Shown here: in pieces, positions 1 through 38,782 of the stretch
How the letters are laid out: every line of letters starts with the position of its first letter
Numbering within the stretch: the first letter of the stretch is position 1
IMG/VR virus record: IMGVR_UViG_3300017724_000017
Coordinates: 1-38,782 of that record
DNA length: 38,782 bases
Strand: one strand, 5' to 3'
DNA from: a virus
Made by a program: the position numbers and the translations under genes
The notes under the pieces: model-generated
Database searches by the model: none
The model's input: the letters and a program-made list of their open reading frames with translations, nothing else
What the model was told of the DNA's origin: nothing

Positions 1-98
1 AGCTACCGCAACCATGCTAGCAACTCAGCTAGTTATGTTTTTGAAAACGCTAGTGGCAGAACAGGTACTCTATATACACTAAATGATTTTCCAATGTG
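1..98. repeat. 98-bp terminal overlap, left copy
   Basis: Bases 1-98 are identical to 38685-38782. The repeat lies inside the fibre gene and keeps its frame. It is best explained as assembly overlap of a circular or circularly permuted molecule. Confidence 0.95.
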
Positions 99-993
99 GC
101 GTGATGGCACTACAAGCAATTCACACAAAGTGTGGACACAAGGAAACGATGGCTCTGGCTCTGGTCTTGATGCTGATACTGTTGATGGGTTTGGTACCTC
201 CACAGGTGAATCAGCCGACACTGTTGTAGTACGAACAAGTAGTGGCTATCTACATGCCCGATACTTCAACGGCACAGGTACATTCGCCATTGCTGGCGCA
301 GCGTCAGGTATGGTTAATTTTACGGGAACTAATGGTTCAGACACATATGGTCGAAGCTATAGTGCTGCTGCTGCGGGACTTCTGATTGGTCAGTCTGGCG
401 GTATGTCTGACATTCGTACTGACCTTGTAGTTCACGGCTCCTACCGCGATCACGGTATGTTTGGTACTTACGATTCCAGCAAGACTGCTCAGATATGGTC
501 GATGGGAACGTCATATCGTAGCCACTCTTCTGGTACTAACTTTGGCAACCTCTACGGACTAGCTTATAAGCACACCAACAATACCACTGGCGGCACAATG
601 GCTGGTGGTCATCAGATGGTTTGGTGTCAGAACGGCACTGGCCATTCGGCAATGGGAACGAACATCTGGACATCAGGCAACGTCACAGCCTATTCAGATA
701 TTAGAGTCAAAAAGAATATTGAACGTATTCCTAATGCGCTTGATAAGGTTTGTCAGCTAAACGGCTACACGTTTGAAAGAACAGACGTTAAGTTTGACAA
801 TGAGGGTTCTCCCACTGTTCCTGTTAAGCAGACGGGGGTTATTGCTCAAGAAGTATTAAAGGTTCTTCCCGAAGCAGTTATGGGTGATGAGGATGGACAC
901 TACTCAGTAGCCTACGGAAACATGGTTGGTCTATTGATAGAGGCAGTTAAGGAACTCAAGGCAGAGATTGACGAGTTGAAAGGAGGTGACTGA
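1..993 (+). CDS. Tail fibre, C-terminal part (Peptidase S74 chaperone domain); gene begins at 37560
   Basis: This is the 3' part of a gene that starts at 37560 and crosses the circular join; frame 1 is open from base 1. The joined protein is 705 residues. The C-terminal ~100 residues match the intramolecular chaperone (Peptidase_S74) domain of trimeric phage fibres and endosialidases: SDIRVKKNIERI, then GVIAQEV and VAYGNMVGLLIEAVKEL. The family's Ser-Lys dyad is visible five residues apart (codons 694-696 and 709-711, Ser607 and Lys612 of the joined protein). In this family the domain drives trimerisation and then cuts itself off just before that Ser, leaving a mature fibre. Upstream is Gly/Ser/Thr-rich beta-type sequence. 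Host-receptor binding is the inferred role. The gene is followed by another tail gene with overlapping TGATG stop/start. Confidence 0.85.
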   Translation, partial: SYRNHASNSASYVFENASGRTGTLYTLNDFPMWRDGTTSNSHKVWTQGNDGSGSGLDADTVDGFGTSTGESADTVVVRTSSGYLHARYFNGTGTFAIAGAASGMVNFTGTNGSDTYGRSYSAAAAGLLIGQSGGMSDIRTDLVVHGSYRDHGMFGTYDSSKTAQIWSMGTSYRSHSSGTNFGNLYGLAYKHTNNTTGGTMAGGHQMVWCQNGTGHSAMGTNIWTSGNVTAYSDIRVKKNIERIPNALDKVCQLNGYTFERTDVKFDNEGSPTVPVKQTGVIAQEVLKVLPEAVMGDEDGHYSVAYGNMVGLLIEAVKELKAEIDELKGGD

Positions 994-1577
994 TGGCTCT
1001 ACCAACGTCAGGCGCGATTAGTCTTAATCAAATGCACACAGAAGCTGGTGGATCGTCAGGCACAATTGCAACTATAAACGATGCAGATATTCGCGCATTA
1101 ATCAGTAAAGGCTCTGGAGCAACCATGTCGTTTAACGAGTGGTATGGGGCTTCAAGCTCAATAGACAGCCAAACGATGTATGTAGGCTCATTTGCTCCAT
1201 TCGCTTACTACACGGGAACTTGGTACGGTGCTATATCCACTTCCACAACAAGCACAGCTACTACATCCTTTGATTATGGAAGTTTGAGTAGTGGTTATTG
1301 TGCCTTTAGAAGTGGAAACCCTTACCGAAACTTTTATTTTAGATCACAGGCGGGTAACGGTACTGCCTCTGGTTTCCTTTTGGCTATACAAGGACACGGT
1401 ACAAATACAGGTTGGACTACATTGGATGCTAATAATCTTGCCGGTTCATCTACTATCTATAGGACAAACTGCACTTATATTAACCAAAGTAACGGTTGGT
1501 CATACTGGCAACAAAGCAACATACAGTATCTAAACAACGCTCATGTGGGTGCAATAATAAATTGGGTATTTAACTAA
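993..1577 (+). CDS. Small tail/appendage protein with SG-IS-N N-terminal module
   Basis: 194 residues. The start follows a strong AGGAGGTGA site and overlaps the fibre stop (TGATG), so translation is probably coupled to the fibre. The first ~50 residues (ALPTSGAISLNQMH... FNEWYGAS) are a module I recall from tail proteins of marine phages, and the protein at 1812 carries a related version. The rest is rich in Gly, Ser, Thr, Tyr and Asn with short beta-like repeats, typical of receptor-binding or tip proteins. No enzyme motif is visible. Position directly after the fibre suggests an accessory fibre or tip protein that docks through its N-terminal module; this is inference. Confidence 0.7.
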   Translation: MALPTSGAISLNQMHTEAGGSSGTIATINDADIRALISKGSGATMSFNEWYGASSSIDSQTMYVGSFAPFAYYTGTWYGAISTSTTSTATTSFDYGSLSSGYCAFRSGNPYRNFYFRSQAGNGTASGFLLAIQGHGTNTGWTTLDANNLAGSSTIYRTNCTYINQSNGWSYWQQSNIQYLNNAHVGAIINWVFN

Positions 1578-1786
1578 TGATTAACTACACAACAGTACAA
1601 GAACATGGGACTACGAGAGCCTGTTTTTCAATAGAAGGGACTTATTTTGAAGTGCCTATTGATAATGTCCCACCAGAGCATTTACAGGATTACTTACAGG
1701 CTGAAGTTAATACTTTTCAAATGTCCATAATGTCTATTGAAGAAATAGAAGCAATGCATGACGCAGAGGCTGACCAGCCAGAATAA
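1577..1786 (+). CDS. Hypothetical 69-residue protein in the tail-fibre operon
   Basis: The ATG overlaps the previous stop (TAATG), so coupling is likely. The protein is acidic, with C-terminal EEIEAMHDAEADQPE, and a predicted mixed beta then helical pattern. I do not recognise a family. Its place between two appendage proteins suggests a fibre assembly chaperone or small structural partner, but nothing in the sequence proves that. Confidence 0.6.
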   Translation: MINYTTVQEHGTTRACFSIEGTYFEVPIDNVPPEHLQDYLQAEVNTFQMSIMSIEEIEAMHDAEADQPE

Positions 1787-1811
1787 CTTAATTTAAAAAG
1801 GTGACAACGCT

Positions 1812-2810
1812 ATGACTTTACAAACTACTGGTCAAATCAGTATCAATGATATTGGTGACGAGTTTGAAGTTGCCGCAGCTAATCGCTCCTTGGTGACTCT
1901 ATCTACCGCAGGAGGGTTTACTGCACCGCACGGCATCAAAGAATTCTACGGATTCAGCGATACCATACCAGTCAGCGGCATCGCATTTACGGGGTTAAAT
2001 TCTAGCGGAACCACCTTAACCCGACCCTACGACATAAACACTGTGTCTACTTCCGGCAACCCCACGCTAAGGATAAGCTACACAAGGACCGGAACAAGTA
2101 GTACAGCCCACACTGTAGGAATCTTTAAGAATGGCACAAATATAAATAACTTTAACAGTGCCACAAACTATACCAACGGGACCGGTACATTTGATGTGTC
2201 AGTAGTCAACAACGACCAAATACAAGTGAAAGTTACAAACGCTTCAACCGGCACATACCACCAAGCAACTGTCCAGTGGATAAACCTTGACGATAACAAC
2301 ACGGTCCTAGCGACTGACAGTTTCAGTGTCTTTAAATCTTCGGGGAACACTGGCGGTGGCAGCGGCAACTATGGATGCTTCCCCGCAGGAATGATGGTCA
2401 CTATGGCTGACGGCTCAGAAAAAGCCATAGAGACTATATCGGAAGGCGATATGGTTTTAGCCTCTGGTATGCAGTCAGCCGAAGTTCTGGATGTTTGGAC
2501 CATGCCGAAAGAGTCCAGATTGATTTTCAAGATCAACGGCAAGCTCAGGATGACCAAAGATCACCCGATCAAAATCATTGGCCCCACATCATCAACGTGG
2601 GCCGCAATGGACCCAACAGCTGCCAACGAAATTCACCCCGAACTGAATGTTCAGCAGTTGGAGATTGGCCAGACACTGGTCGGTCCTGATGGCTACAGGG
2701 AAGTGGTAGAAGCAATTCAAACCGAAGTCGAAGACAGTGTAGTTTACAACTTGAACGTGTCAGGCGATGACACCTACTTCGTACAGGGTCTGCTTGTACA
2801 CAACAAATAA
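1812..2810 (+). CDS. Tail appendage protein with C-terminal Hint (intein/hedgehog-like) domain
   Basis: 332 residues behind an AAAAGGTGA site. Residues 1-50 are a tail-docking module (TTGQISINDIGDEF ... IKEFYGFS) related to that of the gene at 993. Residues ~55-180 are Thr/Asn-rich beta sequence. After a Gly-rich linker (TGGGSGNYG) a Hint domain begins at Cys189: block A CFPAGMMVTMADGSEKAIE, block B TKDHPI (the TxxH of inteins), block F VVYNLNV...YFVQGLLVHN. His330-Asn331 is the usual intein terminus and only Lys332 follows. There is no homing endonuclease and no C-extein. In this family the Cys makes an N-S acyl shift and the Asn can cyclise. Here it may cleave off, or link the tail domain to a nucleophile. 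The lysis genes follow. Confidence 0.85.
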   Translation: MTLQTTGQISINDIGDEFEVAAANRSLVTLSTAGGFTAPHGIKEFYGFSDTIPVSGIAFTGLNSSGTTLTRPYDINTVSTSGNPTLRISYTRTGTSSTAHTVGIFKNGTNINNFNSATNYTNGTGTFDVSVVNNDQIQVKVTNASTGTYHQATVQWINLDDNNTVLATDSFSVFKSSGNTGGGSGNYGCFPAGMMVTMADGSEKAIETISEGDMVLASGMQSAEVLDVWTMPKESRLIFKINGKLRMTKDHPIKIIGPTSSTWAAMDPTAANEIHPELNVQQLEIGQTLVGPDGYREVVEAIQTEVEDSVVYNLNVSGDDTYFVQGLLVHNK

Positions 2811-2819
2811 GGAACAGAT

Positions 2820-2996
2820 ATGTTGACCGACCAAGAGAAAGACATGTTAGACGCAGCTGCTGCATCCACCGGTGTACTCACCGTAGTCGCGTGGCTGCCG
2901 CCTATCGCTTCGCTCTTCACCATAATCTGGCTGGGGCTGCGTATCTGGGAGACAGAGACGATCAAAGATTTAACCAATAGGAGAGACAGAGAGTGA
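2820..2996 (+). CDS. Small one-TM holin-like protein
   Basis: 58 residues preceded by AAGGAACAG. The layout is a charged N-terminus (MLTDQEKDML), an Ala-rich stretch, one hydrophobic segment at about residues 18-41 (GVLTVVAWLPPIASLFTIIW), then a charged tail ending RRDRE. Size, topology and its position directly before lysozyme fit the class II-type holins of T7-like phages, which permeabilise the inner membrane to release endolysin. The stop overlaps the GTG start of lysozyme. Function is inferred from topology and context. Confidence 0.7.
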   Translation: MLTDQEKDMLDAAAASTGVLTVVAWLPPIASLFTIIWLGLRIWETETIKDLTNRRDRE

Positions 2997-3412
2997 ACAG
3001 AATCGATATGGAGAGACTCAAGTCTACGCTGGTTCGCCACGAAGGCGAAAAGCTGGAGATGTACAAATGCTCGATGGGTTACCGCACCATTGGTGTGGGC
3101 CATAATCTAGACAGCAAGCCCATCAGCGAACGTGTCTCGCGTTTGATGTTAGAAGACGATATTGCAGATGCGGTTGCAGACTGCGAACGCAACATCGGTT
3201 TCTTTAGTAATCTGGATGATGCCTGTCAGGAAGCACTGGTGAACCTCTGCTTCAACATGGGGATCGCCAAGCTGATGCAATTCAAAAAAACACTGGCCTA
3301 CTTAAAAGAGGGACAGCGCGAGAAGGCCGCCAACGAACTTTTAGATTCACGCTACGCATCTCAGGTCGGCTATCGAGCCGTTGAAGTTGCCAGCATGATC
3401 AAAGGAGACTAA
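2993..3412 (+). CDS. Endolysin, T4-type lysozyme (GH24 muramidase)
   Basis: 139 residues; cleaves the MurNAc-GlcNAc bond of peptidoglycan. The N-terminus has the GH24 catalytic pattern E-x8-(D/C)-x5-T: Glu17 in RHEGEKLEMY, Cys26, Thr32 in GYRTIGVGHNLD. Cys sits where T4 lysozyme has Asp20, a known variant within the family. The C-terminal half (ALVNLCFNMG, RYASQVGYRAVEVASMI) matches the family's second lobe. I chose GTG at 2993, not the ATG at 3008, because AGGAGA lies 8 nt upstream of the GTG and overlaps the holin end. There is no signal peptide or SAR anchor, so it should need a holin. The stop overlaps the next ATG (TAATG). Confidence 0.92.
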   Translation: MNRIDMERLKSTLVRHEGEKLEMYKCSMGYRTIGVGHNLDSKPISERVSRLMLEDDIADAVADCERNIGFFSNLDDACQEALVNLCFNMGIAKLMQFKKTLAYLKEGQREKAANELLDSRYASQVGYRAVEVASMIKGD

Positions 3413-3798
3413 TGATGTTAACTGCACTGATTGGACCGGTAACCGGACTGCTCGATAAATTCATTGAGGACAAAGACCAGAAGAATGCGCTGGCACATGA
3501 AATTGCCACCATGGCATCCAAGGCACAGGCCGAAAACAACAAGGCACAGCTTGAAGTAAATAAAGAAGAGGCCAAGCACGAAAGTATTTTTGTCAGCGGC
3601 TGGAGGCCAGCAACCGGCTGGTGCTGCGTGAGTGCCATGACCGGTAACTTTATGATCATCCCGTTCACCAACTTTGTGATGGAGTTGATGGAGAAAGACA
3701 TTGTCATACCACTGATTCCCCTAGACACAATGATGCCCGTTTTGCTTGGGATGCTTGGCTTGGGTGGACTCAGGACCTACGAAAAAACTCGCAAGTAG
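3412..3798 (+). CDS. Holin of the 3TM / GTA-holin type
   Basis: 128 residues. The N-terminal half is amphipathic and charged (IEDKDQKNALAHEIATMASKAQAENNKAQLEVNKEEAKHE is split here by two charged clusters). It is followed by the family signature FVSGWRPATGWCC at about residues 62-74 and hydrophobic segments at about 70-90 and 98-120 (VIPLIPLDTMMPVLLGMLG), ending YEKTRK. The FVSGWRPATGW motif before membrane helices is typical of the holin family first described in gene transfer agents. With the one-TM protein at 2820 it gives two holin-like genes flanking the endolysin; one may modulate timing. The start overlaps the lysozyme stop. Confidence 0.78.
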   Translation: MMLTALIGPVTGLLDKFIEDKDQKNALAHEIATMASKAQAENNKAQLEVNKEEAKHESIFVSGWRPATGWCCVSAMTGNFMIIPFTNFVMELMEKDIVIPLIPLDTMMPVLLGMLGLGGLRTYEKTRK

Positions 3799-3827
3799 GG
3801 AGAGCCTATCCATTCAGGATACCTACT

Positions 3828-4295
3828 ATGGTTTTAGAAATCGGTGCAGCACTGAGCATGTGTAACACAGCGTTCGGTGTCATCAACAAAGGAATAAAGA
3901 GTGGCCATTCGGCCCTCGACCTCGCGGATCGTTTCACGCAGTTTTATAACGGCAAAGATCAGATTGCAGCGGCTGAGGCCGCCAGTAAAGAGAAGCCACT
4001 CTTAGGAGTCGGCAGTGTCGAATCTCAGGCATTGCAGATTGTGGCCGCCAAAGCAAAAACGCAAGAGATGGAAAAGCATCTTCGGGAACTGATCATGCTG
4101 ACCGTGCCTAATGGCGAACGGTTCTATTCGGACATGCTCCGTGAGAGGCGAAACATTCGGCAGCGCATCATCGAAGATGCCAGAAGAAAGGCCGCCCGTA
4201 AAAAGCATTTGATCAACGTGTTACTGGTCAGTGCGTTTTGTGGTGCGGTGGTGGTCCTGTACTCTTTCTTAGCGGCTGCCATCATCAACAACTGA
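3828..4295 (+). CDS. Hypothetical membrane-anchored protein of the lysis region
   Basis: 155 residues, not recognised. The middle is helical and charged (QEMEKHLREL, LRERRNIRQRIIEDARRKAARKKH), and one strong hydrophobic segment lies at the C-terminus (about residues 128-152, LINVLLVSAFCGAVVVLYSF). This is a tail-anchored layout with a positive cluster just before the membrane. AGGAT lies 8 nt before ATG 3828. Downstream of the holins it could be a spanin-like or lysis-regulating protein, but no lipobox or signal-anchor is present to support a standard spanin. Treat as hypothetical. Confidence 0.65.
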   Translation: MVLEIGAALSMCNTAFGVINKGIKSGHSALDLADRFTQFYNGKDQIAAAEAASKEKPLLGVGSVESQALQIVAAKAKTQEMEKHLRELIMLTVPNGERFYSDMLRERRNIRQRIIEDARRKAARKKHLINVLLVSAFCGAVVVLYSFLAAAIINN

Positions 4296-4350
4296 TGTGC
4301 ATTTTAATGTACATATAAATGTGTATTAGAGACACAAAGGAGCACGTAAC

Positions 4351-4533
4351 ATGTCAGGCAAAGGCAGCAGTCCACGGCCCATTCCCAACAAAGAGCAGTT
4401 CGCCAGTAACTGGGATATGGTCTTCGGCAACAAACAAGAGCATAAGAAATGCGGTCGCTGCGGCCAGTATTTTGTCTCTGAAACCGCTCAAAAAGCTCAT
4501 TCTCACGCCTGTCCACAGGCAAAACCGCAATAA
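4351..4533 (+). CDS. Small C2HC zinc-finger-like protein
   Basis: 60 residues with good AAAGGAGCACGTAAC ribosome binding. Cys34, Cys37, His50 and Cys54 (CGRCGQYFVSETAQKAHSHAC) form a C-x2-C-x12-H-x3-C pattern that could bind one zinc. The N-terminus is Gly/Ser/Pro-rich. The overlapping frame at 4319-4564 lacks a comparable ribosome-binding site. It is the last gene before the transcription terminator at 4563. Function unknown. Confidence 0.65.
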   Translation: MSGKGSSPRPIPNKEQFASNWDMVFGNKQEHKKCGRCGQYFVSETAQKAHSHACPQAKPQ

Positions 4534-4562
4534 ATTTAAAAAAAAATTCACCGATTCAGTCT

Positions 4563-4612
4563 AAACATCGTCTAAACCCACGGTATCACTGGGCTGGATC
4601 GATGTTTTTTTA
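4563..4612 (+). terminator. Rho-independent terminator after lysis genes
   Basis: AAACATCG (4563-4570) pairs with CGATGTTT (4600-4607), with an inner CCCA/TGGG helix. The descending arm runs into a T-rich tract, which is also the upstream part of the next phage promoter. It ends the late transcription unit. Confidence 0.75.
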
Positions 4613-4635
4613 TTTTTGTCCACCCTATAGAAAGT
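4611..4635 (+). promoter_or_regulatory. Phage RNA polymerase promoter (copy 1)
   Basis: Contains TTTTTGTCCACCCT followed by ATAGAAA. The core matches sites at 8553, 11273 and 18281. By analogy with the T7 promoter (CACTATAG), the start site may be G4630. It sits between a terminator and the structured stretch upstream of the early genes. Confidence 0.75.
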
Positions 4636-4636
4636 G

Positions 4637-4663
4637 TTGATTTCTGACGTAAATATCTATATT
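4637..4663 (+). promoter_or_regulatory. Possible host sigma70 promoter
   Basis: TTGATT (4637-4642) and TATATT (4658-4663) are separated by 15 nt, slightly short of the ideal. It would serve early transcription before phage polymerase exists. Weak call based on box similarity only. Confidence 0.3.
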
Positions 4664-4794
4664 CTGGCATTCTGCCAGAGCGGCAGGGGGTGGCCCCCCA
4701 CGGTAGTACAGAAAACAGCCCCTTGGCCTACCACGGTAGACCGACCAAGGAGAAGGACCCTAGGTCACAGATGACCACGAAGGTCCTGCTTTTT
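4641..4794 (+). ncRNA. Candidate structured small RNA downstream of phage promoter
   Basis: About 130 nt almost wholly made of stem-loops. They are: TCTGGCA-TTC-TGCCAGA (4663-4679, perfect); GGGGG-TGG-CCCCC (4686-4698); CCTTGG...CCAAGG (4721-4726 and 4745-4750) enclosing CTACC-AC-GGTAG; and AGGACC...GGTCCT (4754-4759 and 4782-4787) enclosing GGTCA-CAGA-TGACC. The last is followed by GCTTTTT and looks like an intrinsic terminator. A promoter lies directly upstream and there is no open frame. It could instead be a leader or a replication/integration structure. Confidence 0.45.
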
Positions 4795-4832
4795 GAGGAA
4801 AATTAATGCAACGTCCGTTGCTGACCAATGAA

Positions 4833-4875
4833 GGGATTATGAGTCCACTGCTCTAACCAACTGAGCTACAGGCCC
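4833..4875 (-). other. Probable attP: 5' half of a tRNA-Met/Ile2 (CAT) gene
   Basis: On the minus strand these bases read as a tRNA from acceptor 5' strand (GGGCCTG) through a canonical D-arm (GCTCAGTTGGTTAGAGC) and anticodon loop with CAT (complement of 4839-4841), then stop matching. There is no T-arm and no 3' acceptor strand. A partial tRNA of this size in a phage with a tyrosine integrase is typical of an attachment site. GTCCGTTG (4813-4820) and CAACGGAC (4897-4904) flank it as an inverted pair, possible integrase sites. The integrase gene is about 2.1 kb downstream. Confidence 0.75.
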
Positions 4876-4942
4876 TAAGAATCCCCCAGTTTACATCAAC
4901 GGACATATTGTTCAACAGATGTTAAAACTGAGGGAAATTTGT

Positions 4943-5575
4943 ATGTCACATATCAAAACTTTTGAAGACCGTATCGAGATGGTCGAAGACATGTTAGCGC
5001 AAGGCTTTACCACAAAGTCAGCGAAAAAAGACGCAATGTTTTATTTAAGAAATGCGTTTGATTCAAAGCAGGACGAGCTGGACAATCTGCTAAACGAAAA
5101 AGCGTATGGGCTAGACGAGCGCATCGAAGGTCACTTCAAAGTGTCTACTACCCAGCTGCACCACTTCAAGCCAGAGCACATTGCGTTCTATGCGCGACAC
5201 GAGCCTAACCATCCTGCACTGGATGATCTGCAAGAAGTGCTCGATCTGCGCGATCAAGTTAAGGCCGCAGAGATTGGTATCAAAACTAAGACCGAAGAAC
5301 AGATGCTTAAAGAGTTAGAGCAGATGGTCGCTGCTGCCGCCAAAGACGATGGCTTCCGCACCAACAACAGTATCGACAATCAGTTCTGGTACTGCGAAAA
5401 CGAAAACGGCTCTCACTGGTATCGGTGCGATTGGTACTTGAACGGTGACCGTACAGCGTTTTGGAAGTGCAGTGCTGAGGTCGCCACAGACTACCGGTAC
5501 TGGCAAGCCAAAGGCGAACCAAACATGAAACGCTGGAGCTGGATAGAACGCCAGAGATTCTATAACCCAGCTTAA
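4943..5575 (+). CDS. Hypothetical early protein, 210 residues
   Basis: The first gene of the early block. I start it at ATG 4943, not 4919, because TGAGGGAAA (4929-4937) is the shared ribosome-binding element of this region and lies just before 4943. The N-terminal two thirds look helical and charged (EDRIEMVEDMLAQGF, KQDELDNLLNEK, EEQMLKELEQMVAAAAKDD). The C-terminus is rich in Trp, Tyr and Arg (FWYCENENGSHWYRCDWYL, RYWQAKGEPNMKRWSWIERQ), suggesting a compact beta domain. I recognise no family. By position it may act in host takeover. Confidence 0.7.
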   Translation: MSHIKTFEDRIEMVEDMLAQGFTTKSAKKDAMFYLRNAFDSKQDELDNLLNEKAYGLDERIEGHFKVSTTQLHHFKPEHIAFYARHEPNHPALDDLQEVLDLRDQVKAAEIGIKTKTEEQMLKELEQMVAAAAKDDGFRTNNSIDNQFWYCENENGSHWYRCDWYLNGDRTAFWKCSAEVATDYRYWQAKGEPNMKRWSWIERQRFYNPA

Positions 5576-5583
5576 TTCTAAAC

Positions 5584-5599
5584 GCCCCCTTCGGGGGGC
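5584..5599 (+). other. UUCG-capped GC hairpin between early genes
   Basis: GCCCCC-TTCG-GGGGGC makes a six-pair stem with a C(UUCG)G tetraloop, one of the most stable RNA hairpins. No T tract follows, so it is more likely an mRNA stabiliser or processing/attenuation element than a full terminator. It lies just before the ribosome-binding site of the next gene. Confidence 0.6.
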
Positions 5600-5616
5600 A
5601 ACTGAGGGAAATCATT

Positions 5617-6195
5617 ATGGCTAAATTATTTAAACGTGAGTGTCACAAGTGCGGTGGTTCGGGCTTCCTGCCACATTATGCGGGTATCTATAACGGCCAG
5701 TGTTTCAAGTGTAGCGGCAAAGGGTACTTCGCGGTCAAGACTGACCCCGCCATCCTAGATGCGCGTAACGCTAAGGCTGCTGAGAAACGTGCAGCCAAAA
5801 AAGAGGCAGAGCGTCAGGCGTACATCAAGCGTAACTTCTGGCGTAAGATCGCCAACGGCATTCGCCACGCTGTGTGGGCAGCAGAGAACGAAGCTGCCAA
5901 AGCGGCTGCCGAAGCTATCGTAGACGGCAAGCAAATCATCACTGGCGAAATCATCAGCACCAAGTGGGTTGATGAGGTGTACGCCTACGGCCAGCGTATT
6001 CTCAAGATGGTCGTCAAAGATGACCGTGGCTTCAAAGTCTGGGGCACAGTGCCACGCTCCATCAGCGAGGCAAATGACGATGCGCTCAAAGGGCAGCGTG
6101 TCACTTTCTCTGCCACTGTCCAAGCGTCTAAAGACGATGACAAGTTTGGCTTTTTCAAACGTCCAACCAAGGCCGCCATCGCGGCCACCAATTGA
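5617..6195 (+). CDS. Early protein with DnaJ-like CxxCxGxG zinc-finger pair
   Basis: 192 residues. The N-terminus carries two CxxCxGxG repeats (Cys9-Cys12 in CHKCGGSGF and Cys29-Cys32 in CFKCSGKGY), the zinc-binding pattern of DnaJ central domains. A long Ala/Lys/Glu-rich helix follows (residues ~50-110). The C-terminal ~80 residues are beta-rich (IITGEIISTKW...ILKMVVKDDRGFKVWGTVP...RVTFSATV) and resemble an OB-like fold that could bind nucleic acid; that is inference. TGAGGGAAA precedes the ATG. There is no J domain, so it is not a co-chaperone in the normal sense. Its stop lies inside the next gene's ribosome-binding element. Confidence 0.7.
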   Translation: MAKLFKRECHKCGGSGFLPHYAGIYNGQCFKCSGKGYFAVKTDPAILDARNAKAAEKRAAKKEAERQAYIKRNFWRKIANGIRHAVWAAENEAAKAAAEAIVDGKQIITGEIISTKWVDEVYAYGQRILKMVVKDDRGFKVWGTVPRSISEANDDALKGQRVTFSATVQASKDDDKFGFFKRPTKAAIAATN

Positions 6196-6206
6196 GGGAA
6201 ACAAAA

Positions 6207-6461
6207 GTGCGATTAACTATCAAAAAAGTAAATAAGGCTATTCAAGAAATCGAAGCTGGCTGGGAACTTGTGAAGGGCAACGGCTACTTCTACTGGGTAC
6301 ACGATACTGACATGAGCTACCTCGACATGGAGAGTATCGGTGTGTACCAGCTCAACTTCCTGACACTCGATGAGTGGATAGAAGAGTTCAAAACGCGCAA
6401 ACCAGCCTTCGGGACGTTGGCTTGGTATGACTACGAAAGATCACTTGAGGAGGGAAAATAA
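6207..6461 (+). CDS. Hypothetical early protein, 84 residues, GTG start
   Basis: The start is GTG 6207, placed by TGAGGGAAA (6193-6201), whose TGA is also the stop of the previous gene. An upstream TTG in frame would overlap that site and is unlikely. The protein begins basic (RLTIKKVNKAI), then is aromatic and acidic (YFYWVHDTDMSYLDM, EWIEEFKTRK). Family unknown. The stop overlaps the next ATG (TAATG), so coupling is likely. Confidence 0.65.
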   Translation: MRLTIKKVNKAIQEIEAGWELVKGNGYFYWVHDTDMSYLDMESIGVYQLNFLTLDEWIEEFKTRKPAFGTLAWYDYERSLEEGK

Positions 6462-6844
6462 TGTTACACGTATTTCAAATCAAAGTTACGCAGCACGAAG
6501 CGCACAGCCATGATCCAGCGGTTAAGTTTCGAGTCGCTGCAAAGCAACAGGCACGCAACGATCTCTACTGGAATAACAGAGAAGACTTCAAGTTCGAGCC
6601 TTGGTGGCAGAAATGCTTTACCCATGTTGCCAATGTGGACACTGCCTGTCCTGACGAAGCGTTCCACATTATGAACTTGTGGGGCGAAGAGAACGAAGAG
6701 AAGGTGACCCGCATCGGGCCGCTGCACTCTTTGTCTGTCGGTGACGTGTTGATCGATGAGCTAACCGGCAATGCACTGCTCTGTGCTCCCAGCGGTTGGA
6801 CCGCCATCGATTGGGAATGGAATGACTACGATGATTGCGAGTAA
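6461..6844 (+). CDS. Hypothetical early protein, 127 residues
   Basis: Strong GGAGGGAAA site four nt before the ATG, which overlaps the previous stop. The sequence is acidic in its second half, with the stretch FHIMNLWGEENEEKVTRIG, then HSLSVGDVLIDELTG and a Trp/Asp-rich end (WTAIDWEWNDYDDCE). The SLSVGDV segment resembles a small conserved early phage family I have seen in marine phages, without assigned function. Not assigned here. Confidence 0.65.
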   Translation: MLHVFQIKVTQHEAHSHDPAVKFRVAAKQQARNDLYWNNREDFKFEPWWQKCFTHVANVDTACPDEAFHIMNLWGEENEEKVTRIGPLHSLSVGDVLIDELTGNALLCAPSGWTAIDWEWNDYDDCE

Positions 6845-7013
6845 GCCGGTAATCGAGATCGAACTCGAACCTATAGAAGTTGCCATTCGCAGAGAGCGGC
6901 AGCGGATACAGGACATCGAGTTCGACACTGGGGAAATGCCAAACACTTGGCTAATTGAATTTATGGTCAGCGAACGTGGTCGGGGGATCACTGGCTGGCC
7001 CATTAACTTGTGA
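6822..7013 (+). CDS. Hypothetical early protein, 63 residues
   Basis: Overlaps the end of the previous gene by 23 nt in another frame; ATG 6831 is an alternative start. The sequence has a charged helical look (VIEIELEPIEVAIRRERQRI, then DIEFDTGEMPNTWLIEF). The stop TGA at 7011-7013 is the start of the TGAGGGAAA element for the integrase gene, so the two are probably co-translated. Family unknown. Confidence 0.5.
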   Translation: MTTMIASKPVIEIELEPIEVAIRRERQRIQDIEFDTGEMPNTWLIEFMVSERGRGITGWPINL

Positions 7014-7024
7014 GGGAAAATAAT

Positions 7025-7861
7025 ATGGTTACATTAAAAAAATTCGCGGATGACAATGCTCACCGCATCTGGGAAGGCAAACACTTGACCGACTCAGTTT
7101 CTAAAATCACGCGCCTTTCTGGCTTCAGTAATTTCGGCAACAAAGACATCAACACTTTTGAAGCCGATGACATTTACAACTTTCTGGACCAGCTCAAAGA
7201 TGAAGGGCTGGCCGATGCAACTCTTAATCGCTACACCGCTGCAATCTCATCGCTGTTCAAGTTTGCGGTTGAGAAACGTGTCGTCAAACACGTACCGAAG
7301 GTGCGCTGGAAAAAAGCCAAGAGCAGCCGACCCCGTTACTTCACCACGCAGGAAGTCGATGCGCTGGTCGAACACTTCCGCAGCAGTAAGCATCCGTGGA
7401 TGGCTGACTTCTGTCTGCTGGCTGTAAACACCGGTATGCGTCTAGGCGAAATACTGGCGATCAATAATGATAGCAGCAAGACTTACGGTGAGATATCCAA
7501 GTGCTGCAAATTCATCACGTTGCACGACACCAAGAATGGCGAAGAGCGTTTGGTCCCGCTCAATAAGGATGCCCAGCGTGCACTACAAAACCTGAACAAC
7601 ATGCCGCACTACTACCACAGTCATCGTAAGTTCTACGATGCGTGGGCAGCTGCCAAAGATGAACTGGCGCGGCACGATAAGAACTTTGTTTTCCATGTAC
7701 TCAGACACACTTGTGCTACACGTCTGGCCATGGAGTTCAATGTGGAGCCGATTACCCTAGGTAAAATTCTAGGTCACCGGTCAATGGCGACAACTGCCAA
7801 ATACGTACATGCCCAGCCCAACAGTATTGCTGCGGTCATGGCTAACCTTGAAAAACGATAG
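7025..7861 (+). CDS. int: Tyrosine recombinase / integrase
   Basis: 278 residues; site-specific strand exchange through a Tyr-DNA intermediate. Residues ~1-95 are the helical SAM-like core-binding domain. The catalytic domain carries the full set: Arg139 (NTGMRLGE), Lys170 (TKNGEER), His224-Arg227 (HVLRHT), His251 (LGHRS) and Tyr260 (AKYVHA). The start is ATG 7025 after TGAGGGAAA (7011-7019); the upstream GTG is part of that site. It lies in the early operon upstream of the RNA polymerase gene, as in other integrase-bearing T7-like phages. The likely target is the tRNA-like attP at 4833-4875. No repressor or excisionase is recognised nearby. Confidence 0.95.
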   Translation: MVTLKKFADDNAHRIWEGKHLTDSVSKITRLSGFSNFGNKDINTFEADDIYNFLDQLKDEGLADATLNRYTAAISSLFKFAVEKRVVKHVPKVRWKKAKSSRPRYFTTQEVDALVEHFRSSKHPWMADFCLLAVNTGMRLGEILAINNDSSKTYGEISKCCKFITLHDTKNGEERLVPLNKDAQRALQNLNNMPHYYHSHRKFYDAWAAAKDELARHDKNFVFHVLRHTCATRLAMEFNVEPITLGKILGHRSMATTAKYVHAQPNSIAAVMANLEKR

Positions 7862-7871
7862 AGGGAAAATC

Positions 7872-8102
7872 ATGCAACAGACATTTAGTGAAATACCCAG
7901 CCTGTTAGAGTTCGAGAAAATGTTAGACCGTCACGATTGGACGTATTACATGAGTGACGATTTCAACAAGTACCGTCAGGGCCAAGAGTTCAGTCGGTTT
8001 CTTGAAGGCGTGCTTGAGACAGGTGGACCTGAGTACGAAAAAATGTACAGGGCGAAACTTAAATACTACACAACACCACGGGAGGTGCGTAATGGACAGT
8101 AA
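7872..8102 (+). CDS. Hypothetical early protein, 76 residues
   Basis: AGAGGGAAA (overlapping the integrase stop TAG) precedes ATG 7872; an upstream start would lie inside int. Acidic and aromatic protein (LLEFEKMLDRHDWTYYMSDD, FSRFLEGVLETGGPEYEKMY). No family recognised. It could be an excisionase by size and position after int, but it shows no clear winged-helix motif and is not basic. Overlaps the next gene by 11 nt. Confidence 0.6.
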   Translation: MQQTFSEIPSLLEFEKMLDRHDWTYYMSDDFNKYRQGQEFSRFLEGVLETGGPEYEKMYRAKLKYYTTPREVRNGQ

Positions 8103-8412
8103 TTGGAAAAAGCATTTGGTAAATGAGGCACTGAAACTGGACGGAAAGGCTCAGTGTGAAATCCATAACAATGACGAGCCAGTAGTTTTCGATTACACCC
8201 GCATTGTTGACAGTGTGGACGGTGTTATCGATATGTTGGAGCTGGCGATCACGCAGAGTTTGCGCGAAGTTCACCTCTGTCGTCATCTAGACAGAGAAGG
8301 TGAAGCAATAAAAGAGTGTCTTAACGAAGGTATCCAGCGCATCGAGAGTCAGTTGGAAACCTTGCGTGGTGTATCGAGACAGGTAGATAACTCTTTGAAA
8401 CCTGTGCAATAA
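8092..8412 (+). CDS. Hypothetical early protein, 106 residues
   Basis: Start ATG 8092 after GGGAGGTGCGTA; the longer upstream frame lacks a ribosome-binding site and overlaps the previous gene fully. The protein is helical and charged (VDGVIDMLELAITQSLREVHLC, ECLNEGIQRIESQLETL). No family recognised. It is the last gene before the terminator at 8441. Confidence 0.6.
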   Translation: MDSNWKKHLVNEALKLDGKAQCEIHNNDEPVVFDYTRIVDSVDGVIDMLELAITQSLREVHLCRHLDREGEAIKECLNEGIQRIESQLETLRGVSRQVDNSLKPVQ

Positions 8413-8440
8413 ATTCCCCCTTAGCAATCCGCTAAACTTC

Positions 8441-8466
8441 GGCCCCCTTTGCGGGGCCTTTTTTAT
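8441..8466 (+). terminator. Rho-independent terminator ending the early block
   Basis: GGCCCC (8441-8446) and GGGGCC (8453-8458) form a stem with a 6-nt loop, followed by TTTTTTAT. It lies between the last early gene and the promoter of the RNA polymerase gene. Confidence 0.88.
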
Positions 8467-8552
8467 TCACAAATCTTTAACTTTGGGGCGGTAGAAAAAT
8501 ATTTCTGTTTCATTATGATTCAGTTCCAGACGATCATGCTCTGGGGCAGCGG

Positions 8553-8579
8553 ATTATTTTTGTCCACCCTTAGAATATA
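8553..8579 (+). promoter_or_regulatory. Phage RNA polymerase promoter (copy 2), before the polymerase gene
   Basis: GATTATTTTTGTCCACCCTT (from 8552) is identical over 20 nt to the site at 18280. Its right part through TAGAATATA is identical to the site at 11273. It lies 27 nt before the polymerase start codon, implying the polymerase drives its own gene. Confidence 0.8.
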
Positions 8580-8606
8580 TAACCATGCGTAAATGAGGGC
8601 ATCAGC

Positions 8607-11090
8607 ATGAATACATCTGGCGATATCGCTACGCAGATACTGCGTGAGCAACGAATGTTTGACCAAGGTAGAGAAAGGTATCTCAACCGACAAGAAGGTA
8701 GCCTGAAGCCTTCTACTCAGAACAACCCCCACCGACTTATAACTGATGCTTTACCTAAAGTTGCTGAAGGTTTGACCGCAGCAATCGAAAGTGAGCAGGA
8801 GAGCAAAGGTCGAGGCAGAAAGTATGCTTGGTATTACGACATTAAGAATCTAGATGTCGATCTACTGGCTTACATTGGTCTGAATACATGTATGGATAGT
8901 GTCTCAGTCAACGGTACTCTCACGTCTACCCTGACCAAGATCGGCAAGCGTGTCGAACTTGAGATATGGGCAGCGGGACTACAAGAGCACGATAAGAAAC
9001 TTGCGTCACGCATAGAGCAAAAAGTGACCAAGGATCACAACGCAGAAGTCTACCGAATCAAGGCGGCTAAGATCATCGCTAAGAAGGCCGGTTACGATGC
9101 GAGTGCTTGGACTGAAGAAAGACGTACTAAGGTAGCAGTACCTATTATGAATGCAGTCTTAGAGCATTCTGGTGTCTTTGAGGTGTGGGAGCAGGAGCGT
9201 GCCAAGAGAACAATCAGGCGCGTAGGTTTAACTCTAGAGGCTAGTACACGTCTTGCAGAGATGGACTTCCATTGCAGCTGGCAGGAGCCTATCTTAGCTC
9301 CACTAATCGTCCCACCAAAGCCGTGGTCTGCCCATAACACTGGGTGCTATTTGGACCCTGTGACAGCGTCTATGGTCCCTCTGGTCAGAGGTGCTAGTGA
9401 CGAGCAAGTGGACATCATCAAACACCAGTTTAAGAAAGGTATACCCCTGTACGTTGAAGCAGTAAATGCGATCCAAGCTACTCCCCTGACTGTCAATACT
9501 TATGTACTCGATGCAGTTCAGTGGTGCTGGCAAGAATCAAAGTCATTTAAAAAGTTTCCCCGCAGAGAGTCTCTGGAGCACATGAAGAAACCAGAGAATT
9601 GGGATGACATGGATCAGTACGAACGTAAAGGATGGAGTCTGGAGGCCAGAGAGGTGCGCGAGAAAAACCGCGAGATCGATGGCAGCAGAGCAACCATGAT
9701 GCAGGACCTTATGACTGCGTCTGAGCTCGCTACTTTTGAAGAGTTCTACCTAGGCTGGAATTTTGATAAGCGAGGTAGAGCATACCCAGTGAGTCACTTC
9801 AGCTATCACCGTGACGACCACATCAAGGCCCTGTTCAATCTGAAGCGTGGCCGCAAGATGGACGAGAGTGCAGTCAACTGGTTAGCAGTTCACGTAGCCA
9901 ACACTGGTGACTTTGGCAAAATCAGTAAGCAGCCACTGGACAGTCGTATTGCATGGGTAGAAGAAAACTCAGAGAAACTGTATCGAGTCGGGCGCGACAT
10001 TGTAGGAACTTTTGAATACTGGTCTTCAGCTGACAAGCCGTTCCAGTTTCTGGCAGCGTGCCATGAGCTGGCAAACTATATCGATGACCCTGAGTATGCC
10101 TGTGCTTTACCTCCGCAACTGGACGGAACCAACTCTGGTGTACAGCACTACAGTGCCGCATCACTCAACCACAGCGATGGTGTCATGGTGAACCTTGTGC
10201 CTAGTGATAAGCCGCAAGATATCTACCAGAGTGTTGCTGATAATGTAGTTTGTAAACTTAATGAATCAAAAGATGAAAAAGCAAAACTGTGGCTGGACTA
10301 TGGCGTATATCGATCAACGGTAAAGAGAAACACCATGACCTATGGATACTCCAGCGGTAAGTTTGGTTTTGCAGAGCAGTTGTACGAAGACATCATGCGA
10401 CCACTGCAAGATGACGTGATGCGTAAAACTTTGAAGCAGCACCCTTTTGGAAAGACTGCCAGAGAGCAGAAACAGGCGTGCATGTTCTTAGCGATGTTGA
10501 ACTACGATGCTGTGCAGTCTGTTATTAATAGTGCTGCCCAAGGCATGGCGTTTTTCCAGAATGTTACTGGTGCTCTGGCACACGAAAATAAAGCAGTGCA
10601 TTTTGAAACACCGGTCGGCTTCCCGATGATCCAGCAATACCATCAGTGGGATATCAAAAAGATAAAAATCTATTTGTATGATCGGGATGCAAAAGTATTG
10701 CACCGGACGCAAATCAGTTTACGCACCAAGCCATCCAAGAAAGTTGATAAGAGAAAAAGTAAAGCAGCCGTGAGTCCGAATGTCATCCATTCGATGGACT
10801 CTGCTCATTTACTTGCGACTGTCTTACTGGCAAAAGATAACGGTGTAAGAGACTTCTTTATGATCCACGACAGTTTCGGAACGATACCGGCAGACACGGA
10901 CGCGATGTATCAATCGGTACGCATGACCTTCATAGACATCTACAAGGATTGGTGTCTTTACGAAAGTTTCTGGAAACAGGCAACGAGTAGATTGTCGTAC
11001 AGCGGCCTTAAACGGTTAGAGAAAAAGATACCGGATAAAGGCAAACTCGACATCGACAAAGTCATGGAGAGCGAATATTGTTTTAGCTAA
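8607..11090 (+). CDS. Single-subunit DNA-directed RNA polymerase, T7 type
   Basis: 827 residues (T7: 883). It transcribes phage genes from short phage-specific promoters. Catalytic residues are all visible: Asp506 (LDGTNSGVQHYSA), Lys573 and Tyr581 in STVKRNTMTYGYSSGKFGF with the T7 spacing of eight, and Asp755 in MIHDSFGTIPAD. The C-terminus ends YCFS where T7 has FAFA, the 'foot' at the active site. The N-terminal promoter-binding region is diverged and shorter. GAGGG lies before ATG 8607. A promoter of the family it probably recognises is just upstream (8553), so autoactivation is likely, with first copies made by host polymerase reading through. The gene stands between a terminator and the replication genes. 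Confidence 0.97.
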   Translation: MNTSGDIATQILREQRMFDQGRERYLNRQEGSLKPSTQNNPHRLITDALPKVAEGLTAAIESEQESKGRGRKYAWYYDIKNLDVDLLAYIGLNTCMDSVSVNGTLTSTLTKIGKRVELEIWAAGLQEHDKKLASRIEQKVTKDHNAEVYRIKAAKIIAKKAGYDASAWTEERRTKVAVPIMNAVLEHSGVFEVWEQERAKRTIRRVGLTLEASTRLAEMDFHCSWQEPILAPLIVPPKPWSAHNTGCYLDPVTASMVPLVRGASDEQVDIIKHQFKKGIPLYVEAVNAIQATPLTVNTYVLDAVQWCWQESKSFKKFPRRESLEHMKKPENWDDMDQYERKGWSLEAREVREKNREIDGSRATMMQDLMTASELATFEEFYLGWNFDKRGRAYPVSHFSYHRDDHIKALFNLKRGRKMDESAVNWLAVHVANTGDFGKISKQPLDSRIAWVEENSEKLYRVGRDIVGTFEYWSSADKPFQFLAACHELANYIDDPEYACALPPQLDGTNSGVQHYSAASLNHSDGVMVNLVPSDKPQDIYQSVADNVVCKLNESKDEKAKLWLDYGVYRSTVKRNTMTYGYSSGKFGFAEQLYEDIMRPLQDDVMRKTLKQHPFGKTAREQKQACMFLAMLNYDAVQSVINSAAQGMAFFQNVTGALAHENKAVHFETPVGFPMIQQYHQWDIKKIKIYLYDRDAKVLHRTQISLRTKPSKKVDKRKSKAAVSPNVIHSMDSAHLLATVLLAKDNGVRDFFMIHDSFGTIPADTDAMYQSVRMTFIDIYKDWCLYESFWKQATSRLSYSGLKRLEKKIPDKGKLDIDKVMESEYCFS

Positions 11091-11101
11091 TTGGAGTCCC
11101 C

Positions 11102-11272
11102 ATGGAAAATATGAAGCATTACCAACTGCGACACATTCCTATCCGACAGCTCAACAACAAGAGGCTGCACGCCTTAACCGAAAAGCAAATTAAAGATGCA
11201 ATCAACCAGAACAAGGTCCCTGTGACGCTGCAACAGATGCTGATCAGGGAACTGGTCTGGCGATCAATTTAA
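11102..11272 (+). CDS. Hypothetical 56-residue basic protein
   Basis: A short frame eleven nt after the polymerase stop, with TTGGAGTCCCC before the ATG. It is basic and Gln-rich (MKHYQLRHIPIRQLNNKRL, IKDAINQNKVPVTLQQMLIREL) and predicted helical. The stop TAA lies at the edge of the phage promoter at 11273. Unknown function; by size it could modulate host or phage polymerase. Confidence 0.55.
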   Translation: MENMKHYQLRHIPIRQLNNKRLHALTEKQIKDAINQNKVPVTLQQMLIRELVWRSI

Positions 11273-11293
11273 TTTGTCCACCCTTAGAATATA
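11273..11293 (+). promoter_or_regulatory. Phage RNA polymerase promoter (copy 3), before replication genes
   Basis: Identical over 21 nt to 8559-8579 (begins TTTGTCCACCC, ends AGAATATA). Lies 19 nt before ATG 11312 and drives the SSB-to-nucleotide-metabolism block. Confidence 0.8.
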
Positions 11294-11311
11294 GCAACAA
11301 GGTAAAAAACC

Positions 11312-11482
11312 ATGCACCCCCGTGAACGAGTGCTGGGACTCGCTTCCTTACTTTACAAACAAGGTAAGCCATACCCTGCACGCCTTATTCTTGAAGCAAG
11401 AAGATTGGGAATAAAACTCCCGAAACCTAAATCCCTAAACGAAAACAAGGAGACAACAAATGGCTCAAGCCAATCGAGTTAA
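11312..11482 (+). CDS. Hypothetical 56-residue protein before SSB
   Basis: AAGGTAAAAAACC precedes ATG 11312, just downstream of the promoter. The sequence is basic (RERVLGLASLLYKQGKPYPA, RLILEARRLGIKLPKPKS) and overlaps the first 23 nt of SSB in another frame. No family recognised. Moderate confidence because of its short length. Confidence 0.5.
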   Translation: MHPRERVLGLASLLYKQGKPYPARLILEARRLGIKLPKPKSLNENKETTNGSSQSS

Positions 11483-12014
11483 ATTCACCAGCACAAAAGG
11501 CCGCGCACAGTACCCATGGCTCAACAAGCCAGACACTGCGTTCGGTGCTGAACCCAAGTACAAAACCAACCTCATTGTCGAGGACGGTGCTGCACTTGAA
11601 CAGGCATGTCGTGATCTGGCAGCAGCTGAGTTCGGACCCAAAGCTGACAAAGCTAGAATGCCGTTCGATGCCGATCCAGACACCGGTGAAACTATTTTCA
11701 AAGCCAAGAGCAAGTACGCGCCATCTTTTTTTGATGCTACAGGCAATCCGATATCTGGAAAGCAAATACCATCAATCTGGGGCGGCAGTGTGATTCGAGT
11801 CGGTGGATTTATTTCGCCTTACTCAGTATCAGGCAGCGTAGGAGTTTCTCTTCAGCTGACGCGAGTCCAAGTTATCGAGCCAGTATCTTCTGGTGGTGAT
11901 GGCGATGGATTTGAAGCGGTAGAAGGTGGATTCATAGCGGCTGAAGTAACTGAGGAGCAACTCAATGAAGAGCAAGTACTGGCAACGGAGACGGAATCAG
12001 CCGACCGTTTCTAA
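11460..12014 (+). CDS. Single-stranded DNA-binding protein, T7 gp2.5-like
   Basis: 184 residues; coats ssDNA and contacts polymerase and helicase at the replication fork. The body (KGRAQYPWLNKPDT, EPKYKTNLIVED, GKQIPSIWGGSVIRVGGFISPY, VGVSLQLTRVQVI) matches the phage OB-fold SSB family. The C-terminal tail is acidic (EVTEEQLNEEQVLATETESADRF) and ends in Phe, as in T7 gp2.5 where the terminal Phe mediates protein contacts. AAGGAGACAACAA precedes the ATG. The 3' end overlaps endonuclease I by 50 nt. Confidence 0.9.
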   Translation: MAQANRVKFTSTKGRAQYPWLNKPDTAFGAEPKYKTNLIVEDGAALEQACRDLAAAEFGPKADKARMPFDADPDTGETIFKAKSKYAPSFFDATGNPISGKQIPSIWGGSVIRVGGFISPYSVSGSVGVSLQLTRVQVIEPVSSGGDGDGFEAVEGGFIAAEVTEEQLNEEQVLATETESADRF

Positions 12015-12420
12015 GAGCGGCAACCGGTTAAAGGAGATCGGTATTCGCCACGGTTTTAGAAGTGGACTAGAAGACAAGATAGCCAAGCAGATTACAGACG
12101 CTGGGTTAGAGTGCTGCTACGAAACTGACAAGATCGAATACACGGTTCCTGAGCGCAATGCTAAATACACACCGGATTTTAAGCTGCCTAAAAAGGGCGG
12201 CTTTTTTTATGTCGAGACTAAGGGCATCTGGGATACAGCAGACAGGCAAAAACATTTGCTGATCAAAGAGCAACACCCTGACATCGACATACGGTTCGTG
12301 TTTAGCAATTGCAACACCAAACTCTACAAAGGATCGAAGACAACGTATGCAGCCTACTGTGAAAAGTACGGTTTTATGTACGCTTGTAAAACGATCCCTG
12401 ATGAGTGGCTGGCTGAATAG
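11965..12420 (+). CDS. Endonuclease I, Holliday-junction resolvase, T7 gp3-like
   Basis: 151 residues; cuts branched DNA before packaging and helps degrade host DNA in T7. Family motifs with catalytic residues: Glu36 (GFRSGLEDKIAKQ), Asp71 (YTPDFKLP), Glu84 and Lys86 (FYVETKGIW), followed by KHLLIKEQHPDIDIRFVF and TKLYKGSKT. The Glu-Asp gap of 35 equals that of T7. The ATG is placed by GAGGAG; the overlap with SSB is unusually long but the homology supports the frame. The N-terminal extension is basic. Confidence 0.95.
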   Translation: MKSKYWQRRRNQPTVSKSGNRLKEIGIRHGFRSGLEDKIAKQITDAGLECCYETDKIEYTVPERNAKYTPDFKLPKKGGFFYVETKGIWDTADRQKHLLIKEQHPDIDIRFVFSNCNTKLYKGSKTTYAAYCEKYGFMYACKTIPDEWLAE

Positions 12421-12436
12421 TCAGTTAAGGAGAGCG

Positions 12437-12478
12437 GGGCAGTCATCTTTTTAGACGGGGGTGGCTGCCCTTTTTTAT
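12437..12478 (+). terminator. Rho-independent terminator between endonuclease and primase-helicase
   Basis: GGGCAG (12437-12442) pairs with CTGCCC (12465-12470), followed by TTTTTTATTT. The loop is long (22 nt), so it may act as a partial terminator or attenuator within the replication operon. Confidence 0.72.
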
Positions 12479-12497
12479 TTGTTATGAGGGAAGCGCA

Positions 12498-14117
12498 ATG
12501 TTAGAGAAGCATCATAAGCAAGGCGAAAGTAATTTCGTAAGGCACACCAATTGTGTGCATTGCGGCAGCAAAGATAACTGCGCGGAGTATGACGATGGTC
12601 ACACGTTTTGTTTCGGCTGCCAGACATATACCAGCGGTGATGGTGAAATCAAGAAAGATCAAGAAATCAAAACACCCAGCCGCACTGAGAAGAATTTAAT
12701 CTATGGCGATATTACTGCACTGAGTAAGCGGGAGATTTCGGAAGCAACGTGCAGAAAATTCGGATACGAAGTCGGAGAGTACCAAGGCCGACCGGTCCAG
12801 ATAGCAAACTACCGTAACGACCACGGTGAAATAGTCGCACAGAAAATACGTGACGCTAATAAGAACTTTACGATCTTAGGTGACGCAAAAGAGATGGGCC
12901 TGTTCGGTCAGCATCTTTGGACCACCGGCAAGAAACTTATTGTCTGCGAAGGTGAGATCGATTGCCTGAGTGTCAGTCAGGTGCAGAAGAATAAGTACCC
13001 AGTTGTGTCTTTACCCAACGGAGCACAGTCATCCAAGAAAGCCCTGATGAGAGCATGGGATTGGCTGGACGGTTTTGCTGAGATCATCCTGATGTTTGAC
13101 CAAGATGAGGCTGGCCAGAAAGCCGCTTTAGAATGTGCCGAAGCATTGCCTGTCGGCAAGGTGAAGATCGCCAAGCTGGCATACAAGGATGCAAATGAGG
13201 CACTACAGAAAGGCGCAGAGTCAGAGATCATCGATGCAATCTGGAGAGCCAAAGATTGGCGGCCAGACGGCATTGTCAGCAGTAGCGATCTACTAGAAGA
13301 AATGCTGGCTGATGATGATGAGTCGAGCACTGTCAGTTACCCCTACCCGAAACTTAATGAGATAACCAAGGGTATCCGACCAGCGACTCTGGTAACAATC
13401 TGTGCCGGTAGCGGTGTCGGTAAGTCAACTCTGGTTTCAGAGATTGCCTACCACCTCCACACCAACGAACAAAAGATCGGCATGTTGATGCTCGAAGAAT
13501 CCGAACTGAGAACGATGCGAGGAATCTGTGGGCTGCACTTAAATAAAAACATAGTTCAAGATGCCAGCTGTGCAACTAAAGACGAAGTAAGAGCAGCACA
13601 CAATGAACTCTTTCGAGAGCATGACGTGCAATTGTTCAAACACTTCGGCAGCACCTCTCTTGAGATAATCTGTAACCGCATCCAATACATGGTGAAAGCC
13701 ATGGGCTGCACCCACATTATTCTTGATCATATTTCTATTGTGGTCAGTGGCCTTACCGGTGGAGTTACAGATGAGAGGCGATTGATCGACCACTGTATGA
13801 CGGTCCTTCGGCAGCTGGTTCAAGAACTCAACATCACTTTGTTTCTGGTGAGTCATCTGACTCGACCGCAAGGTGTAGGACATGAGGCTGGCGGTAAAGT
13901 CTCACTGTCTCAACTACGAGGCTCACACAGTCTCGCTCAACTCAGCGACCAATGTATCGGGATGCAAGTGAACCCCGATGATCCTAGTGACGATACCCGT
14001 GACCTAGTTGTTTTAAAGAACAGGTTCACTGGTCAAGTCGGCTGGGCTGGTCGCCTTAAATACCATCGGGATACGGGTAGGCTGATCGATGCCAACTTCG
14101 ATGATGTCCCTTTCTAA
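12498..14117 (+). CDS. Primase-helicase, T7 gp4-like
   Basis: 539 residues; makes RNA primers and unwinds DNA at the fork as a hexamer. The N-terminal zinc finger has Cys19, Cys22, Cys38 and Cys41 (CVHCG...FCFGC). The TOPRIM primase core has EGEID at Glu151 and FDQDEAG. The RecA-like helicase has Walker A GSGVGKST (Lys309), Walker B IILDHISIV and SHLTRPQG. TGAGGGAAG precedes the ATG. A short helicase-only form, as in T7, is not obvious. It sits after a terminator and before the polymerase genes. Confidence 0.96.
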   Translation: MLEKHHKQGESNFVRHTNCVHCGSKDNCAEYDDGHTFCFGCQTYTSGDGEIKKDQEIKTPSRTEKNLIYGDITALSKREISEATCRKFGYEVGEYQGRPVQIANYRNDHGEIVAQKIRDANKNFTILGDAKEMGLFGQHLWTTGKKLIVCEGEIDCLSVSQVQKNKYPVVSLPNGAQSSKKALMRAWDWLDGFAEIILMFDQDEAGQKAALECAEALPVGKVKIAKLAYKDANEALQKGAESEIIDAIWRAKDWRPDGIVSSSDLLEEMLADDDESSTVSYPYPKLNEITKGIRPATLVTICAGSGVGKSTLVSEIAYHLHTNEQKIGMLMLEESELRTMRGICGLHLNKNIVQDASCATKDEVRAAHNELFREHDVQLFKHFGSTSLEIICNRIQYMVKAMGCTHIILDHISIVVSGLTGGVTDERRLIDHCMTVLRQLVQELNITLFLVSHLTRPQGVGHEAGGKVSLSQLRGSHSLAQLSDQCIGMQVNPDDPSDDTRDLVVLKNRFTGQVGWAGRLKYHRDTGRLIDANFDDVPF

Positions 14118-14140
14118 ATCGATAACAAAAGGAAAGCACA

Positions 14141-14455
14141 ATGACTAAATTAGAAAAAGACTTTATGGAGTTCCATAGCGAGAACCCCCACGTTTATGAA
14201 TTGTTCAAGCGTTACACCAAAGCAGCACTGAGTACCGGCAGAACGTCCTACTCAGCTAAAGCTATCTTCGAGAGAATCCGCTGGCACACCGACATCGAAA
14301 CTAATGAGTCGCTGGGATTCAAACTTAACAACAATCACTGTCCCTACTACACCAGAATGTTCGCTGCACAGTTCCCAAACCAAGCGAATTTCTTCAGGAC
14401 CAGAGTGCTGGCAACTGAGCGAGTAGGGAGCCAGCAACATGCGTTTAATATTTGA
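14141..14455 (+). CDS. Conserved hypothetical, 104 residues, before DNA polymerase
   Basis: Follows AAAGGAAAGCACA. The pattern EKDFMEFHSENPHVYELFKRY ... AKAIFERIRWHTDIETN ... FKLNNNHCPYYTRMFAAQFPN ... FFRTRVLATE matches a small helical protein family common in phages and prophages that I recall as unassigned. It overlaps DNA polymerase by 17 nt, so coupling is likely. Its replication-operon context suggests a DNA-related role; not proven. Confidence 0.75.
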   Translation: MTKLEKDFMEFHSENPHVYELFKRYTKAALSTGRTSYSAKAIFERIRWHTDIETNESLGFKLNNNHCPYYTRMFAAQFPNQANFFRTRVLATERVGSQQHAFNI

Positions 14456-16223
14456 TATTGAAACCAACGGCCTTCTAGACACCCTGAGTAAAATCCATTG
14501 TATCGGCATTTTTAATGCGTCTGAGACAGATAGGCGTGTCGATGCTAACAAGGTATACCACGGACCAGAAGGCATTAGAGAGGCTCTCAAGCTGCTCAGT
14601 GAGGCTGACGAGATCATCGGCCACAACATCATTAACTTCGATATCCCTGCTATCAAAAAGGTAGTGCCGGATTGGGACACAAAAGCCCGTTTAACGGACA
14701 CAATTGTGCTCTCACGGCTTGTACATGCTGACCTGATGAATGAGGACGCTACCTCAGTGTCGCTGCCAGATGGCTTCCAGAAGCGTCTATGGGGCAGCCA
14801 CTCATTGAAAGCATGGGGCCTGAGAATGGGAACGATGAAAGGCGACTATGATGGCGGCTGGGATTCCTGTAGTCAGGAGATGCTCGACTATTGTAAGCAG
14901 GATGTCTCTGTCACTTATAAGCTGTACAAGAAGCTGATGGCTGATGCCAAAGACTTCAGTTATGAGAGTATCGAGCTAGAGCATAAGATGGCGGCTATCT
15001 GCGATGAGATTGGCAACAACGGCTGGACCTTTGATGTCGATGCTGCCAATGAACTCTATGCTGAACTGGCGAAAAAACGCATCGAGCTAGAGAAGGAACT
15101 GGCGGCACTCTTCGAGCCGTGGGAAATACATGAGCAGTTCATTCCTAAACGCGACAACAAAACCTTGGGTTACAAAAAGGGTGAGCCGTTCACTAAAGTA
15201 AAAGTGATCGAGTTCAATCCAAACAGTCGTGCTCACATTGCCAAGTGTCTGAAAGATAAGTACGGGTGGAAACCAAAAGACTACACCCCGTCAGGACAGG
15301 CAAAAATCGATGAGACTATCCTGATCAAGCTACCGTACCCTGAAGCTAAAAAGCTGGCAGAGTTTTTCTTGATACAAAAGAGAATCGCCATGCTGGCTGA
15401 AGGTAGTCAGGGCTGGCTAAAAGTTTGTGATAAGGATGGCCGCATCAGGCATTCAATTATTGCTCAGGGAACTGTGTCTGGCCGCGCAAGTCACCGGTCA
15501 CCAAACCTTGGTCAGGTCCCGTCAACCAGAGCAGTCTATGGTAAGCAGTGCCGTGATTTATTTACTGTGCCGAAAGGCTGGGTGCTGCTGGGCAGTGACC
15601 TCAGTGGTCTGGAGTTACGATGCCTCGCGCACTTCCTCGATGACGGTGGTGTCTATGCCAAGCAGATACTCGAAGGCGACATCCACACCTATAACCAAAA
15701 GGCTGCCGGTCTACCTACACGCGCATCGGCAAAGACTTTCATCTACAGCGTGATGTATGGCGGTGGTGATGGTCTAGTAGGAGCACAAGTTGGCGGTGGT
15801 GCGAAGGAAGGCAGAAAACTCAAGAGAGACTTTATGCAATCCATTCCTGCATTTAAGAATCTACTGAGCGAACTGAAGCGTGCCTACGATGGCAGAGGCT
15901 ACCTAAAAGGTATCGATGGTCGGAAGCTGTTTGTCCGATCAGATCACAGATGCCTGAGTCAGCTGCTGCAATCCGCTGGTGCGATTGTATGCAAAAAGTG
16001 GGTTGCTCTAATCCATGACGAAATAAAAAACCAAAACTTACAGGCAGAGATTCTGGGCTGGATACATGACGAAGTTCAGATTGCATGTCGCAACGAAGAG
16101 GTAGCAAAGCATGTCGGTGATATCACTGGAAGAATGGCGCAAGAAGCAGGAGCTTATTTCAGGTTCCAAATCCCAATCGAGTCAGAGTACAACGTGGGAA
16201 GAACTTGGAGTGACACCCACTGA
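14439..16223 (+). CDS. DNA polymerase, family A, with 3'-5' exonuclease, T7-like
   Basis: 594 residues (T7: 704). Exonuclease motifs: Asp6 and Glu8 (LIFDIETNG), IIGHNIINFDIPA and LDYCKQDVSVTYKLY. Polymerase motif A GSDLSGLELR (Asp387), motif B TRASAKTFIYSVMYGG with Tyr at the T7 Tyr526 position, and motif C WIHDEVQI (Asp544, Glu545). Compared from memory with T7, the thumb between LFEPW and FNPNSR is about 40 residues shorter, the place where T7 binds host thioredoxin, so processivity probably does not use thioredoxin in the same way. GGGAG precedes the ATG. It overlaps both neighbours, the downstream one by 113 nt. Confidence 0.96.
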   Translation: MRLIFDIETNGLLDTLSKIHCIGIFNASETDRRVDANKVYHGPEGIREALKLLSEADEIIGHNIINFDIPAIKKVVPDWDTKARLTDTIVLSRLVHADLMNEDATSVSLPDGFQKRLWGSHSLKAWGLRMGTMKGDYDGGWDSCSQEMLDYCKQDVSVTYKLYKKLMADAKDFSYESIELEHKMAAICDEIGNNGWTFDVDAANELYAELAKKRIELEKELAALFEPWEIHEQFIPKRDNKTLGYKKGEPFTKVKVIEFNPNSRAHIAKCLKDKYGWKPKDYTPSGQAKIDETILIKLPYPEAKKLAEFFLIQKRIAMLAEGSQGWLKVCDKDGRIRHSIIAQGTVSGRASHRSPNLGQVPSTRAVYGKQCRDLFTVPKGWVLLGSDLSGLELRCLAHFLDDGGVYAKQILEGDIHTYNQKAAGLPTRASAKTFIYSVMYGGGDGLVGAQVGGGAKEGRKLKRDFMQSIPAFKNLLSELKRAYDGRGYLKGIDGRKLFVRSDHRCLSQLLQSAGAIVCKKWVALIHDEIKNQNLQAEILGWIHDEVQIACRNEEVAKHVGDITGRMAQEAGAYFRFQIPIESEYNVGRTWSDTH

Positions 16224-16488
16224 GAGTTCTGACGGTCCTTTTGATGAGAACTTAGAGCAGATGATCGCATTCTGGATAGTACTCGATAAAGCGCACAGAG
16301 AGCCGTTTAAAGTCAAAAGCAACTTTGCCAGACAGGCAGCATGGCACATCGGTGTCTGCGCTTGTAAAGGCATGTTGACGCTTGAGGTGGCTGAAGACAT
16401 GTTCACTAACCATTGGCAAATCACCCTCGATGGGATTGATTTTAAGGAGAGTTTAGATGAGAGCATTAGCGAACTTAGCGGTGGATAA
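16111..16488 (+). CDS. Hypothetical protein overlapping DNA polymerase end
   Basis: 125 residues. A good GAGGT site lies 9 nt before ATG 16111, inside the polymerase gene, giving a 113-nt overlap in another frame. The first residues VISLEEWRKKQ look like a real protein start. The second half (FARQAAWHIGVCACKGMLTLEVAEDMF, NHWQITLDGIDFK) is well-formed. Family unknown. It also overlaps the exonuclease start by 32 nt. An alternative is a shorter protein starting downstream, but no good start is seen there. Confidence 0.65.
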   Translation: MSVISLEEWRKKQELISGSKSQSSQSTTWEELGVTPTESSDGPFDENLEQMIAFWIVLDKAHREPFKVKSNFARQAAWHIGVCACKGMLTLEVAEDMFTNHWQITLDGIDFKESLDESISELSGG

Positions 16489-17215
16489 AACCACGTTACT
16501 GATTGACGGTGACCTGTACCTGTACCAAGCATGTGCAGCTGCCGAAGAAGAGGTGGATTGGGGTGACGATGTATGGTCACTGTCTACTGATCTGAAGGTA
16601 GCTAAGAAGATATTCACCAACCGTATCAAAGAGTTCTGCGAGAAGTTGCAGTCCGAAGAGATACTGGTCTGCTTTACCACTGGTGAGAACTTCAGGAAAA
16701 AAGTATTGCCCAGCTACAAGGGCAACCGTAAGACAACACGCAAACCTGTCGGATACAAAGAGATGGTGCGCTGGGCTTACGAGACTTTCCCCTGCTGCGA
16801 TCAAGACACACTAGAGGCCGATGACATCATGGGTATCCTACAGTCAGCGAAAACGGCTCCTACGTGCATTGTGAGTGACGACAAAGATATGAAGACAATT
16901 GCCGGAAAATTGTATCGGCCTATGTCTGATGAGCTGCTCCAGATCAAGGATCAAGATGCAGACCATTGGTTCCTGACTCAGTGTCTGGTCGGGGATGCCA
17001 CTGACGGTTACTCAGGCTGCCCTCGTATCGGTCCCAAGACGGCAGAGAAAGTCTTAGGCAATTATCCAAGCTGGGAGCAAGTGGCCCAGCAGTACATCAA
17101 AGCAGGATTAACCAGAGAGGATGCACTGGTCCAATCGCGCTGCGCTCGAATACTGAGAGCAACTGATTGGGATGCAGAGAACTCTAAAGTGAAACTATGG
17201 GAGCCAGTAATATGA
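16457..17215 (+). CDS. 5'-3' exonuclease, T7 gp6 / FEN-like
   Basis: 252 residues (T7 gp6 about 300); removes RNA primers and degrades host DNA. Metal-binding acids: Asp17/Asp19 (LLIDGDLYLYQA), the LEADDIMG cluster (Glu120-Asp123), SDDKD (Asp141-Asp144) and GDATDGYSG before the helix-two-turn-helix GCPRIGPKTAEKVL. The arch-region pattern FRKKVLPSYKGNRKTTRKP is typical. AAGGAGAGTTTAG precedes the ATG. Part of the replication operon. Confidence 0.94.
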   Translation: MRALANLAVDKTTLLIDGDLYLYQACAAAEEEVDWGDDVWSLSTDLKVAKKIFTNRIKEFCEKLQSEEILVCFTTGENFRKKVLPSYKGNRKTTRKPVGYKEMVRWAYETFPCCDQDTLEADDIMGILQSAKTAPTCIVSDDKDMKTIAGKLYRPMSDELLQIKDQDADHWFLTQCLVGDATDGYSGCPRIGPKTAEKVLGNYPSWEQVAQQYIKAGLTREDALVQSRCARILRATDWDAENSKVKLWEPVI

Positions 17216-17412
17216 TTATTGAGAGAACTAGTGAACTGTCTGGTGTAACTCGCACCATGGAAATTGATGTCTGTGAACAGCAGATCAAAGAGTGGGCCGA
17301 AGGCAAACTGATACAGGATGCCATGCCCAACCTTACCCCTACTGAACGTGAGTTCATTATGACGGGTACTACTGACGAAGAGTGGGAGACATTGTCCGAT
17401 GATATTAACTAA
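17212..17412 (+). CDS. Conserved hypothetical, 66 residues
   Basis: I use ATG 17212 because GGGAG lies 7 nt upstream; ATG 17197 in frame would lie inside the site. Sequence pattern: MEIDVCEQQIKEWAEGKLIQ then AMPNLTPTEREFIMTGTTDEEW. This matches a small family often seen in phages and prophages that I recall without a function. It overlaps the next gene by 14 nt. Confidence 0.72.
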   Translation: MIIERTSELSGVTRTMEIDVCEQQIKEWAEGKLIQDAMPNLTPTEREFIMTGTTDEEWETLSDDIN

Positions 17413-17623
17413 CCGTGACCTAAAGCAGCTCACCCCTCGACTCTTCTTAGAACCAAAGGCAGGGTACGCCCTACCTCATGTTTGCGAAGAGGAAGACAAG
17501 TGGCAGAAGTTCTGCCAGTGCAAAACCACTGTGATACGTAGGAAGGCCATCGGTACTGACGGCTCCTACATCAAACCATGTTCTAAATGCGGGAGGAAAA
17601 TCAAAGATGAAAAGTATCAATGA
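17399..17623 (+). CDS. Small Cys-rich putative zinc protein
   Basis: 74 residues with Cys29, Cys39, Cys41, Cys61 and Cys64 (HVCEEED, FCQC, PCSKCGRKI), enough to bind a zinc ion. The start site has a weak upstream GAG. It overlaps both neighbours, consistent with compact coupled translation. Family unknown; possible DNA/RNA-binding accessory. Confidence 0.6.
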   Translation: MILTNRDLKQLTPRLFLEPKAGYALPHVCEEEDKWQKFCQCKTTVIRRKAIGTDGSYIKPCSKCGRKIKDEKYQ

Positions 17624-17969
17624 AGCAACGCCCAGAGAGTGGGACCAAGCGACTAAGAACCAAACACCTGATAACAAAGGTGCATGGTCCCGTCTAAGAA
17701 GAGAACACCCAGCCATCGAGAAGTACGAGTCGGCTGCCATCGAAGAGTCAGAGAAGATCGACATGGTCAACTCACCCGACCACTACACCCATGGCAACAT
17801 TGAGTGTATCGATGCCATCGAAGAATCGATGACACCGGAAGCGTTCAGAGGTTACTGCAAAGGTGCTGCTATCAAATATCTTTGGAGATACGAGAGGAAA
17901 GGAAAGCCCTTAGAGGACCTCCAGAAGTGTCAGTGGTATCTTCAGAAGCTGATCTCAAGTCATCGATAG
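17607..17969 (+). CDS. DUF3310 protein (T7 gp1.7-like nucleotide kinase family)
   Basis: 120 residues. The C-terminal half carries the DUF3310 signature: MVNSPDHYTHGNIECIDAI, FRGYCKGAAIKYLWRYERKG, LEDLQKCQWYLQKLI. In T7 the matching domain is gp1.7, a nucleotide kinase acting on dGMP/dTMP. The N-terminal ~50 residues are charged and look like a linker. GGGAGGAAAATCAAAG precedes the ATG. It is the last gene of the DNA metabolism block before the 897-nt gap. The domain call is good; the activity is inferred from the family. Confidence 0.85.
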   Translation: MKSINEATPREWDQATKNQTPDNKGAWSRLRREHPAIEKYESAAIEESEKIDMVNSPDHYTHGNIECIDAIEESMTPEAFRGYCKGAAIKYLWRYERKGKPLEDLQKCQWYLQKLISSHR

Positions 17970-18066
17970 CGATCAATACCATCAGACAGATTGAAAGGAA
18001 TAAAACCATGTTCATTGTGTTGCTGTGCCTACATTAGTGAGTGGAAGCGTATTTTACTTACACATA

Positions 18067-18106
18067 GGTATGGCGACCAATGACCCTTAGTCATATCGTC
18101 TATGCC
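18067..18106. repeat. Long imperfect inverted repeat
   Basis: GGTATGGCGA (18067-18076) pairs with TCGTCTATGCC (18096-18106) with G-U pairs and one bulge, enclosing ATGAC (18080-18084) and GTCAT (18090-18094). No T tract follows, so it is not a standard terminator. Confidence 0.6.
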
Positions 18107-18280
18107 AATCCCAACACACCCCTCCAGATGTTGGATGATGAGGAAAACCCGCAGCATCCAGTGTCGGTCACATCGAGGCAACCTTAGATTGCCTACGAGT
18201 CTCCCCACCACCACGGACCAAACTACCACCCAACCAAACACTATGCAAAACCAGCACCACAATGTGTCAAAAGACATAAG

Positions 18281-18307
18281 ATTATTTTTGTCCACCCTTC
18301 AGAGATA
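18281..18307 (+). promoter_or_regulatory. Phage RNA polymerase promoter (copy 4), before the late block
   Basis: 18280-18299 is identical to 8552-8571; after CCCTT it reads CAGAGATA instead of AGAATATA. It lies about 560 nt before the first structural gene and is the only copy upstream of tail, packaging, head and fibre genes. Confidence 0.78.
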
Positions 18308-18312
18308 ACACA

Positions 18313-18326
18313 GGTGTGGATACACC
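18313..18326 (+). other. 5' transcript hairpin
   Basis: GGTGT-GGAT-ACACC lies about 10 nt after the promoter core, so late transcripts would start with a stable stem. T7-like mRNAs often carry such 5' structures, which can protect them from decay. Confidence 0.55.
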
Positions 18327-18389
18327 ACGCGCCACATGAATCTCACTGGTCATCGTATGCAATGACCCACGACTATAGTTTCCCCCTCA

Positions 18390-18444
18390 GTAGGCTCTTG
18401 ATGACTCTGGTAACCTCCCTCAACCAGACTTTGATAGAGCCTAC
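18390..18444 (+). other. Nested stem-loop, possible weak terminator
   Basis: GTAGGCTCT (18390-18398) and AGAGCCTAC (18436-18444) are perfect complements and enclose TCTGGT (18406-18411)/ACCAGA (18423-18428). GTTTTAAC follows, a short T run. It could end a ~150-nt RNA made from the promoter at 18281 or slow the polymerase. Confidence 0.6.
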
Positions 18445-18511
18445 GTTTTAACACTGGACCCATTGATACCATTGACACTCTGGTCGGCCTTAGAATGCAA
18501 TCTATGGTCTT

Positions 18512-18805
18512 CTATGGTGGTCTATGGTGGTCTTGTGAATGCTTGGGTGGTCTTGGGTTATGTCCCGATTTCCACACAAAATATCGACCCTCAGACCAAT
18601 AATTTTCAGTTGATGGCCAAATGTCTAATGTCTGGCCATCGATCACGTAAAAGGTCATCGGATATCTGATCCGTTGACGCAACGAATGCAGTAGCTGTGC
18701 GCTATCCAGCGCAACCATCAGAAACTCAGGGACTCCTGCTGCCCAAAACGACCCCCAATGGTCTAATGGCAATGTCACTTCACAAAATCCGTTAAACCCC
18801 GCCAT
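18512..18805 (-). CDS. Possible lone minus-strand gene, 97 residues
   Basis: Starts at ATG (complement of 18803-18805) and ends TAG (complement of 18512-18514). The translation reads like a folded protein: MAGFNGFCEVTLPLDHWG, FWAAGVPEFLMVALDSAQLL, RQRIRYPMTFYVIDGQTL, WPSTENYWSEGRYFVWKSG, then a His/Pro-rich tail. It is bounded by the gap, and no comparable plus-strand frame exists there. Against it: no good ribosome-binding site (AAAGG lies 20 nt upstream, with an (ACA)5 run between), an imperfect promoter, and it would be the only minus-strand gene. The frame stays open upstream through the (ACA)5 run into sequence antisense to the next gene. Function unknown. Confidence 0.42.
   Translation of the reverse strand: MAGFNGFCEVTLPLDHWGSFWAAGVPEFLMVALDSAQLLHSLRQRIRYPMTFYVIDGQTLDIWPSTENYWSEGRYFVWKSGHNPRPPKHSQDHHRPP
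18612..18640. repeat. Perfect 8-bp inverted repeat
   Basis: GATGGCCA (18612-18619) and TGGCCATC (18633-18640) with a 13-nt loop. It falls inside the candidate minus-strand gene; could be a protein-binding site or chance. Confidence 0.5.
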
Positions 18806-18866
18806 TGTTGTTGTTGTTGTCTGACCTTTGTTAAAAGAGTCCCAAGTTTCCACCAAGGATAACCCC

Positions 18867-19349
18867 ATGCCAATTGAACCCAATGTGTCATATATAGCCG
18901 ACCTGAATGTCACCAATCCACCCGCTACAGACCCCCTGAGCCAAGTGGACGAACATTTGCGTCTTATCAAAACCGCAGTTAAACAGTCGTTCCCTAATAT
19001 CTCTGGAGCAGTCACAGCGACCCAATCAGTTCTTAATGGTCTTGATGGAAGGGTGTCTGCACTAGAAGGTGCTGATTCTGCGGCCATAGCAAACAACAGT
19101 GGCACACCATCGTTTGCCAGCGGTATTACTGCGGGTGAAATTAGAAACTTAATAGGTTTAGGTTCAGCACAACATGCCATCTTTGGTGAGGTACAAGGCT
19201 CCAAGGTACATATAGGTGCTTGGGAACTCACAGAGTCAGCTGGCTCTCTGTACTTCAAGTATGGCAACAGCAACGTCAACAAAGTACGCATAGATTCCAA
19301 TGGCAACATCCGAACAGTAGGTGATGTAATAGCAGCGACGAGTGTTTAA
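18867..19349 (+). CDS. Virion appendage / tail fibre-like protein, 160 residues
   Basis: ATG 18867 follows AAGGAT; the in-frame TTG at 18828 is not used. The N-terminal pattern YIADLNVTNPPATDPLSQVDEHLRLIKTAVKQSFPNISGAVT is common in marine phage tail or fibre proteins. The middle is a short coiled region (VLNGLDGRVSALEGADSAAI) and the end is beta-rich. It starts the structural block. Likely a short fibre or decoration protein attached to the tail; role inferred. Confidence 0.72.
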   Translation: MPIEPNVSYIADLNVTNPPATDPLSQVDEHLRLIKTAVKQSFPNISGAVTATQSVLNGLDGRVSALEGADSAAIANNSGTPSFASGITAGEIRNLIGLGSAQHAIFGEVQGSKVHIGAWELTESAGSLYFKYGNSNVNKVRIDSNGNIRTVGDVIAATSV

Positions 19350-19352
19350 CTT

Positions 19353-20957
19353 ATGGGACAAATACTACCTTTACGACAACTATCGAACGTAGGTGTAGTT
19401 ACAGACCAAAGCCCCAGCAGCTTACCTCCAACAGCATTCACTAGAGCCAAGAACGTCCGGTTTGATGAAGGTGGTGTTGTCCGTGGACCAGTGTTTCGCA
19501 GAGTAAAAGATATTACGAATGCACCTAGGCACGTCTTCGGAATCGAAGCTGCCAGCGGATATAACACTGTGCTACTTGTGTCAGATGCCTTCCAGCTTCA
19601 AGAGTACTCCAACGGGACCCTGACCAGCGTAAACGGCAGTATCGCCACAATACCGGCAGCAGACGTTGCGTATACCGGTACATCATTGGCCGATGTCATC
19701 TATGTGAATCGTCCAGACCATGTGCCTGTCTACCGCACAGCCGGTGGTTCCAACTTTGCGAATCTGCCGAACTGGGACTCTACTTGGAGAGCAGAGTCTC
19801 TGCGTGGCTACGGTGACTTTTTGATTGCACTGAACATGACTGAGGGCAGTACTGACTACTCTAGTCGCGTGCGATTCTCGAACCTTGTATTGTCTGGCCA
19901 AGTGCCTGACTCATGGGATGCAGCTGACACCACAAAGTCGGCTGGTTTTATCGATTTAGTCGATCTCAAGACCCCCATCATCGATGGCCTACCTCTAGGC
20001 AAAAACTTTATTATCTATAGTGCCGATCAAGTCTATCTAATGGAATTTGTAGGCGGCACTTTCATTATGAACACCAGAAAGCTGTTCAGTGATGTCGGAA
20101 TCCTGAACCAGAACTGTGTCGTTGAAGTAGAGAATCAGCACTTCGTATTCTCAGAGAGTGACATCTATGTCCACAACGGCAGCTCACGGCAATCTCTGGT
20201 AGATGAAAAAATTAGGAACTATATTTTTAACGGCATGGATACCGCTGCCTACAAAAAGTTCTTTGTGCAGCATAACCCTGACCTCAATGAAATCTATTTC
20301 TGCTATAAGTCGGGTGACGATATGGCAGTGTTTACTGATGGCGAACGATGCAACCGTGCAGCGGTGTATAACTACCGTAACAGCACGTGGTCTTTTGTCG
20401 ATATGCCTAATGTATCGTCTGGCACTATCGCCAACGTGCAGTCCACAGCAACCTACGCTACCACTACACTGACATTCGATACTGCCGGTGGCAGCTTCCA
20501 GTCTCAGGCCAGTGGTTTTGACTATCACACACTGTTTGTTGGTGACAATGTTAATGACATAGCCAACAAGGGCCTATACGGCTTAGATAATGCAGATACA
20601 GGAACTCTGTCGTTCCCGATGGACACCGGTGCAACTAAGCCAGCGTTCCTAGAGCGTGTCGGTATCGATCTCGATGAGATGGCACAGCTATCTGGGTACA
20701 AAGTAATCCAGAGACTGTACCCCCAGATATCCACCCCCAGCTCAGACAGTAACTTCAATTTTTCTATGGGCGGTGCGAACCTATTGTCGGACGCGCCTAC
20801 CTACGAATCCACAGTAACTTTCGATTCGGCTACAGACCACAAAATAGATTCGCGTGCGTCTGGCAGATACCTGTCTTATAAACTGGAAGTACCGGTAGCA
20901 AAAGACTTCAGTTTCACTGGCTTCGATCTGGAGGTCACCGTAACGGGGAGAAGATAA
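19353..20957 (+). CDS. Tail nozzle / stabilisation-like structural protein
   Basis: 534 residues, mostly beta. The start MGQILPLRQLSNVGVVTDQSP and FTRAKNVRFDEGGVVRGPVFRRV resemble the podovirus tail proteins of the P22 gp10 / tail-nozzle type (repeated blades, FVFSESDIYVHNGS, AAVYNYRNSTWSFVDMPN). The latter looks like a beta-propeller blade. It probably closes or extends the portal channel. Ribosome-binding signal is weak, 3 nt after the previous stop, so coupled translation is likely. Confidence 0.68.
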   Translation: MGQILPLRQLSNVGVVTDQSPSSLPPTAFTRAKNVRFDEGGVVRGPVFRRVKDITNAPRHVFGIEAASGYNTVLLVSDAFQLQEYSNGTLTSVNGSIATIPAADVAYTGTSLADVIYVNRPDHVPVYRTAGGSNFANLPNWDSTWRAESLRGYGDFLIALNMTEGSTDYSSRVRFSNLVLSGQVPDSWDAADTTKSAGFIDLVDLKTPIIDGLPLGKNFIIYSADQVYLMEFVGGTFIMNTRKLFSDVGILNQNCVVEVENQHFVFSESDIYVHNGSSRQSLVDEKIRNYIFNGMDTAAYKKFFVQHNPDLNEIYFCYKSGDDMAVFTDGERCNRAAVYNYRNSTWSFVDMPNVSSGTIANVQSTATYATTTLTFDTAGGSFQSQASGFDYHTLFVGDNVNDIANKGLYGLDNADTGTLSFPMDTGATKPAFLERVGIDLDEMAQLSGYKVIQRLYPQISTPSSDSNFNFSMGGANLLSDAPTYESTVTFDSATDHKIDSRASGRYLSYKLEVPVAKDFSFTGFDLEVTVTGRR

Positions 20958-21236
20958 ATGCCTATCAACAGAAATACTGATCTCATCCTCAACCGGTATA
21001 GCCGTGGCAGTGTACCCAGTGACAGTGATGAGTTATCAGCCTATCTGTCTGAAGAACTTCAGCGTCTTGAAACTATTATTAGAGACATGACTGATGCGTC
21101 TATTCAGGCGGTAGATAACCCACCACCGGCCCCTAGAAAGGGAATGGTGCGTTTCAATATTTTGCCATGGAATCCACTCAGCAACGGTTCACAACAACTG
21201 GTCGTTTACAACGGCACAGCATGGGTGGCCGTTTAA
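20958..21236 (+). CDS. Hypothetical small structural protein, 92 residues
   Basis: ATG directly after the previous stop. Acidic helical N-terminus (SDSDELSAYLSEELQRLETII), Pro-rich linker (DNPPPAPRKG), beta end (NGSQQLVVYNGTAWVAV) that resembles a fibre-attachment beta motif. Unknown family; a minor tail component by position. Confidence 0.65.
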   Translation: MPINRNTDLILNRYSRGSVPSDSDELSAYLSEELQRLETIIRDMTDASIQAVDNPPPAPRKGMVRFNILPWNPLSNGSQQLVVYNGTAWVAV

Positions 21237-21255
21237 TTAACTTTGGAGAAAGACA

Positions 21256-22218
21256 ATGGTATGGGGTGCAATAGCAGGAGCCGTAATTGGCGGTCTGGCA
21301 AGTAAAAGTGCAGCTAAGAAATCTGCCGCAGCTCAAGACAGAGCAACTGAAGCAAGTTTGGAATCATTTCGATTCTCTAAACCGTACATCGCTGACAGCT
21401 ACAACGTAGGAAAAGCAGCCAGAAACGATATGCTCAATACAGGTGTATACGGTGGACCTACTTTGGCAGGGCCTAATCCCTTTGAAACAGGGGGTAATAT
21501 GATGGTTGGCGAGTACGGGAGAGCCATGATGCCGGTAAACTTTGGCATGGCTAATACCGGTGCTCAGTTTGCGAATAACTACGATGTTCTGATGGGGCAG
21601 ACTCAGCAGGACCGAATGGGTGCAGCCCAGCAGTATGCTATGGACAACTCAGCACCTCTGGTTAACGCTGCCATGCGCGATGACTTGCGTAACCTACAAG
21701 AGAATACCCTCACTGGTATAAACATGGGTGCATCTGCCAGCGGCAACATGAACTCATCAAGGGCGGGTATCGCTGATGCAGTTGCTAATCGTGCCTATGG
21801 TGATCGCAGAGCCGATGTCACTGCCGGTATTCAAGATCAACTGATGCAGCGGAACCTAGCACAGCAGAACGCTCAGTTCGCACAAGCTATGGACGCTAAT
21901 AGGGGCCTTGCGGGTGCGTATGAAGCAGGTATGAAAGGTATCGGTGCGTCTGCTGATTATATGACCGGTGCAGGGGCCAACTTACGTGGATTCCAACAGC
22001 AGAGATTCGATGACCGTAAACGTAGATTTGATGAGGCGCGAGATTTTGATCTGAATACTGCCATCAAGTACCAGCAGGGCATATTAGGCCAAGCCGACTA
22101 TGACTCTCCGAAAGTCGATGCGAACCTTTACAACCCATCTATGAGTGCGTTTGGCGGTGCTATGCAAGGTTTCGGTTTCGGTCAGAAACTAGAATCAGCC
22201 TTCAAAGATAAGGATTAA
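21256..22218 (+). CDS. Internal virion / ejection protein, 320 residues
   Basis: AACTTTGGAGAAAGACA precedes the ATG. The N-terminus begins with a Gly-rich hydrophobic helix (WGAIAGAVIGGLASKSA) of the kind found in podovirus ejection proteins such as P22 gp7 that enter membranes. The remainder is Gln/Asn/Gly/Ala-rich and helical (RDDLRNLQENTLTGINMGAS, QQRFDDRKRRFDEARDFDL). It lies just before two further ejection-type proteins, suggesting a set of three, as in P22 and T7. Family is inferred. Confidence 0.72.
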   Translation: MVWGAIAGAVIGGLASKSAAKKSAAAQDRATEASLESFRFSKPYIADSYNVGKAARNDMLNTGVYGGPTLAGPNPFETGGNMMVGEYGRAMMPVNFGMANTGAQFANNYDVLMGQTQQDRMGAAQQYAMDNSAPLVNAAMRDDLRNLQENTLTGINMGASASGNMNSSRAGIADAVANRAYGDRRADVTAGIQDQLMQRNLAQQNAQFAQAMDANRGLAGAYEAGMKGIGASADYMTGAGANLRGFQQQRFDDRKRRFDEARDFDLNTAIKYQQGILGQADYDSPKVDANLYNPSMSAFGGAMQGFGFGQKLESAFKDKD

Positions 22219-22223
22219 TAACC

Positions 22224-23393
22224 ATGAATTTTATGCCAATCCCATATCAATACATGCACCAGAAGTACAAAACAGCGCAGGACGTTCCTGCTCTGCAAAT
22301 GCGTCAAGGTCCAATGATGAATTATGGTCAGGACATGATGAATGGCTACGGTGTGCCAGCACTTTCTGCTGACGGACAGCAAAATAATGTCATGCAGCTG
22401 ACTCCACGGCCACCTATGTTAATGGTAAACCAAGACCCCAACATGGTTGATCCTGCGCTCACTAACAACCCAGCAGCAGACCCAAATGCACCAGTAACTC
22501 CAGCTCCAGCTTCAGCTAACCCTGCACTGTTGAACAACGGTGAGAATGACCCTGACGATAATGCCCGTAATAACACAGCGACAGGCAAGCAGACGTTCAT
22601 GGAGAGAATGCGTTCTAGATTAAACGCAATGGAGTCTCCAGAAGGCGGCAATATACCCATGTCTGAAAAGCTGATACGTATGGGCGGTGCTATGAATGCC
22701 AGTGCTCATCTTGGCGGTAATGCCCAGTTGGGTGCTATGGGCCAAGAGTACGGTGCTATCCAGAACGAACAGAGAGCACAGGAAAACTTCCTGAGTGAAC
22801 AGGCATCCAACCGTTTAGCCGCATATCAGGAAAGTATCCAAGAGCAGCAAGACTCTCTGAACTCTATTACTGACCAAGAAAATAAGATGCAGGATGCACT
22901 GGATAAGTTTGATCAGTTCGGCAACTCCGTGACAGGGGCCTATGACGGAACTATGGGCAGCTGGCTAGACAGTGCTGGATTTGGTAACGCTGAAAAAGCA
23001 GCCTTTAGATTAGATTTGAAAGCCATTGTCGTTGATAACACTTTGTTGCGAACAGCCAACACCAAAGGTGCTATCTCTGATAAAGAAATGGCTCTATTCC
23101 AGTCTCCAATGCCGAGTATGTATCAGTCAGAAGAGGTTTGGAAAAGCTGGTTGAAAGCGAGAAAAGAGAATCTGGCTGTAATTAAGAAGCGTCTACAAAA
23201 CGGAATCACAGTAGCGTCTGGCTCAATGGGATTCACTAATCAATACGATGCGTCAAAACAGTCCAACGCTGGCGGTAAAGGTGGTACTACTGGAGGTACT
23301 CCAGCTGCTACAACTACAGCAGCTTCAGGAGCAACTTCTAACACCAGCGCATTCAGCCAAGAAGAGTTGGACGAAATCGGTAAGAACCTATAA
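22224..23393 (+). CDS. Putative internal virion / ejection protein, 389 residues
   Basis: Starts Met/Gln/Pro-rich and disordered (PYQYMHQKYK, PAADPNAPVTPAPASANPA), then a helical core (KLIRMGGAMNASAHLGGNAQLG, QENFLSEQASNRLAAYQESI), then a Gly/Thr/Ala-rich tail. No enzyme motif. Composition and position between two ejection-type genes suggest the second of three internal virion proteins. Confidence 0.65.
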   Translation: MNFMPIPYQYMHQKYKTAQDVPALQMRQGPMMNYGQDMMNGYGVPALSADGQQNNVMQLTPRPPMLMVNQDPNMVDPALTNNPAADPNAPVTPAPASANPALLNNGENDPDDNARNNTATGKQTFMERMRSRLNAMESPEGGNIPMSEKLIRMGGAMNASAHLGGNAQLGAMGQEYGAIQNEQRAQENFLSEQASNRLAAYQESIQEQQDSLNSITDQENKMQDALDKFDQFGNSVTGAYDGTMGSWLDSAGFGNAEKAAFRLDLKAIVVDNTLLRTANTKGAISDKEMALFQSPMPSMYQSEEVWKSWLKARKENLAVIKKRLQNGITVASGSMGFTNQYDASKQSNAGGKGGTTGGTPAATTTAASGATSNTSAFSQEELDEIGKNL

Positions 23394-23408
23394 ACACAAG
23401 GTAAAAGT

Positions 23409-26400
23409 ATGACTGCACAGGCCCAGTACACTCCCGACCAGATTAAGCAAGCCGCAAGGAATGCTTACGCGAATAAGGACTACGCAGGTGCTCAAAGGCT
23501 CGATGCACTGTACCAAAAGTCTTTGACGATGCAGCCGCAGCAGCAGACTAGACCGGAAGTACCTGAGAGTGAGCGCGACAATGCGTTCCAGTATGGTATT
23601 GACCAGATGCAGTCTCTGACTGGTTCAGCAGTTGAAGGTATCGGTAAATTTGTCGGCAGCGAAGGAATGCAGAAGTACGGACAAAAAGTACAGGCCAAGA
23701 ATGCAGAAGACATGGCCAAAGGCGGCTACCAGTTTAAGTATGATTCTTACAGAGATGCTTTTGAAAAAGACGGTCTTGCCGGTGCTCTGTCACACTCTGG
23801 ATCAGCAGTCGCTGCGGGATTGCCGACTACCGGTGCAACTCTTGTGGGCGGTGCTGCTACTTATGGTGCTGCTGTATTAAGTGCTCCTGCGTGGGTAGTT
23901 GCTGGTCTTGGCGGTCTTACCACTGCTACTGGTGTTGGTCTTGGTATAGGTGAAAACGTACAAGAGCAAAAGGAAAAGCTGGGCGGTGACTTCGATGAAA
24001 ACGTAGCACTTGGTGTCGGTGCGGTTGTGGGTTTATTGGACCGAATAGGTGTCGGCAAAGTATTCAAAACTAAAGAACTAAAGAACATGAGTCCCCAGCA
24101 AATTGCTGATCGACTTAATAGCCAAGGAATGGGCGATAAGGCCAAAGAGTTTCTAAAGGGCATGGGTGTCGAGGCACTCACTGAAGCGACTCAGGAAGGC
24201 GTGCAGATGGCTGCAACGGCTGCCCAAGGCGGTCAGTACACAGGACAAGAAGTTGGTGATCGTTTAGTCGATGCAGGGATAACAGGCGGTCTGACTGCTG
24301 GCACTATCAAAGGAACCACTGGTGCAGTTACCGGTGCAGCCAACATGGTCGGTGGCAATAAACCGGACTTAGATACTCCAGAAGGCCAAGCTAAAGCAAG
24401 TTTTGCACAGCGTCTTCGAGATAAAGCAGAAGCCAACGACTATGATTTAAAAATAGTTGATAGGTCATCCACTGATGGCGCGAGAGCAGCCGTAGATTCT
24501 GTACACAAAGATATGGCTGGCGATTTGAAGCAGCTGTTCAAAGACTTGAAAGAGCGATTGGCTGTTACTGATAGAGATTCTATCGAAGAAGTGGCCGACA
24601 AAGTAATGGCACAAGTAGGCTACGAAAAAGCCAGAAACAAAACAAAAAACAAAGTAGACCAAGAGAATTTTGATGCCATCGAGAAGTTGGTTGGCGATAC
24701 TCAGGAAGGCCAAAGAATATTAGGTTTACTTCGAGAAATGAATGAGATGACCGACATCCACAACAGTGGATACAAGGGCGGTGTCTCAGCCATCACTGAC
24801 CAGTTTGGTCTTTACGGTATAGGTGGCGAAGCTGGTTACGACCAAGGTCGTGCAACAGCAGAATATGTACTGCGACCAATGACATCAATGGTCACTGGTG
24901 TAAGTACCGGTGGTGCATCTACCGCTGCCCAGCTGGGTGTAGTAGGCACTGGTCGAGCTATCGATAAAGTTACTGGTAGACGCAGTAAGGTGCAGCGTTA
25001 CGTTGATCAGAATGCAGATCAGACAGGTTTACCTCCCGCAGCAGGACCCAGCCTGAGAGAATTAAGAAGGCAAGAAATACTGGCTGCCGAAGAGAAGGAA
25101 GAGCAGGATAAGATCGCTCGTCAGGAAATGAACCAAGAAGCATTCGATTCTGGATTGCCCCCAACAGATACTTCACCGCAAGGTAAATTGCAGTCGATAC
25201 TTGGTGTAGACCAAAACACATTGGTCAGCCTTTTAGAATCAATCGTTCAGAATAGAACACGCAACCCATTAATAATAACTGCTGCCAATGACGCATTAAC
25301 CAGTATGCAGACAGGCGGTAGAGTAGAAAACCTTACTGGTCTAGTTCGCGTTCTAAAAGATATGGTCAATCCTGATCCTGATTTCTGGATAGAGCGTCAC
25401 CAGCAGTTACAGGGCGCAGCCAATGCTCAAAAGTCGCAGCGCGAGATTAACTATGAGCGTGGCGTAAACGCCAACCGTGTCTTTGTAGATAAGTTGATGG
25501 ACCAGTTGAACGGAGACACCAGCGTACAACCTTTAGATAAAGCAAAAATACTTGCTGCTCTAGACAATCTAAAAGGTAACTTGGGATCAGACCCAATTGG
25601 TAATCTCAATGCCACGGTACGCCAGCTGGCAGAAGCCGGTGTCGATCAAGAATCATTACAGAATTTCTTTATACCCTATGTCGAGCGAGTGGTTGCCCAG
25701 CAGGAAGCCGCAACCCAGAAAAGACAACTAGATGCAGAAGACGATCTACAAGTACAAGAATCTCAAGCTGCACTGGATGACTCGCGTGAAGTACAACTAG
25801 ACTTTGAGACTGTAGAACAGCGTAAGCAACGTGCAGAAGAGCAAGGTTTTGATACAAGCACTGTTTATTATCACGGTACGTATGCAGATATAAATGATCG
25901 GCAAGCATACGACAGTTTTGAAAATCCAAATAAAATGGGCGGCTTAAATAGAGTTGGTACATGGCTCGATACAAGCCCAGAAAATTACTCATACCTAGAC
26001 GGTAGAGCAAACGATACTGTTTACCCTGTCTACATAAGGAAAGGAAAAGCGTGGAACATAGAAGCGCGTGTTGCAGACAGTAGCGACCCTTTCAACCAGC
26101 TAGAAAAACAAATAGCTGACGATATGGATATGGACGCAGAGCCATGGATACAGCCAACCTCTGAAAACAACGCAAAAATCGATGAGTGGGCCGATAAATT
26201 AAAAGGTATGGGATACACCCACATAAACTTAATTGATACAAAAATTGATGAAATGCTTACAGACGGCAAACCTAGAACCTTTACAATTGTTTTGGACCCA
26301 TCAAATATACGCTCAGTAAACGCTCAGTTTGACCCTGCAAAAACAGACTCTGCGAACCTGTCTGACTCTCGAAACGTCACTATTGACATTAATGAAGTAT

Positions 26401-29400
26401 CGCAGCCAGCTAATCCTGACTCTGGAAAAACACAAAGAGGTAACACTCTAGAAACTGCCAGAAAGTCACTCGCGTATCTAAACTCTAGAAATCCAGACGG
26501 TGACAAAACTTTAGATTTCGGTGCAGGGTACGGAACCAATGCTGAATCACTGGGAATAGAGCAGACATACGAGCCATTCGCTGATGGCTGGCAGCCTACT
26601 TACAACGATCCCAACGCAATACCCAGCAATACATTCGACAAGATAATCAGCACCAACGTGATGAATGTAATACGTCCTGCAGAACGGGCAGAATCTATCT
26701 ACACATTAGGCAGAGCACTAAAAGTTGGCGGTGAAGCTGTGATACAAGTGCGGGATAACAACGATGTCAGCAGCCTATCAAAAAGCAAAAAAGCTGTGGC
26801 TCAGAGTGAGCCATCTTCGTTTGTTACTGGCGAAAACACATACCAAAAAGGTTTCACTCCAGATGAATTATTGGCTGAAGTTCAAGATGTTCTTGGTCCA
26901 AACTTTACTGTAGAAAAGATACCAGCTGCTCTTAAAATCAACGGAACAAAAGTTCTAGTTAAAAAAGTTGCAGATACTCAGCAGCAGTTTGATAACTCAG
27001 CGCAGCCAGATGCCATCAGTTTAGACTTAGGCGACATGGGTTCAAATCCGATGAGGGTTTCCCCCAGTTACCCACAGGGCAAAAAAATACAGTTAGACCC
27101 ACTGACACAGAACCTACAGATAGGGTTGGAATCAATAAAAGCCAATCCAGAAATTGTTGGCAAACATGCAGTTGCTCTCAGACAATACATGCCGCTCGAT
27201 GACACTTCCAGTAGTGATCTTGATTTCCTAGAACAAGCAATTGAGTTTGTGAAAGGTAACCTACTTTCACTATATGATTCTGTCAGCCCAGAGTACCGTG
27301 AGCGTGCGAAGCTATGGTATGTCGGTGCGAATAAATTAGCGCAGCAAGCTGCGGAACAATACAACTTACCACTAGAGTCGGTTGCTGGTGTTTTTGCAGC
27401 ACTGTCCCCGCAACAAGACTGGTATGTGAACTACGACATCGGTATGCGTGCCATAGATATCTACTTTAACCAACAAGACACTGTGTTTGATGAAACTCTG
27501 CACAAGAACTTCAGGACGTGGATAAACAGGAAGCATAAATCAGGTAAGGACAAAGGTAAGTTTGAGAGAGATACCAAGGCCAGAAAAAACTTTAATGCTA
27601 ATGCTGACGAAATGCTTGGGAAACCTTTCAAGGACCTCACAAGGATTCAACAAGCCTACTACGTTCGGTTTTTTGATGAAGCTAATTTTGAAGAGCGTGG
27701 ACACAAAGTTATTACACCAGAAGGTGGTTTCTCAGGATGGGCCTCTAAGCAGGACGGAAACAAAATAACCAAGAAGTGGAACTCTTTCCCACCGATTGAA
27801 AAAGCATTGGAAATGCTACAAGACCCATCTAAAGAAAACCTACATGTGCAGCTGGGCAACATGCACAAAGTAAGAAGTTTCTACAACAATATCTTGGACC
27901 CCTTTGCTGCCGAAGGCGATGTGACAATCGATACTCATGCAGTTGCAGCGGGACTTTTGCGTCCACTGGCTGGCTCTCACAAAGAAGTGAAAGATAACTT
28001 CGGCTCTGCTGGCTCCAGTAAAGTAGCGGGAGTTTTTGGATCATACGGTGTATATGCGGAAGCATACCGAAGAGCGGCAGCGGAAGCTGGTGTATTGCCA
28101 CGAGAAATGCAGTCGATCACTTGGGAAGCCGTTCGTGGCCTGTTCCCCAAAACAGCGAAAGGCAAAAAGCAGCAAGCAAAATTTAAAACCATCTGGAGTG
28201 ATTACAAAAATGGTAAAATATCACTCAGTGAAGCAAGAGGAAAAGTTTATGAAACAGCAGGGAATATTAGACCAGCCCAGTGGGAAAACGACAGACGGAA
28301 CTTTGGATTCAATCCTTCGCCACGGCCAGAAACCAACGCAAGCATTGTACCTCGCCTTAGCGCATCCAGAGGGGATGGACGCAGAAGCGGAAGCGATGCT
28401 ACCGGAGTTCTTCCACAGCCTACCCAAGAAGTAAACCAAGGCCCGATCCTCGAAGATCAGCAGGAGATCGACTATACGGACATAATGAAGTTCGTAAAGC
28501 CTACTCCTAAGCAGATCAAAGATAACCTTCCAGAAGCCGAAGCTATTGTTGATGGTGTCGTAAACATCGGTAAGAAAGGCACACGCTTTGAAAACGGTGT
28601 CAGCACCATAGAAGATATGCTTAAAATTGCCGACCTGATGGACATCACTGTCCACATGTATGACGATGCCGAAACTTACTATAAAGAAAGTGACGACATT
28701 CAGAAAAACACATCTGGCCGCCACTCAGACACAGGACCACAAACCAGTGAAATATGGGTTCAAGGCCCTGAGATACAAGGCGAACTTGAAGCACTCACAT
28801 CATTGGTCCATGAGTCAATGCACAGTGCAGAAAAACGTCCCCCACCAGAATCTGAAGAATTAATCGCTTCAAATATTACCGGTGCATCACCATCTCTCCT
28901 AAGAGCACAGTACTCACATAGAGGTGCGGGTGAAGGCAGTGCTTCATTCAGGGCTGGCAGCTTACGACAGAAACTTGGCGAAGTGGTCTTTGCAGCTCAA
29001 GAATATAAAAATAAAAATAGTGGCTTATCAGCGGCAGGGTATGGCGACAAGCTAGTCCATGGAAATGTCTATGACGGCAGAGAATTAAATATCACTTATA
29101 AACAAGCTGCAAAAATAAAAAGAGAGATCGAGAAGTTACAGGTCATGGAGGTTTCTCTACCCAACCGACCTGAACTTGGCTCTACGACTCTGAGAACAAC
29201 AGAAGACCGAATGTTGATGAAGACAATCAAGCGGTCTTTTGAACAGTTCGGTAACGGTGACCCAGACAACATAACTGAGAACGATATATCTACCTACAGA
29301 GAAATGTTTGGTAAGCAGATAAAATCAGCGTTACGTCCATACAGGCGTTACACCAGAGAAGATGCTGAGTTCGCTGTGGACCCACTCATCCTTTACTTTA

Positions 29401-29606
29401 TCGATCCTAAGACAATGAAAAAGGTCGCACCGGAGACTGCTAAGTTTATCCGTGATCACTTTAATCCAACAAAAATACCTTTGAAGTTTCACGCTCACCC
29501 AATGGTGGCCATCATGGCAATACTTTTGGCCGGTTACCAAGGTGACGAAGATGAGGAAATGGAGCAAGGTGTATTGTCCCCACAACCTGCACTGTTGAGT
29601 GTATAG
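23409..29606 (+). CDS. Giant ejected polyvalent protein: ART, methyltransferase, glycosylase-like and metalloprotease domains
   Basis: 2065 residues, about 16% of the genome, where T7 has gp16. In order: helical N-terminus; hydrophobic Gly/Ala helices at ~132-180 and Gly-rich helices ~254-316 (membrane insertion); helical linkers to ~800; an ADP-ribosyltransferase-like domain ~810-975 (YYHGT at 820-824, GTWLDTSPENYSY, SNIRSVNAQFDP); a class I methyltransferase-like domain ~1008-1190 (LDFGAGYGTN for SAM, then FDKIISTNVMNVI); a region ~1224-1632 with SVAGVFAALSPQQDW and GDVTIDTHAVAAGLL, faintly like HhH DNA glycosylases; a zinc-protease motif HESMH at 1801-1805; a hydrophobic segment near the C-terminus. 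This matches 'polyvalent proteins', multi-effector proteins delivered with DNA. I infer it is packed in the virion and ejected. Confidence 0.78.
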   Translation: MTAQAQYTPDQIKQAARNAYANKDYAGAQRLDALYQKSLTMQPQQQTRPEVPESERDNAFQYGIDQMQSLTGSAVEGIGKFVGSEGMQKYGQKVQAKNAEDMAKGGYQFKYDSYRDAFEKDGLAGALSHSGSAVAAGLPTTGATLVGGAATYGAAVLSAPAWVVAGLGGLTTATGVGLGIGENVQEQKEKLGGDFDENVALGVGAVVGLLDRIGVGKVFKTKELKNMSPQQIADRLNSQGMGDKAKEFLKGMGVEALTEATQEGVQMAATAAQGGQYTGQEVGDRLVDAGITGGLTAGTIKGTTGAVTGAANMVGGNKPDLDTPEGQAKASFAQRLRDKAEANDYDLKIVDRSSTDGARAAVDSVHKDMAGDLKQLFKDLKERLAVTDRDSIEEVADKVMAQVGYEKARNKTKNKVDQENFDAIEKLVGDTQEGQRILGLLREMNEMTDIHNSGYKGGVSAITDQFGLYGIGGEAGYDQGRATAEYVLRPMTSMVTGVSTGGASTAAQLGVVGTGRAIDKVTGRRSKVQRYVDQNADQTGLPPAAGPSLRELRRQEILAAEEKEEQDKIARQEMNQEAFDSGLPPTDTSPQGKLQSILGVDQNTLVSLLESIVQNRTRNPLIITAANDALTSMQTGGRVENLTGLVRVLKDMVNPDPDFWIERHQQLQGAANAQKSQREINYERGVNANRVFVDKLMDQLNGDTSVQPLDKAKILAALDNLKGNLGSDPIGNLNATVRQLAEAGVDQESLQNFFIPYVERVVAQQEAATQKRQLDAEDDLQVQESQAALDDSREVQLDFETVEQRKQRAEEQGFDTSTVYYHGTYADINDRQAYDSFENPNKMGGLNRVGTWLDTSPENYSYLDGRANDTVYPVYIRKGKAWNIEARVADSSDPFNQLEKQIADDMDMDAEPWIQPTSENNAKIDEWADKLKGMGYTHINLIDTKIDEMLTDGKPRTFTIVLDPSNIRSVNAQFDPAKTDSANLSDSRNVTIDINEVSQPANPDSGKTQRGNTLETARKSLAYLNSRNPDGDKTLDFGAGYGTNAESLGIEQTYEPFADGWQPTYNDPNAIPSNTFDKIISTNVMNVIRPAERAESIYTLGRALKVGGEAVIQVRDNNDVSSLSKSKKAVAQSEPSSFVTGENTYQKGFTPDELLAEVQDVLGPNFTVEKIPAALKINGTKVLVKKVADTQQQFDNSAQPDAISLDLGDMGSNPMRVSPSYPQGKKIQLDPLTQNLQIGLESIKANPEIVGKHAVALRQYMPLDDTSSSDLDFLEQAIEFVKGNLLSLYDSVSPEYRERAKLWYVGANKLAQQAAEQYNLPLESVAGVFAALSPQQDWYVNYDIGMRAIDIYFNQQDTVFDETLHKNFRTWINRKHKSGKDKGKFERDTKARKNFNANADEMLGKPFKDLTRIQQAYYVRFFDEANFEERGHKVITPEGGFSGWASKQDGNKITKKWNSFPPIEKALEMLQDPSKENLHVQLGNMHKVRSFYNNILDPFAAEGDVTIDTHAVAAGLLRPLAGSHKEVKDNFGSAGSSKVAGVFGSYGVYAEAYRRAAAEAGVLPREMQSITWEAVRGLFPKTAKGKKQQAKFKTIWSDYKNGKISLSEARGKVYETAGNIRPAQWENDRRNFGFNPSPRPETNASIVPRLSASRGDGRRSGSDATGVLPQPTQEVNQGPILEDQQEIDYTDIMKFVKPTPKQIKDNLPEAEAIVDGVVNIGKKGTRFENGVSTIEDMLKIADLMDITVHMYDDAETYYKESDDIQKNTSGRHSDTGPQTSEIWVQGPEIQGELEALTSLVHESMHSAEKRPPPESEELIASNITGASPSLLRAQYSHRGAGEGSASFRAGSLRQKLGEVVFAAQEYKNKNSGLSAAGYGDKLVHGNVYDGRELNITYKQAAKIKREIEKLQVMEVSLPNRPELGSTTLRTTEDRMLMKTIKRSFEQFGNGDPDNITENDISTYREMFGKQIKSALRPYRRYTREDAEFAVDPLILYFIDPKTMKKVAPETAKFIRDHFNPTKIPLKFHAHPMVAIMAILLAGYQGDEDEEMEQGVLSPQPALLSV

Positions 29607-29614
29607 GAGCAACC

Positions 29615-29944
29615 ATGCAAGAGAGAGCAACTAATGTGGTAGCCATGCTTCCACAAATTGAAATGGTAAAAAGCAGTAAGCTACTGACCAATGAACAGAA
29701 AGCTATTTTACTGAGTGAAATGACAACCAGCCTACCACCAGAAATGTTGTGCAGCGGGTTTTCATCTACAAGAAAAATAGTCGAAGAAATTATTCTTAGA
29801 GAGGTAGCCAATGTCCAGCCCAAGAAAGCCGCGAAAAAAGCACCAGCCAAAACCGAAGAAAAAGACAGCCCCAAAGAAGAACTACTTCGCGGAGCTGGCA
29901 AAGACACCGGAAGGTCGAGCACTAAGAAAAGAGTGGTCAAATAA
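29615..29944 (+). CDS. Hypothetical protein upstream of terminase, 109 residues
   Basis: AGGAGCAACC precedes the ATG. Residues 1-65 are a helical domain (VVAMLPQIEMVKSSKLLTNEQKAIL, FSSTRKIVEEIILREVAN). The rest is a Lys/Ala/Glu-rich tail that overlaps the next gene by 134 nt in another frame. Could be a terminase small-subunit partner; not recognised. Confidence 0.6.
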   Translation: MQERATNVVAMLPQIEMVKSSKLLTNEQKAILLSEMTTSLPPEMLCSGFSSTRKIVEEIILREVANVQPKKAAKKAPAKTEEKDSPKEELLRGAGKDTGRSSTKKRVVK

Positions 29945-30317
29945 ACCAAGAAAAAACGCTGGTAGGCCAAAAGGCGTGCCCGATGGGCACACTGCTGAAA
30001 CCATTAAACCTATACGTGAGAAAGCAAAAAAAGACGCTAAGAAGGTGGTCAAAATTATGTCAGAAAAATTCAACATAGAAGATCAGTACCAAAAGGAAGC
30101 ATTGGAAACCGCAGTCGAGGTAATGCGTCTGGACGGTCAAGCAAGAGAGCGACTAGCAGCTGCACGTTTAGTTTTGGATTTCACGAAGAGTAAGCCAGCC
30201 AGTAAGTCCGATGTGTCTATACACAAGGCCGAAGATTTCTTGGCATCTTTACTGAACGAGGATGAGCAAAACGATGAACAAGCAGCTGAAGGAAGTACGG
30301 AAGAAACTACTGACTAA
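29811..30317 (+). CDS. Terminase small subunit-like protein
   Basis: 168 residues, directly before the large terminase. Lys/Pro-rich N-terminus (PRKPRKKHQPKPKKK), a GRPKGV element common in DNA-binding TerS-type proteins, and a helical body (FNIEDQYQKEALETAVEVM, ERLAAARLVLDFTKSK) with an acidic tail. GAGAGGTAGCCA precedes the ATG. Would recognise the packaging site. It overlaps the large subunit by 56 nt. The call rests on position and general features. Confidence 0.65.
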   Translation: MSSPRKPRKKHQPKPKKKTAPKKNYFAELAKTPEGRALRKEWSNKPRKNAGRPKGVPDGHTAETIKPIREKAKKDAKKVVKIMSEKFNIEDQYQKEALETAVEVMRLDGQARERLAAARLVLDFTKSKPASKSDVSIHKAEDFLASLLNEDEQNDEQAAEGSTEETTD

Positions 30318-31845
30318 TTACGAGTTCTACTCAAAGTCAGCACTAAAAATACGTACCAAAGCAGGAGAAATTGCCCCGCTGGAGCTCAACCCCGCACAGA
30401 AGATATTGAACAAAGCGGTCGAGGACCAGATGGCTACTGAAGGAAAAGTAAGAGTCATTATTTTGAAAGCAAGGCAGCAAGGTTTGTCTACTTACACAGG
30501 TGGTTATCTTTACTATTCAGTGTCTCAACGCCCAGCACAAAAAGGTATGGTCATTACGCATCATGCAGACTCGACCCGTGCTCTGTTTGATATGACCAAA
30601 AGATTCCACGAACATTGCCCACATATCTTGAAGCCGCACACTAAATACAGTTCAAGACGGGAGATGAATTTTGACGTTCTCGATTCTAGTTTTGTGGTTG
30701 CAACTGCGGGTGGAGAGAGCATTGGACGTGGTGAAACACTTACTCATGTCCACGCTTCAGAACTCGCGTTCTGGCAGAAGAGTACTGCTCTGGACAATTG
30801 GAATGGACTCACACAGGCAGTTCCTAATACAAAAGGTACGGCTATTTTTGTTGAGTCTACCGCCAATGGTGTCAACGGCATATTCTATGACCTATGGCGT
30901 GGTGCGGTTGATGGCACTAATGGCTACGTTCCTGTTTTTATTCCTTGGTTCACTGATCCTGATTACCGTGAATCAGTTACAGATAATTTTGAGAGAACAC
31001 CTGAAGAAGAAGAGTTAGCTGAGAACTTTGAACTGGACAATGAGCAGCTTATGTTCAGGCGTAAAAAGATTGCTCAGAATGGTATCGACTTATTCAGGCA
31101 AGAGTATCCCAGCGAACCGGACGAAGCGTTTTTAACTACCGGTCGCCCAGTGTTCAATCCAGACCAATTGGTGAAGCTGCTTGAGGATACAAGAGATTTA
31201 GAATCTCGAATGGCATTAGAAAATAGTGAGTGGAATCCGAATCACCGTGGCGAACTTTTTACATGGCGGCCCCATGTCGAAGGTGAGCAATATTACATCG
31301 GAGCTGACTGCTCTATGGGTGTCCGTGGCGGTGACTATTCGGTTGCTCAGGTGCTGGATTCTAAGAAAAGACAAGTGGCCTGTTTCCGCGCACATGTGCA
31401 TCCAGACTACTTCGCTGAGGTCCTATACAACTTAGGCATGTACTACAACGAAGCCTTGATATGCGTTGAGAATAACTCTCACGGCATTCTTACTTGTACA
31501 CGTCTGGGCAAGGACATGACTTATCCAAATTTCTACACTGAAATACAGCACGACAAAGTAACGGACAGAGAGACTGTAAAATTAGGTTTCTCTACTACAG
31601 CAAAAACTAAACCTTTGGTAATAGATCAACTTCGAGCCGACATGCGTGACGGTGAGCTGGAGTTGAACGACAAAGTGACGATACGGGAGATGTTGACTTA
31701 TATCGTAACTGAGTCAGGAGCTATGCAAGCAGAAAGCGGTTGTTTCGATGACTGCGTAATGTCGCTGGCACTGGCTAATTATGTCCACCAAGGAGCATGG
31801 GAACCTATTAAGGTTGACGATTCCTTCTATATTGAGATGGTATGA
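30262..31845 (+). CDS. Terminase large subunit (packaging ATPase/nuclease)
   Basis: 527 residues; pumps DNA into the prohead and cuts it. ATPase: a deviant Walker A ARQQGLST (Arg71-Thr77) and, further on, VATAGGESIGRGETLTHVHASELAFWQ with Glu as the catalytic acid. Nuclease (RNase H-like): Asp349 in YYIGADCSMG, CVENNSHG and CFDDCVMSLALA. ATG 30274 is an alternative start. Its stop overlaps the portal ATG (ATGA). The motif style is that of P22/HK97-like large terminases more than T7 gp19. Confidence 0.9.
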   Translation: MSKTMNKQLKEVRKKLLTNYEFYSKSALKIRTKAGEIAPLELNPAQKILNKAVEDQMATEGKVRVIILKARQQGLSTYTGGYLYYSVSQRPAQKGMVITHHADSTRALFDMTKRFHEHCPHILKPHTKYSSRREMNFDVLDSSFVVATAGGESIGRGETLTHVHASELAFWQKSTALDNWNGLTQAVPNTKGTAIFVESTANGVNGIFYDLWRGAVDGTNGYVPVFIPWFTDPDYRESVTDNFERTPEEEELAENFELDNEQLMFRRKKIAQNGIDLFRQEYPSEPDEAFLTTGRPVFNPDQLVKLLEDTRDLESRMALENSEWNPNHRGELFTWRPHVEGEQYYIGADCSMGVRGGDYSVAQVLDSKKRQVACFRAHVHPDYFAEVLYNLGMYYNEALICVENNSHGILTCTRLGKDMTYPNFYTEIQHDKVTDRETVKLGFSTTAKTKPLVIDQLRADMRDGELELNDKVTIREMLTYIVTESGAMQAESGCFDDCVMSLALANYVHQGAWEPIKVDDSFYIEMV

Positions 31846-33875
31846 AAATGGCAAAAAAAGACTACAAAAAGTTGTCCGACAACAACATCGTGACAATGGT
31901 TGATAATTGCGCGGGGCTATCTGTTGGATACGCAGACTCAGAGTTAAGTTCTGAGCGTGAAAAAGTAATGGAGTACTACAACGGAAATCTACCGAAGCCA
32001 GCTCACGATGGTAACTCTAAGTATATTTCTATGGACGTATACGACTCAGTCGAGAGCATGAAAGCGCAGCTGCTCGAAACTTTCGGGACTAGAAATAAAA
32101 CTGTACGTTTTGCTCCACAAAATGCAGACGATGTAGAGAAAGCCAAGCTGTGTTCAGAGTACGCAGATTTTGTTGTCCACCGCCAAAATAACATCGGAGA
32201 AATCTACAACAGCATTATCCACGATGGCCTGATGAGCCGTAACGGTGTCGCCAAAGTATTCTGGGAAGAAAGCAATCACGTTGATTACGAAGACTTTGAG
32301 GATGTCACTGAGAGTGAACTGGATTTCCTACTGGCTCAAGACAATGTAGAACTGATCGACAGCACTGCCGATGATCTTGGTCTGGTATCAGGGACCATAG
32401 GTGTCAGCAGCGACACCTCTCAAGTTGTTATTGAGCCACTTGCACCTGAAGAATTTCTGATTGAGGCACAGGCCAAAAGTCTAGACTCTGTGAACTTCTG
32501 TGCTCACCGTTCTAAAAAGACAATGTCTGAGCTGCGTGACGAAGGATACTCAGAAAAGCTGCTGCAAAAAATTGGTGAGCATTCTGACGTTGAGTTAGAG
32601 ACAGACCCAGAAATATTAAGCCGTTTTCAATCTGTAGGCACTAGAGACTTGGGCGGTAAAAACTACCAAGACCAAGTCCGTAATGTAATGGTTATGGAAG
32701 CCTACATCATGCTCGATGTTGAGGGATCGGGAATCGCGGAACTATACAAAGTCATCAAAGCTGGCAATGTTCTTCTCCATAAAGAACTCGCGCCCAGAAG
32801 ACCCTTCATAGACTTTTGTCCCGTCCCGATCCCTCACAGTTTTTATGGTCAGAACTACGGGCTAAAAGTAGTACCTACACAAAATGCACGTAGCGTATTG
32901 ACACGTTCGATTCTGGACCACGCAGTGACCACCAACAACCCACGTTACGCAGTGATGAAAGGTGGCCTGAGCAATCCTAAAGAACTGACCGATAATCGTA
33001 TCGGTGGAATCGTCAACACCACTAGGCCCGATGCAATCTCACCGATGATGCAACCGCCCCTTAACCCTTTCACATTCCAGACAATCCAAATGCTGGACGA
33101 AGACAAAGAGGATACAACCGGTGTTTCTCGCATTTCTCAGGGCTTGAACAAGGATGCTGTAAGTAAGCAAAATTCAGCAGCCATGGTCGAGCAGCTGGCG
33201 ACTATGTCACAGGTCCGACAAAAAGTTATCGCCAGAAACTTTGCCGAACAGTTTGTCAAACCTCTGTATCAAATGGTCTACCAGCTGGTCTGCGAGAATG
33301 AGAAAGAGGAGCGCATGATCGAACTGTCAGGCGCGTACTATCCTTGTAACCCATCTGAGTGGCGAGAGAAGCGTGATGTCGTAGTAGAAATTAATTTAGG
33401 CTACGGTCAACAGGAACAAGAGTCACAGAAGTACATGATGATGCACGCTATGTTCTCTCAGGACCCAACCCTTGCGAAAATGTACCGACCAGAAAATCAG
33501 TACGAAGTGATGACACGCGCACTAGAATCTGCCGGTATTAAGGATGTCGGTGCTGTATTGACCAACCCAGCTGATCTGCCTGAAGAGCAGCCAGACCCAG
33601 CACAAGAAATGCAAATGCAAATGATGCAAAAGCAGCTTGAGCTGCAAGAGCGTCAAACTGCAATTGGTGAAATGAAAGCTCAAGTCAGTGCTGAAATTGA
33701 CAGGATGAAACTGGAGCTGGAACAGGCCAAGGTAGAAAATTCACACGCTATACAATCAGACAACTTAGAACTCAAAGAGGCACAGCTCGAACACAAGAAA
33801 GCTATCGATGAGGCTGAGTTGATATTGGCACAGCGTGCGGATGAAATAACCGCCATTGCAAGTCCGAATGGCTAA
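31842..33875 (+). CDS. Portal protein
   Basis: 677 residues, longer than T7 portal (536) and closer to P22-type portals. The order terminase-portal-scaffold-capsid supports it. Motif region: YISMDVYDSVESMKAQLLETF, DGLMSRNGVAKVFWEES, then RSVLTRSILDHAVTTNNPRYAVMKGG and the long helix DKEDTTGVSRISQGLN. The C-terminus is a Gln/Met/Glu-rich coiled coil (~575-665). It forms the dodecameric channel at the head vertex. ATG 31842 is used by ATGA coupling; ATG 31848 is possible. Confidence 0.88.
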   Translation: MKMAKKDYKKLSDNNIVTMVDNCAGLSVGYADSELSSEREKVMEYYNGNLPKPAHDGNSKYISMDVYDSVESMKAQLLETFGTRNKTVRFAPQNADDVEKAKLCSEYADFVVHRQNNIGEIYNSIIHDGLMSRNGVAKVFWEESNHVDYEDFEDVTESELDFLLAQDNVELIDSTADDLGLVSGTIGVSSDTSQVVIEPLAPEEFLIEAQAKSLDSVNFCAHRSKKTMSELRDEGYSEKLLQKIGEHSDVELETDPEILSRFQSVGTRDLGGKNYQDQVRNVMVMEAYIMLDVEGSGIAELYKVIKAGNVLLHKELAPRRPFIDFCPVPIPHSFYGQNYGLKVVPTQNARSVLTRSILDHAVTTNNPRYAVMKGGLSNPKELTDNRIGGIVNTTRPDAISPMMQPPLNPFTFQTIQMLDEDKEDTTGVSRISQGLNKDAVSKQNSAAMVEQLATMSQVRQKVIARNFAEQFVKPLYQMVYQLVCENEKEERMIELSGAYYPCNPSEWREKRDVVVEINLGYGQQEQESQKYMMMHAMFSQDPTLAKMYRPENQYEVMTRALESAGIKDVGAVLTNPADLPEEQPDPAQEMQMQMMQKQLELQERQTAIGEMKAQVSAEIDRMKLELEQAKVENSHAIQSDNLELKEAQLEHKKAIDEAELILAQRADEITAIASPNG

Positions 33876-33901
33876 ACCCTAAGTCTTTTAAGGAGAGACT
33901 G

Positions 33902-34156
33902 ATGACCGAAGACGAACAGCTAATTATTGCTGGCGATAATGCTGAGGCTCTTTTAGAGAATCCAGCATTTGATTCAGCGTTTCAATCACTGGTAGAAAAT
34001 TGTTTCCGAACATTCTCAATGTCTGAATCAAAAGATACAGAACTTCGTGAAGCTGCCTACTATCAATACCAAGCCATCACGGGAATTATCAATACTCTAA
34101 GACAGAATGTTGATGTCCGTGATCAAATTAAATCTAGAAATTTGGAAGAGGAATAG
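33902..34156 (+). CDS. Hypothetical 84-residue protein between portal and scaffold
   Basis: AAGGAGAGACTG precedes the ATG. Acidic and helical throughout (EDEQLIIAGDNAEALLENPAF, QSLVENCFRTFSM, AAYYQYQAITGIINTLRQNVD). A small protein at this place is common in marine podoviruses. No function known. Confidence 0.7.
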   Translation: MTEDEQLIIAGDNAEALLENPAFDSAFQSLVENCFRTFSMSESKDTELREAAYYQYQAITGIINTLRQNVDVRDQIKSRNLEEE

Positions 34157-34159
34157 ACC

Positions 34160-35203
34160 ATGTCAATAGATAACGTCACCGCAAATTCCGATACTCCACT
34201 GGCATCAGTTGATGATGCTGCTGAAGCCATCCTTGGACAATGGGAAGACGCTGAAGAAAATCAGCTATCTGAAGATAGTCAAGAGGCGACAGAGGATTCT
34301 ACTGACGAGACTGAAGTAGAAGAATCTGATGATATCGAAGATGAAGAAACCGAAGAGTCTGATGAGGAAAATGAGGACCCTGAAGAAGAGGACGAATCAG
34401 AAACCGAAGATGAAACCGAAGAGTCTGATGACGAAGAGACTGAAGAAGAAATTGAAGTCGATTTGGACGATGACACAATGGTTGAAATAACGGTGGACGG
34501 TGAAGCCAAACAGGCATCCATCAAGGACCTTAAACGTCTTTACGGGCAGGAAGCATCTTTAACTCGAAAGTCTCAAGAAGCTGCATCACAACGAAAGTTG
34601 GCCGATGAGCAATTGCAAAAAGCCGATGCGTCATTACAGGCAATGCTTGGTCGCGCTCAGGAACGGTATAAGCCGTATGCTGAGGTCGATATGCTAGTGG
34701 CAAGTAGGCAGATGGATGCTGATTCATTCTCTGCATTACGAGCCGAAGCCAAACAAGCTGAAGAGGACTTAAAGTTCTTATCCGAAGAGGCCGATCAGTT
34801 TTATTCTTATGTTCAAAGCAAGCAAAGCGATCAACGCCAAGCTGAAGCTAAAGAGTGTATTAAAGTTCTGCAACAGGAATTACCTGAGTGGAATAACTCT
34901 CTTTATAACGACATAAGAACTTATGCTGTATCACAGGGGCTAGAAGAAAGTGAAGTCAATCAATACACCGATCCGAATGTGATCATGTTGCTTAACAAAG
35001 CTAGAATGTTTGACCAAACTAAGAAGGTAGCCACTGTGAAAAAAGCCAAAGCGAGTAAGAAAGTTCTGCGCTCTAAAAAAGCCCCACCCACGAAAGCTGA
35101 CAAGAAAATCGCCAAGAATAAAAAGGTGATGGACAAACTCAGATCGAATGGGAATGACCTCGATAACATTGCAGATGCGATTATGGCTGGCTGGGAATCG
35201 TGA
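34160..35203 (+). CDS. Capsid scaffold protein
   Basis: 347 residues immediately before the major capsid gene. Residues ~30-105 are a very acidic Asp/Glu/Ser/Thr run, followed by helical sequence (LYGQEASLTRKSQEAASQRKL, EEDLKFLSEEADQFY). The C-terminus is strongly basic (TVKKAKASKKVLRSKKAPPTK), the usual capsid-binding end of scaffolds. It directs prohead assembly and leaves before maturation. No protease gene is seen, so it probably exits intact. Confidence 0.8.
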   Translation: MSIDNVTANSDTPLASVDDAAEAILGQWEDAEENQLSEDSQEATEDSTDETEVEESDDIEDEETEESDEENEDPEEEDESETEDETEESDDEETEEEIEVDLDDDTMVEITVDGEAKQASIKDLKRLYGQEASLTRKSQEAASQRKLADEQLQKADASLQAMLGRAQERYKPYAEVDMLVASRQMDADSFSALRAEAKQAEEDLKFLSEEADQFYSYVQSKQSDQRQAEAKECIKVLQQELPEWNNSLYNDIRTYAVSQGLEESEVNQYTDPNVIMLLNKARMFDQTKKVATVKKAKASKKVLRSKKAPPTKADKKIAKNKKVMDKLRSNGNDLDNIADAIMAGWES

Positions 35204-35245
35204 TGCTCTATTTTCATTTTCCATTTTTTAAAAAGGTAAAAAACT

Positions 35246-36130
35246 ATGTCTACATTAGTAAGCTACGCAACCGTGGGCTTGGCTGAGGACGTTTCCAGCA
35301 CGATAGCGTCCATCGCTCCCACCTCAGTCCCGTTCACTTCTTCTATCAAAACTGAAAAAGTAAGCGCACGTTCATTTTCTTGGTTAGAAGATACCATCAG
35401 AAGTGCGGGTGTGAATGCACTCGTTGAAGGTGCAGACGCATCAACTACAGCCATTGGTCAGCCTACTGAGCGTTCAAACAACACTCAAATCATCGGTGAA
35501 GCATTTAAAGTTGCTGCAACCGTTGATGCTGTTCAGACTCACGGTAGGGCGAAGGAAACTGCATACGCTCTGGCCAAGACCCTGAAGGCCCTCAAGCTCG
35601 ATCAAGAAAGAGCATACGTGGGTGTCGATCAGGCTGCTGTTGGCGGTGGTGCATCTACAGCTCGTAAGATGGCATCTGCTTCACAGATGATCTCAACTAC
35701 TGTTGATGCTGGAGCAAACGCAACTGACGCATTGACCGAAGCGAAAGTTTTGGACTTGCACCAGACTTGCTACACCAACGGTTCTGATCCTTCAATCCTT
35801 ATGGTTAAGCCAGCCGACAGTTCAATCATTGCCGGTTTTGCTACTGCTGCAAATCGCCAACGTGATTTCGGCAGCGACAAAACGCTGACAAACGCGATTG
35901 AGGTACTGGTGACTCCCTTCGGAACTCTGCGTTGCCAGATAAATCGGAACCTTTTAAGCACGCATGCGTTCATGTATGACCCAGCGATGTTTAAGCAGTG
36001 TGTACTCCGTAACTACACTCGAACTTTGCTTGCTAAGAATGGCGATGCCGACACTCATTTTGTTGTTGGTGAAGTCAGCCTGAAGCACTCAAACTTCAGT
36101 GATAGTGGAATGATTACTGGTCTTTCTTGA
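35246..36130 (+). CDS. Major capsid protein, SU10-like (DUF5309) HK97-fold
   Basis: 294 residues behind AAAAAGGTAAAAAAC. The family pattern is clear: APTSVPFTSSIKTEKVSARSF, SWLEDTI, ERSNNTQIIGEAFKVAATVD, GRAKETAYALAKTLKALK and a C-terminal VGEVSLKH. It is not a T7 gp10 relative; this family is found in SU10-type podoviruses and some siphoviruses. A terminator follows, as after T7 gene 10. No frameshift is seen. Confidence 0.88.
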   Translation: MSTLVSYATVGLAEDVSSTIASIAPTSVPFTSSIKTEKVSARSFSWLEDTIRSAGVNALVEGADASTTAIGQPTERSNNTQIIGEAFKVAATVDAVQTHGRAKETAYALAKTLKALKLDQERAYVGVDQAAVGGGASTARKMASASQMISTTVDAGANATDALTEAKVLDLHQTCYTNGSDPSILMVKPADSSIIAGFATAANRQRDFGSDKTLTNAIEVLVTPFGTLRCQINRNLLSTHAFMYDPAMFKQCVLRNYTRTLLAKNGDADTHFVVGEVSLKHSNFSDSGMITGLS

Positions 36131-36150
36131 TCGGTAAGTAACTAGTCGCG

Positions 36151-36217
36151 GCCAGAGTTGCTGTTCTCAGGTTTCCGCTCTCCTTACTGGGGGCGGTAAC
36201 TCTGGCTGCACTTTTTT
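36151..36217 (+). terminator. Rho-independent terminator after the major capsid gene
   Basis: GCCAGAGTT (36151-36159) pairs with AACTCTGGC (36198-36206), then TGCACTTTTTTATT. Its position mirrors the T7 terminator after gene 10 and would favour capsid over downstream genes. Confidence 0.82.
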
Positions 36218-36232
36218 ATTTAAGGAGCAAAA

Positions 36233-36538
36233 ATGTCTACAGATAATCTCCATGATGTCCAGACAAGGTTGGTGCAGGACAACGATGATCAAAACATGAC
36301 TCTTCAAACTGCACAGCATATTTCAAAAAGTTTTCTTGATTCCATACGCGAACAAAAATACGACAGTATGGGACACAGCGAAGGCGAGTATATGTCGGTA
36401 GCGAGAGTACCGGCTGCGGTCCACGAACAATGGTTGCGTGAAGGTTTCGACATGATGGTCGAGCCAGCCCATGCAATTGTTGCGAGACTCAAGCAGCAAA
36501 ACCTCGATGCGTTTTTAACTACGAAGAAACAGGTGTGA
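36233..36538 (+). CDS. Hypothetical protein after capsid, 101 residues
   Basis: TAAGGAGCAAAA precedes the ATG. Helical, with SMGHSEGEYMSVARVPAAVHEQWLREGFDMM as the most distinctive stretch, a pattern I recall in marine podoviruses near capsid genes. Likely a minor virion or head protein. Overlaps the basic protein region slightly. Confidence 0.7.
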   Translation: MSTDNLHDVQTRLVQDNDDQNMTLQTAQHISKSFLDSIREQKYDSMGHSEGEYMSVARVPAAVHEQWLREGFDMMVEPAHAIVARLKQQNLDAFLTTKKQV

Positions 36539-36540
36539 CT

Positions 36541-36795
36541 ATGGCTACTCCAAGAAGAGGTAAAGCAAAAGTCAAAGTAACTTCGACAGGTAAAAAAGTT
36601 TCATACGGCCAAGCTGGTAAAGCAAAAGATGGTGGCCCCCGTGTTAGAGCCGGTACATCAAAAGGTGATAGCTACTGTGCCCGATCAATGGGAATAAAAA
36701 AGAGTCTGCCAAAGTCTAAGCAGAATGATCCTAATACACCCAACAACCTTTCTAGAAAACGCTGGAAGTGTTCGGGTACAAAGTCGAGGAAATAG
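36541..36795 (+). CDS. Small very basic protein with Cys pair, 84 residues
   Basis: ATG 36541 after AGGTG, rather than the GTG at 36535. Lys/Arg-rich throughout (PRRGKAKVKVTSTGKKVSYG), then a conserved-looking end GDSYCARSMGIKK ... LSRKRWKCSGTKSRK with two Cys. I recall similar proteins in marine phages. Could bind nucleic acid or head DNA; unproven. Confidence 0.68.
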   Translation: MATPRRGKAKVKVTSTGKKVSYGQAGKAKDGGPRVRAGTSKGDSYCARSMGIKKSLPKSKQNDPNTPNNLSRKRWKCSGTKSRK

Positions 36796-36797
36796 TG

Positions 36798-36941
36798 ATG
36801 AGCCTTTATAAGAACATTGCAAAAAAACGAGCGCGAATAAAAGCTGGCAGCAATGAGAAAATGCGTAAGCCGAACTCGAAAGGTGCTCCAACGAACAAAG
36901 CATTCAAACAAGCCGCTAAGACAGCGAAAAAGAGGAAGTAA
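36798..36941 (+). CDS. Tiny very basic protein, 47 residues
   Basis: GAGGAAATAGTG precedes ATG 36798, 2 nt after the previous stop. The protein is about 40% Lys/Arg (MSLYKNIAKKRARIKAGSNE, then KMRKPNSKGAPTNKAFKQ and a KKRK end), matching a short family I recall from marine phages. Sits between another basic protein and the adaptor. Probable virion or DNA-condensing protein; inference. Confidence 0.72.
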   Translation: MSLYKNIAKKRARIKAGSNEKMRKPNSKGAPTNKAFKQAAKTAKKRK

Positions 36942-36944
36942 CAA

Positions 36945-37547
36945 ATGAATCTAGGAAGTATCCGTACCCACTTCAAAGCACTGCTTAACCGCAGTGACAT
37001 CACTGATGCACTTGCAGATACTTTCTTAGATCAAGGTACTGTAAGAATCCAGCGTCAGCTGAGAATACCTTCGATGGAAAAACAGACCAATTACAATCTA
37101 TCGAGTGCCACTTCCACGATACTGTTGCCTAATGATTTCTTGGAATCTATTTCTCTTTATTATGATGGCCACCAACTGAATCGAGTGCCGCAACGCGAAA
37201 TACTCGAAAGACAAAAAGCTGGTGAGCAAGGTCAGCCACATTATTTCTCGCGTGTCGGTGGTAGTTTACTGCTGAGTCCAGTTCCAGCTACCGGAACGAT
37301 CACTCTGGATTATTACGCTAATTTCCCAGCGATGACTCAGGACAGTGACGAAAACATACTGGCACAGGTTGCCAGCGATTTAATTATTTATTCTGCCCTG
37401 ACTTATGCAGCAGATTACTTTATCGATGAGAGGCTAGAACTCTTTGAAGTTAAGTATCAGGCGTTTCTAGCCGAAGTCCAGCAACAAGCAGATGACGCTG
37501 AACTGTCTGGGACCATGCAAGTCGTGCAACCAGCGTATCAACTTTAA
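36945..37547 (+). CDS. Head-tail adaptor protein
   Basis: 200 residues. Pattern LGSIRTHFKALLNRSDITDALADTFLDQGTVRIQRQLRIPSMEK followed by beta-rich middle (TSTILLPNDFLESISLYYDG, NRVPQREI, GSLLLSPVPATGTITLDYY) and C-terminal helices matches SU10-type adaptor proteins of podoviruses, which ring the portal. AGAGGAAG precedes the ATG. Lies between small head proteins and the fibre. Confidence 0.78.
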   Translation: MNLGSIRTHFKALLNRSDITDALADTFLDQGTVRIQRQLRIPSMEKQTNYNLSSATSTILLPNDFLESISLYYDGHQLNRVPQREILERQKAGEQGQPHYFSRVGGSLLLSPVPATGTITLDYYANFPAMTQDSDENILAQVASDLIIYSALTYAADYFIDERLELFEVKYQAFLAEVQQQADDAELSGTMQVVQPAYQL

Positions 37548-37559
37548 TTAGGAGTCAGA

Positions 37560-38782
37560 ATGGCCAACTCATCTTTTTACTCTAGTACCGGTCCCGCTGT
37601 TGAAGACGTTACTGCTATCGAAGGCTATGTAAGCGATGCTGAGTCATCTAAGAATGCAGCAGCTGCCAGCGAAACTGCTGCCGCTACTTCAGCCACCAAC
37701 AGTTTTCAATCGGCCACTGCATCGCAAGCTGCTCAGGCAGCAGCAGAAGCTGCAAGAGATGCCAGCGTAGTTGCAAAGAATGCTGCGGCCACATCTGCTT
37801 CAACTGCTTCTGCTGTATCTGCTTCAACGGTAACTCAAGCAAATATTGCATCGACTAAAGCTGGCGATTCACTTACAAGTGCAAACAATGCCGCTACCTC
37901 AGAGACAAACGCATCCAACAGTGCTGACTCAGCAGCCACCGCACAGACTGCCGCAGAAGCTGCAAGAGATGCAGCACTAGCAGCCTTTGATTCATTTGAT
38001 GATAGGTATCTTGGCCCTCTAGCTAGTGACCCTACTACCGATAACGATGGTGATGCTCTGGCTGCTGGGATGCTGTACTTCAACACTACCACTGATGACA
38101 TGAAAGTGTACGAAGGGTCTGTGTGGGTTAATGCTTATGGAAATCTTACCGATGCTTTAGCAAAAGCAAATAACCTGTCTGACCTGCCCAACGCAGCTAC
38201 CGCAAGAACTAACTTAGGCTTAGGTACAGCAGCAACTACAGCTGCCAGTGATTACGCTACTGCGTCACAAGCTGACCAGACTGTCGCACTAACAGGGGCG
38301 GGTGCTACTAGCATCTCTGGCACATACCCTAACTTCACGATCACAAGCACCGACACAAACACGGACACAGATACTACCTATACCGCAGGTTCTGGTCTGT
38401 CTCTAACAGGCACTGAGTTTGCTAACACAGCCCCAGATCAAACTGTCGCTTTGACAGGTGCAGGTGCTACCAGCATCTCAGGAACCTATCCGAACTTTAC
38501 AATTACTAGTACCGATAATAATACTGACACGACCTACACCGCTGGCACTGGCATTACGCTGACAGGCACAGAGTTCAGCCTGACAGATACTAATGATAAG
38601 TTAAATCTTACTGGCGGTACGATAACTAGTGGTGGGAACATCGGCCTTAAAGTAAGCCACGATGACTTCCAAGAAGGTATTATTAGCTACCGCAACCATG
38701 CTAGCAACTCAGCTAGTTATGTTTTTGAAAACGCTAGTGGCAGAACAGGTACTCTATATACACTAAATGATTTTCCAATGTG
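37560..38782 (+). CDS. Tail fibre, N-terminal part; continues at base 1
   Basis: TTAGGAGTCAG precedes ATG 37560. Residues ~20-140 are Ala/Ser/Thr-rich coiled-coil sequence (AAAASETAAATSATN, QAAAEAARDASVVAK), typical of fibre stems. Then a PTTDNDGDALAAGMLYFNTTTD module common to marine phage fibres, a NLSDLPNAATARTNLGLG repeat, and two copies of a ~49-residue unit (38274-38420 and 38436-38576; DQTVALTGAGATSISGTYPN). The frame runs off the end and joins base 1 (codon phase kept), giving 705 residues in total with the chaperone domain at the C-terminus. Confidence 0.88.
   Translation, partial: MANSSFYSSTGPAVEDVTAIEGYVSDAESSKNAAAASETAAATSATNSFQSATASQAAQAAAEAARDASVVAKNAAATSASTASAVSASTVTQANIASTKAGDSLTSANNAATSETNASNSADSAATAQTAAEAARDAALAAFDSFDDRYLGPLASDPTTDNDGDALAAGMLYFNTTTDDMKVYEGSVWVNAYGNLTDALAKANNLSDLPNAATARTNLGLGTAATTAASDYATASQADQTVALTGAGATSISGTYPNFTITSTDTNTDTDTTYTAGSGLSLTGTEFANTAPDQTVALTGAGATSISGTYPNFTITSTDNNTDTTYTAGTGITLTGTEFSLTDTNDKLNLTGGTITSGGNIGLKVSHDDFQEGIISYRNHASNSASYVFENASGRTGTLYTLNDFPM
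38274..38576 (+). repeat. Tandem repeat within the fibre gene, period 162 nt
   Basis: Two copies, 38274-38420 and 38436-38576. The protein unit begins DQTVALTGAGATSISG and ends LTGTEF; the second copy is 6 nt shorter (two Thr/Asp codons lost). DNA differs mainly at third positions, so the protein repeat is under selection. Confidence 0.85.
38685..38782. repeat. 98-bp terminal overlap, right copy
   Basis: Identical to bases 1-98; see left copy. The unique genome length is therefore 38,684 bases. Confidence 0.95.

Follow-up and report, generated by a model that had tools for sequence, protein, structure and literature searches.

The C-terminal Hint domain of a tail-like protein of a marine phage finishes with His-Asn, one lysine and a stop codon, and comparison with other Hint sequences indicates that this terminal lysine is conserved far beyond the phage in question, in many unrelated viral structural proteins. 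The reading preferred here, advanced tentatively, is that the domain is a BIL-like self-processing Hint that would mature the tail protein, with the lysine (Lys332, at the +1 position) as internal acceptor or assistant. The stretch of DNA analysed, here called the window, is the 38,782-nucleotide IMG/VR virus record IMGVR_UViG_3300017724_000017; features of the gene, and of three comparable fusions on other contigs, are collected in Table 1.

Table 1. Features of the Hint gene in the window and of tail assembly protein I fusions elsewhere
Feature	Position	Strand	Remarks and basis
Whole gene, 332 aa	1812-2810	+	ATG to TAA; tail-like domain, Gly-rich linker, C-terminal Hint domain, Lys, stop
N-terminal part, residues 1-175	1812..2336	+	N-terminal motif and predicted beta-sandwich; exchangeable
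Gly-rich flexible linker, residues 176-188	2337..2375	+	Last residue Gly188 (-1 residue); sequence; low model confidence at 177-186
Hint domain, Cys189-Asn331, 143 aa	2376..2804	+	Pfam, PDB profile, fold
Block A, CFPAGM	2376..2393	+	Cys189 (codon 2376-2378) is the predicted N-S acyl shift nucleophile; Cys1/Phe2 conservation
Block B, Thr248-Lys-Asp-His251 (Thr248-x-x-His251)	2553..2564	+	Thr/Ser and His conservation
Block G, His330-Asn331	2799..2804	+	Predicted C-terminal cleavage residue; conservation
Lys332, +1 residue and final residue, then stop	2805..2807	+	Conserved Lys
Tail assembly protein I with K-ended Hint, L029	2282-3457		
Tail assembly protein I with K-ended Hint, L048	1566-2696	-	
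Tail assembly protein I with K-ended Hint, L246	7367-8527		

Layout of the protein and identity of its C-terminal domain

The first 50 residues of the protein are a short motif (SGQISINDI...EFYG) which, compared by eye, is like the start of the neighbouring ORF at 993-1577, and residues from about 68 to 175 are predicted to form a beta-sandwich. Family profile searches gave the N-terminal domain no confident match to any tail family, and its fold matches are weak (best Z 6.1; LecB-type lectins about 5.1). A lectin-like or other identity was dropped, as a best beta-sandwich match of Z 6.1 is not interpretable. The linker, SSGNTGGGSGNYG, lies immediately upstream of Cys189, and the 143 residues from there to Asn331 lack a homing endonuclease.

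A first-pass annotation made from the sequence had claimed a mini-Hint domain from Cys189 to Asn331 (CFPAGM, TKDH, HN), preceded by a glycine-rich linker and followed by Lys332 as the last residue, and this is borne out by the ORF, by Pfam and by the fold. The Pfam matches are to Vint (35.4 bits against a cut-off of 27, residues 188-257) and PT-HINT (32.3 bits against 27.7, residues 279-331). In an AlphaFold2 model built on an alignment of 21 Hint-bearing proteins, confidence is high in the Hint region (10-residue block means of 77-95 over residues 191-330), and model residues 184-332 align with many Hint structures at Z 13-21.5. The best PDB fold match is Tetrahymena BIL2 (Z 21.5, rmsd 2.1 A over 139 residues), the next-best other family reaching 18.0; below BIL2 come inteins, CthBIL4 (Z 17.6) and hedgehog (Z 17.0). 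BIL2 is also the top PDB match both by single sequence (1.9e-3) and by profile (4.2e-12), and the two best distinct profile matches are BIL2 and CthBIL4 (6.9e-12), the comparison being with solved structures and not with a curated A-type profile. A chance match or a wrong reading frame is ruled out by the strong profile, the fold and the relatives.

The features that mark inteins at the N-terminal side and at the end of the domain are present: Cys or Ser at position 1 (Cys189), Thr-x-x-His (Thr248-His251) and a terminal His-Asn (His330-Asn331). Inteins further have a C-extein with Cys, Ser or Thr as its +1 residue, whereas here +1 is Lys332 and then comes the stop. Mini-inteins (gp41-1, Ssp DnaB) share the fold (Z 17-18) and blocks A, B, F and G, but differ in just these respects, having the +1 nucleophile and a second extein of more than one residue. 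The hedgehog C-terminal Hint (PDB 1AT0) likewise shares the fold, its C-terminal position, Cys1 and block B. However, hedgehog Hints have a sterol-recognition region and do not end in His-Asn, while the window protein has His330-Asn331, finishes at Lys332 and has no further domain; the hedgehog likeness suggested in the first-pass annotation is accordingly a poor fit. A-type BIL domains are defined by a His-Asn end with no required C/S/T at +1 (PMC9185962, PMC7765530), and that is how the window domain ends. An A-type BIL such as C. thermocellum BIL4 (PDB 2LWY) shares with it Cys1, the His-Asn end, the absence of C/S/T at +1 and a variable-protein setting, but the known A-type BILs are described in bacterial proteins with C-terminal flanks, and the window Hint has none beyond Lys332. 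On sequence and modelled fold the nearest known domains thus appear to be BIL domains, not hedgehog, and the domain is best called BIL-like.

The nearest solved relative by both sequence and fold, BIL2 of the Tetrahymena BUBL1 polyubiquitin locus (PDB 6Y75, 6TMM), is reported to join its N-terminal partner to the epsilon-amine of a lysine through an isopeptide bond, and so to conjugate that partner to other proteins (PMC8616854). It differs in being eukaryotic and flanked on both sides by ubiquitin-like domains, with the reactive lysine in the following ubl5 domain, whereas in the window a single lysine ends the protein. Alignment of the probe to BIL2 did not extend to a lysine match at the BIL2 +1 position. 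A 'Hint domain containing protein' of uncultured Caudovirales phages (UniProt A0A6J5KSY2) is of similar size and fold at 27% identity; it is annotated by domain alone, with no described function or +1 feature. A fixed +1 lysine with the protein ending there is absent from the A-type BIL features given in the reviews consulted, and the +1 lysine feature was not found in the open-licence literature searched. Searches of cultured phages by tblastn, using three Hint queries and a 22-residue C-terminal probe, found no K-ended Hint and matched inteins in helicases and methylases.

Conservation of the +1 lysine

An IMG/VR scan with the pattern Y.V.G..VHN-x-stop, in which x was unconstrained, gave 37 records, one of which was already known (L003) and three of which were chance matches (L047, L050, L052). 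In all 33 of the remaining Hint ORFs x is lysine, encoded by AAA in 15 and AAG in 18, against a background of 7.5% for lysine as the last residue of other long ORFs; the codon split and the background rule out nucleotide context or a general C-terminal bias as its source. Scans for VHN-stop found no real Hint ending directly at HN, and a VHN-xx-stop scan yielded KD, KK and one partial VK. With the downstream sequence left unconstrained, an F/G-block scan returned at least 99 distinct domains, having at +1 Cys in at least 85, Ser in at least 4, Gly in at least 3 and Lys in at least 7, and among the matches listed all of the lysine ones end at the lysine. A scan with the block-B pattern HP.LT..GWK, which is blind to the C-terminus, found at +1 either C/S/T or else K (at least about 51) or R (at least 4) among the matches listed, one regex artefact aside. 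Pattern scans sample only Hints with the given motifs, IMG/VR contains near-duplicates, and for some cellular inteins an HN inside block F made the regex read 'F' or 'A' at +1, for which reason a profile-based count was used instead. Made with the +1 column removed from the profile, it gives for complete viral mini-Hints with HN a +1 residue of K in 61, R in 6, C in 7, G in 3, T in 1 and F in 1.

After removal of redundancy at 70%, terminal Hints (those ending no more than 3 residues past HN) have lysine in 25 of 26 cases and threonine in the other, counts that are not independent given shared ancestry (17 terminal K Hints fall in one clade). The non-redundant Hints with a longer flank are more varied at +1 (K 15, C 7, R 7, S 2, V 2, G 2, F 1). 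Within the K/R type, arginine is at +1 in 7 of 22 internal Hints and in none of 25 terminal ones (Fisher p 0.003, indicative only, as the sequences are related). In a quick tree the K/R label is strongly clustered, with 9 changes compared to 16.7 for shuffled labels, and the window Hint belongs to a well supported group in which 17 of the 18 Hints are K-ended.

All 47 non-redundant K/R-type Hints have Cys1 and Phe2, and all 47 have the Thr/Ser and the His of block B; they were selected on HN and on K/R. Across Hints with about 28-39% identity to that of the window the catalytic residues for both ends are kept, and the class retains Cys1, Thr/Ser-x-x-His, Pro and His-Asn. Where HN has been lost, K/R at +1 has gone too: L012, of the same architecture as the window protein, keeps Cys1 and the block-B His and ends GVLVY, L376 has HGV, and L408 has KGF and KPF. 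Such joint loss is expected if His-Asn and the lysine act in one reaction.

Close relatives and selection

The same protein is present in five near relatives among IMG/VR contigs, and all five end LLVHNK-stop. The next gene, for a small membrane protein, is conserved in the relatives. That the domain is a true intein severed from its C-extein is not borne out, for relatives stop at the same place with the next gene conserved behind. Relative to the window protein, L005 is 41% identical in the N-terminal part and 92% in the Hint. For L001 the dS is 0.047 in the N-terminal part and 0.40 in the Hint, from which it follows that the two parts recombined at the linker; the halves of the gene on either side of it have different histories. 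Within the Hint region dN/dS is about 0.1, pointing to purifying selection on the Hint.

Other proteins with K/R Hints

Lambda-type tail assembly protein I carries a fused K-ended Hint in L029 and L048 (phrog_32, 1.5e-37) and, judged by sequence, in L246; other K-ended Hints are fused to another tail protein in L278 (phrog_2048, 7.9e-50) and to several uncharacterised families. The window protein itself is encoded close to an S74 tail fibre and lysis genes. A ubiquitin-like domain has been described in lambda-type tail assembly protein I, whose fusion to a K-ended Hint recalls the pairing of ubiquitin-like and BIL domains in Tetrahymena BUBL genes.

T4-like phages have internal K/R Hints in VrlC/DUF4815 proteins of the baseplate region, directly ahead of a DP(L/I)xQTF motif. 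One example, in a T4-like virus (L214:3426-9275), is a Hint with Arg at +1 inserted before the DPLxQTF motif; the corresponding protein of Sinorhizobium phage phiM7 and Pelagibacter phage Mosig (L412, L413) continues without a Hint, and this natural with/without pair could serve for splicing tests. Tandem Hints in one viral protein are seen in L041, L180, L196, L226, L209, L260 and L263, and the first three of these have R where the first Hint is joined to the next and K at the terminus. In some, only a few residues separate the +1 position of one Hint from Cys1 of the next (HNRFIPSCCF, L041). In L042 (G006) adjacent tail-like genes, at 8976-10055 and the next (Hint G006 11494-11868), both have Hints ending VHNK. 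Long viral proteins in L086, L145 and L155 have an internal Hint with Gly at +1 (VHNGGGGKGGG).

The strict K-ended pattern had no match in 84,980 genomes. A looser genome scan had cellular K+1 Hints, one of them K-ended (L311), among the matches listed, so that the class is not exclusively viral; the cellular K/R+1 Hints are in secreted (bacterial) and pilin-like proteins among the matches listed. Two such pilin-like proteins, with prepilin-type N-termini and K+1 Hints near their C-termini, are in one Bacteriovoracaceae genome (L419 and L423, G001).

A possible mechanism and its alternatives

In intein chemistry Cys1 and block B form a thioester, and the terminal His-Asn cuts after the Asn. 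By the conserved Cys189 and Thr248-x-x-His251, the Gly188-Cys189 bond would become a thioester. The tail domain could then pass to the side-chain amine of Lys332, which is still attached beside Asn331 in the active site, or the lysine could promote its release. Finally, as His330-Asn331 suggests, Asn331 would cyclise, the Asn331-Lys332 bond would be cut and the Hint domain would leave. The product would be a tail domain freed from the Hint, its last residue either Gly188 or a single lysine joined to Gly188. An acyl-accepting side chain on a one-residue C-extein would let the protein finish with no outside nucleophile.

The steps are not all equally secure. Self-cleavage from the tail domain, which had been foreseen from the sequence alone, holds up as the most reasonable expectation: apart from C/S/T at +1 the intein catalytic blocks are kept, and autoprocessing at Gly188-Cys189 is judged very probable. 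That Lys332 takes a direct chemical part as acceptor is put forward with reserve, at rather below even chances. Lysine and threonine can accept an acyl group and arginine hardly can, which fits the terminal counts of 25 Lys, 1 Thr and 0 Arg. On the same side are the isopeptide bond reported for BIL2 and, by the title of a work cited in PMC9185962, ligation by BIL4 with no nucleophilic side chain. That the wider family does not need the lysine amine is shown by 7 of 22 internal members, which have Arg, and by a few others, which have Val, Gly, Phe or Asn; a tail domain would also gain nothing obvious from one added lysine; by analogy, too, the reactive lysine of BIL2, described as being in the flanking ubl5 and not at +1, would argue against an acceptor role. 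The first-pass annotation had held that there is no C-extein and that two exteins could not be spliced. The part of this that stands is that there is no C/S/T at +1 and nothing past Lys332; however, the lysine does not look like a leftover, and since all but one of 26 terminal Hints have it, splicing onto an extein of one residue is conceivable. A more specific version, that in viral Hints a +1 lysine in place of the intein nucleophile forms an isopeptide to the preceding tail domain, leaving a one-lysine cap or, should the lysine come from a neighbouring subunit, a cross-link between tail subunits before the Hint is shed, is considered unlikely.

Plain double cleavage, as in A-type BILs, is nearly as likely as the lysine acting as acceptor. 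Here both ends would be cleaved hydrolytically, leaving a free Gly188, and the basic +1 residue would speed Asn cyclisation or hold the C-terminus. K/R would be accounted for if charge influenced Asn cyclisation, and the replacement of Lys by Arg in internal members and the presence of K/R+1 in bacterial secreted proteins both suggest that charge, not a nucleophile, is what matters. Cleavage is known from BIL domains that have no C/S/T at +1 (PMC5874633, PMC7765530). What sits badly with charge as the only requirement is that arginine is confined to internal members and that the sole terminal exception is Thr.

Capture of the thioester by an outside nucleophile (a virion protein, or an amine of peptidoglycan or LPS), as in hedgehog proteins, would attach the tail domain covalently, and attachment of the tail tip to a host molecule is no more than possible. 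The residues for the N-terminal chemistry are intact, they persist in L012 and others that have lost HN and Lys, and the conjugation reported for BIL2 (PMC8616854) is of this kind. Yet no partner domain, sterol-recognition region or acceptor is in view, and the window protein retains the terminal HN that hedgehog Hints do not have, so that such transfer is improbable. Still less probable is a folded end domain that does not cleave and is adhesive or aids folding like the S74 chaperone of the neighbouring fibre: the position is typical of C-terminal chaperones and the adjacent tail-fibre gene has Peptidase_S74, but Cys1, Thr/Ser-x-x-His, His-Asn and Lys are strict at low identity, as for catalysis and not a surface function.

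Gene neighbourhood

The gene lies between a Peptidase_S74 tail fibre gene (window 1-993, +), three genes upstream, and those for phage lysozyme and holin. Peptidase_S74, a self-cleaving chaperone, is at the C-terminus of the fibre; two nearby tail genes hence have C-terminal self-processing modules, of unrelated types. The phage has genes for an integrase, for capsid and adaptor proteins of the SU10 type, for a T7-like RNA polymerase and for a DNA polymerase of family A. At window 4821-4871 (-) there is a partial sequence resembling a tRNA, its anticodon CAT; it matches Rfam tRNA at 17.8 bits, below the gathering score, and ARAGORN found no tRNA there; the integrase gene (7010-7861, +) is about 2 kb beyond. 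The partial sequence is likely an attP through which the phage would integrate into a tRNA gene of its host. A 2065-residue protein (23409-29606, +), otherwise uncharacterised, has a DUF7178 match (6.6e-25) and is possibly a large virion protein.

Significance

The comparisons suggest that phage tails are finished with the help of a self-cleaving, possibly lysine-capping, type of domain that had gone unrecognised. Metagenome annotation at present gives such domains no more than the label 'Hint domain containing protein', and K/R as opposed to C/S/T at +1 is a simple rule for telling them from true inteins. The protein is small and expressible, and the purpose of BIL domains can be tested on it directly. 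If the lysine takes part in the chemistry, this would be a naturally evolved, energy-free trimming or covalent modification of phage tail proteins, and compact domains for adding a lysine or an isopeptide bond to a protein C-terminus would be readily at hand. If the reading is true, intein-like domains would be in regular use for virion assembly, beyond their existence as selfish inserts.
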